Assembly (NCBI GenBank): GCA_902782665.1
Contig: CACZOA010000086.1
Span: 1-41,352 of the forward strand
Direction: 5' to 3'
DNA from: an uncultured Bacteroidales bacterium
Lineage (GTDB): Bacteria > Bacteroidota > Bacteroidia > Bacteroidales > Paludibacteraceae
Length of the DNA stretch: 41,352 bases
Each line of letters opens with the position of its first letter. Within the stretch, counting starts at the first letter, position 1. Under the pieces are notes generated by a model. That model saw only the letters and a list, made by a program, of their open reading frames with translations. It did not search any database and was not told where the DNA came from. The position numbers and the translations under genes were made by a program. Positions 1 through 41,352 of this stretch are shown piece by piece.

Positions 1-845
1 CGACGGAATAACAGTTGAGAAATCTGTGATATTCGTATAGTCGGAAACGAAGGCGGACGCATCTTGCTGTATTTCCATTCCGAACCTTCCATTCTTTTTA
101 TACCGAATGTGGCTGACGCAGATTTATAAAACAGACGCAGACGAGCGACGTAATCGTCATCACCGTCGTCAAGCATTCCGGCAGCTCCGTAGAGTAGGGA
201 CTCAATCTTGTATTCTTCATCCGCTTTTTTCCCGATTATGTCGAGTGGCACACGTTGAGCGAGAGTCTCAAACGGCTGTTGGTTGACATTTCCTCCCATC
301 GTACGGCAGATGAGGATATAAAGCATCTCATCCCACGTCGTATTAAGATCACGGATATTTTGAAGCAGGATATCCGCACGTCGCTTCATACGTTCAAACA
401 ATAAAGCACTGAATCTCAAACGGATATCGGAAATAAATTCCGTCTTCCAATATTGGGAGCATTTGATATCCGATGGCGACGACGCGATGTCCTGAGCTAT
501 TTTCGCAACTTTATCCGATATTTTAAGCACCACCGTCGGAATACGTTCTCCATTCTTACGCATTATAGATTCATCCGCGTCGCTCACCACATGCAAGATC
601 ACATTGTCGTAACGGGCGTCAGAGTCGTGGTTATGTCTTTTCCAATCAGAGGCTCTGACATGCAGTTCAACATTGCCGACCCATGTGAGACAGCCGATCT
701 TGACTGTAGAATTGAAAAAGTCTGGACCAGCCGACTGGTTATGCATACCCGGATTGATTACTTCTACGGAATCCCCATCCGTAGTGACAAGCGGTTCCTT
801 ATAAAGACGATGCTTCCAAATGTACTGTAATACCTCTTCCTTCAT
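1..845 (-). CDS. DUF2851 family protein, C-terminus beyond the window
   Basis: The minus strand is open from an ATG at 845-843 to the left edge, giving about 281 codons with no stop, so the 3' end lies outside the window. The protein begins MKEEVLQYIWKHRLYKEPL, followed by an INPGMHNQSAGPDFF segment, then WVGNVELHVRASDWKRHNH and YDNVILHVV. These blocks are the hallmark of the DUF2851 family, which is conserved across Bacteroidota and is of unknown function. There is no signal peptide or membrane segment in the visible part, so it is probably cytoplasmic. A -7 box (TATCTTTG) lies about 33 bases upstream. The plus-strand open frame at 453-830 is a shadow of this gene. Family identity is confident from the conserved blocks; function is unknown. 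Confidence 0.88.
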   Translation of the reverse strand, partial: MKEEVLQYIWKHRLYKEPLVTTDGDSVEVINPGMHNQSAGPDFFNSTVKIGCLTWVGNVELHVRASDWKRHNHDSDARYDNVILHVVSDADESIMRKNGERIPTVVLKISDKVAKIAQDIASSPSDIKCSQYWKTEFISDIRLRFSALLFERMKRRADILLQNIRDLNTTWDEMLYILICRTMGGNVNQQPFETLAQRVPLDIIGKKADEEYKIESLLYGAAGMLDDGDDDYVARLRLFYKSASATFGIKRMEGSEWKYSKMRPPSFPTIRISQISQLLFR

Positions 846-876
846 TTTAATTAACACTCGTTAATTTTGATTTTCT

Positions 877-885
877 GCAAAGATA
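877..885 (-). promoter_or_regulatory. Bacteroidota -7 promoter box for the DUF2851 gene
   Basis: On the minus strand this reads TATCTTTGC, an exact match to the TAnnTTTG -7 consensus of Bacteroidota. It sits about 33 bases before the DUF2851 ATG. No good -33 TTTG is seen at the usual distance, so the call rests on the -7 box and its position. Confidence 0.5.
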
Positions 886-943
886 ATCCTTCTATTTAAT
901 TTACCATCCAACATTTTCAAATATTTGTTTATCTGCAACAAAA

Positions 944-978
944 TCAAAAAAAGCCGGACTACACACGTAATCCAGCTT
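944..978 (-). terminator. Intrinsic terminator of the lipoprotein array
   Basis: Read on the minus strand, AAGCTGGATTAC pairs with GTAGTCCGGCTT (12 pairs including G-U pairs, short GTGT loop) and is followed by a run of seven T. It lies about 25 bases after the stop codon of the 1004-1951 gene, so it closes the four-gene lipoprotein operon. Confidence 0.8.
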
Positions 979-1003
979 AACATTTTTCATCTCTAAAGCT
1001 AAA

Positions 1004-1951
1004 TTAATTGATATCCATATAAACGACAACCAATTTTACAGCTTCACTCATACACTCTCCATTCGTCTGCTTTACATAGAAAACATAACCTTCTCCATGT
1101 ACATCCTCTAACTCTTGAAGTTCAAGATCATCATTCATGACATCAACAGATGGAGCTCCAAGTACCCATGGACCGTTTTCTGTTTTCGACCACAACAACT
1201 GATAGCTATCATCGGTCTTTACAACATACTCATCAAAACTAGTGATATAAAAGTTCTTGTTGATTTTTAGGATTGAATCTTCAGTTACTCCACTAAATTC
1301 ACCATAACCATGTGACGACTTTCTTAATGTAGGACCTTCTATCACTAGATATCCTTCCTGTTCTACACTTACCAATTTTGGAGCCTCAACATTACATTCA
1401 TTTGTAAGCCATTGAGATCCATAAGGATTCAAGAAAGAGACGCTACCTTCTTCCTTTTGTGAAAGTTCAAGCACCTGAAGATCTTCCGCATCAGTCAATC
1501 TTTCAGGTCGGATGTAATAAACCTTCGACTCAACACCTTTCACTTTGGATGTCAGATTATAACGACAGCTACAATTTGCAGCTTCACTACCCGCATTGTA
1601 TGCATTAAAGATTATAGTATCACCACTGAATCTGATGTCCATTTTTGGAGTGGCTGCACAGTTTAACACAAGGTTCTCAAGAGTCAACTCAACTTCCCCT
1701 TTCTCCTTGTCAAACTTGTAACCAAGTTTTGTTCCTGCTGGCTGATCACCTTCGCCTGCACGAGTTCCTTCCGTATCATATGGAGAACCCAAACAATCAC
1801 TGGCTCCAACAAACTCAGCAGACAAGTTGGATGTGGTGGTTCCTCCACCGTTGTTTGTAGTGTTGTCATTGTTTTCATCCTCGTCGTCACACGACATGAA
1901 ATTAATTGCGGCTATAGCAAATATGCTACAGAATAATAATGTCTTTTTCAT
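1004..1951 (-). CDS. Surface lipoprotein paralog 1 with extra C-terminal domain
   Basis: This 315-aa protein has a lipoprotein signal peptide ending NFMSC, with Cys21 as the predicted lipidated residue. The next residues are DDEDE and then an Asn/Thr/Gly linker. An acidic run directly after Cys matches the lipoprotein export signal described for surface lipoproteins in Bacteroidota, so it is probably displayed outside the cell. Residues about 41-180 form the domain shared with the three genes upstream (key blocks EFVGASDCL, VLNCAATPKMD, DTIIFN, SKVYYIRPE, VLELSQK) with conserved cysteines. Only this copy continues for about 130 residues into a second, beta-rich looking domain (PKLVSVEQEGYLVIEGP onward). 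It is the last gene of the array and 16 bases separate it from paralog 2. I recognise no named family and cannot state a ligand. Confidence 0.85.
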   Translation of the reverse strand: MKKTLLFCSIFAIAAINFMSCDDEDENNDNTTNNGGGTTTSNLSAEFVGASDCLGSPYDTEGTRAGEGDQPAGTKLGYKFDKEKGEVELTLENLVLNCAATPKMDIRFSGDTIIFNAYNAGSEAANCSCRYNLTSKVKGVESKVYYIRPERLTDAEDLQVLELSQKEEGSVSFLNPYGSQWLTNECNVEAPKLVSVEQEGYLVIEGPTLRKSSHGYGEFSGVTEDSILKINKNFYITSFDEYVVKTDDSYQLLWSKTENGPWVLGAPSVDVMNDDLELQELEDVHGEGYVFYVKQTNGECMSEAVKLVVVYMDIN

Positions 1952-1967
1952 AGGTTAATTTTTAATC

Positions 1968-2507
1968 TCAATAAATAACATTTGAAAAATAAACCACACC
2001 TTCATTCTTTTGTGATAGTTCTAACACTTGAACATCTTCCGCATCAGTCAACTGTTCAGGTCGGATATAATAAACCTTAGACTCTGCACCCTTCACCTTC
2101 GATGTCAAATTATAAATGCAAAGGCATTTTGCCGCCTCTTCAGAATTTGCGTTGTATGGGTTGAAGATTATAGTATCACCACTAAATCTGATGTCCATTT
2201 TTGGAGTGGCAGCACAATTGAGCACTGCGTTCTGAAGATTCAACTCCAATTCTCCCTTTGCAGAATCAAACTTGTAACTAATGGAAGTTTTCTCATCCAA
2301 GTAACTTGCACGTGTAGCGTCATCATTATCCGATGCATCCAAGGCATTTTTTAGACAATCACTGGCACCAACAAATTCAGCCGACAAATTGGATGTTGCA
2401 CCACCTCCGTTGTTTGTTGTGTTGTTGTTTTCGTCCTCGTCGTCACACGACATGAAATTGAATGCGGCTATAGCGAAAAGACTGCAAAATAATAATGTCT
2501 TTTTCAT
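1968..2507 (-). CDS. Surface lipoprotein paralog 2
   Basis: This 179-aa protein starts MKKTLLFCSLFAIAAFNFMSC and continues DDEDENNN, so it has the same lipidated Cys21, acidic export run and Asn/Thr/Gly linker as its neighbours. It consists of the shared domain only and stops shortly after VLELSQKNEGVVYF. Its variable segment after GASDCL reads KNALD...DATRASYLD, matching paralog 4 rather than the adjacent paralogs 1 and 3. Two cysteines in a CLC motif near residue 134 and CAATPK near residue 97 may form disulfides after export. It lies 20 bases downstream of paralog 3 and 16 bases upstream of paralog 1, so all four are probably one transcript. Function unknown. Confidence 0.85.
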   Translation of the reverse strand: MKKTLLFCSLFAIAAFNFMSCDDEDENNNTTNNGGGATSNLSAEFVGASDCLKNALDASDNDDATRASYLDEKTSISYKFDSAKGELELNLQNAVLNCAATPKMDIRFSGDTIIFNPYNANSEEAAKCLCIYNLTSKVKGAESKVYYIRPEQLTDAEDVQVLELSQKNEGVVYFSNVIY

Positions 2508-2528
2508 AGGTCTAATTTTTGTTGTTGA

Positions 2529-3074
2529 TTAATACATAGAGAAATAAACTGTTCCTTCACTCTTTTGTGAAAGTTCTAGCACCTGAACGTTTTCTTCTCC
2601 AGTAGCAAATTCAGGACGAATGTAATAAACCTTCGACTCCGCACCATTCACTTTAGATGAGAGATCGTATGTGCAAATACAATCAGCCTGATCTCCAGTA
2701 TTTGCATCGTACGCATTAAAAATAATTGTGTCTCCATTAAATTTGAAATCCATTTTAGGTATGGCAGCACAATTGAGCACAATCTTTTCAATGTTCAAAA
2801 CAATTTCTCCCTTGGTAGAATCAAACTTGTAACTCATAGCAAGACTATTAGCACCCGCACGAGTTCCTTCCGTATCATATGGAGAACCAAGACAATCACT
2901 GGCACCTACAAACTCACCTGACAAATTGGATGTTGCACCACCTCCGTTGTTTGTTTTGTTGCCTCCATTGTTTGTTGTGTTGTCATTGTTGTTGTTTTCA
3001 TCCTCGTCGTCACACGACATGAAATTGCATGCAGCTATTGCAAACAGGCCGCAAAATAATAATGTCTTTTTCAT
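2529..3074 (-). CDS. Surface lipoprotein paralog 3
   Basis: This 181-aa protein has the signal MKKTLLFCGLFAIAACNFMSC, the acidic DDEDE run and the longest Asn/Thr/Gly linker of the set, in which the TNNGG unit is repeated three times. The variable segment after GASDCL is GSPYDTEGTRAG, nearly identical to paralog 1. The central region diverges from the others: MDFKFNGDTIIFNAYDAN replaces the MDIRFSGDTIIFN version. A CICTY cysteine motif and the SKVYYIRPE and VLELSQK blocks are kept. It is separated from paralog 4 by only 11 bases. The role is unknown; a surface-exposed binding or adhesive protein is an inference from the export signal alone. Confidence 0.84.
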   Translation of the reverse strand: MKKTLLFCGLFAIAACNFMSCDDEDENNNNDNTTNNGGNKTNNGGGATSNLSGEFVGASDCLGSPYDTEGTRAGANSLAMSYKFDSTKGEIVLNIEKIVLNCAAIPKMDFKFNGDTIIFNAYDANTGDQADCICTYDLSSKVNGAESKVYYIRPEFATGEENVQVLELSQKSEGTVYFSMY

Positions 3075-3085
3075 AGGTTTAATTT

Positions 3086-3643
3086 TTAATCACCATTAAT
3101 AACATCTGAGAAATAAACCACCCCTTCATTCTTTTGTGATAGTTCTAGCACTAGAACATCTTCCACATCTGTCAACTTTTCAGGTCGGATATAATAAACC
3201 TTAGACTCCGCTCCCTTTACCTTGGATGTCAGATTGAAAATGCAGAAACATCTTGCCAAATGTTCAGGAGTGGAATTGTATGGATTGAAAATTATAGTAT
3301 CCCCACTGAATCTGATGTCCATTTTTGGAGTAGCGGCACAATTGAGCACCGCATCCTGAAGAATCAATTCCAATTCACCATTGGCAGAATCAAATTTGTA
3401 ACTAATGGAAGATTGTCCATCCATGTAAGTGGCACGTGTAGCATCTTTCAGTTCAATGTCATCCAACGCATTTTTAAGACAGTCACTGGCACCGACAAAT
3501 TCTGCAGACAAGTTGGATGTTGTTGTTCCACCTCCGTTGTTTGTTGTGTTGTCACCATTGTTGTTTTCATCCTCGTCGTCACACGACAAGAAATTGAATG
3601 CCGCTAGAGCAGCAAGACCGAAAAATAAGATTTTTTTTCGCAT
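3086..3643 (-). CDS. Surface lipoprotein paralog 4, first gene of the array
   Basis: This 185-aa protein starts MRKKILFFGLAALAAFNFLSC, the most diverged signal of the four, then DDEDENNNG. The variable segment KNALDDIELKDATRATYMD places it with paralog 2, as do the central MDIRFSGDTIIFNPYN block and the end VLELSQKNEGVVYFSDV. Being first in the operon it sits behind the only plausible promoter (about 3699-3727). The cysteine pattern (CAATPK, CFC) is kept. No enzymatic motif is visible. Duplication order cannot be set by eye, but the different signal peptide suggests it may be closest to the founder gene. Confidence 0.84.
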   Translation of the reverse strand: MRKKILFFGLAALAAFNFLSCDDEDENNNGDNTTNNGGGTTTSNLSAEFVGASDCLKNALDDIELKDATRATYMDGQSSISYKFDSANGELELILQDAVLNCAATPKMDIRFSGDTIIFNPYNSTPEHLARCFCIFNLTSKVKGAESKVYYIRPEKLTDVEDVLVLELSQKNEGVVYFSDVINGD

Positions 3644-3977
3644 AAGATTAAAATTTTATGGGCAAACAGCCCGAACCCTATTATTTAATTTATCATTGCG
3701 AATATAGAAAAAAATGATTGATTCAAACAAAATCACCCAAAAATATTTTCTAATTATATGTTGAATAAAACAAAATGACCTAATAACATACAACATTCTA
3801 AACCATGGAACAAATATCAAATCAGGCCACAGTTGAAATTCTAATCAAAAGAATCTCTGCCGTGACCTGCAATGATAATTAAGAATTAAAAGTTAAAAAT
3901 TAAGAATGGTGATTTTCAACTCTAAGTTTGCGAAATCCCAACAATTACGAATTATGCATTATGAATTATGAATTAAT
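3644..3977. other. Gene-free AT-rich region with degenerate intergenic repeat
   Basis: These 334 bases hold the array promoter on the right of the lipoprotein genes and, from about 3880 to 3975, a series of AT-rich words (AATTAAGAATTAAAA, AATTATGCATTATGAATTATG) that recur at 13672, 17100, 25570, 31760 and 33110. Around 3929 a TTTGCGAAATCCCAAC word resembles the core of the dispersed repeat at 17053, 31879 and 33196, so this may be a decayed copy. No open frame of note is present. Confidence 0.5.
3699..3727 (-). promoter_or_regulatory. Putative promoter of the lipoprotein array
   Basis: On the minus strand a TTTG (3727-3724) is followed after 17 bases by TATATTCG (3706-3699), a one-mismatch version of TAnnTTTG. 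The spacing is slightly short compared with the usual 19-22. The leader before the ATG contains a small GGGC...GCCC hairpin at 3659-3671. Confidence 0.4.
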
Positions 3978-6023
3978 TTAGCGTCCGCCACCGCCACCGC
4001 CGCCACCGGAATGTCCACCACCGCCGCCAAACGATGAACGACCACCGCCACCGGAACTTGAAGATGACGATTGTGATGACATACTACGACTGACACTTGA
4101 AATTCCAGTAAACGAAGAGAAGTCGCTCACAACATTTCCCGACTCATCAATAAGCTGCGATCCTAACATAGATGCAGTGAAATAGTCTGGACTGTATTCC
4201 TTCAAATCTTCTATCACTTGGTCAGCCATTCCGTATAGGGTAGCGTATACAATATACTCATCCCACATCTTCGTCTCATACTCGTCAAGCATCCTCTTCT
4301 CTCTGGCATCATTCGCGTCTACATGAGCGGTATCTTTCTGATAGACAGTCGAAACAGATGTGTTTTGAAGTTCTGGTGTGGTACTTTCCTCATTATTCTT
4401 ATTCTCAATAAGCAGAGTTTGGTCTCCTTCGTTTGAATTTGAATATGAATAATCTTTCTTATAACCGTTGTCAACAGGAAGGTTCGACTCAGATACATTT
4501 TCATCGTTTCCATCCAACGGTTTTACATCATTTACCCCACGTCTATCCAAATGAGTGAAATCATTCAGATAATTCTTCAATCCCACAACTTCCTGATACT
4601 CTTGTGGAGTACACTCTTTCTTGCTCTCCTTTTCAACTGCTTTCAACAGATTTTTAGCTTCACCTTTATTTTTATCAAGATAGGCTCTCAATTCTCCCTT
4701 CTCAAGAATCAGATTCTTTCCCGACGCATTTTTAAGAATCTTATACATCAGTTTCATGCATCTTAAATCTGCCTTGTTTTCATCTTTCACATTATTCCAG
4801 TCAACATCACTTGCAATCTTCATGCGATTCACTGTCTTTCCTTTTTCTACAGTAGACGTAATGGAGATGGCCTTGTAACACATCAGTCTGACCAGATATG
4901 CCGCATACAGATCATCTTTGTCTTTTGGAAGAATCTTATAGTTGTTTTCGTCAAGAATATAGAAAGCACGGTTCAAATTGCCATTCAATGGAACAGCTCT
5001 GAAATATTCGCTTTGTGCACCTTCCATCAGTTTTTTGCGACGGAGATAGATGCGTAGTGGACGTAGACTGACCACATTCCAAAGCAGACCACATCCATAA
5101 TACAATACAGCGGCAACAAGAAGATAAAACAAACCGTAGCCGATAGCACAAAACAATGCTCCAACTACAAAAATTACAATAAGCAGAATTATCTCCCAGA
5201 ATGTGAGATCCTGGTCTTCATTGTTTTTCCACAACACATTCTTTCCTTCCGCATATTCTTCCTCTGTATATGATTCCAGATAATCACTGCCTTCAAGAGC
5301 CTGCCATTTCATTGTGCCGATAGTGTCCGCCACAACGTTTGGAGAATTGAACGCATCTTTTGGGAACAGACACATCACAACCATAGAGTTGTCCGTTGTC
5401 AACGGTTCTATATTCTCAGCCACAACTTTGCCATCCACAAATCTGCAAGTGCCATTGTAGCGGAATGCCCAGATACGCGCATTCTCAAAAGAGAGTGGGG
5501 TAGAGTCTGCCATTGATATGGTGGTGCGTGTGTACTTAGGGCCAGCCGACATGTCGTGGTTTATAAAACAGTGGTTGAATCCGCATCCATCGTCGAATCT
5601 CTTCACAAAACCATTGATTTTGTATTCAGCTGTCCAACAATGAGATCCGGAAGAACCGACTCCCCAACAGAGTTCACAATCATTACCTTGAAGAGCATTC
5701 ACACCGCATTTTCCAGCCTTCTCGTCTCTCGAACGGTCAACATTCCATGGGGAATCATCTGAAAGATAATAATTTTGATCGTTGTCGTACACTTTGAAAT
5801 CGGAAATCATCATGTTCCCGAAATTCTTCATCGAGATATACCATTCGGTATTGCTGTTGTCGACAACCACCTTCCAACGTTCCTGCACATGGGCAGTGCC
5901 GAAAGAGTCGAGCACCACCTTGATATCTATGGTATCTATCTCCGACGCAGATATAGAAGACGGTGCCATCGCCAACAATATTCCAACTACTGCGGTCTTT
6001 CGCATTTTGTTAAAATTTATCAT
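3978..6023 (-). CDS. DUF2207-type membrane protein with poly-glycine tail
   Basis: This 681-aa protein starts MINFNKMRKTAVVG; Met7 (codon at 6005) is an equally good start since the signal peptide MRKTAVVGILLAMAPSSISAS begins there. Residues about 25-260 form an extracytoplasmic domain with Cys and Trp residues, followed by strongly hydrophobic segments at about 277-320 and a long charged cytoplasmic part. The tail is Ser-rich then Gly-rich (SSFGGGGGHSGGGGGGGGR). Signal peptide, N-terminal beta domain, central membrane hairpin and Gly-rich tail are the layout of DUF2207 proteins, predicted membrane proteins of unknown function. It lies 50 bases after the first TerB-like paralog with no terminator between, so the two are probably co-transcribed. 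The family call is from layout rather than a profile match. Confidence 0.75.
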   Translation of the reverse strand: MINFNKMRKTAVVGILLAMAPSSISASEIDTIDIKVVLDSFGTAHVQERWKVVVDNSNTEWYISMKNFGNMMISDFKVYDNDQNYYLSDDSPWNVDRSRDEKAGKCGVNALQGNDCELCWGVGSSGSHCWTAEYKINGFVKRFDDGCGFNHCFINHDMSAGPKYTRTTISMADSTPLSFENARIWAFRYNGTCRFVDGKVVAENIEPLTTDNSMVVMCLFPKDAFNSPNVVADTIGTMKWQALEGSDYLESYTEEEYAEGKNVLWKNNEDQDLTFWEIILLIVIFVVGALFCAIGYGLFYLLVAAVLYYGCGLLWNVVSLRPLRIYLRRKKLMEGAQSEYFRAVPLNGNLNRAFYILDENNYKILPKDKDDLYAAYLVRLMCYKAISITSTVEKGKTVNRMKIASDVDWNNVKDENKADLRCMKLMYKILKNASGKNLILEKGELRAYLDKNKGEAKNLLKAVEKESKKECTPQEYQEVVGLKNYLNDFTHLDRRGVNDVKPLDGNDENVSESNLPVDNGYKKDYSYSNSNEGDQTLLIENKNNEESTTPELQNTSVSTVYQKDTAHVDANDAREKRMLDEYETKMWDEYIVYATLYGMADQVIEDLKEYSPDYFTASMLGSQLIDESGNVVSDFSSFTGISSVSRSMSSQSSSSSSGGGGRSSFGGGGGHSGGGGGGGGR

Positions 6024-6073
6024 TTAGTCCCTTTTTTATTTTAATTCTCAAACACTGGATATTCACCAACATC

Positions 6074-7606
6074 TTATTCCACAGAATCAATCACCACGTT
6101 ATTATCCTCCTCATCATTATGATCCACAATTTGATAAGAATTAAGGTAAATCAATCCGAAATATCCTACCATAAATTTCAACTTGATATACTTTCCTTTG
6201 GCTATATCATATTCACTATGAGATACTGATTTAGAACTCTTCGTTTTATAATATCTGATTCCCAATAAATCCAATCCAGACAAACGAGGCAAAGAATTCA
6301 AACATAATAAATTAATCAACGATATATTCTTCTTCTCTCCTGTCACTTCTGGAATTTTCATGTCGGAATATGATATTTCTTGAAAATCAACATAATAAGT
6401 TGTGTTTTTACCACTGGTGTAATGAGTTCCTGTCACAGGAAGTGTCATATAAAAAGAGTTTTTGGGATTGGCATATGTTTCGTTTCCAATCAACAACAAT
6501 AAATTAGACGTTCCAAACATTAGCATAATAATGGAAATAGTCGAAAGGATCGAAGATATAATCAAGCCTCTTCGTTGAAGACGATTTTCGATATCTGTCC
6601 TTAACACATCTACAACAGCAGAATCCAATGACTTTATAAAAAAGAGTGGTACTATCAATACCAAAACCACTAAAAATCCTATAATGTTTATTTTGAAAGG
6701 GTAGGCATAAGTCATAAGATCACCCACCCAACAACTGTAAGCAACAAATAAAACAAACAACACAGCCAACGACACAGCCAAAAAATTCTGAATTGGATCT
6801 AAAAAGGAAGTCTTAGTGACTTTATGTTTCATAGATGCCAATTCATCAATATCGACGCGGAAAACATTCGCTAATAGATCCGAAGACGGATAACGGCCGT
6901 TTTTGTTTGCAAAATGTTTGTCATACCAAAATTGATCTTTTCTTGTCGCAAATTCGTGTATCAACTCATCCAAATCGCTTTTGTCTATTTTCATCCCATC
7001 AACACACAAATCCTCCAACATATCCATCTCAGAGTCTGAACTGTCTGTTGTTATTATTCCATCTAGAATAGTAAGGCGGTAGAGCAGATACATCACATAC
7101 AGACGGTCGTCTTCCGACAAATACAGAGCCAACTCTTCAGCCATTCGTTTTCCATGAATGTCACGAAAATAATAGAATGAATCATCTCCATGTTTAATGC
7201 AATTCTGATAGTTCCCTTTTTTAAACAGTTTTACATCAACAATAGATTCCTCACTTCTACTTTTTCCACTCCCTTTCTCTCTGTCTGTAAGATATTTTAG
7301 GGCTTTAATTGCATCTACCTGATATTCAAGAGGTATCACCTCAATAATATAACGTAGGATCATTTGCAATTTACCATACTGGACTTTATTTATACTATTC
7401 GAACGAGTCAAATATGTCATCAGGTAGACGATGCTGATATGGAAACGTTTGGCATCCTTTGCCAACATGGCACGCATTTTCTCTTTATCTCCAGAAAAAA
7501 GACGGTACAGATCATATTCCTTTTTGATATGAATAATCAAATAAGCAGAGATGCCTATCGCAATAGCATAGAATACGATGTATAAGATAAAGAAATATTG
7601 TACCAT
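6074..7606 (-). CDS. Membrane protein with TerB-like domains, paralog A
   Basis: The start is set at the ATG 7606-7604 (MVQYFFILYIVF) because it aligns with the start of paralog B; an upstream in-frame ATG at 7645 adds 13 residues but lies in the leader hairpin. The 510-aa product has an N-terminal membrane anchor, about 230 cytoplasmic residues, three more hydrophobic segments (about 272-375) and a 130-residue C-terminal domain probably outside the membrane. The cytoplasmic part has two helical half-repeats: RFHISIVYLMTYLTRSN near residue 51, and VMYLLYRLTILDGIITTD near residue 170, whose DG turn followed by E...L resembles TerB domains. A WYDKHF...YPSSD...FR signature follows. Function unknown; a stress or envelope-sensing role is inferred only from TerB associations. 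Confidence 0.75.
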   Translation of the reverse strand: MVQYFFILYIVFYAIAIGISAYLIIHIKKEYDLYRLFSGDKEKMRAMLAKDAKRFHISIVYLMTYLTRSNSINKVQYGKLQMILRYIIEVIPLEYQVDAIKALKYLTDREKGSGKSRSEESIVDVKLFKKGNYQNCIKHGDDSFYYFRDIHGKRMAEELALYLSEDDRLYVMYLLYRLTILDGIITTDSSDSEMDMLEDLCVDGMKIDKSDLDELIHEFATRKDQFWYDKHFANKNGRYPSSDLLANVFRVDIDELASMKHKVTKTSFLDPIQNFLAVSLAVLFVLFVAYSCWVGDLMTYAYPFKINIIGFLVVLVLIVPLFFIKSLDSAVVDVLRTDIENRLQRRGLIISSILSTISIIMLMFGTSNLLLLIGNETYANPKNSFYMTLPVTGTHYTSGKNTTYYVDFQEISYSDMKIPEVTGEKKNISLINLLCLNSLPRLSGLDLLGIRYYKTKSSKSVSHSEYDIAKGKYIKLKFMVGYFGLIYLNSYQIVDHNDEEDNNVVIDSVE

Positions 7607-7631
7607 GATTTCAAAATAAAAAATAAGAAAT

Positions 7632-7655
7632 AAAGACGCAAACATTCACGTCTTT
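7632..7655 (-). terminator. Hairpin in the leader of TerB-like paralog A
   Basis: On the minus strand TAAAGACG pairs with CGTCTTTA around a TGAATGTTTG loop, followed by a T-rich stretch (ATTTCTTATTTTT). It lies 86 bases after the end of paralog B but also downstream of the paralog A promoter box at 7676-7669, so it would be in the paralog A leader and could act as an attenuator rather than a simple terminator. Confidence 0.5.
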
Positions 7656-7668
7656 ACAAAACCAAAGC

Positions 7669-7676
7669 CAAATTTA
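7669..7676 (-). promoter_or_regulatory. -7 box before TerB-like paralog A
   Basis: Minus strand reads TAAATTTG, an exact TAnnTTTG match, 62 bases before the chosen ATG. A TTTG occurs only 12 bases upstream, shorter than normal, but the same arrangement is preserved before paralog B (9325-9318), which argues it is functional or a recent duplication. Confidence 0.5.
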
Positions 7677-7741
7677 CAAATTATAACACAAATTAATTAA
7701 TAATCTGACTTTATTCTCACTTCTCATCCGTCTGTAAATCA

Positions 7742-9265
7742 TCAATAGGAGAAAGATTCAGTCGCGACATCTTCCTTTCGATCAACCAAACTAAATCTAT
7801 CATAGTAAAGTAGGCCAAAATAGCCAACTTTGTAATAAAGCTGTATGTCTTTTCCTTTAGCTAAACAATAAGAGGTATGACCAACTTCCAATGAGGACAT
7901 CTTTTTGGTGTTTTCCACTCCCTTCAGCTTCATGCACGACAGCCATGGCAACATCTGAAGACATAGTTTATTAGGGAATGAAACTTTCTTCTTGCCATCT
8001 GCCTCTATATTCTTGCCCCAAAACGAAACTTCTGTGAATCTCACATGATAATGTGTGGTTGTATGATTCTTGCTACGTGTAGTTGTTGTATAAGTATCAG
8101 TCACAGGCACCGTCACAACAATAGGCTCTGTATTACTGAAAATTTCATTTCCTACAAGAAACAACGTGTTGGAGGCTTCCCACAGAAGAGAAACTACAAA
8201 AATAACCGAAAGGATAGAAGATATGATTATTCCTCTTCGCTGCAGATGGTTTTCTATTTTTGTTCGTAGCACAGGAACCAATGAAGATTCCAACTCAAGA
8301 TTCACACTACACACGACAATCAGCAATATAATCGCAGAGATCAATCCAACTATAAAAATCCATGTAGGATAGACATCTCCCATCAAATCGGCTTCATAAT
8401 TATTAAACACAAAAAACATTCCGAAGGAAAGGAAACAAATTCCAATCAATGCAATATGAATAGAACCTAATACAGATGTTTTTGGAACCTCCTTGTCTAA
8501 TAACGACAATGATGACATATCCATACGGAATATATCAGCCAACACATCCGACGACGGATAGAAATCCTCTTTGTTAAAGAAATGTTGGTCATACCACATT
8601 TTGTCGTTACCGTTTTTAAATGCGTTTATTAGATGGGAAAGTTCATTTTTATCAATCTTCAATCCATTGACACACAATCTGTTCAACATATACATCTCTG
8701 ATTTGCTGCCATCTGTTGTTATAATGCCATCTGCTATGGCAAGACGGTAGAGCAGATACATCACATACATGCGGTCATCCTCCGTCATATATGAAGCTAA
8801 CTCCGCAGCCATTCTCCTGCCATGAAGATCATGCTCATAATGGAACGAATTATCACCATTATAAATGCAATTAGAGGATCCTCTCATAAAAGCATCAACA
8901 TCCACCAAAGATTCTGTTCTTCTATGTTTTCCACTTCCTTTCTCTCGATCTGTAAGATATTTGAGAGCTTCTATCGCATCTTTATGATATTCTTGTGGAA
9001 TAACCTCACGGATATAGCGGACAATCATCTCCAACTTATCTCTCTGCACTTTGTCTCCATTCGAGCGTGTCATATATGTCATCAGGTAGACGATGCTGAT
9101 ATGGAATCGTTTTGGATCGTTCGCCATCAACTTGCGCATACTGTCATCTTTCGAAAACAGATTGTAAAGTTCCATCTCCTTATTGATACGATTGATCAAA
9201 TAATAGGCTATACCGAAGACTATAGCAAACGAAATCAGACAAATAACATAAAAATAATTTTCCAT
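7742..9265 (-). CDS. Membrane protein with TerB-like domains, paralog B
   Basis: This 507-aa protein (MENYFYVICLISFAIVFG) has the same plan as paralog A: one N-terminal membrane segment, a long helical cytoplasmic part, hydrophobic segments at about 274-296, 305-325 and 347-372, and a C-terminal domain of about 130 residues. The TerB-like repeat is clearest here: YRLAIADGIITTDGSKSEM, with the A.ADG turn and an acidic residue before a long helix. RFHISIVYLMTYMTRSN and WYDQHF...YPSSDVLADIFRMD are shared with paralog A almost word for word, as is a DREKGSGK loop after the first repeat. It has its own -7 box at 9325-9318. No catalytic motif is visible and I recognise no named family for the full-length protein. 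Confidence 0.78.
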   Translation of the reverse strand: MENYFYVICLISFAIVFGIAYYLINRINKEMELYNLFSKDDSMRKLMANDPKRFHISIVYLMTYMTRSNGDKVQRDKLEMIVRYIREVIPQEYHKDAIEALKYLTDREKGSGKHRRTESLVDVDAFMRGSSNCIYNGDNSFHYEHDLHGRRMAAELASYMTEDDRMYVMYLLYRLAIADGIITTDGSKSEMYMLNRLCVNGLKIDKNELSHLINAFKNGNDKMWYDQHFFNKEDFYPSSDVLADIFRMDMSSLSLLDKEVPKTSVLGSIHIALIGICFLSFGMFFVFNNYEADLMGDVYPTWIFIVGLISAIILLIVVCSVNLELESSLVPVLRTKIENHLQRRGIIISSILSVIFVVSLLWEASNTLFLVGNEIFSNTEPIVVTVPVTDTYTTTTRSKNHTTTHYHVRFTEVSFWGKNIEADGKKKVSFPNKLCLQMLPWLSCMKLKGVENTKKMSSLEVGHTSYCLAKGKDIQLYYKVGYFGLLYYDRFSLVDRKEDVATESFSY

Positions 9266-9317
9266 AATAAAAATATGATTAAATCAGAAAGACACATATT
9301 CTGCATCTATATCAAAG

Positions 9318-9325
9318 CAAATTTA
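9318..9325 (-). promoter_or_regulatory. -7 box before TerB-like paralog B
   Basis: Minus strand reads TAAATTTG (TAnnTTTG), 52 bases before the ATG at 9265. The flanking bases (TTTGTGTGATA upstream, CTTTG downstream) match those before paralog A, so the promoter was duplicated with the gene. Confidence 0.5.
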
Positions 9326-9378
9326 CTAAATATCACACAAACATCCCCACAATACGACGATAAATTCGCCATTCTGTA

Positions 9379-10509
9379 TCATATCCACCATAATTTATAT
9401 CCGTCCAAGAATAATAAATACGACACGCACCAAAGAATGGAAAATATGATAAATAGAGAATATACAGAACAAATGATTAGATTTCTTATCTGCCACTTAT
9501 TTTCTTTTATTGTTCTTAAAAGATAATATTGTGCAGATTCAAATTTATGATTATATCCTTGTCCAATAAAACAAAGAAGAAAAATATAAGATATAATTCC
9601 TAAATAAAACAACCACCAATGACCATTGCCAAACATTGTAGAATGTTCCCAAACTAAAATCACAATATACATTATGAAATTCAGAATAAAAATTAATAAA
9701 ATTAATAAATAAACCGACGTCGTCATTGCAGTATCTTTCACCTGATCTACAAACGCAAATGGTTTGTCTTCGCTACGGAAAATATTACCAATTTGATCAA
9801 ACGACGGATAAAGGTCTCTTTTTCTTCCGAAATGCTCATCATACCATCCTTGCAGATTCTTGTTTGTATATTGCTGGATCAATAGATCCAATTCTTCTTT
9901 TGTTATTTTCAATCCATCCACACATAATTTATTCATTACGACCAATGATGATTCCGAGCCTGTTGTGGTAAACTTTCCATTGGCTGTAGCGACACGGAAT
10001 AGGAGGTACATAAGATAGATTTTATCTTTTTCTGTCAAAATTTTAGACATTTCCTCCGCCAAACCAACTCCATTCAGAGAGAAGACATTTCCAGTAATAA
10101 ACTTTTTTATGAAATCTGGCTTTCCTTCCAAAAAATAATCAATGTTGATAATTGTCTTTTCTCCACTAAACCTATTTCGAATTTCTTCATCTCCGATTAA
10201 CTTTTTTAAATTTACCAACATCTCTTTCTGATAAACGACAGGACAGACCTCACAGATATAGCGTACGATCAATTTCAGTTTATCATATTGCAATGAAGTA
10301 TAATTTGAATGCATAGCACAAACCATCAGGTAAACTATACTGTTATGGAAACGAAGGGGATCTTTGGCCATCAACTTAAGCATCTCGTCACCTTTCGAAA
10401 ACTTACAATACAATTTATATTCCTGATTGAATTTCCCAACCAAGAACCAGGCTATTCCCAAAACAACAACATACATTAACATGTAAAGCCCAAAGGAGAT
10501 GTTTTCCAT
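9379..10509 (-). CDS. Membrane protein with TerB-like domains, paralog C, truncated
   Basis: The ATG at 10509-10507 (MENISFGLYMLMYVVVLGIAW) aligns with paralog B, so the 29 residues encoded upstream are rejected. The 376-aa product keeps the N-terminal anchor, both TerB-like half-repeats (RFHNSIVYLMVCAMHSN; VATANGKFTTTGSESS, where the usual D of the DG turn is N), the WYDEHF...YPSFD signature and the membrane segments. It stops right after the last membrane helix (LLFLDGYKLWWI) and lacks the 130-residue C-terminal domain of A and B. The 113 bases downstream show no continuation in another frame, so this looks like loss of the domain rather than one frameshift. Divergence is higher than between A and B. 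Function unknown. Confidence 0.72.
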   Translation of the reverse strand: MENISFGLYMLMYVVVLGIAWFLVGKFNQEYKLYCKFSKGDEMLKLMAKDPLRFHNSIVYLMVCAMHSNYTSLQYDKLKLIVRYICEVCPVVYQKEMLVNLKKLIGDEEIRNRFSGEKTIINIDYFLEGKPDFIKKFITGNVFSLNGVGLAEEMSKILTEKDKIYLMYLLFRVATANGKFTTTGSESSLVVMNKLCVDGLKITKEELDLLIQQYTNKNLQGWYDEHFGRKRDLYPSFDQIGNIFRSEDKPFAFVDQVKDTAMTTSVYLLILLIFILNFIMYIVILVWEHSTMFGNGHWWLFYLGIISYIFLLCFIGQGYNHKFESAQYYLLRTIKENKWQIRNLIICSVYSLFIIFSILWCVSYLLFLDGYKLWWI

Positions 10510-10670
10510 AATATAGAAACAGTTTAATTTATTTATATTGAATATTCCTACGGTTGCGTGGAAGTGGAGAAGGCAAGGGCATTCCGCCATTTGCAATCCT
10601 CATTTTCCAACCATACAAATTTCGGAATCAGATTCCCCAAAATAAAATCTGCTTAGGATACCGGAAATAT

Positions 10671-10706
10671 AAATTAAAAAGGAGACGCGAATATTCACGT
10701 CTCCTT
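10671..10706 (-). terminator. Intrinsic terminator of the aspartate aminotransferase gene
   Basis: On the minus strand AAGGAGACG pairs with CGTCTCCTT around a TGAATATTCG loop, then TTTTTAATTT. It begins 22 bases after the aminotransferase stop. The GAGACG stem recurs in other terminators of this window. Confidence 0.85.
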
Positions 10707-10727
10707 CCGATATCTTGTAAAAATCAA

Positions 10728-11924
10728 TTACTTGATTGCATCAAGACACTCCTTGATTCTGCGGAATGCCTCCTTGATGTTCTCCTCTGATGTAGCGTAA
10801 GACATACGGATGCAGTTCTTATCACCGAATGCGTCACCAGACACACAAGCTACATGACCTTCCATCAAGATGTACATAGCCAAATCATTAGCGTTTGCGA
10901 TAACGTCACCCTTAGGAGTCTTCTTTCCGAAGAAGCTCTTGCACTCAGGGAATACGTAGAATGCACCCTCTGGAACTGTAACCTTCAAACCTTTGATCTC
11001 CTTAACCAAGCTGATCACTAAGTCACGGCGTCTCTCAAATGCCTGACGCATTGTCTCAACACATGTCTGATCACCTAGGTATGCTGCCTCAGATGCCTTC
11101 TGTGCGATTGAACATGGACCAGAAGTATACTGACCCTGTAGCTTTGAACAAGCCTTAGCGATCCATAGCGGAGCGGCGATCCAACCAAGACGCCATCCTG
11201 TCATAGCGTATCCCTTAGATACACCGTTGATGATAACGACACGGTCACGGATGCTCTCAAACTGAGCGATGCTCTCGTGCTTGCCTACATAATTGATGTG
11301 CTCGTAGATCTCGTCAGCGATAACAAACACATTAGGATGCTTCTCAATAACTGCAGCCAAAGCCTGAAGTTCAGCCTTTGAATATACTGCGCCAGTAGGG
11401 TTTGATGGAGAACAAAGGATAAGAGCCTTTGTCTTTGGTGTGATTGCCTTCTCAAGCTGCTCTGCAGTGATCTTGAAGTTCTGGTCAAGACCAGCCTCGA
11501 CAATTACATTTGTTCCCTCTGCCAACTTCACCATTTCGATGTAGCTAACCCAGTATGGAGCTGGAACGATAACCTCGTCGCCCTTGCTGATGATAGAAAG
11601 GATTACATTACATACAGACTGCTTTGCACCGTTCGAACAAACGATCTGATCTGGAGTAAACTCAAGATTGTTCTCTTTCTTAAGCTTCTGGCAGATTGCG
11701 TTACGAAGAGTAGCGTAACCAGTCACTGGTGAATAAAAAGAAAAATTGTCGTCGATAGCCTTCTTAGCAGCCTCCTTGATGTGGGTTGGGGTGGTGAAAT
11801 CTGGCTCTCCAACACTTAGGTTGATGACATCTACACCCTGAGCTTTCAACTCACTGCTCTTCTGAGACATAGCTAAAGTCGCTGATGGCGACATTGCTGC
11901 CAAACGATCTGAAACTTGATTCAT
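10728..11924 (-). CDS. aspC: Aspartate aminotransferase, PLP-dependent (class I)
   Basis: The 398-aa protein transfers the amino group between aspartate and 2-oxoglutarate using pyridoxal phosphate in the cytoplasm. The start MNQVSDRLAAMSPSATLAMS (ATG 11924-11922) is chosen because an upstream in-frame ATG at 12011 lies ahead of the promoter box at 11976-11969. Fold-type I motifs are in place: LSVGEPDF (37-43), SPSNPTGAVYSK with Asn175, VIADEIYEH with Asp204 and Tyr207, and SKGYAMTGWRLGWI with the PLP lysine Lys237 and Arg245. A substrate-carboxylate Arg sits in NCIRMSYATS near the C-terminus. Length and motifs fit the thermophile-type (Ib) aspartate aminotransferases. It is divergently arranged with aspartate kinase, so both genes next to aspartate metabolism may be co-regulated, though the promoters are separate. 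Confidence 0.93.
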   Translation of the reverse strand: MNQVSDRLAAMSPSATLAMSQKSSELKAQGVDVINLSVGEPDFTTPTHIKEAAKKAIDDNFSFYSPVTGYATLRNAICQKLKKENNLEFTPDQIVCSNGAKQSVCNVILSIISKGDEVIVPAPYWVSYIEMVKLAEGTNVIVEAGLDQNFKITAEQLEKAITPKTKALILCSPSNPTGAVYSKAELQALAAVIEKHPNVFVIADEIYEHINYVGKHESIAQFESIRDRVVIINGVSKGYAMTGWRLGWIAAPLWIAKACSKLQGQYTSGPCSIAQKASEAAYLGDQTCVETMRQAFERRRDLVISLVKEIKGLKVTVPEGAFYVFPECKSFFGKKTPKGDVIANANDLAMYILMEGHVACVSGDAFGDKNCIRMSYATSEENIKEAFRRIKECLDAIK

Positions 11925-11968
11925 TTTTCTTTTTCTAAATTTGTGTAATAAACATACATTATCGACTG

Positions 11969-12000
11969 CAAAATTACACTCTTTTATGTTACGCAACAAC
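11969..12000 (-). promoter_or_regulatory. Promoter of aspC
   Basis: Minus strand reads TAATTTTG at 11976-11969 (TAnnTTTG), with a GTTG at 12000-11997 twenty bases upstream as a weak -33. Transcription would begin near 11963, which supports the ATG at 11924. Confidence 0.6.
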
Positions 12001-12186
12001 AATTTTGACATTTTTTTTCGTTTTTTTCCGAAAATCTTGCTTTTTCTGACTTTTTGCGTAAAAATCAGGTCTTTTTCTTGATTTTTGTCACCGATTATTC
12101 TATTTGCAAAGACGGAAGTGCTGACATTATTTCGTTTTCGTCACAATTCATTTTTATGCCCTTCAATATAAAATTGTATCGTGTTT

Positions 12187-12219
12187 TTTGGCATATACAT
12201 CTTTTTTATACTATTTTTG
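12187..12219 (+). promoter_or_regulatory. Promoter of the aspartate kinase gene
   Basis: TTTG (12187-12190) and TATTTTTG (12212-12219) are separated by 21 bases, a full match to the Bacteroidota -33/-7 pattern. Transcription should start near 12226, downstream of the in-frame ATG at 12181, so the kinase must begin at 12247. The 322 bases between the two genes otherwise show only T-rich sequence; no lysine riboswitch is recognisable. Confidence 0.7.
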
Positions 12220-12246
12220 CATCCAAATAATATATATTGTGTAAAA

Positions 12247-13632
12247 ATGCTTACAGTAGAGAAAATTGGTGGTACGTCCATGAGTCAGTTTCAGGACGTT
12301 TTGGCGAACATAATCAAAGGTAAAAGAAGCGGAAGTGAGTTGTACAACAGAATCTTTGTTGTTTCTGCTTACAACAATGTCACTAACTGGTTGCTTGAAC
12401 ATAAGAAGACTGGTGCTCCAGGTATCTATGTCAAGTTTGTTGAAGACGGTGATTACAGCACCGCTCTTGATGAGTTGTGCGACAAACTTATCGAGCTAAA
12501 CCGTGGTTTCGCTGATATCAAACTTGATCAGGAGGTTGCAGACAAATTCATCAAAGACAGAATCCAGCAGGCAAAGAACTATCTTTACAGCATGCACAAC
12601 GTGGCTGGTTCAGGATACGTCAACAAGGCTAACATCTTCTTGGCTGCTCGTGAGATCCTTTCTTCTATCGGTGAGGCTCACTCTGCATTCAACTCGGTAA
12701 ACATCTGCCAGAACAACGGAATCAACGCTACTTTCGTCGACCTTTGCGGTTTCAACGACAGTGAGTCGCTTACTATTGACGAGCGTATCAAGAAAGAGTT
12801 CTCTGGCATCGATTTCAGCAAGACTCTTTGCATCGCTACAGGATATACTAAAGGTATAGAGGGAATAATGCGTGCATTCGACCGTGGTTATTCTGAGGTC
12901 ACTTTCTCTAAGATCGCTGTTGAGGTGAAGGCTGATGAGGCTATTATCCACAAGGAGTTCCACCTATCTAGCGCAGATCCTAAACTTGTAGGTACAGAGA
13001 ACAGCATCGTAGTGGGTAACACTAACTTCATGGTGGCAGACCAGCTTGCTGACGTAGGTATGGAGGCTATCCACCCTAAGGCTGCAAAACCGCTTGAGCT
13101 TGCAGGCATCAACATCCGTATCAAGAACACATTCGAGCCTGAGCACCCAGGTACACTTATCTCTAAGAACTACATCAGCAAGGAGACTAAAGTTGAGATC
13201 GTTTCCGGTACAGACAAAGTATTGGCAATCGAGGTTCACGACCCTATGATGGTAGGTGAGGTTGGCTACGACTTGAAGGTAATGCAGGTATTCGCAAAAC
13301 ATGGTGTAAGCTACATCTTGAAGACTACAAACGCCAACTGCATCACTATGGTTGTTTGGGACAAGCAGAAGAGCAAAGACCTTATCAAGGAACTTCAAGA
13401 GGTTTGCTACGAGGTTGTTGTCAAAGAGGCTGCTATCGTTTGCTGCATCGGTACAAACATCGCTCACCCAGGAATCCTTTGCAAAGCTGCTCAGGCATTG
13501 TCTGATTCAGGCGTAAACATCGATTGCTTCGCACAGTCGCTACGTCAGGTGAATATGCAGTTCGTTATCGAAAGAGGCGACTACTCTAAGGCAGTTGTCG
13601 CTCTTAACAACGCTCTTTGTGTAAAGAAATAA
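12247..13632 (+). CDS. lysC: Aspartate kinase, KIGGTSM subclass
   Basis: The 461-aa enzyme phosphorylates L-aspartate, the first step to lysine, threonine and methionine. The chosen start gives MLTVEKIGGTSMSQFQ, where the ATP-binding signature KxGGTS is at residues 6-11. Further kinase-domain features are FVVSAYNNVTNWLL and TEN/GNTNF-type blocks in the middle, with HPKAAKPLELAGINIRIKNTF before two C-terminal ACT regulatory domains (about 310-461) that normally bind lysine or threonine. The KIGGTSM form, the Glu before it and the GAPGIYVKFVEDGD region resemble the aspartate kinases seen with ectoine clusters (Ask_Ect) and their relatives, rather than the KFGGTSV form. No ectoine genes are here, so general amino-acid synthesis is the likely role. 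A terminator follows directly. Confidence 0.88.
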   Translation: MLTVEKIGGTSMSQFQDVLANIIKGKRSGSELYNRIFVVSAYNNVTNWLLEHKKTGAPGIYVKFVEDGDYSTALDELCDKLIELNRGFADIKLDQEVADKFIKDRIQQAKNYLYSMHNVAGSGYVNKANIFLAAREILSSIGEAHSAFNSVNICQNNGINATFVDLCGFNDSESLTIDERIKKEFSGIDFSKTLCIATGYTKGIEGIMRAFDRGYSEVTFSKIAVEVKADEAIIHKEFHLSSADPKLVGTENSIVVGNTNFMVADQLADVGMEAIHPKAAKPLELAGINIRIKNTFEPEHPGTLISKNYISKETKVEIVSGTDKVLAIEVHDPMMVGEVGYDLKVMQVFAKHGVSYILKTTNANCITMVVWDKQKSKDLIKELQEVCYEVVVKEAAIVCCIGTNIAHPGILCKAAQALSDSGVNIDCFAQSLRQVNMQFVIERGDYSKAVVALNNALCVKK

Positions 13633-13639
13633 GATGATA

Positions 13640-13667
13640 AAGGAGACGGGAGGAATTCCGTCTCCTT
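13640..13667 (+). terminator. Terminator after the aspartate kinase gene
   Basis: AAGGAGACGG pairs with CCGTCTCCTT over 10 bases with a GAGGAATT loop, eight bases after the stop codon. The following tract is only moderately T-rich. The stem shares GGAGACG with the aspC terminator. Confidence 0.75.
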
Positions 13668-13710
13668 ATCAATTCTTCATTTTTAATTCATAATTATTAA
13701 TTGATATTAT

Positions 13711-14331
13711 ATGGGTCTATTAGACGGTTTGAAAAAAAAGGGAGAAGATAAGCAGGCTGAAATTCAGAAGAATGAGGAAGACTACATATCTTTGATCCGT
13801 GTATATATCCAGGCATTCGTGGCTGCCACTTTCGGCATCACAAACATCAATCAGATGCCAGACTTGAGAGCTTTCAAAGTGGCTTGCAAAGTGCCTACTC
13901 AGAACGGAAAACTTGGTCTTGGAGAGAGAGCTGAGGCAAGAAGAATGCTTATGGCAAACTACGGATTGAGCGAAAGTTTCTTCAAGGATATCGACCGTTC
14001 AATCACTAAAAACTGCAAGAATCTTCAGCAGGTCAACAATTTCTTTGTTGTGTTCCAAGGATTCGTACAGGATTTCGTCCAGCTTCTTACAACACATCTA
14101 GGATGGAAACTTCAGATGCCAAAATACTTCGACGGAATGATCAGAAAAGTCGTTGTGGATGGAGTGAGAGACCTGATGGAGAAAAATGATTGGGACAAGC
14201 TTGATGCGGCACAGACAGCATCACGTCTGCGTGCAAATGTCAACAAACTTGGATACACACAATCATGGATGGTAGAGTTTATATTCCCATTCATCATGAT
14301 TGCCAAAGGTGCGACTACTGTAAAGCAGTAA
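13711..14331 (+). CDS. Conserved hypothetical helical protein
   Basis: This 206-aa protein starts MGLLDGLKKKGEDKQAEIQKNEEDYISL and is mostly predicted helix, with no signal peptide and no clear membrane segment apart from a hydrophobic end (VEFIFPFIMIAKG). Recognisable blocks are LGLGERAEARRMLMANYGLS and NNFFVVFQGFVQDFV. I do not recognise a named family. It begins 44 bases after the aspartate kinase terminator and lies 6 bases before crcB, so it should be co-transcribed with the fluoride channel. The short gap implies shared expression but not shared function. Codon usage looks like that of the neighbouring kinase. Confidence 0.75.
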   Translation: MGLLDGLKKKGEDKQAEIQKNEEDYISLIRVYIQAFVAATFGITNINQMPDLRAFKVACKVPTQNGKLGLGERAEARRMLMANYGLSESFFKDIDRSITKNCKNLQQVNNFFVVFQGFVQDFVQLLTTHLGWKLQMPKYFDGMIRKVVVDGVRDLMEKNDWDKLDAAQTASRLRANVNKLGYTQSWMVEFIFPFIMIAKGATTVKQ

Positions 14332-14337
14332 TATATA

Positions 14338-14700
14338 ATGAATTTTGTCTACGTTGCGATTGGAGGTGCGCTCGGTGCGATGCTGAGATATTCGTTGAAT
14401 TATCTTCCCGTGTCGACGGCATTTCCATTCAAAACGATGATAGCCAACATCGTAGGTTCATTCATCATCGGAGTGATAGCAGGTGTGGCGGATATAAAAG
14501 GAGTGGATGAAAGATTGTCGCTGCTGCTTAAAGTAGGTTTTTGTGGCGGATTCACAACTTTCTCTACCTTCTCATTGGAAACAATGACATTAATAGAAAA
14601 AGGGGATTGGGGAGTAGCAGCTATCTATGCATCGACAAGTGTTATAGTTTGTGTTTTGTGCTGTGTTGCTGGAATAGCATTGGCGAAATATATTGTCTGA
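14338..14700 (+). CDS. crcB: Fluoride ion channel CrcB/FluC
   Basis: The 120-aa protein exports fluoride as a dimeric channel in the inner membrane. Its four hydrophobic segments and length fit the family. Diagnostic motifs are GGALGAMLRY at 9-18, NIVGSFIIG at 37-45, and GFCGGFTTFSTFSLE near residue 72-86, which includes the conserved Phe-box and the central sodium-site Gly/Thr/Ser residues. It follows the 206-aa conserved gene by 6 bases. I looked for a fluoride riboswitch ahead of the operon at 13668-13710 and found none, so expression is probably not controlled by the crcB motif RNA. Confidence 0.93.
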   Translation: MNFVYVAIGGALGAMLRYSLNYLPVSTAFPFKTMIANIVGSFIIGVIAGVADIKGVDERLSLLLKVGFCGGFTTFSTFSLETMTLIEKGDWGVAAIYASTSVIVCVLCCVAGIALAKYIV

Positions 14701-14731
14701 TAGACAAATGCACCTAACTTAGTAAAAACAA

Positions 14732-14779
14732 AAAACTCAGAGTTTTCAGAGAAAGCCATTGGCTTTTTATATGAGTTTT
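14732..14779 (+). terminator. Nested stem-loop between crcB and the next gene
   Basis: An inner hairpin AAAGCC-ATT-GGCTTT (14752-14766) followed by TTAT is enclosed by an outer stem AAAACTCA (14732-14739) with TGAGTTTT (14772-14779). The inner part resembles a terminator for crcB. The outer stem could let the leader of the 14800 gene switch between two folds. Confidence 0.5.
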
Positions 14780-14799
14780 ATAATAAAATCAGTCATTAT

Positions 14800-15930
14800 A
14801 TGGAAAGATTAGAAGGACATCAAGAACAATCTATCAATAAATATAGCAAAGAAGAATATACAGGATCTTCTAAATTTGAAGAGATTCAGGAAAAATGTGT
14901 CCAAAATAAGGAGAAAGTGGACAAGTACTCCAAAATATTAAGTATAAGTTTATTCTTTATCTTCTTATTCTTAATATCTTATCACAAAATCTCATTCTAT
15001 AATAATGATTTTCTTCCTCTTGTTGGTTTGTTATCTTGTATTCCTTCTATATTGTTTATGATAAAAAACGAGAGAATATATAGTAAAATACCTGCAATTC
15101 TAGGAGCATTACTAATTTTAATAGCAAATGTTCTTGCTGTGACAGACTCTTTTTTCTCTAACATTTTCACATCAAAATTCTTAATTATTTATGTAATGGA
15201 TTCGTTCTTCTTATGGATAATTACTTTTTTTATACATTGTATAATTGTATATATCCTTGCGCATACTATATTCAAGAACGATAAAATTAAATATTCTGCA
15301 AAAATAATAGGATTAGAGGAATATAAAGATAAAAACAGCCATACTTATTATGCTCATTTCTATGATTATACAAATAAAAAAAATAAAGGTGTAATATCAG
15401 AAGAGGAATACAAAACTTGGAAAGATGGAGACTATATAGAGACTATCCTCCAACCTCAAATTGATGAAATAACAGTAAAAAAAATAATACACTTGAACTA
15501 CTTCAATGGAAAAACTGATATGGAAATATTCCAAGAAAAACATAAAAGAGATATTGAACTGTTCGGACAATCCCAAGAGGAGATGGACTTATCAAACGGT
15601 AATTATAAATTAGAAAGTTACGCAGTATTTTTTCTGTTTATTGGCTTTATAGATATTATTATATGGACATTTTGCGATGAGTATTTCGAAACCATTATGA
15701 GTTATGGTATTATATATGCAATCACCACGACAATAGCATTGGCTATAACCATTTATACATCATATAGGGAATATTCAATGATCAACTCAAGTGGCAAGTA
15801 CACTCTCGAAGATATGGCTATTTGGAAAGACTTTCTTGTCCCACGCTGTTTGTTCTACTTTTTCATTTCATTCATATCAATTGGAGTCATTTTAAGTTTA
15901 CCGACAGCCATAATAAATCTATTTTCTTAA
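14800..15930 (+). CDS. Multi-pass membrane protein of unknown function
   Basis: The 376-aa protein starts MERLEGHQEQSINKYSKEEY and has a charged cytoplasmic N-terminus of about 45 residues. Hydrophobic segments follow at about 47-65, 69-85, 96-112 and 128-155; then comes a soluble part of about 110 residues (160-268) and three more segments to the C-terminus. The soluble part reads like a small beta domain (YSAKIIGLEEYKD...HTYYAHFYDY). No transport or catalytic motif is visible. Its base composition is more AT-rich than the genes to its left. A 15-codon fragment repeating its first six codons lies 62 bases downstream at 15993. I do not recognise a family. Confidence 0.7.
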   Translation: MERLEGHQEQSINKYSKEEYTGSSKFEEIQEKCVQNKEKVDKYSKILSISLFFIFLFLISYHKISFYNNDFLPLVGLLSCIPSILFMIKNERIYSKIPAILGALLILIANVLAVTDSFFSNIFTSKFLIIYVMDSFFLWIITFFIHCIIVYILAHTIFKNDKIKYSAKIIGLEEYKDKNSHTYYAHFYDYTNKKNKGVISEEEYKTWKDGDYIETILQPQIDEITVKKIIHLNYFNGKTDMEIFQEKHKRDIELFGQSQEEMDLSNGNYKLESYAVFFLFIGFIDIIIWTFCDEYFETIMSYGIIYAITTTIALAITIYTSYREYSMINSSGKYTLEDMAIWKDFLVPRCLFYFFISFISIGVILSLPTAIINLFS

Positions 15931-15992
15931 ATCTTTAATACTTTGACGACATTTAGAGAGATTCAGGAAGTAAATCTAAAATTATAATATCT

Positions 15993-16040
15993 ATGGAAAG
16001 ATTAGAAGGTCGTTATAAATACGAAAAAATACGATCATAA
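15993..16040 (+). pseudogene. Remnant of a duplicated 5' end (MERLEG)
   Basis: ATGGAAAGATTAGAAGG at 15993 is identical to the first 17 bases of the 14800 gene, preceded by a similar AT-rich leader. It then diverges and stops after 15 codons (MERLEGRYKYEKIRS). A GAGATTCAGGA word upstream at 15959 also occurs inside the 14800 gene at 14881. This looks like a decayed tandem copy of the gene start, or a short leader peptide. Confidence 0.5.
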
Positions 16041-16074
16041 AATTCAAAAAATAACCAATAATAACAGTACGAAA

Positions 16075-16959
16075 ATGGATTACACAGACGAAGAATTTTA
16101 CATGCTGGCACTATCTATTTTGGAAGGTCTTACGCCTTATCAAAAGCTCAAAATCTTGGAAGAAAAGGGTAGTGCTGAAGCCGTTTTTCTTGATCTGGGA
16201 AAGACGGAATTGTATTATTCACAGCACCGTCGCCAGCATTTACAAAATGTCATCAAACTTGCCGATACCGAATGCGAATTGATAGCCAAGAATAACATTG
16301 ATGCAACATTCGCTCAAAATAACGAATTTCCGTTTAGATTACTTAATTGTCCAGACTATCCGCTGGTTGTTTTTCACAAAGGAAATCTGGATGCAAACCG
16401 CAGATACGCAGTGTCAATTGTGGGGTCGAGAAAGGCGGATAAAATAGGAGAGAGGCATGTGCAGGAAATGCTTGATAATCTCGCACCTTATAAAGAAAAT
16501 CTGGTGATTGTGGCAGGGATAGCTCCAGGTATAGACGCAATGGTTCTCAAGCACGCTCAAAAACTTGGATTCTACACAATCTGCGTCTTGCCACATGGAT
16601 TCGGCCACAAATATGAAAACACCGTCGAAAAACGAATTTTTTCAGCTTCTTGCGTCATATCAGAAAACAGATTCAAATTTGGATACGGAAACAGAATCTA
16701 TGAACAAAGAAACCGTATAATTGTCGGCATGTCAGACGCTGTGATCGTGGCTCAGGCCAAAGACGGAAACGGAGCCGGATTATACATCGGAAAAGCTTTT
16801 GATTACAATCGTGACAGTTTCGCGTTCGTTTATCCAAATGAAAAATCTGAAAATGAAAAATGCAATTTATTTGTCGAGCAAGATCAAGCAATTCCTCTTT
16901 ACTCATCAGAAGAATTTTTGGATAAAATGATTTGGCCATGGAAATATATTAATGCATAA
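16075..16959 (+). CDS. dprA: Short DprA/Smf-like DNA-processing protein
   Basis: DprA binds single-stranded DNA and loads RecA during uptake and recombination. The 294-aa product has the Rossmann core: VSIVGSRKADKIGERH at 113-128, VAGIAPGIDAMVLKHAQKLG at 146-165, SENRFKFGYGN at 196-206 and EQRNRIIVGMSDAVIVAQA at 210-228. The N-terminal 80 residues fit the SAM-like part (LTPYQKLKILEE). The GSGxA... sugar-phosphate style loop near 230 reads DGNGAGLYIGKA instead of the usual SGxxxTA. The protein ends soon after the Rossmann domain, so the C-terminal winged-helix found in many DprA proteins (about 360-370 aa) is absent. No competence gene is nearby. It may be a second, specialised DprA-like copy rather than the housekeeping one. 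Confidence 0.82.
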   Translation: MDYTDEEFYMLALSILEGLTPYQKLKILEEKGSAEAVFLDLGKTELYYSQHRRQHLQNVIKLADTECELIAKNNIDATFAQNNEFPFRLLNCPDYPLVVFHKGNLDANRRYAVSIVGSRKADKIGERHVQEMLDNLAPYKENLVIVAGIAPGIDAMVLKHAQKLGFYTICVLPHGFGHKYENTVEKRIFSASCVISENRFKFGYGNRIYEQRNRIIVGMSDAVIVAQAKDGNGAGLYIGKAFDYNRDSFAFVYPNEKSENEKCNLFVEQDQAIPLYSSEEFLDKMIWPWKYINA

Positions 16960-17029
16960 TTCGTAATGATTGGAGTTCATCGCAGACTACGGTTAATTAA
17001 TCTCATTCTTAATTTTTCATTCTTAATTT

Positions 17030-17096
17030 CACAAGGGGCCACAATAGCGATTCGTTTGACAACGAATCCCAACCATAGCCTGATTTAACAACAAAA
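17030..17096 (+). repeat. Dispersed intergenic repeat, copy 1
   Basis: CGTTTGACAACGAATCCCAA at 17053, continuing CCATAGCC, matches the core at 31879 and 33196. This copy is degenerate beyond the core (TGATTTAACAAC instead of GTTTAGCAACC) and lacks the CAACCGT...ACGGTTG hairpin. GGGGCCACAATAGCGAT upstream appears to be a decayed form of the GGGGCGAT...TCGCCC palindrome of copy 3. Confidence 0.75.
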
Positions 17097-17390
17097 ACTT
17101 AATTCATAATTTTTCATTCTTAATTCTTAATTTTTATAAGGGGGGATTGCTCTCCAGAATAAAATTAAACATAATATTAATTATAGGCAAATACGGATTT
17201 TTGAAAGGATAGACAACTGACAACAATTTATTCTGTTTATAAAATAAGAAAAAATATAGAAAACTTTGCGTTCTTAAAAAATTGCATCAACAAACCGCAC
17301 TTTGTGATTCTCGTATTAAAATGCTAAATGAAGGTCTTACAATATACTTAAATCTGATAAGTTCCTTAAATTTTTGCCTAATTATGAGTA

Positions 17391-17421
17391 TTGCCAAAAC
17401 ATGTTCTACAATATAACTTTG
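17391..17421 (+). promoter_or_regulatory. Promoter of the flavinylation operon
   Basis: TTGC at 17391-17394 and TAACTTTG at 17414-17421 are separated by 19 bases; the -7 box is a full TAnnTTTG match. It lies 34 bases before the ATG at 17456. Confidence 0.6.
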
Positions 17422-17455
17422 CAACAAAGATAAAACAATTGTAAAATCAATTTAT

Positions 17456-17929
17456 ATGAATAAAAAGTTATGCTTTATTCTGATGACATCTTTCTTAGGT
17501 GTATTTCAACATTTATCGGCAGATGATAAAGTTGTGGTAACGGACATCAAAGATGAGAAAATTTCATTTCTGCTATCATCGAATCCAGTTGTATCATTCG
17601 ATACTTATTCTCTCATTTTGAAAACAGACGATGAAACTGTATCGTATCCACTTACCGAATATCGGTCTTTCACAATTGATAATAATCCATCAAGTGTAAA
17701 ACAAACTACTCCACTCCTATCTCCTTTGTTTATTATCAACAATGGTTTATTGGAAGCTAGCGGTTTGAATCCAAAATCTGATGTTTCTGTATGCAATATC
17801 TTAGGTATAGTTATAACAAAAGGAATTACCGATGAAAATGGCAACATATCTCTTTCTTTGGACAATCAGAAAAATTCCGTTTGTATAATCAAAACATCTC
17901 ATGGAAGTTTCAAAGTTTGTGTTCGTTAA
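17456..17929 (+). CDS. Small secreted protein with C-terminal sorting-like domain
   Basis: The 157-aa protein has a signal peptide (MNKKLCFILMTSFLGVFQHLSA). Residues 25-80 form a short beta-strand region (VVVTDIKDEKISF...YSLILKT...SYPLTEYRSFTID) of the kind often found at the start of secreted Bacteroidales proteins. The last 50 residues (DVSVCNILGIVITKGITD...ISLSLDNQ...VCIIKTSHGSFKVCVR) follow the pattern of T9SS C-terminal domains: a strand with a Gly, a G...L turn and a final basic strand. It is the first gene of the operon with the flavin-acceptor candidate and apbE, 32 bases before the former. It could be an accessory or anchoring factor for that protein; this is inference from order. 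Confidence 0.7.
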   Translation: MNKKLCFILMTSFLGVFQHLSADDKVVVTDIKDEKISFLLSSNPVVSFDTYSLILKTDDETVSYPLTEYRSFTIDNNPSSVKQTTPLLSPLFIINNGLLEASGLNPKSDVSVCNILGIVITKGITDENGNISLSLDNQKNSVCIIKTSHGSFKVCVR

Positions 17930-17961
17930 CATTCTAGTTGTAGATTAAAAAAGTATTAAAA

Positions 17962-19698
17962 ATGAAAAAAAATTTCACACTTGCAGTATTGTTAGTCTTG
18001 GCAAGTACAATTCAAGCACAGAACATTCGTGTCAATCTTAACGACGGTACAAATGTTGTTTACAACAAAGACTCGGTCTCTAGCATAGAATTTAACCCTG
18101 CTGCATATTCAGGGAAAATGTATTATGCGACTACAGACATGACTTTTGCAGAATTTTTCGAAGGAGAACTTCATACACCTGCTGAAGCCCTTATCGCAGA
18201 TGGTGTTGATGTTTTTACATCAGCGACCAGTGGAAAAGCATCACGTTTTTCTTCTTGTGTCATATCTAAAGAAGGAAACCAGATTCTTGGTGTTAAGGCA
18301 GTTAGTGTCAGTATGACTGAGGATGTGTACAATAAACTTACTGATGAACAAAAGGCAAGATTCACATTCGTTGAAGATTCTGTTTTTGCCTCTTCAAAAC
18401 AACTACTTTCCAACGGTTCATTCAGTGCCTACACTGCGGCACCTGTTGTGATGGAATGTTCATCAGTCAACCTATCTTCTGGAACTTCCGCCAATTGGGG
18501 CAATTATGTCATTTCTCTTGGCATTGATCGCACTGCTATTCCTTCTGCTGACCTGCAGGGAGCCGTCATCACAACCACAAGCGGACAGAAATTCGCACTC
18601 ACTCCACTCAATAATCTATGGCTCAACACGAGTGAACTCGCATTCAGCGTAAACTACTTCACCGAGCCTCATGGCAACCATCCTGCTTTTACTCATACCG
18701 CTGGTTTACAGGGAAAAACAATATCAAATATCACTTACTACCTTAAAGGTAAAGACAATGTATCCATCCCTTGCAACGTGTATGTAAAACAACAGACTGC
18801 CGCATCTGTTTCTTTGGACGGAGCCGCTGTCGCAGGAGTAAATCCGATTGTCAACTTGTTGATGAAAGATATACCTTCTGATGCCAACTACACATTGGCA
18901 AGCGTAAAGAAAGGTTCTGGCAGATCAGCAAAACTACTTGATGCGGATAAATATACTTATTCAGACGGAGTTCTCAACATACTTGATACAGCAGCTGTTG
19001 GTGACAACTATAATGTGATCTTCAATTCAGACAAGTATGTATCTATAGGCTCTAGCATCAAATTTGGCTCTGACATTCTGCCAACAAAGTTACAGAATAA
19101 GCTGGCCGGCACATACGTCGAACTATTTTCAGAAGAAGGAATTTTGGCATCGAAATGGGACAGTTTATGGATTGCTGAATGTTCAAAATATGTAGGTGAG
19201 GAAAATGCAGACTCTTCTGCTAATATGCTAAAATATTCTATGCTTGGCACACTGACTGGAGAAGAAGCTACAGCAAAGTTTGGAGACGGAAGCAATGGAT
19301 TCGCCCCAGATATTCAGTTTTCTTGTCATTTCTTGCACTCTGTTTCTAAATTTGTTTTTGATGGATGTACTATCAAAGGATTGGACTCAGATGGAAAAGA
19401 AGTGTTTGCACACAAATATGTAAAGGTCGGATACGATTCAGTGCTTGATTTCCATATATATAAAAGCACAGATGACAATGAAGATGAATTCAAATTCTTT
19501 GCCTTACGTTCAGATAATCCATTTGATACTTATCATATTGAGTTCCGTTATGGCAGTAAGGAAGAAGGAATTCTTGATTACTTCTCTGGAAAATATGCAT
19601 ACTGGATGGCAGCCGGAGTATTGGAAAATGACGATAACCAGTGTGAAAAATCAATTCGTCTATTTGTAAAAGAAAATCTTGAACCAAGAGTAGAATGA
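17962..19698 (+). CDS. Secreted protein with FMN-attachment-like motif, likely ApbE substrate
   Basis: The 578-aa protein has a signal peptide (MKKNFTLAVLLVLASTIQAQ) and an N-terminal strand region (NIRVNLNDGTNVVYNKDSV). At 83-89 it reads DVFTSAT, matching the Dxx(t/s)(g/s)AT pattern at which ApbE attaches FMN through a phosphoester; Thr89 would be the acceptor. The surrounding FAEFFEGEL...DVFTSATSGK resembles, from memory, the Y.DFY..EL...DAVTSAT start of Firmicutes secreted proteins annotated as Tp47 domain C-like. The remaining 450 residues appear to be beta-rich domains without membrane segments. The gene overlaps apbE by 4 bases (ATGA), which strongly ties the two. No sorting domain is obvious at the end. 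It could be an extracellular redox flavoprotein; the reaction is unknown. Confidence 0.75.
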   Translation: MKKNFTLAVLLVLASTIQAQNIRVNLNDGTNVVYNKDSVSSIEFNPAAYSGKMYYATTDMTFAEFFEGELHTPAEALIADGVDVFTSATSGKASRFSSCVISKEGNQILGVKAVSVSMTEDVYNKLTDEQKARFTFVEDSVFASSKQLLSNGSFSAYTAAPVVMECSSVNLSSGTSANWGNYVISLGIDRTAIPSADLQGAVITTTSGQKFALTPLNNLWLNTSELAFSVNYFTEPHGNHPAFTHTAGLQGKTISNITYYLKGKDNVSIPCNVYVKQQTAASVSLDGAAVAGVNPIVNLLMKDIPSDANYTLASVKKGSGRSAKLLDADKYTYSDGVLNILDTAAVGDNYNVIFNSDKYVSIGSSIKFGSDILPTKLQNKLAGTYVELFSEEGILASKWDSLWIAECSKYVGEENADSSANMLKYSMLGTLTGEEATAKFGDGSNGFAPDIQFSCHFLHSVSKFVFDGCTIKGLDSDGKEVFAHKYVKVGYDSVLDFHIYKSTDDNEDEFKFFALRSDNPFDTYHIEFRYGSKEEGILDYFSGKYAYWMAAGVLENDDNQCEKSIRLFVKENLEPRVE

Positions 19699-20729
19699 AA
19701 AGCAACAGCATATTTTGGTTTGTTTTTGTATCTATCTTGAACACGATTGTCGTCCATGCGCATACTTATCAAGCATGTACTTTTGAAGGAGATGTGTTCA
19801 ACACTACATATCACATCACATACGAGGATATACAAAGGGACAAAAGAAAAAATGAGAATTGGCATGACAGCATCAAAAAGCTTTTCAAAGACTTTGACAA
19901 TTCATTGTCAATGTTCAATCCAGAGTCTATAATATCCGCAATGAACAACAATAGTCAAGAAGCGAAAGCGAACCATTATGTGAAGACTGTCATTGAGAAA
20001 TCTATAGATATTTCTAAACAAACGTCAGGAGCTTTTGATATAACCGTTGCCCCACTCGTCAACCTGTGGGGCTTCGGTTTCAAAAACAAAGAGAATGTTA
20101 CACCTGAGGCTGTAGACAGCATTTTGCAGTTTGTGGGATGTAATAAAATCAGACTTGACAGAAAAGGAAGACTTCATAAAAAAGATCCACGCATACAACT
20201 TGACGCTTCAAGTATTGCCAAAGGATATATGTGTGATATTGTCGGGGATTGGCTAAAAAGTAAAGGTGTGGTGAACTACATGGTGGAAATTGGAGGTGAG
20301 ATTGCACTGCATGGCAACAATCCCAAAGGAACAGCATGGAAAGTTGGAATAAATGTTCCGGAAGAAGACTACTTACAACGTATAAATGGCATAGGAGGCA
20401 TTCTTAAATTGAACGATGGAGGTATCGCGACAAGTGGAAATTACCGTAATTTCTACTATCACGACGGGAAACGTTATGCTCACACAATAGATCCGACAAC
20501 TGGTTATCCTGTACAAAAAGACATACTATCCAGCACTGTCATTGCTCCTGATTGCATCACAGCAGACGCTTACGCCACAGCGTTTATGGTTATGGGATAC
20601 GAACGCGCATTTGATTTACTCGATAAAAATCCATCAATCTTGGCCTACTTCATAATCACAGACGAAAATTCGGAAAATGGATATAAAGTCATATTTAGTG
20701 AAGGGCTGAAAAAAGTATTAGACAAATGA
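19695..20729 (+). CDS. apbE: FAD:protein FMN transferase ApbE
   Basis: ApbE moves FMN from FAD onto a Thr of exported target proteins, using magnesium, outside the cytoplasmic membrane. The 344-aa product has a signal sequence of about 22 residues (ending VVHA). Family motifs are present: a GDVFNTTYHITY start, FDITVAPLVNLWGFG, LDASSIAKGYMCD (flavin-binding, SxAKG), NYMVEIGGEIALHG, HTIDPTTGYP and the metal-site ADAYATAFMVMG. Length is normal for the family. The start codon lies inside the stop of the upstream gene, so translation is probably coupled, and that gene carries a DVFTSAT acceptor-like site. No Rnf or Nqr genes are nearby, which would be the usual clients. Confidence 0.93.
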   Translation: MKSNSIFWFVFVSILNTIVVHAHTYQACTFEGDVFNTTYHITYEDIQRDKRKNENWHDSIKKLFKDFDNSLSMFNPESIISAMNNNSQEAKANHYVKTVIEKSIDISKQTSGAFDITVAPLVNLWGFGFKNKENVTPEAVDSILQFVGCNKIRLDRKGRLHKKDPRIQLDASSIAKGYMCDIVGDWLKSKGVVNYMVEIGGEIALHGNNPKGTAWKVGINVPEEDYLQRINGIGGILKLNDGGIATSGNYRNFYYHDGKRYAHTIDPTTGYPVQKDILSSTVIAPDCITADAYATAFMVMGYERAFDLLDKNPSILAYFIITDENSENGYKVIFSEGLKKVLDK

Positions 20730-20813
20730 GTTTTTCCACTTTTGAGTGAAATTTTTGATGAGATATCAAAATTCAGTGTCATATATATGTTATTCATCAT
20801 AATACGTTATTTT

Positions 20814-20847
20814 TTTGAATAATGGATTTTGATATTTGGTACATTTG
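20814..20847 (+). promoter_or_regulatory. Promoter of the 61-aa gene
   Basis: TTTG at 20814-20817 and TACATTTG at 20840-20847 (exact TAnnTTTG) are 22 bases apart. The start codon is 33 bases downstream. It argues that the small gene is really expressed. Confidence 0.6.
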
Positions 20848-20880
20848 AATAATTGAAAGTCTAACCAAAAATTTGATAAT

Positions 20881-21066
20881 ATGGAAAAATTTATGACAGC
20901 TCAAGAGATTTGGGACACGTTTGTCCGACTTAGTCATACACAAGAGTCATATGCAAGACTTTGTGACAGTATTATTAACAGTGGTGAGAAAGATGCGGTT
21001 CTTGAAGAACTCGCTGCAAACAACATCAAGGACCAAAATGCCTTGCTTAAGTTTTTTGAAGAATAA
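20881..21066 (+). CDS. Small orphan protein, 61 aa
   Basis: The protein starts MEKFMTAQEIWDTFVRLSHT and is acidic and helical, with no signal peptide or membrane segment. It has its own promoter (20814-20847) and a strong terminator (21092-21127), forming a complete single-gene unit, which makes it much more likely real than a chance frame. No toxin, antitoxin or DNA-binding motif is visible, and no partner gene overlaps it. I do not recognise a family. The surrounding intergenic sequence is AT-rich like the rest of the region. Confidence 0.72.
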   Translation: MEKFMTAQEIWDTFVRLSHTQESYARLCDSIINSGEKDAVLEELAANNIKDQNALLKFFEE

Positions 21067-21091
21067 TTAATCACATAAGATGATCAAATAT

Positions 21092-21127
21092 AACAGAGAC
21101 GCTGCGAATCGCAACGTCTCTGTTTTT
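21092..21127 (+). terminator. Strong intrinsic terminator after the 61-aa gene
   Basis: AACAGAGACG (21092-21101) pairs with CGTCTCTGTT (21115-21124), enclosing a second stem TGCGA/TCGCA, followed by a T run. The GAGACG stem is shared with terminators at 10681 and 13640. Confidence 0.9.
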
Positions 21128-21131
21128 ATTT

Positions 21132-21165
21132 TTTGATCAACGTATCTATAAGTTTATTAATTTTG
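21132..21165 (+). promoter_or_regulatory. Promoter of the 21190 operon
   Basis: TTTG at 21132-21135 and TAATTTTG at 21158-21165 are 22 bases apart. Transcription would start near 21172, after the in-frame ATG at 21133, so the gene starts at 21190. Confidence 0.6.
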
Positions 21166-21189
21166 TATTGCTTTAAATTATGTAAAAAT

Positions 21190-22209
21190 ATGAACTACAG
21201 TCTGCTTAAAATTCTTCCTATTATTCTATTCTTATTAAATAGCGTATCATGTGTGTCTGGTGCTTCACCTCGTCACAACATCAGTTTCTACCATTGGAAA
21301 TCAAACTACCAAATGGACAATGATGTCAGAAATTATACGCGTGGTCTTAACTGCCAAAAGATATACATTCATCTTTTTGACGTTGTGAAAGAAGGTGAAA
21401 TGTCACGTCCAATCAATATTTTTCAAAAGACTGACAGTTTGAAAAATGATTCTTCCATACACTTCGTTCCAGTAATCTTCATCACAAACGAGGTTTTCTC
21501 GAATACGGACACAGCTAAAATCAATAGACTCACCCAACGTCTTAAATATTTCACTAACAATATGATCCGCCATTCAAATATTAATAAAAACACTATCGAT
21601 GAAATCCAATTCGACTGCGATTGGACACCATCCACAAAAGAAAACTACTTCACTTTCTTGAAATACGTAAAGAATCTTTATCCCGACGTGAAAATTTCAA
21701 GCACAATTCGTCTGCATCAGATAAAAGATATGAAGGAGACGGGAATACCTCCCGTCGACAAAGGATATCTTATGTGCTATGCCACAAGCAATGCCAACGA
21801 CGGATTAGATTTCAACTCTATCCTGAATATCGACCTTCTAAAGAATTATACAGAAAATCTGAACGACTACCCTATTGATTTGGATTATGCACTTCCTTTG
21901 TTCTCATGGGGAATCGTCTCAAATAAAAAATCCCAAATCAAACTAATCAACGGATTGACTCATAACGACTTAAATATTATCAAATTCAAAAGAATCAGTG
22001 AAAACAGATACAAAGTATTGGAAGATTGCTTTATAAACGGATTGTATATCAACAAAGGTTATACAATTGAGATTGAGCAAATCTCTCCTACTCTGTTGCG
22101 AAACGCTATCGAATATCTCGATAACAAAATTCAAAAAGACTATAACATTGTATACTACCATTTGAGCAAAGGGTTCTTGAACAGATATACAATTGACGAA
22201 TTAAAATAA
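21190..22209 (+). CDS. Exported putative TIM-barrel glycosidase-like protein
   Basis: The 339-aa product begins MNYSLLKILPIILFLLNSVSCVSGASP; it is exported, and the SVSC could serve as a lipobox. The body alternates strands and helices like a TIM barrel: HNISFYHWKSNYQ, KIYIHLFDV, IHFVPVIFITNEVF, then DEIQFDCDWTPSTKENYFTFLKY-type sequence near residues 137-158 with an acidic FDCDWT strand end, VKISSTIRLHQ, KGYLMCYA and YALPLFSWG. An acidic pair at a barrel strand end is typical of GH18-like hydrolases, but the DxxDxDxE motif is not complete. I therefore call it glycosidase-like only. It is followed after 14 bases by a large helical-repeat protein, likely its partner. Substrate unknown. Confidence 0.65.
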   Translation: MNYSLLKILPIILFLLNSVSCVSGASPRHNISFYHWKSNYQMDNDVRNYTRGLNCQKIYIHLFDVVKEGEMSRPINIFQKTDSLKNDSSIHFVPVIFITNEVFSNTDTAKINRLTQRLKYFTNNMIRHSNINKNTIDEIQFDCDWTPSTKENYFTFLKYVKNLYPDVKISSTIRLHQIKDMKETGIPPVDKGYLMCYATSNANDGLDFNSILNIDLLKNYTENLNDYPIDLDYALPLFSWGIVSNKKSQIKLINGLTHNDLNIIKFKRISENRYKVLEDCFINGLYINKGYTIEIEQISPTLLRNAIEYLDNKIQKDYNIVYYHLSKGFLNRYTIDELK

Positions 22210-22223
22210 TATGACTTTATAAC

Positions 22224-24470
22224 ATGAATAAAATATTATCCATACTCGTATTAACATTCTCTCTCTTATCTCCACATAATATATGGGCTTTGTGTGCTGA
22301 TCCAACTGACGAAGAGATTATGGAATGGAATATAATAAATTACATATTCCCAGAATATGTCAGTCAAGATTGGAATAATTTCGACTATCTCATTGACGAC
22401 AATGAGTCCATAGAATTCCAAAATTTCTACAATCCATATATTCCCTATTTCAAGAAATCACCAAATTACGGGAATATTGAAGAATGGTCTAAATATTTGG
22501 GAATCAATCAAGACCAGGCATATTATTTAGTGAATAAGTCATCAAAAAATGAAATTGATTCCCTATTGGTATTTGGTAATTGTCGTAACAAGAAATTGGA
22601 ATTTGCCAATAGTAAGTTTTGTAAGAAAAAGAAAAACGCTCTGAAATACCTTTCGTATGCAAAATATCTAGAACCATACATGGCTAGAGAAAGCGGACAA
22701 GATATGGAACAATGGCAAGAATATCAATTTTGGGATTATTATTGGACTATAGATGATTATTTCTATCCCAGAAAAAAAACGGTTCATGATCTTGACTATG
22801 AAGCAATCATCAATAATCTGGTTGAAGCATATAAAGCACAGAAAGACAAAGAGTTGAAATTACGATATGGCTATCAATTGGTTCGTTTGGCTCACTATAA
22901 ACACCATTATGAGGATGCTGTACGCTATTTCGACACATACGTCGAACCTCTTAAAATCAAACCTGAAATATATTATTATGCCCTAAGTCAGAAAGCAGGT
23001 GCACTTAACGGACTCAACAAAACTCTGAAAAAAAATCCGGCAGAACAAGGAACCTGTCAGGTGGCTATGGATTTCCTCCGCGTCTTCTCCAAATCAAAAG
23101 ACCTGAAATATTCAGCATATCTCTCTTTGCGTTTTTCTGAAAACGGCAAAGCTTTGGAGAATCTTTATAACCAATCCAAATCATTGAACAATGAGGACGC
23201 TTGCAGTCTTTATTTTCTATTGGGACATGACAAATTCAATAACCCATTGAATGAGTTGGAAAAAATTGAAAATTTGGATCCTAACTCCACTCTGGCTGAT
23301 GTTCTGATGGCACGATATATCTCCTCTTTGGAACAACATTACGATTCTTATTTTAAGGAGTTGAATGATATTGAAATAAAAAACCCTCATTTAGATCAAG
23401 CTCTTAAAATAGCTGAATCAATGTGCCTTAAATCCTCACACAAGGATTTTTGGAATTTATGTGCGGCTCATATTAACGCATATACAAAAAACTTCCAAAA
23501 AGCAAAAGAGTATCTTTCTTTGGTCAAGTGCCAAAGACCTGTTTATCAAACCCATATAAAACTACTATCATGCTATATTGCAATTTTAGAACCAGAACAG
23601 TTCGACAAAACAACTGCCAATGTCATCATAAAACAACACAAAGAGATTTTGGATGAGGTTAGTTATCTTAGAGCTGTTATGGCAAAGAGATTGGAAAAAG
23701 AATATCCTCTCATCGCTTTTTTATTACTACACGAAACCAATGAGTTAGGATTGTCAAGCAAAAAATGGACAGATATGATACAATACGAAGAAAGTAAGAA
23801 TCATAATGAGTTTGATAAATGGTTATTGCAAAGAAGCAAATACAACTCAAATGATGCTTATAGTCATCTCGCTTTAAGTTATCTCTACGAAAATAATATT
23901 CCATCGGCTTATAAATACAAAGAGTACGTCAAAGTGGATTATGAACTTAAAAGCGTATTATGTTATAACATTGCTTATATATATCAAAGTAAATATGAAG
24001 ACGAGAATGATTTCCACTACGACTACATCAAAGAATTCACAAACAGAGACTTTGGAAAAATCAGTTTTTCCAACCTGCTTGAGGAATTAAACAGACTTTA
24101 TGAAGCGTCTCAATCAAATGATATCAGAGGAGCCAAAGCGGCATTCCTGTTAGGCAATTTCTATTTCAATACTTCTCGATGGGGATACTATAGGACACGG
24201 TTGTTTGGTCATAGCGACGATTGTAAATCATGGGAAAATGATGATTATTCTATAAACGACGCAGATGAAGGATACTACAAATTTGCTAATGAAAAAAAGT
24301 TTAAGGATCCTGAGTTGAAAGCAATAATCCTTTTCTCTATCGCTAAATTAGATGATGACGAATCAAATGGAGATAAATTCGCTACTATTGAAGAAGAATA
24401 CAAGCATACAAAAATCCGAAAAGAATTTGTATCAAAATGCTCGTGGTATCGCAATTATGTGAATGAATAA
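22224..24470 (+). CDS. Large exported helical-repeat (TPR-like) protein
   Basis: The 748-aa protein has a signal peptide (MNKILSILVLTFSLLSPHNIWALC). Beyond residue 190 it is almost entirely paired helices with TPR-like spacing, e.g. LRYGYQLVRLAHYKHHYEDA, YALSQKAGALNGLN, KAAFLLGNFYFNTSRWGYY. Such solenoids bind proteins or glycans. The Trp- and Tyr-rich N-terminal 150 residues (WNIINYIFPEYVSQDW, YNPYIPYFKKSPNYGNIEEW) are unusual. It starts 14 bases after the putative TIM-barrel gene, so both should be made together, and ends next to a bidirectional terminator. I recognise no named family; TPR assignment is from helix pattern only. Confidence 0.72.
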   Translation: MNKILSILVLTFSLLSPHNIWALCADPTDEEIMEWNIINYIFPEYVSQDWNNFDYLIDDNESIEFQNFYNPYIPYFKKSPNYGNIEEWSKYLGINQDQAYYLVNKSSKNEIDSLLVFGNCRNKKLEFANSKFCKKKKNALKYLSYAKYLEPYMARESGQDMEQWQEYQFWDYYWTIDDYFYPRKKTVHDLDYEAIINNLVEAYKAQKDKELKLRYGYQLVRLAHYKHHYEDAVRYFDTYVEPLKIKPEIYYYALSQKAGALNGLNKTLKKNPAEQGTCQVAMDFLRVFSKSKDLKYSAYLSLRFSENGKALENLYNQSKSLNNEDACSLYFLLGHDKFNNPLNELEKIENLDPNSTLADVLMARYISSLEQHYDSYFKELNDIEIKNPHLDQALKIAESMCLKSSHKDFWNLCAAHINAYTKNFQKAKEYLSLVKCQRPVYQTHIKLLSCYIAILEPEQFDKTTANVIIKQHKEILDEVSYLRAVMAKRLEKEYPLIAFLLLHETNELGLSSKKWTDMIQYEESKNHNEFDKWLLQRSKYNSNDAYSHLALSYLYENNIPSAYKYKEYVKVDYELKSVLCYNIAYIYQSKYEDENDFHYDYIKEFTNRDFGKISFSNLLEELNRLYEASQSNDIRGAKAAFLLGNFYFNTSRWGYYRTRLFGHSDDCKSWENDDYSINDADEGYYKFANEKKFKDPELKAIILFSIAKLDDDESNGDKFATIEEEYKHTKIRKEFVSKCSWYRNYVNE

Positions 24471-24475
24471 AAATT

Positions 24476-24505
24476 GGGCGAGGTTCATACGACCTCGCCC
24501 ATATT
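24476..24505. terminator. Bidirectional terminator between convergent genes
   Basis: GGGCGAGGT pairs with ACCTCGCCC (9 bp) around a seven-base loop, flanked by AAAATT on the left and an AT-rich tract on the right. It sits between the stop of the plus-strand 22224 gene and the stop of the minus-strand 24514 gene. Confidence 0.8.
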
Positions 24506-24513
24506 ATAAAATA

Positions 24514-25497
24514 TTAGTGCAACAACACTCTTGTACCTACTTTGGGTTCTCCGGATATTTTCTTGTTGTGTTTCTTCAACTGCTCCAGCTGCACTCCATA
24601 ATACTGAGAAATCGAAAGCATCGTCTCTCCCGGCTCAACCACATGATAATCAAGAGCTCTGTAGCTTCTTCTCTTTCGTTTCAAGAAAACATACTCACCT
24701 ACTTTCAATGTGTAGTTCGACGGGAAATCATTCAGCGTTTTCAATTTATCCACCGTCAAATCATACTTCTTTGCCAACGAATAGAATGTGTCTCCCGGTT
24801 TGATCTGAACACATCTGACGCCGTTGATCTCCACACGGTTGTCTCCCTTGCGGATATCCACATTGTCGGCTTTCTTATCCTTTTCCGGATTCACCTCTTC
24901 CCTACTGTTTCGGCGTCTGTTATCATCATTGGGCACGACTTTGTCTTTGTTTCCACCGTCGTCTTTCTTGCTCTCATCCTGATAATTAGCATCGTCATAA
25001 ACATACAGTTTGTTCTGCTCTATCACCTCAATCAACAATGACGGATACTTGGGATTTGTAGCGTAACCGCATTTTTTCAAACCATTCGCCCACCCTTTAT
25101 AATCGGTAATCTTCAACTTGAAAAGCGGAGCGTAATGAGCTCGTTGCAAGAAGATAGAATGATCTACGAAACTTTGAGCCGCATTATCATACACTCTGAA
25201 ACAATCTCTTCTTTTATCGTCCTTCTTATGGTATGTCTTTCCTTTATAATCGCCTGTACACTTGATTCCGAAATGGTTGTTGGCTTTGACAGCGAGGTCG
25301 CTCCTACCGCTTCCACTTTCCAAAATTCCCTGTGCCAACGTGATGCTTGCCGGAATTTTATATTGTCTCATCTGCTCAATTGCAATCTGTTTGTATTTGG
25401 CAATATAAGCATCTGTTTCTGGGGATTTATAGCTCACTGAAGACGCGATGCTGGCTACAAACAGTGAGATTGTAGATAATAATAATCTGATTTTCAT
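24514..25497 (-). CDS. GH73 endo-beta-N-acetylglucosaminidase with two LysM domains
   Basis: This 327-aa peptidoglycan hydrolase cleaves the glycan chain after N-acetylglucosamine. It has a signal peptide (MKIRLLLSTISLFVASIASS). The glucosaminidase domain spans about 30-170: IPASITLAQGILESGSGRSDLA with catalytic Glu60, NNHFGIKC, CFRVYDNAAQSFVDHSIFL-type motif and CGYATNPKYPSLLIEVIE. A charged Asp/Lys/Asn linker (170-230) leads to two LysM domains at about 233-278 (KPGDTFYSLAKKYDLTVDKL) and 283-327 (VEPGETMLSISQYYGVQLEQ), which anchor the enzyme to peptidoglycan. It probably acts in daughter-cell separation or wall turnover in the periplasm. It lies downstream of the pseudouridine synthase terminator, and no clear promoter of its own is seen in the 13-base gap. 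Confidence 0.92.
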   Translation of the reverse strand: MKIRLLLSTISLFVASIASSVSYKSPETDAYIAKYKQIAIEQMRQYKIPASITLAQGILESGSGRSDLAVKANNHFGIKCTGDYKGKTYHKKDDKRRDCFRVYDNAAQSFVDHSIFLQRAHYAPLFKLKITDYKGWANGLKKCGYATNPKYPSLLIEVIEQNKLYVYDDANYQDESKKDDGGNKDKVVPNDDNRRRNSREEVNPEKDKKADNVDIRKGDNRVEINGVRCVQIKPGDTFYSLAKKYDLTVDKLKTLNDFPSNYTLKVGEYVFLKRKRRSYRALDYHVVEPGETMLSISQYYGVQLEQLKKHNKKISGEPKVGTRVLLH

Positions 25498-25507
25498 GGC
25501 ATTGTAT

Positions 25508-25546
25508 AATTAAAAAGGCTGCCAAAGAGAAAACCTTGACAGCCTT
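25508..25546 (-). terminator. Terminator after the pseudouridine synthase gene
   Basis: On the minus strand AAGGCTGTCAA pairs with TTTGGCAGCCTT (one mismatch) followed by TTTTTAATTAT. It begins 58 bases after the synthase stop and ends just ahead of the glucosaminidase start. Confidence 0.75.
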
Positions 25547-25603
25547 ATAATGTAAGTTAATTGCTAAGTCATAATTCTTAACTTTTAACTCTTGGTTTTA
25601 ATT

Positions 25604-26995
25604 TTACTCGAATGCACCCATTCTTAGCATGCTAACCTCACGCTCTGTAAGGAATCTCCACTCGCCTCTCTTCAATCCCTTCTTTGTCAAACCTGCGAAG
25701 AATACACGGTCAAGACGCATTACACGGTAGCCAAGTTTGTCGAAAATACGACGAACGATACGGTTTCTACCTGAGTGGATCTCGATACCGATCTTCTTGT
25801 GGTCTGCATCGTCTACGTAGCTGATCTCATCTGGCTTGATTGGACCATCCTCCAAGTCGATACCAGCAGCGATTGTTGCCATATCCTCCTCAGTAAGCTC
25901 CTTGTTTAGAGTAACCTGATAGATCTTCTTCTTGTTGTACATTGGGTGAGTCAACTTAGAAGCCAAGTCACCGTCGTTAGTCAATAGAAGAACACCTGTA
26001 GTTGGCTTATCAAGACGTCCTACTGGATAGATACGCTCCTTACATGCTCTCTCAACAAGCTTCATAACAGTAAGTTTTGCGTTTGGATCATCTGTAGATG
26101 TAACGCAACCCTTTGGCTTGTTCAAAAGGATGTAAACCAACTTATCTGGAGCAACAAGCTGATCTCCGATCAACACCTTGTCACCACGCTTGATCTTTGT
26201 TCCCAACTCAGTGATTGGAGTACCGTTTACTGATACAGCACCAGCCTGGATCAACTCATCAGCCTCACGACGTGAGCAAACTCCTGCATTAGCAAGATAC
26301 TTGTTCAAACGGATATCTTCATTTGGATCCACCATAACAGATTTATATTCAATCTGACGATGTCCAATATTTCCTTGCTTACGTTTGTTCTGTGGACGTC
26401 CACCACCACGGTTGTTATTGTTGTTGTAGCCACCGCCACGGTTGTTGTTGTAACCGCCGCCATTGTTGTTGTAGCCACCGCCACGGTTGTTGTTGTAACC
26501 ACCGCCACGATTGTTATTGTAGCCACCACCACGATTGTTGTTGTAGCCGCCACCACGGTTGTTGTTGTAACCACCACGGTTGTTATTGTAGCCACCACCA
26601 CGGTTGTTGTTGTAGCCGCCATCGTTGTTGTAACCACCATCGCCATTGTTGTCGCGATTGTAGCCACCGTTATAGCCTCCGTTGTAACCGCCGTCACCAT
26701 TGTCACGATTGTAGCCACGGTTGTTGTTGTAGTAGCCACCACCACGGTTATTGTTGTAACCGCCATCGTTGTTGTAACCACGGTTGTTGTAACCTCCATC
26801 ATTGTTGTAGCCACGGTTGTAGCCACCTCCGTTCTGCTCGCCTACTGGAACACGTGTATCACCTACTCTTCTTCTTGGTGCACGCTTCAAATGGTTGTCT
26901 GCAGTGAAATTAGGGTTAAAACTTCTTCTTTCACGCTGTTCTGCACCGGAATTTCTCTCGAAATCTTGTTGCATTTCGTCATCAAATGGTTTCAT
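25604..26995 (-). CDS. rluB: RluB/RsuA-family pseudouridine synthase with Gly/Tyr/Asn/Arg-rich N-terminal tail
   Basis: The enzyme converts a specific uridine in rRNA to pseudouridine. Of 463 residues, the last 240 are a standard RluB-like enzyme: S4 RNA-binding domain at about 228-275 (RLNKYLANAGVCSRREADEL), then LLNKPKGCVTS, and the catalytic GRLDKPTTGVLLLTNDG with Asp329, and GRNRIVRRIFDKLGY near the end. Residues 50-200 are a low-complexity run of GGYNNNRG units, about 25 copies. Such RG/Y-rich tails bind RNA and can drive condensates. Tails of this kind occur in Bacteroidota homologs, but the length here is striking. The repeat-coding DNA is itself tandemly repeated and may vary in copy number. 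It lies downstream of the DUF349 gene with an intercistronic hairpin between. Confidence 0.92.
   Translation of the reverse strand: MKPFDDEMQQDFERNSGAEQRERRSFNPNFTADNHLKRAPRRRVGDTRVPVGEQNGGGYNRGYNNDGGYNNRGYNNDGGYNNNRGGGYYNNNRGYNRDNGDGGYNGGYNGGYNRDNNGDGGYNNDGGYNNNRGGGYNNNRGGYNNNRGGGYNNNRGGGYNNNRGGGYNNNRGGGYNNNGGGYNNNRGGGYNNNNNRGGGRPQNKRKQGNIGHRQIEYKSVMVDPNEDIRLNKYLANAGVCSRREADELIQAGAVSVNGTPITELGTKIKRGDKVLIGDQLVAPDKLVYILLNKPKGCVTSTDDPNAKLTVMKLVERACKERIYPVGRLDKPTTGVLLLTNDGDLASKLTHPMYNKKKIYQVTLNKELTEEDMATIAAGIDLEDGPIKPDEISYVDDADHKKIGIEIHSGRNRIVRRIFDKLGYRVMRLDRVFFAGLTKKGLKRGEWRFLTEREVSMLRMGAFE
26400..26820 (-). repeat. In-gene tandem repeat coding GGYNNNRG units
   Basis: The minus strand repeats GGC TAC AAC AAC AAC CGT GGT-type units of 18-27 bases, with synonymous changes (GGT/GGC, AAT/AAC). 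The long plus-strand frames seen here (Val/Thr- or Cys/His-rich) are shadows of this repeat. Confidence 0.9.
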
Positions 26996-27042
26996 TTGTT
27001 TAACAATTTTAATTAATACTGTCCTTTATTTAATTTATGGGG

Positions 27043-27086
27043 TTTACTAAGGAGTAGCAACCGCTACTCCAATTAGTAAATTTTTT
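27043..27086 (+). other. Long palindromic hairpin between rluB and the DUF349 gene
   Basis: TTTACTAAGGAGTAGC pairs with GCTACTCC-AA-TTAGTAAA (16 pairs, two-base bulge, AACC loop). The T run follows it on the plus strand (27080-27086), opposite to the flanking genes. On the minus-strand transcript it sits between the two genes without a U tract, so it may be a processing or stability element, or a terminator for antisense transcription. Confidence 0.6.
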
Positions 27087-27097
27087 CTGTTTGATTT

Positions 27098-28936
27098 TTA
27101 GTTTAACTCTTCTGTTGTCTCGTCAATCAATCTGATCTTCTCCAACAATAGATTTCTCTCATCCTTCAACTTAGAGATCTTCTTCTTCATGCCGTCAAGC
27201 AATGGAGATGCTCCCTTTGAAGATTTTGAGAAGAATCCGATATTGTTCTCTGCAGTGGCAATCTCAGAATTGAAGTTCTCAACCAATTTCTGCAATCTCT
27301 TGCGCTCATTGTTGACCTTCGCCATACCCTGGCTTGCCAATGTCTCAATATTAGTCTTAAAGAAATCCAATCTGTTGATGCTGCGGTCTTTGTTCAACTT
27401 GTCGAACACCTCATCAATTGTAGATTTGTATTTCTTATAAATATTATCCTTCTCCTTGAATGGAACGTGACCGATTGAATTCCACTCTGCCAAAAGCTTC
27501 TTGAAATCAGCGAACGCATTGTCGTTGCCTTCAATCTGAAGTCCTTTGATTCTTTCAATCAAATCCTTCTTTTTCTCCAAATTAACTGATTCTTCCGACT
27601 TTCTGCTTGCGAAATCTGCCTCCTTCTGCTCAAAGAAATAATCGCACGCTGCCAAAAATCTCTTCCAAACAGCATCTGAATTCTTACGTGGAACAGGACC
27701 GATTGTCTTCCACTCCTTCTGGATCTCAACAAACTTGTTGGTTGTCTCTTTCCAATCTTTGCTGTCTTTCAACGATTCTGCGATCTCACACAAAGAAATC
27801 TTCTTCTTCAAGTTCTCCGACTGAGTGTCTTTCATCTTCTTGAAAAACTCGTTCTTTGCCACAAAGAATTTGTCACATGCGGCTCTGAATCTCTCATAGA
27901 TCTTGTCGTTGTCTTTCTTTGGCGCGAAACCTATCTTTCTCCACTCCTCCTGCTTTGCGACGATGAACTCAGTCATCTTCTGCCAACAGTCGAAGCTCTC
28001 TTCGTTTTCTACTTTTGCATTCTCAACTTCCTCACAAAGTTTTGTCTTCTCAACCAAATTCTGCTCCTCTTTCGCATGAATCTGCTCAAAATACTCTCTG
28101 TGACGCTTGTTTACAGCTGCAGTCGCCTCTTTGAATCGCTCCCATAGCTCCTCACGTTTCTCACGTGCAACAGGACCGATCTCTTTCCATCTTTCGTGGT
28201 AGTACTGCAATTTTCTGAATGAGTCTACAACATCTTTGTTCTCAGCCAATCCCTCTGCAAGTTCACAGATAGAGATCTTCTCCTCCAAGTTCTTGCGGAA
28301 ATCCAAGTCTCTCAACTCGTTAGCTGCACTCAAAGAATCATAGAATGTCTCAATCCATAGCTTATAGTTGCCATTCACCTCGTCGGCTTTAGCCTGAGGC
28401 ACTGCTCCTATATTCTTCCACTCGTTCTGAATCTCACGACACGCGTTGAAATCCTGACGGGCGTCTTTTGAGTTCTGAGCCAACTCTTTAAGTCTGTCGA
28501 TCAAAGCCAACTTAGCCTTAAGGTTCTTCTCCATCTCAGCTTCTTTCTGGGCCTGCTCCTCTCTCTTTCTACGCTGGTAAACAACGTATACAGACTTGAA
28601 CTCATCAGCAGGAAGTTCTACAGGTTCAGCGTTTTCTCCACTTTCTGCCTGCTCACTTCTAATTTTATCTATATTTTGATTGTAGCTCTTATAGTAGCAA
28701 CTCTTAATATCTTCTATATCCCTTTTGATAGCGCTAACACTACCCTTACATTCTGTTATCAAAGTGCGGGCCTTTTCTACCAACTCCGCCTCACTAAATG
28801 AAGAATAATCAACAATTTCTTGATCCTCCGCATCTGTCATAACGACCTCATTTTCAGCTAATAGATTATCAGATGCTGCAGTTTCTTGCGCATTTTCAGG
28901 CTGTGTAAGAGTCTCTTTTTCTTCAAGTGTACTCAT
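27098..28936 (-). CDS. DUF349 repeat protein
   Basis: The 612-aa cytoplasmic protein is highly charged and helical. It carries five DUF349 repeats, recognisable by a W..IG.VP..K core: EWKNIGAVPQAKADEV, RWKEIGPVAREKREELWERF, EWRKIGFAPKKDNDKIYERF, EWKTIGPVPRKNSDAVWKRF and EWNSIGHVPFKEKDNIYKKY. The first 100 residues are acidic and the C-terminal 80 form a coiled coil (KVNNERKRLQKLVENFNSEI). Members of this family are widespread and conserved in Bacteroidota; their function is unknown. A -7 box lies 34 bases upstream. The rluB-like gene follows after 102 bases, possibly on the same transcript. Confidence 0.9.
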   Translation of the reverse strand: MSTLEEKETLTQPENAQETAASDNLLAENEVVMTDAEDQEIVDYSSFSEAELVEKARTLITECKGSVSAIKRDIEDIKSCYYKSYNQNIDKIRSEQAESGENAEPVELPADEFKSVYVVYQRRKREEQAQKEAEMEKNLKAKLALIDRLKELAQNSKDARQDFNACREIQNEWKNIGAVPQAKADEVNGNYKLWIETFYDSLSAANELRDLDFRKNLEEKISICELAEGLAENKDVVDSFRKLQYYHERWKEIGPVAREKREELWERFKEATAAVNKRHREYFEQIHAKEEQNLVEKTKLCEEVENAKVENEESFDCWQKMTEFIVAKQEEWRKIGFAPKKDNDKIYERFRAACDKFFVAKNEFFKKMKDTQSENLKKKISLCEIAESLKDSKDWKETTNKFVEIQKEWKTIGPVPRKNSDAVWKRFLAACDYFFEQKEADFASRKSEESVNLEKKKDLIERIKGLQIEGNDNAFADFKKLLAEWNSIGHVPFKEKDNIYKKYKSTIDEVFDKLNKDRSINRLDFFKTNIETLASQGMAKVNNERKRLQKLVENFNSEIATAENNIGFFSKSSKGASPLLDGMKKKISKLKDERNLLLEKIRLIDETTEELN

Positions 28937-28969
28937 TAAAATTCCTTTTACTATTTTTCAAAAACTATG

Positions 28970-28977
28970 CAAATATA
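28970..28977 (-). promoter_or_regulatory. -7 box of the DUF349 gene
   Basis: Minus strand reads TATATTTG, an exact TAnnTTTG match, 33 bases before the ATG. The -33 is weak. Confidence 0.55.
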
Positions 28978-29185
28978 ACTAATTTATCAATCTATCAACA
29001 TCAAAGGCGGAAAAATTTATGGAATTTATATCATCGTGCCGTCAAAAATATTTAACTACGCAAGAAAACTTTCGGTTTCGACAATTTTCAACCACATATT
29101 TTTATTTTTCACAATTTCATTGTTTCCCATCAACCATCAACCTTCAACCCTCTCACCTCAAAATTAAAATAGCCCATAAAATGAA

Positions 29186-29217
29186 TTTGAATTAACAAAA
29201 ATTTTCTCATATCTTTG
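29186..29217 (+). promoter_or_regulatory. Promoter of the PBP1A gene
   Basis: TTTG (29186-29189) and TATCTTTG (29210-29217) are 20 bases apart, a textbook Bacteroidota promoter. The ATG at 29252 is 34 bases downstream of the -7 box. Confidence 0.75.
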
Positions 29218-29251
29218 TATATTGATATTTGATACAACTTAAAACAGACAA

Positions 29252-31756
29252 ATGACTTCTGAAGATTTGAAGAAATATTGGGCCAACTTTATGGTTGTGT
29301 TCAATAAGTATTGGGGCATCTTTTCAGTTGCGTTCAAAAAATATTGGACTATTTATAAAGATGCATTCAAGAGTAAATGGTATGTTAAGGTCCTTACTGC
29401 AATCGCGTCGCTGATATTGCTTTTATTCCTATTTATTAAGGCAGTCGACGTGAATTTCCTATGTATGTTTGGTGAATCTCCTTCTACGGAGGTGCTTGCC
29501 AACCCTAATTCTGTGGAGGCTTCTGAGATTTATAGCGACGACGGGGTGCTTATAGGTAAGTACTTCACTGAAAACCGTTCTTCCGTAGAGATCGAAGATA
29601 TTTCTGATGAATTGCTGATCACGCTTGTCCATACTGAGGATGAACGTTTCTTCGAACATCACGGTGTCGACTATTCTGGTTTGCTCGGCGCTTTCAAGGA
29701 TGCTTTGCTTGGTAACGCCCGTGGCGCCAGCACAATCACTCAACAGCTTGCCAAGAATCTTTTCAAAATGCGTTCCACATATAATAATGGCATTTTATGT
29801 AAGGTGCCAGGACTAAAAACGTTGATTATTAAGATTAAAGAGTGGAATGCCGCTAAACGTATTGAGGAAAGATTCACTAAATTGGAGATTCTTAAGATGT
29901 ATCTCAACACTGTCTATTTCGGTTCAAACGCATACGGAATCAAAGCGGCAGCAAAGACTTACTTCAACACTACTCCTAAAAAACTTAACTGGGAACAGTC
30001 GGCCTGCATCATCGGTCTGCTGAAGGCCACAACTTATTATAATCCTGTCCGTAATCCGGAAAACAATGAGCGCAGACGTAGGATTATCATCAACAACCTC
30101 GTCTCTCACGAAATGATCACTCAGGAACAGTGTGATTCTATCCTGGCTGTGCCTTTCACTCTTAATTTCAAGTCGGAATCCAATCTCGACGGAATTGCTC
30201 TCTACTTCCGTGATGCGGTGAGCAATGAGCTTCAGGAATGGTGCGACGAGAATAATGTGAATCTTTATACCGACGGTCTGAAGATCTACACGTCTATCGA
30301 CTCCCGTATGCAACGATATGCTGAGCAGGCAGTGTCGAAACAAATGGAGGAAAACCAAAAGCGTTTCTTCAAAAACTGGGGCAAACAAAACCCTTGGCGT
30401 GACCGTAATAAAAATGAGATGACTACTTTCATCGACGAGACAGTCCGCAAAACAGCTCTTTACAAATCTCTTTCAAAAAGATACGACGGCAACAAAGACT
30501 CCATCTATGCTTGTCTCAACAAGCCTCACAAGATGAAGATATTCAGCTACAAAACAGGTGTGAAAGATACTGTGATGAGCAGTCTCGACTCGCTTCGCCA
30601 CATGGTCAAATTCCTACACTGCGGTTTCGTGGCTATCGAGCCTCAGACTGGTTTGGTGAAGGCGTGGGTCGGCGACGTGGATTACAACTACTGGCAATAC
30701 GATAAAGTGCTTGCCAAACGTCAGCCAGGATCAACATTCAAACTATTTGTCTATTCACAGGCAATCAGAAAAGGAATGTCTCCATGCGACATCCGTACAG
30801 ACTCAATCACATCATGGATGACTGAGGAAGACGGAAAACCTGTGCTTTGGCAACCACAGAATGCCAACGGTATATTCTCTGGAGAAAAGTTGACTCTGAA
30901 AACGGCTATGGCTCGCTCAATCAACAGTATAGCTGTGCAACTCAACAAGGAGCTCGGTCCAGAGAATGTGGTGGAATTGGCACATAAGATGGGTGTGGAA
31001 AGTCCAGTACGACCAATTCCGTCGGTATGTCTGGGTACAGAAGACGTATCTCTTCTGGAAATGGTATCAGCCTACTCCACTATCCCTAACGAGGGAGTCC
31101 ACATGAAGCCAAGGATCGTCACCCGCATCGAAGACAAGGACGGCAACGTCATCTATAAGAATGAGCCAAAGGGCGAGAAAGTGCTCAGTTACGAAGAGGC
31201 CTTCTTGGTTCGTGAGATGCTTCGTGAAGGTTTGGCAGATGAGCGAGGCACCTCACGTCGACTTTGGAACTATAAGATCCACGGAGCAACCGATTTCGGA
31301 GGCAAAACAGGAAGCACATCCAACTATTCCGACGCATGGTATATGGGAATATCTCCAAAACTTGTGGCTGGAGCATGGGTTGGTGGCGAATACCGCTGCA
31401 TACATTTCAAAGACGGAGAGCAAGGACAAGGAAGCGCGTCTGCGTTGCCAATCTTCGGAGCCTTCATGGAAAAGGTGATGAACGATAAAAAACTTGCCCG
31501 CTACCGTGGCAGATTCGGTGAACCTAAACAGACTATCTCACGCACTTACGACTGTACAGAAGTGTTGGAAGAATTGGAAGAAGAAGAGCAAAAGAACGAA
31601 GGTGCAAGAGGATTCTTCCGCCGTCTTTTCGGACGTGACAAACAGGAGCAAGTGGCTGATACAAACCAGACATTGATAAAAAGCCGAAAAGAAATACGTA
31701 AGGAGCGACGTGAAATGAGACGCGAAGAGAGAAGACGTAGAAGAAACAGAGATTGA
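29252..31756 (+). CDS. mrcA: Bifunctional penicillin-binding protein 1A (GT51 transglycosylase and transpeptidase)
   Basis: The 834-aa enzyme polymerises lipid II into glycan strands and cross-links the peptides. A cytoplasmic N-terminus with three KYW-type repeats (KKYWANFMVVF, NKYWGIF, KKYWTIY) precedes one membrane anchor at about 46-63. The GT51 domain has EDERFFEHHGVD with catalytic Glu129 and GASTITQQLAKNLF. The transpeptidase domain has the active-site SxxK as STFK at 494-497, SxN as SIN at 556-558 and KTGS at 685-688. The C-terminus is a strongly basic tail (RKEIRKERREMRREERRRRR). Length is normal for PBP1A. It is transcribed alone from its own promoter and followed by repeat copy 2. 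The periplasmic location of the basic tail suggests contact with anionic polymers, by inference. Confidence 0.95.
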   Translation: MTSEDLKKYWANFMVVFNKYWGIFSVAFKKYWTIYKDAFKSKWYVKVLTAIASLILLLFLFIKAVDVNFLCMFGESPSTEVLANPNSVEASEIYSDDGVLIGKYFTENRSSVEIEDISDELLITLVHTEDERFFEHHGVDYSGLLGAFKDALLGNARGASTITQQLAKNLFKMRSTYNNGILCKVPGLKTLIIKIKEWNAAKRIEERFTKLEILKMYLNTVYFGSNAYGIKAAAKTYFNTTPKKLNWEQSACIIGLLKATTYYNPVRNPENNERRRRIIINNLVSHEMITQEQCDSILAVPFTLNFKSESNLDGIALYFRDAVSNELQEWCDENNVNLYTDGLKIYTSIDSRMQRYAEQAVSKQMEENQKRFFKNWGKQNPWRDRNKNEMTTFIDETVRKTALYKSLSKRYDGNKDSIYACLNKPHKMKIFSYKTGVKDTVMSSLDSLRHMVKFLHCGFVAIEPQTGLVKAWVGDVDYNYWQYDKVLAKRQPGSTFKLFVYSQAIRKGMSPCDIRTDSITSWMTEEDGKPVLWQPQNANGIFSGEKLTLKTAMARSINSIAVQLNKELGPENVVELAHKMGVESPVRPIPSVCLGTEDVSLLEMVSAYSTIPNEGVHMKPRIVTRIEDKDGNVIYKNEPKGEKVLSYEEAFLVREMLREGLADERGTSRRLWNYKIHGATDFGGKTGSTSNYSDAWYMGISPKLVAGAWVGGEYRCIHFKDGEQGQGSASALPIFGAFMEKVMNDKKLARYRGRFGEPKQTISRTYDCTEVLEELEEEEQKNEGARGFFRRLFGRDKQEQVADTNQTLIKSRKEIRKERREMRREERRRRRNRD

Positions 31757-31945
31757 TGTTCAATTCATAATTCATAATGCAAAATGCATAATTATGGGGA
31801 AATACATCTGAGGAATTTATTATCATTTATCATTTTGCATTCCTCATTTTGCATTTATATCGCGCCACGGTCGCCCATCGTTTGACAACGAATCCCAACC
31901 ATGGCGTGGTTTAGCAACCGTTTACACGGTTGAAAAATAATGACA
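31757..31945 (+). repeat. Dispersed intergenic repeat, copy 2 (left of the DjlA-like gene)
   Basis: The element begins right after the PBP1A stop: AATTCATAATGCAAAATGC, CATAATTATGGGGAA, ACATCTGAGGAATT, a CGCCACGGTCGCCCA part, the core CGTTTGACAACGAATCCCAA then CCATGGC, GTTTAGCAACCG, a CAACCGTTTACACGGTTG hairpin and AAAAATAATGACATCAA. The same blocks in the same order form copy 3 at 33104-33270. It contains the in-frame ATG at 31940, which is therefore not the start of the next gene. Confidence 0.88.
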
Positions 31946-32008
31946 TCAAATATCTTGCGTAATGCGTGGACTCTCATTTTATATACCACAAAACCTAATC
32001 AATTTATA

Positions 32009-33103
32009 ATGGCTAAGGAACTGTTCAACTCTCCTAGATACGAGAAAAAAGAAATCATCCCAATATACGATATAAATAACGATTTTGAGAAGATACCTTA
32101 TTTGATAGTTTTTTTGATTATATTGGCTGGAATTTTAGATGAGTTTTTTCAAAAGAGTTTTTATTTTTACCCCATCCCTTTTTTGTTAATGATGGGGTTT
32201 GCTGTTATAAAGCTTGCGTATCTTATATTATTTAATCTGGGAGGGTTAATGTCTGATAAAATCAATTACAGATTATATGTCAAGAATCTAAATAAGCAAA
32301 AAATTCTGTTCCATAGAGATGGAACATTGCCATATATATTGCCTTATGAAGAGTTGACTGATAATTTCATGAGTCTTAAATTGCGACTTTTTGTTGTAGT
32401 GATGAGAGCAGACAAGGAGGAGAAAGTGCTGGAAATGGATAAGGTTAAATCATATATCAGTAATCATGAACATCAATCGAATTATACAAACAGAGTAAAT
32501 GAATTCAAAAAATACTTGAAAGAAGACTTCGCTGTGGAAGATGTCGCATTTGCAATGTATTGGTTGTGTGAGAAAGAGAGAGAAGATATCCTGAAAGAGC
32601 TGTTTGATCTGGCATATGCCGACGGTGATTTTTGCGATGAGGAGGAATACATATTAAGATATATCGCTTACCACATGCATCTTAATGAAGATGAGTATGA
32701 ACGTACACTAAGAAATTTCATAATTGAACACTGGAACGGATATGAACAATATCATAAAGCACGTTATGGCGGATATTGGTATCATGATAAAAATGGAAAC
32801 AGAAAAAGGAACGCATCCAAAGATGATGATGAAAAGAAGACGGGAGACTCATCATCTGCGTCTGGCAACAGCCACAAGACTACCCCATCCATCTCTCCTG
32901 AACTGCAGAAAGCATATGCGGTGCTCGGCATTTCCGTCGACGCTACTCCATCCGAAATCAACGCTTGCAAACGAAACCTTCTACGTCTGAACCATCCGGA
33001 TCTTGTGGCTACCAGAGGTCAGGAGGCTGTCAATAATGCGACGCTGAAATGCCAGAAAATAAACCAGGCATATGAACTGCTGAAAGCAAACGGAAAATGT
33101 TGA
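32009..33103 (+). CDS. DjlA-like membrane co-chaperone: TerB-like plus C-terminal DnaJ domain
   Basis: The start is taken at 32009 (MAKELFNSPRYEKKEIIP) because the upstream ATG at 31940 lies in a repeat element. The 364-aa protein has a short N-terminus, two hydrophobic segments at about 32-49 and 56-78, then a TerB-like helical region with a clear core LKELFDLAYADGDFCDEEEY near residue 200. A Ser/Asp/Lys linker leads to a J domain (about 298-364) with AYAVLGISVDATPSEI and the HPD tripeptide in LLRLNHPDLV, needed to stimulate Hsp70 (DnaK) ATPase. Membrane anchor, TerB and C-terminal J domain are the layout of DjlA. It is monocistronic and flanked by direct copies of an intergenic repeat. Clients are unknown. 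Confidence 0.85.
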   Translation: MAKELFNSPRYEKKEIIPIYDINNDFEKIPYLIVFLIILAGILDEFFQKSFYFYPIPFLLMMGFAVIKLAYLILFNLGGLMSDKINYRLYVKNLNKQKILFHRDGTLPYILPYEELTDNFMSLKLRLFVVVMRADKEEKVLEMDKVKSYISNHEHQSNYTNRVNEFKKYLKEDFAVEDVAFAMYWLCEKEREDILKELFDLAYADGDFCDEEEYILRYIAYHMHLNEDEYERTLRNFIIEHWNGYEQYHKARYGGYWYHDKNGNRKRNASKDDDEKKTGDSSSASGNSHKTTPSISPELQKAYAVLGISVDATPSEINACKRNLLRLNHPDLVATRGQEAVNNATLKCQKINQAYELLKANGKC

Positions 33104-33270
33104 ATCAATTCATAATTCACAATTCATAATGCATAATTATGGGGAATCACATCTGAGGAATTGGACCGTAGGGGCGATCCCTTGTGGTCGCCCAACGTTT
33201 GACAACGAATCCCAACCATGGCCTAGTTTAGCAGCCGTTTCCACGGTTGAAAAATAATAACATCAATTAT
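33104..33270 (+). repeat. Dispersed intergenic repeat, copy 3 (right of the DjlA-like gene)
   Basis: The order of blocks matches copy 2: AATTCATAATGCATAATTATG, GGGGAATCACATCTGAGGAATT, a palindrome GGGGCGATCCCTTGTGGTCGCCC-type stem at 33174-33193, core CGTTTGACAACGAATCCCAA (33196), CCATGGCC, GTTTAGCAGCCG and a CCGTTTCCACGG hairpin. This is the best-preserved copy of the GGGCGA...TCGCCC stem. Confidence 0.88.
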
Positions 33271-33481
33271 CGAATGATGTTTTCCCAAATCTTCCTACCA
33301 TGAAATTTAATTCTTAATTCTTAATTTTTAATTCCATAGCAAAAAATGTTAAGCCTTCTGGATTTTATGTTTAGTCTCAAATCAGCTACGTTAACACGTT
33401 GTGGGGAAAATGTGAATGGGCGAAAATGAGTGTTTCATAACTTTGCTATCGTTATTCTAAAACTAAAAAACAACTAATAGC
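33271..33481. other. Gene-free leader region of the GH5 gene
   Basis: Together with repeat copy 3 this makes a 378-base gene-free stretch. It holds AT-rich repeat words at 33305-33335 (AATTCTTAATTCTTAATTTTT) and the GH5 promoter at 33438-33445. Nothing else recognisable is seen. Confidence 0.5.
33438..33445 (+). promoter_or_regulatory. -7 box of the GH5 gene
   Basis: TAACTTTG matches TAnnTTTG exactly and is 36 bases before the ATG at 33482. The -33 element is poor, which may indicate an activator-dependent promoter. Confidence 0.55.
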
Positions 33482-34876
33482 ATGAAACACATTGCAAATG
33501 TATTAAAGACAGCATTGGGTGTAGCAGCGTCTTTTTGTTTAGCCAACTCTGCATTCGCAGGAAACTTGTCAGGCAAGTCGGCAAGCGATATTGCAAAAAT
33601 GATCCGTGTGGGCTGGAACCTTGGAAACTCTTTTGACGCTACCGGACAGGGAGCTAACGCAGAAGAAAGCTGGCATAATCCACGCACTACAAAAGAGATG
33701 ATCAACAAGGTTAAAGAGGCAGGTTTCAACGCTGTCCGTTTTCCTGTGTCGTGGAGTACTCACGTTTCCAATAACGGCCAATACCAGTTTGCTATCGACG
33801 GTCAGTGGATGGCTAGAGTGAAGGAGGTTGTGAACTATGCATACGATAATGATATGTTCGTGATCATCAACATCCACCACGACAACGATCAGTGGCACAT
33901 GTTGCCTACTAACCAGTATCTTGACCAATCTAAGAAGTATGTCACTGATGTCTGGACTCAAGTCGCTAGGGAGTTTGCTGATTACGACCAGCATCTGATC
34001 TTCGAGACTCTCAACGAACCTCGTGTAGTAGGTGACCCAAATGAATGGTATTTCGATTCTGCCAATCCAACTCAGTCAGTCAGTGAGGCAATCAGATGTA
34101 TCAACCAGATCAACCAGGCTGCTGTAGATGCCATCCGTAATGCTGGTGGCAACAACCTGGACAGATTGGTAGGATGTCCAGGTTATGTGGCGTCAATCGA
34201 TGGTCTGACAACATCTGGATTCTCAGTGCCTAACGATAAAGTGAGCAACAGACTTTGGCTTTCTGTCCACGCTTACACTCCATACGATTTCTGTATGAAT
34301 CCAGATATACAGGACCACTCTTGGCAACAAAAATACTACTACGATATCGAATGGCTTTACAATTCGTTGAGAGATAAGGTAATGACGAAAGGTTGTCCTG
34401 TATATATAGGTGAGACTTCTTCTTCCAACTACAACAATCTTGAAGACCGTAAACAATGGGAAAGATGTTTCTTCGGTTTTTCAAAGAACTATGGAATCCC
34501 TTGTTTCCTATGGGATAACAATTCCATTAATAACACCAATGGAGCTGAACGTCATGGATATCTTAACCGTAACGCACTTGAATGGTTTGAGCCTTCTCTA
34601 ATCCAAACTATCATGGAGACGTTGGGTTATAATCCATCTTCTGTAAAAGATGAAATTTCAAACGAATGGAATGCTTATGTGGAAGGCAAGTCTGTACGTA
34701 TCAAATCAAATGTCGAAATCAAGAATGTAGACGTGGTTTCTATCAACGGAACTAAAGTGGCAAGTCTTGTTTCTGGCGGAAACGAGTGTAAACTTGACGT
34801 CAATCATAACGGTGTTTACATCGCTGTGATCAACACAGAAAATGGAACTTCAGTAAAGAGAATCATTATCAAATAA
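33482..34876 (+). CDS. Secreted GH5 beta-glycanase with T9SS-type C-terminal domain
   Basis: The 464-aa enzyme is a retaining endo-beta-glycanase, likely acting on cellulose, xyloglucan or similar beta-1,4-glucans. The signal peptide ends at AFA (26). Barrel motifs are RVGWNLGNSFDA (42-53), AVRFPVSW (84-91), NIHHDND, FETLNEPR with acid/base Glu179, HAYTPYDF (263-270) and VYIGETSSSN with nucleophile Glu311. The spacing and the HAYTPYDF block suggest subfamily GH5_4, but GH5_2 is not excluded. Residues about 395-464 (VRIKSNVEIKNVDVVSINGT ... GVYIAVINTENG) have the pattern of type A T9SS sorting domains, so it should be secreted and surface-attached. It stands alone with its own promoter and terminator; no SusC/SusD genes are next to it. 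Confidence 0.93.
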   Translation: MKHIANVLKTALGVAASFCLANSAFAGNLSGKSASDIAKMIRVGWNLGNSFDATGQGANAEESWHNPRTTKEMINKVKEAGFNAVRFPVSWSTHVSNNGQYQFAIDGQWMARVKEVVNYAYDNDMFVIINIHHDNDQWHMLPTNQYLDQSKKYVTDVWTQVAREFADYDQHLIFETLNEPRVVGDPNEWYFDSANPTQSVSEAIRCINQINQAAVDAIRNAGGNNLDRLVGCPGYVASIDGLTTSGFSVPNDKVSNRLWLSVHAYTPYDFCMNPDIQDHSWQQKYYYDIEWLYNSLRDKVMTKGCPVYIGETSSSNYNNLEDRKQWERCFFGFSKNYGIPCFLWDNNSINNTNGAERHGYLNRNALEWFEPSLIQTIMETLGYNPSSVKDEISNEWNAYVEGKSVRIKSNVEIKNVDVVSINGTKVASLVSGGNECKLDVNHNGVYIAVINTENGTSVKRIIIK

Positions 34877-34921
34877 AACAAATACTATAAACAACTACTT
34901 TTTTACAACAACGTTTTTTGA

Positions 34922-34952
34922 GGGAGATGGTGAGAACCATCTCCTTTTTTTT
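34922..34952 (+). terminator. Terminator of the GH5 gene
   Basis: GGAGATGG (34923-34930) pairs with CCATCTCC (34937-34944) around TGAGAA, followed by eight T. Confidence 0.92.
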
Positions 34953-35018
34953 GACTTATATACAAACAACAATGATATATAAAATGGCAGAATGATAGCT
35001 TAAAAAGCAAAAAACAAA

Positions 35019-35050
35019 AAAACACAGAGAATATAAGTTCTCTGTGTTTT
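35019..35050 (-). terminator. Terminator of the small TerB gene
   Basis: AAAACACAGAGAA pairs with TTCTCTGTGTTTT over 13 bases around TATAAG. On the minus strand it is followed by TTTTTTGTTTTTTG, fitting the 35079-35486 gene; it may also back up the GH5 terminator. Confidence 0.88.
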
Positions 35051-35078
35051 ATGATTAGAAAGAAAAAGTCAGACTGAA

Positions 35079-35486
35079 TCAATCTTTTTTGCCTGAATTT
35101 GTCTCGTTACCTTCAATTTCAATCTGAGGGTTATTTTGGCAGACAGATGCTATTGCAAGTACAAATGCAGCCTGAGGTAATCCAAATGCGGCATTGATCT
35201 TGTTGAGGAATTCAACCTCTTTCATCTTAAGTTTATTGTCCGCTAATGCTACAAGAATACAAGCCTGCATTATCACAAGTTTATTTTCTGCAGCGACACT
35301 TCTGGCGATTGCCTCTGCGGAGTCGTGTTGATACATCTTAGTTTTTATTGCTTTTGCCACAGCTTCAGTGTCCAATTTTAAACCTTCTGCCAACAAAACA
35401 ATTGTATCAATTTCCTTTTGAGACATCTCTCGGTCGGCTTTCACTGTAGCTACAGTCAGTGTCACAAATTGCTCTAAAAAATCCAT
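35079..35486 (-). CDS. Small TerB-like (tellurite resistance TerB family) protein
   Basis: The 135-aa cytoplasmic protein is all helix, with two TerB half-repeats: FVTLTVATVKADREMSQKEI near residue 7-26, and ACILVALADNKLKMKEVEFL near 75-94. In canonical TerB the conserved Asp/Glu residues at these turns bind metal; here ADREMSQKE and ADNKLKMKE keep most of them. The length is close to standalone TerB proteins (about 140-150 aa). It has no membrane segment, unlike the other TerB-like proteins in this window. No TerC, TerD or other ter genes are present, so tellurite resistance itself should not be assumed. It is a single gene with its own terminator. Confidence 0.82.
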   Translation of the reverse strand: MDFLEQFVTLTVATVKADREMSQKEIDTIVLLAEGLKLDTEAVAKAIKTKMYQHDSAEAIARSVAAENKLVIMQACILVALADNKLKMKEVEFLNKINAAFGLPQAAFVLAIASVCQNNPQIEIEGNETNSGKKD

Positions 35487-35623
35487 ATCTAATATAATTA
35501 TTAGGTTAATACTCTATTTTTAATTCAATTCAGTACTTAATTCAAAATGTTCATACAACCATGCAGTTTTTCTGTCGAATAGCATATATCAGCTAACAGA
35601 TATTAACAATTCGCATGAATTTA

Positions 35624-36418
35624 TCAACTTTTTAGTTTTTTTGCCCATCCTTGGTTAATCAACATATCCATTGCAGCTTCATAACCAATCTTGAAAATTT
35701 CATCGGCTTTATCCGTTCCGAACATACCGTATTTGCATGCTTTCTCAGTGTTGATTATCATATCACATACAGCCTTTTCCGACTCTGTACTGCTTCCATT
35801 TATCACAAGGTCGAAGACACGGTTGGATACGGAAGCGATTCCTGTCGTCACCTCCTGACGGCATATCGGATTAACATGTATGCCTACCAAATACTCACAA
35901 TCATCTCTCAAGACAGTCGCCGCGATATTGCTCATGATACCACCGTCGATATATAATTTACCGTCTATCTTGACTGGATTAAACAACAATGGCACACTTG
36001 AAGAGGCTATAAGCGGCTCGATAAGTTCTCCTGATGAAAAATATGCTGTATGCCCCTCTATCAAATCTGTCGCAGAAACAACAATAGGAATATTCAGATC
36101 CTCAAACGTACGTGAACGCATCATATTCTTCAATTTCTCCTTAAACGGACGTACAGCGGTCAATCCACCACCTTTGCCCTTAAAGATGTTGAAATTGAAG
36201 TCTACCATATCAAAAAACTTCGCTTTCTTGAAAAACGCAAGGATTTGCTCCACCGAGTTTCCATCGGCGTATAAAGCAGCGATGAGTGAGCCTGCACTCA
36301 CTCCCGACATCACATTTATTTCTATTCCATTCTCCTCGAATGCTTTTATCGCACCCAAGTGAGCAAGACCCTTTACCGAGCCTCCACTTAACGCCAAACC
36401 AACCTTATATTTCCTCAT
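35624..36418 (-). CDS. Patatin-like phospholipase (RssA/YchK type)
   Basis: The 264-aa protein is a predicted lipid acyl hydrolase with a Ser-Asp dyad. Motifs are LALSGGSVKGLAHLG with oxyanion glycines at 12-17, SGVSAGSL with nucleophile Ser41, and YIDGGIMSN with Asp158 in the DGG motif. No signal peptide is visible, so it acts inside the cell or on the inner membrane. Length fits the short bacterial RssA/YchK group rather than the longer surface patatin-BamA fusions. The gene follows the carboxylesterase by 38 bases and probably belongs to the same minus-strand operon, grouping two hydrolases of ester bonds. Confidence 0.92.
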   Translation of the reverse strand: MRKYKVGLALSGGSVKGLAHLGAIKAFEENGIEINVMSGVSAGSLIAALYADGNSVEQILAFFKKAKFFDMVDFNFNIFKGKGGGLTAVRPFKEKLKNMMRSRTFEDLNIPIVVSATDLIEGHTAYFSSGELIEPLIASSSVPLLFNPVKIDGKLYIDGGIMSNIAATVLRDDCEYLVGIHVNPICRQEVTTGIASVSNRVFDLVINGSSTESEKAVCDMIINTEKACKYGMFGTDKADEIFKIGYEAAMDMLINQGWAKKLKS

Positions 36419-36456
36419 ACCCTAACTATAATCTAATCCCCTCCTAACAAAACTTT

Positions 36457-37971
36457 TTATTTTCTCACAAAGAAATGTCGTTCTCCCTGAAGTTTCTGCA
36501 TCGTCTCTTCATCCTGATCCTTTATGCAAGAATCTGTTTTCCCGAAATTCATACAGTTTCTATCTGTCGACGTGTATTTATGCCATACCACATCCATAGG
36601 ATAATCGCTATCGTGAGTATAGTTGGGATTTCCACTCCAAATGAAATTACCCCAATATTTTCGCATGCGTTTTCCAACTTCTGCAGCTGTAGACTGATCT
36701 CCAAAATACAATGGCATCCTGAACCATGGTTTCATATTGCCAAAAAGAAGAGGCAATTCCGCCACATGACATGCACCCCAACCGAACAAACGGAATATCA
36801 CTGGAGCGTAGTTGAACTGATATACATATACAGGATTGTTGACAGAGATAGCGTCCGCCACATTATATTTCTGGACCTTATACATGATATCGCCGGCAAT
36901 GTCGCAGAAATCTTGTGTCTTAGGATTCTTTGAGTACGCGTCCATAACTTTCTGACGGTATTCCTCCGAGAAACTTGGGAAAATTCTTCTCATCACCTCT
37001 TCACGCTTAAAGCCTTTCATCACACTTCCGAATACTCTCGCCTCGTTGGCATTGGAACCGATCAATATTGGCTTGCCTAAATCAGCGAATGATGATGTCG
37101 ACGGAAATTCTTTTAGATATTCGCCATCCACAACTGGGTTGATGCTGCAAATTCCAAATTTTCTGTCTCTTACATAAGAGTCTATGGATTTGACCACTTT
37201 TGTAAGCTGTTTATAGTCGTATTTATTGATCTCATCAATGTTAGAAACCCCTGCAAACTCCAAATATTTCTTAGCTATTTCAGTCGCCTCCTCTGGAGTG
37301 TAAAATGACTCCAAACAAGCACTTTGGGAAATGACTTTATGGAATAAATCCTTAGCCGACGGCACACACATCATCGCTACAGCAAGCGCTGCTCCAGCCG
37401 ACTCTCCCCATAATGTCACATTATTGATATCTCCACCATAACTGTCGATATTGCGTCTTACCCAACGCAACGCCATCTCTATGTCTTTAAGTCCAAGATT
37501 GGATTCAAACTTGTCTGATATTCCGGTCAAATACAAGAACCCGTGTAAGCCAAGACGGTAATTTACAGTCACCACAATACAGCTGTTTTCAACTGCAAAC
37601 GTCTCTGCATCATACAAACCACGTTTTCCATGCTTAGCTACAGTTCCCTTGCATCCTCCATGCACATACGAACCACCAAACAACCATACGACAACAGGAA
37701 GTTTGATTCCAAGAGATACACATTTAGGAACATATACATTCAGATACAGACAATCTTCACTGCACCCAAAGTACATAGGATGCTGAATAGGATCATTGGC
37801 AAACTTAGTGGCATCAAGTTCACCAAACCATTCCTGCTTCTCAATCGGAGCCTTAAATTGCAGATTTCCAACAGGTGCTTCTGCATAAGGTACACCAAGA
37901 TATTTGATACACGAATCCTTTAAGCGGCCTTTTACTTTGCCTTGTGGGGTTATAAGTACAAAATTATCCAT
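36457..37971 (-). CDS. Type-B carboxylesterase
   Basis: The 504-aa protein is an alpha/beta hydrolase of the carboxylesterase/cholinesterase family. It shows YLGVPYAEAPVGNLQFKAP near the start, SEDCLYLNVYVP (71-82), the oxyanion-hole WLFGGSYVHGG and the nucleophile elbow LWGESAGAA with Ser191. The catalytic His is likely in GACHVAELPLLFG. Unlike many Bacteroidales homologs it has no signal peptide (MDNFVLITPQGKVKG), so it seems cytoplasmic. The gene is 20 bases downstream of the rRNA/tRNA methyltransferase gene and 38 bases upstream of the patatin, so the three are likely co-transcribed. Substrate not deducible; acyl or acetyl esters of small molecules are possible. Confidence 0.92.
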   Translation of the reverse strand: MDNFVLITPQGKVKGRLKDSCIKYLGVPYAEAPVGNLQFKAPIEKQEWFGELDATKFANDPIQHPMYFGCSEDCLYLNVYVPKCVSLGIKLPVVVWLFGGSYVHGGCKGTVAKHGKRGLYDAETFAVENSCIVVTVNYRLGLHGFLYLTGISDKFESNLGLKDIEMALRWVRRNIDSYGGDINNVTLWGESAGAALAVAMMCVPSAKDLFHKVISQSACLESFYTPEEATEIAKKYLEFAGVSNIDEINKYDYKQLTKVVKSIDSYVRDRKFGICSINPVVDGEYLKEFPSTSSFADLGKPILIGSNANEARVFGSVMKGFKREEVMRRIFPSFSEEYRQKVMDAYSKNPKTQDFCDIAGDIMYKVQKYNVADAISVNNPVYVYQFNYAPVIFRLFGWGACHVAELPLLFGNMKPWFRMPLYFGDQSTAAEVGKRMRKYWGNFIWSGNPNYTHDSDYPMDVVWHKYTSTDRNCMNFGKTDSCIKDQDEETMQKLQGERHFFVRK

Positions 37972-37991
37972 CTTCTCTAAAATATTTAGGT

Positions 37992-38747
37992 TTATCTGCG
38001 ACGGAATTCCGCACAGACGATAGCTGTAGCAACCGACACATTAAGAGATTCCGATGTCGATACTCCAACAGGATAGTTAGGTATATATAGACGGTGGTCA
38101 GACAGATTGTCTATCTCTGGAGTCACACCATTACCTTCGTTTCCCATGACGATGACTCCATTTGAAGTCAATTCCGTCTCATACATATTTTTTCCATCCA
38201 GGAATGTGCCATAAATCGGCATCTTATATTGATCTTTCAATGTCTGCAAAACAGATGGCAAATCAACATAACTTACTGATACCCTTGCTATTGCACCCAT
38301 TGTTGCTTGGATGGTTTTGGGGTTATATACATCAGCGGTCTGATGCGAGCAAAGCACAGTGTTGATGCCAAACCAATCCGCAATTCTCAATATCGTGCCT
38401 ACATTCCCAGGATCCTGCACTCCGTCGAGAGCCAATAACAAAGATTTGGAAATCGACGCGAAATCAAGTCTACGCTGAGGCATTTTCAACAGTGCCAATG
38501 CTTTTGGTGGCGACTGCAACTGCGTCATCTTTTCGATTTCAGCATGTGAAGCCTTCTCAACATGACTTTTTGTCAAAGCCTGGATTTCATCATATGCCTC
38601 TTCTGTGGCACAGACAAATTCTGCTTCAAAATACGGAAGTATGTCACGCAAAATCTTCACACCTTCAGCTAAAAACAGTTGGTGTTCATCACGCGTCTTC
38701 TTCTTTCCAAAAGAATAGACAAATTTTATCTGATTCTTTGAAATCAC
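37992..38747 (-). CDS. SpoU/TrmH-family RNA 2'-O-methyltransferase
   Basis: The 251-aa enzyme methylates a ribose 2'-OH in tRNA or rRNA using S-adenosylmethionine bound in a trefoil knot. N-terminal residues 1-95 form the substrate-binding domain (EHQLFLAEGVKILRD). The SpoU domain has motif 1 DGVQDPGNVGTILRIADWFG, motif 2 VIVMGNEGNGV and motif 3 IPNYPVGVSTSESLNVSVA at the end. Length fits the RlmB/TsnR-like group. It lies between the FKBP-type lipoprotein gene (78 bases upstream) and the carboxylesterase (20 bases downstream). The exact target base cannot be told from sequence. Confidence 0.92.
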   Translation of the reverse strand: MISKNQIKFVYSFGKKKTRDEHQLFLAEGVKILRDILPYFEAEFVCATEEAYDEIQALTKSHVEKASHAEIEKMTQLQSPPKALALLKMPQRRLDFASISKSLLLALDGVQDPGNVGTILRIADWFGINTVLCSHQTADVYNPKTIQATMGAIARVSVSYVDLPSVLQTLKDQYKMPIYGTFLDGKNMYETELTSNGVIVMGNEGNGVTPEIDNLSDHRLYIPNYPVGVSTSESLNVSVATAIVCAEFRRR

Positions 38748-38825
38748 TCCCGTAACAATTTATCTTAACTTAAACTTGAGAAATCGCAAATTAAAGCATT
38801 ATGGCTCATTACATTAAGAGAACCA

Positions 38826-39398
38826 TCACTCTACATTCATAAGTCGTATATCATACAACATAGGAAGGTATTTCAATTGCTTCTGTGTATATCCACCCTC
38901 CAATGAAGAAGAATACTGATTGCCGATTTTGAAAGAAATGACAGCCTCACATTCTCCACCTTTATTCAAATACTGCACTGATTCTTGGAAACCTGTTCCA
39001 TAGACATCAGATGTACTTCCTGACAAAAACAATTTGATAGGATTCGGAGAGTTTTTTTCCATAGCACTGTAAATCATCTGACCATTCAAATCCTTGGCTG
39101 AATAACGGACATATATAGTAGATGAAACTTTAGGCTTTGTTGCAGTAGTATCTCCCAACGATACCTGATGATAGTACAATCCAGGTGAAGAACGGTAGAA
39201 AATTTTCCTATTGTTTGAATCAAGCCATTCTCCTGTTACAGTCGCAGGCTTTTCATGAACAATGACCGCATTTATATTTTTGAAATACTTATCTATAGCC
39301 TCATTCTCAGCATCAACATAATCTGCATAAGTATCTGTCCTGCATGACAATAACGACAAAGATGCCACCAAAAGTATTATTGCGTTTTTCAACTTCAT
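38826..39398 (-). CDS. DUF4827/FKBP-like lipoprotein
   Basis: The 190-aa protein has a lipoprotein signal ending SLLSC (Cys19). The body reads DAENEAIDKYFKNINAVIVH, then STIYVRYSAKDLNGQMI and GTGFQESVQYLNKGGECEAVISF, then QLKYLPMLYDIRLM. The last parts mimic the FKBP fold (VxxxY, G..E.....G), but key aromatic active-site residues are not evident. This matches DUF4827-type lipoproteins found next to FKBP and DHH genes in Bacteroidales. It is probably a periplasmic or outer-membrane folding factor relative without assured isomerase activity. It follows the FKBP gene by 9 bases in one operon with nrnA. Confidence 0.78.
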   Translation of the reverse strand: MKLKNAIILLVASLSLLSCRTDTYADYVDAENEAIDKYFKNINAVIVHEKPATVTGEWLDSNNRKIFYRSSPGLYYHQVSLGDTTATKPKVSSTIYVRYSAKDLNGQMIYSAMEKNSPNPIKLFLSGSTSDVYGTGFQESVQYLNKGGECEAVISFKIGNQYSSSLEGGYTQKQLKYLPMLYDIRLMNVE

Positions 39399-39407
39399 AT
39401 CTTAATA

Positions 39408-39950
39408 TTATTTATTCTTTTGTATATCAACAACCATTAATGTAATACGGCAATAGATCGGAGTACGTGAAGCTATACACTGCCCTTTTCCGACAACACC
39501 ATAAGCCAAATACGACGGAATGATAAATTCTCCTGTCTCTCCCTGATGAAGCATCAAGACTGCCTCGTCCATACCTCTTGGAAGATCACCTGTACCAATG
39601 TTTACAATCTCCGTACGATCGGTATAATTACTACAAAATTCGGTTGCATCAAATGCTCTCAACGAATATGTAATTTTCACACCCTGCTGTCTCTTAGCCT
39701 TCTCTCCACTTGGATTGGACGAAAGAATCTTATATCTGATTCCTATATTGGTAGTGTCCAGATCAAGTTTCATAGAGTCGACATACTGGCGGATATATTC
39801 ATCCTCAATCTCCACCAACCCACGGTTTGCTTCCATTATATTGGCATCCGTATGGTCGACCGGCTTCTTGTTCATCGGCACCTGGGCTGGTTTCTCAGCA
39901 CATGCGACACACAAACAAGCAAGTATAAAAATTACAATATTTCTGATCAT
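39408..39950 (-). CDS. FKBP-type peptidyl-prolyl isomerase lipoprotein, GldI-like
   Basis: The 180-aa protein has a lipoprotein signal (MIRNIVIFILACLCVACAEK; Cys17 in VAC). An N-terminal helix region (EIEDEYIRQYVDSMKLDLD) precedes an FKBP domain at about 65-178: GIRYKILSSNP, GVKITYSLRAFD, LPRGMDEAVLMLHQGETGEFIIPSYLAYG and YCRITLMVVDIQK. Proline-isomerase lipoproteins of this layout include GldI, an accessory of gliding and T9SS in Bacteroidota. Since a T9SS cargo (GH5) is in this window a T9SS link is possible, but other envelope folding roles are equally likely. Its start overlaps the nrnA stop by 4 bases, so translation is coupled. Confidence 0.85.
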   Translation of the reverse strand: MIRNIVIFILACLCVACAEKPAQVPMNKKPVDHTDANIMEANRGLVEIEDEYIRQYVDSMKLDLDTTNIGIRYKILSSNPSGEKAKRQQGVKITYSLRAFDATEFCSNYTDRTEIVNIGTGDLPRGMDEAVLMLHQGETGEFIIPSYLAYGVVGKGQCIASRTPIYCRITLMVVDIQKNK

Positions 39951-41002
39951 TTGTATTCCTCTTTACTTAACTCCTGATCAATCATCGCCTTATATTTAGG
40001 CAAAGCATTATTGAATTTCTTGATTGCCTCGTCAAGAGTCATGTCAGTAGTCGACGCTCCTGCTGCATTCACATGTCCGCCACCATCAAACAATTCTGCT
40101 GCGATATCGTTAGCTCTTACATCTCCACGTGAACGAAGAGAAATCTTGATCTTTCCATCCTCCTCTTTGAAAAAAGCCGACAAAACCACTCCCTTGATTG
40201 ACAACGGAATATTTACAAATCCCTCAGAATCACCCTTCTGATAATTGAAGCGAGTCAACTCTTCATTTGTAAGAGACATGACACTGACTCCCATCTTCTC
40301 GTCGACAACCATCTTCTCACTCAATGCATAACCCTCTAGTTTCAAACGGCTTACAGAGAAATTACTATTGATTCTGCGGTAGATATAATCTTTGTCGATC
40401 TCCTTTTTAAGCAATTCCGAAATGATGGAATATATCTCTGGAGAATTAGAGTTATATGTGAATGCACCTGTATCTGTCATCATACCTGTGTAGACACAAG
40501 TGGCAATCTTTTTCTCAATCTCAGGAGCATATCCCATTCTACAGATCAGACGGAATATCATCTCCGAAGTAGATGAGATATTAGGATAAGAAATGATTAC
40601 ATCGGCGAAATTGCCAGGATTAGTGTGATGGTCGATCATCACTTTCTGCGCTTTGGCATCAGCGACGTCAATACCCATGGCATCTATTCTCGACAAAGTA
40701 TTGAAATCCAACGCCATAATCAAATCTGCATTGGCAATCAACTCCTTGCTGATCTTCGTCTGCTCTTTATAAACAAGAATTTCATCCGCCGCTGGAAGCC
40801 ATTTCAAAAAACCTGGCATTTCATTGGGAACAATCACAACAGCACCTTTACCAAGCTGACGTAAAAAATGACAAATAGCCAATGATGATCCAATTGCATC
40901 ACCATCTGGAGAAACATGTGTTGTGATAACCACGTTCTCTGCGTCCAAAATCCTTTCTTTTGCAGCTTGAATAAGCTCCTCGTCAATAATTTTAGTAATC
41001 AT
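39947..41002 (-). CDS. nrnA: DHH-family phosphoesterase (NrnA/bifunctional oligoribonuclease type)
   Basis: The 351-aa enzyme hydrolyses short RNA oligonucleotides and possibly 3'-phosphoadenosine 5'-phosphate with manganese. DHH-domain motifs: THVSPDGDAIGSSLA (28-41, Asp33, Asp35), MALDFN with Asp99, and VMIDHHTNPG with the DHH at 124-126. The C-terminal DHHA1 domain ends with LFDGGGHVNAAGAS, the substrate-binding GGGH motif. Length is typical. It heads an operon with two FKBP-like lipoproteins, with a -7 box 24 bases before the ATG. The linkage of an RNA-degrading enzyme with periplasmic folding factors is positional and its meaning unknown. Confidence 0.93.
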   Translation of the reverse strand: MITKIIDEELIQAAKERILDAENVVITTHVSPDGDAIGSSLAICHFLRQLGKGAVVIVPNEMPGFLKWLPAADEILVYKEQTKISKELIANADLIMALDFNTLSRIDAMGIDVADAKAQKVMIDHHTNPGNFADVIISYPNISSTSEMIFRLICRMGYAPEIEKKIATCVYTGMMTDTGAFTYNSNSPEIYSIISELLKKEIDKDYIYRRINSNFSVSRLKLEGYALSEKMVVDEKMGVSVMSLTNEELTRFNYQKGDSEGFVNIPLSIKGVVLSAFFKEEDGKIKISLRSRGDVRANDIAAELFDGGGHVNAAGASTTDMTLDEAIKKFNNALPKYKAMIDQELSKEEYK

Positions 41003-41025
41003 ATTAACTCACCTTTTTACGGGTG

Positions 41026-41033
41026 CAAAATTA
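41026..41033 (-). promoter_or_regulatory. -7 box of the nrnA operon
   Basis: Minus strand reads TAATTTTG, an exact TAnnTTTG match, 23 bases before the ATG at 41002; a GTTG 22 bases upstream is a weak -33. It could serve genes down to the patatin, since no terminator is seen until after 35624. Confidence 0.55.
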
Positions 41034-41083
41034 ATAAAATATTCGCAATGTTTTACAACATCAATATCAATATATTTACCACC

Positions 41084-41352
41084 ATCAACACTCAACCTTC
41101 AACTCTCAACCGTCAACCATCAACCATCAACCATCAACCATCAACCATCAACCGTCTACCATCAACCGTCTACCATCAACCGTCAACCGTCAACCATCAA
41201 CCGTCAACCATCAACCGTCAACCATCAACCGTCAACCGTCAACCATCAACCGTCAACCATCAACCGTCAACCATCAACCATCAACCATCAACCATCAACC
41301 ATCAACCATCAACCATCAACCATCAACCATCAACCATCAACCATCAACCATC
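41084..41352. repeat. 7-bp tandem repeat array, (A/G)TCAACC, open at the window end
   Basis: About 38 units of 7 bases run to the edge: four degenerate units first (ATCAACA, CTCAACC, TTCAACT, CTCAACC), then about 34 of ATCAACC or GTCAACC from 41112, two of which are GTCTACC. Units start as mostly A, alternate G/A in the middle, and become pure ATCAACC from about 41273. It lies upstream of the nrnA promoter. Confidence 0.95.

Follow-up and report, generated by a model that had tools for sequence, protein, structure and literature searches.

In the available text of two papers (PMC8238504, PMC11334425), the listed substrates of the FAD:protein FMN transferase ApbE are FMN_bind, NqrB/RnfD, DUF2271, DUF3570, Flavodoxin_4, and FMN reductase. 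According to passages of the papers cited here, the canonical ApbE motif has a Gly (PMC12052999), this Gly is part of the flavinylation motif (PMC10722498), and a motif form that allows Ser for Gly, D(g/s)x(s/t)(s/g)AS, is flavinylated in Leptomonas (PMC8065229). Replacement of Gly by Ala and of Ala by Val left flavinylation at a lower level (about 50%) in one model (PMC12052999, in part), and thus such variants need not abolish the modification. NapH-like and multi-flavinylated gene clusters are described in sections of a 2021 survey (PMC8238504).

We analyzed a contig of 41,352 nucleotides (the window) from an uncultured Bacteroidales bacterium of gut or rumen. Three genes on the plus strand encode a secreted small protein of 157 aa (17456..17929; aligned in eight loci), a secreted candidate flavoprotein of 578 aa, the putative ApbE acceptor (17962..19698), and a secreted ApbE without a lipobox (19695..20729). 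The 578-aa ORF and apbE share a 4-base ATGA overlap. The initial annotation had described translational coupling of ApbE to a secreted protein of 578 aa that contains DVFTSAT (residues 83–89; 18208..18228), and all of these coordinates hold. Like the listed substrates, the 578-aa protein is linked to apbE, is predicted to be exported, and carries a D-x-x-[S/T]-x-A-T motif; unlike them, it has no significant Pfam match, has Ser in place of Gly, and has an extra C-terminal domain. We estimate the probability that Thr89, the last residue of DVFTSAT, is the flavinylation acceptor at about 0.6.

The operon ApbE matched PF02424 over the cut-off (E=1.2e-85, 287.8 bits) at profile positions 1–265 of 266, covering the full domain. 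Asp291 and Thr295 were invariant in seven rows, and their spacing equals that of the Mg-site residues Asp297 and Thr301 of P. stutzeri ApbE (PMC5655446, in part), a correspondence made by eye. A Pfam scan of 16 window proteins gave no match to the FMN_bind, Rnf, or Nqr families, in agreement with the earlier remark that no Rnf or Nqr genes are nearby. Outside the window's contig, this genome has an Nqr locus, whose ORFs were named from their sequence similarity to NqrB and NqrC and which contains the genome's one FMN_bind match. A second apbE, whose product has a lipobox, is also on a contig other than that of the operon. Elsewhere in the window, four adjoining minus-strand ORFs (1004–3643) encode lipoproteins with closely similar signal peptides, likely a tandem duplication. 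Another ORF (25604–26995) has a long GYNNNRGG-type repeat, variable in length among relatives, ahead of a domain that we take to resemble pseudouridine synthase.

Relatives were first drawn from eight contigs (L001–L008). Six of these (L001–L005 and L007) carry all three genes of the operon in order; L006 ends within apbE, with the first part present, and L008 has the last domain of the 578-aa protein alone. Of 200 genomes searched in the family of the window, 11, belonging to three genera, encode the 578-aa protein, and apbE directly followed its gene in all 11 (judged by length, five carriers are the same contigs as L001–L005, and G515 is counted with a two-frame gene). In L022 and L038 (G515), the 578-aa gene is in two overlapping frames, reflecting either a sequencing error or a real frameshift. 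Among 393 genomes of the order, only the window's own matched. When 61 relatives were searched for ApbE, all seven carriers had two matches and all three non-carrying congeners, which are 91, 78, and 64% complete, had one. Outside the carriers, a second full-length ApbE was found only in G020, those of G009 and G401 being split or partial. A quick 47-row tree placed the 12 operon ApbEs in a single clade (SH-aLRT 100%), separate from 26 other Bacteroidales and nine Lachnospiraceae-like ApbEs. Their signal peptides look plain by eye, whereas a lipobox or an N-terminal membrane segment is present in many of the Bacteroidales ApbEs outside the clade. Motif, linkage, co-occurrence, and clade support all uphold the proposal that the 578-aa protein and a dedicated ApbE belong together as a conserved unit.

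We also searched for FMN_bind, the commonest kind of ApbE acceptor, in 14 genomes, namely 13 carriers (G588 and G589 included) and G468. Pfam PF04205 matched one to three times in each genome, never near the operon, and the operon's contig carried a match in G415 alone, about 54 kb away. G415, G478, G500, and G515 have two matches each on different contigs, and carriers of genus g1 have one. PF04205 was used instead of a profile built from Lachnospiraceae-like loci, which is weak on Bacteroidales NqrC; the blank of that profile in seven Bacteroidales loci therefore says little.

The first gene of the operon gave a different picture. The 157-aa protein matched nothing over the cut-off in Pfam or NCBIfam, and its homologs are located just upstream of other, unrelated secreted proteins. 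Several of these secreted proteins have their N-terminus in common with the 578-aa protein, over the first 45 residues of the latter. A homolog of about 160 aa directly upstream of a secreted protein was found in L028, L029, L032, L033, L034, and L200. L041 joins this set by size and position. The small proteins of L200, which is homologous to the 157-aa protein, and of L041 matched Por_Secre_tail. The window genome has 60 matches to Por_Secre_tail (PF18962) at E<=0.001, among which the 157-aa protein is not found; this number makes type IX secretion very likely in the organism. We ruled out the 157-aa protein as a component of a flavin system, because its homologs precede unrelated secreted proteins, and it looks like a generic small partner. 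The initial annotation had tentatively joined all three genes into one extracellular flavin system. The first gene is not specific to flavinylation and drops out of this grouping; the term extracellular was not borne out either, as the 578-aa protein has a plain signal peptide by inspection but neither a lipobox nor a recognised sorting tail.

Recurrence of the 157-aa gene and of the first 45 residues with unrelated cargo would also fit an ordinary secreted cargo pair that has apbE as a chance neighbour. We regard this as the least probable explanation, since it is contradicted by the conserved linkage, with apbE after the 578-aa gene in every carrier across three genera, and the operon ApbEs form a single distinct clade.

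We examined the domain composition of the 578-aa protein. It had no family match in Pfam or NCBIfam, and neither PDB nor Pfam gave a credible hit to the single sequence or to the 8-row alignment. A profile check for an FMN-binding domain in 17962–19698, suggested earlier, was negative: PF04205 had no match at E<=1 in this protein and none at E<=10 in eight orthologs. Homology to FMN_bind was likewise unsupported by hhalign (E 0.019, probability 2.4%), which aligned only eight motif columns with an FMN_bind set that had been picked by its motif. The accompanying guess of a Tp47-like domain proved correct. An extended profile (A6) matched Treponema Tp47 (47 kDa antigen, PDB 1O75) with an overall E of 1.2e-6, and the first half of the protein is a distant relative of Tp47 domain a (PF14889). 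The best single stretch (i-E 7.6e-4) was the motif-containing start, in which DVFTSAT was aligned to DAVSRAT of Tp47; unlike the 578-aa protein, Tp47 has Arg at motif position 5. PF14889 itself was sub-threshold in two distant relatives and absent from the window protein. Residues 48–374 (18103..19083) comprise the Tp47-domain-a-like region and, after it, an Ig-like stretch. A stand-alone copy of this region, 44% identical, is present in G468, where the available 13 kb downstream contain no apbE and the contig ends upstream. The last 200 residues occur alone in G454 and L008, and the 578-aa protein therefore seems to be made of two fused modules. In L048, a stand-alone acceptor-domain protein is next to a DUF6055/DUF4859 protein. 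Scans of viral contigs found no relatives of the 578-aa protein. AlphaFold2 modelling of the whole protein with eight rows was poor (pLDDT 45.3), with residues 1–185 below pLDDT 50.

DVFTSAT was the sole match to D..[ST][GS]A[ST] in the 11,894 aa of the 31 window ORFs picked as likely genes, and such a match appeared in 1.6% of shuffles of the 578-aa protein. It contains the Asp, the Ser/Thr at position 4, the Ala at position 6, and the Thr/Ser at position 7 of the acceptor motif; the canonical Gly at position 5 is replaced by Ser. The D, T, S, A, and T were invariant in all eight aligned orthologs, and D-x-x-T-S-A-T is also kept in the stand-alone copy. Across 27 distant rows, the Thr was among just three invariant columns and the Asp was present in 26. 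Position 5 was Ser in 46 and Thr in six of the 52 domains of the tree set, which left out 17 rows (16 fragments shorter than 250 aa and the near-copy L002), some with R, A, or G at this position. FMN_bind sites in the same Lachnospiraceae-like clusters had Gly at position 5 in 113 of 129 rows, although Gly is favoured by construction in a profile built from Gly-bearing sites; the other 16 FMN_bind-like rows had Arg, Ser, His, Lys, or Thr.

These data bear on two readings. Thr89 is proposed as the acceptor because of the dedicated linkage, the lack of FMN_bind nearby, and the conservation of Asp, Ala, and Thr; the Leptomonas motif form with Ser is a further point in favour. Points against are the stand-alone G468 copy with no apbE downstream and the partial completeness of the congeners that have one ApbE. 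Alternatively, the TSAT segment may be structural and unflavinylated, the 578-aa protein being a redox partner or substrate-binding component of flavin systems and ApbE modifying something encoded elsewhere. A structural role is suggested by distant relatives carrying SSVT, SSPT, SSSN, or SSSK and by DAVSRAT in Tp47; the Thr is kept even where the motif Ala is Val or Pro, and none of the 52 full-length domains has Gly at position 5. This alternative is possible but the less probable of the two, as the second ApbE of these Bacteroidales co-occurs with the 578-aa gene and is adjacent or translationally coupled to it, no FMN_bind gene is near the operon in the 13 carriers, and the window genome keeps another ApbE, with its one FMN_bind in the Nqr locus.

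Distant relatives were found in a Lachnospiraceae-like family, that of G587, the genome to which L008 belongs. The profile of residues 48–374 matched 22 of 250 genomes and A6 matched 38 of 397, the two samples overlapping. From 37 of the 38 matching genomes, 40 loci were obtained, with two loci each in G599, G677, and G976 and short contigs in L084, L173, and L180; G914, a contig-edge fragment, was left out. An FMN_bind-like domain was fused or within the fetched stretch in 37 of the 40 loci, a raw count from a profile built from those same loci and checked against Pfam on four proteins. The nearness of distant homologs to FMN_bind and apbE counts in favour of the flavinylation reading, but these FMN_bind acceptors alone could explain the apbE genes of the distant loci, in line with a structural role of the TSAT segment. 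apbE was located within 8 kb in 23 of the 40 loci, on the same strand in 22 of the 23. The L163 cluster begins with apbE and two FMN_bind genes (the first product with four domains, the second small), continues with a 4Fe-4S membrane protein, NusG_II, and Hpre_diP_synt_I, and ends with the Tp47-like gene. The distant homologs thus reside, as in the surveyed clusters (PMC8238504, in part), beside apbE, FMN_bind, 4Fe-4S membrane, NusG_II, and Hpre_diP_synt_I genes, and their clusters appear to be NapH-like; the Bacteroidales operon differs in having apbE alone beside the acceptor candidate.

The initial annotation had treated the system as one of Bacteroidales, and this restriction is lifted, because the domain is also found in flavinylation clusters of the Lachnospiraceae-like family. 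It had also named loss of the motif in apbE-linked homologs as evidence against flavinylation: the orthologs keep the motif, whereas the distant apbE-linked homolog of L091 is degenerate. A linked apbE was present in 22 of 31 loci with an intact motif versus one of nine with a degenerate motif (Fisher p=0.002). We dropped this association as evidence, since the motif changed only twice on the tree and FMN_bind neighbours confound it. In L083, L089, L091, L094, and L161, the Tp47-like gene is followed by a gene for a membrane protein of 350–420 aa, which ends in FMN_bind (Pfam) in L083 and L094. The Tp47-like motif is degenerate in four of these five loci, and three of the five have no apbE in the fetched stretch. 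As the operon ApbEs do not group with the Lachnospiraceae-like ApbEs, two ApbE lineages seem to have acquired a linkage to the Tp47-like domain.

The C-terminal domain (residues 378–578; 19093..19695) was modelled with a pLDDT of 62.7. Among the folds listed, the best matches were ZinT/YodA and the AdcA C-terminal domain, with modest scores near those of unrelated folds; the rows below AdcA in the Foldseek list were mostly PR-10/START-like folds, and in a further fold comparison profilins tied with the lowest ZinT rows. Sequence-only tests for ZinT (PF09223) were weak. When aligned weakly by hmmsearch with the ZinT domain of one AdcA, the sequence lacked His at two of the three positions of the zinc-binding His triad, as placed by eye. 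From the model, a ZinT-like calycin domain is possible for the last 200 residues. No related paper on ApbE and ZinT together was found in the open-licence PMC text available.

Resemblance to ZinT zinc carriers in this model would also fit a quite different function, in which the operon ApbE hydrolyses free FAD to FMN instead of flavinylating a protein, and the 578-aa protein, as a scavenger in the periplasm, binds flavin or metal. Treponema TP0796 (Ftp) is described as a bimetal-dependent FAD pyrophosphatase in a title in the reference list of PMC5956850. We consider this function very unlikely, as it leaves the conserved flavinylation-like motif unexplained.

Returning to Thr89 as the acceptor, we propose that the two downstream genes encode a pair dedicated to flavinylation. 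ApbE and its 578-aa partner would both be exported via their signal peptides, and in the periplasm ApbE would move FMN from FAD to Thr89 of DVFTSAT in the Tp47-domain-a-like region. The product would be a soluble flavoprotein that transports electrons or passes them on, perhaps to something carried by the C-terminal, possibly ZinT-like, domain. The Tp47-domain-a-like region is probably an acceptor class outside the ApbE substrates listed in the available text of PMC8238504 and PMC11334425. No paper linking Tp47 with ApbE or FMN-binding, or PBP-Tp47, was found in open-licence PMC, and in the main text as available "PBP-Tp47" is absent from PMC8238504 and "Tp47" from PMC11334425.

An additional class of acceptor with no sequence relationship to FMN_bind would lengthen the list of ApbE substrates, and the operon would offer a simple two-gene system for the tolerance of ApbE to Ser at the Gly position. 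A broader proposal, which we put forward as speculative and rather unlikely, is that Tp47 domain a is an unlisted ApbE-flavinylated class, present in Bacteroidales with their own recruited ApbE and in electron-transfer clusters of Lachnospiraceae, and that Tp47 descends, in degenerate form, from an extracytosolic protein of a flavin system. If so, Tp47, a syphilis antigen classed as an unusual penicillin-binding protein, would gain a flavin-system ancestry, and its puzzling domain would gain a redox context.
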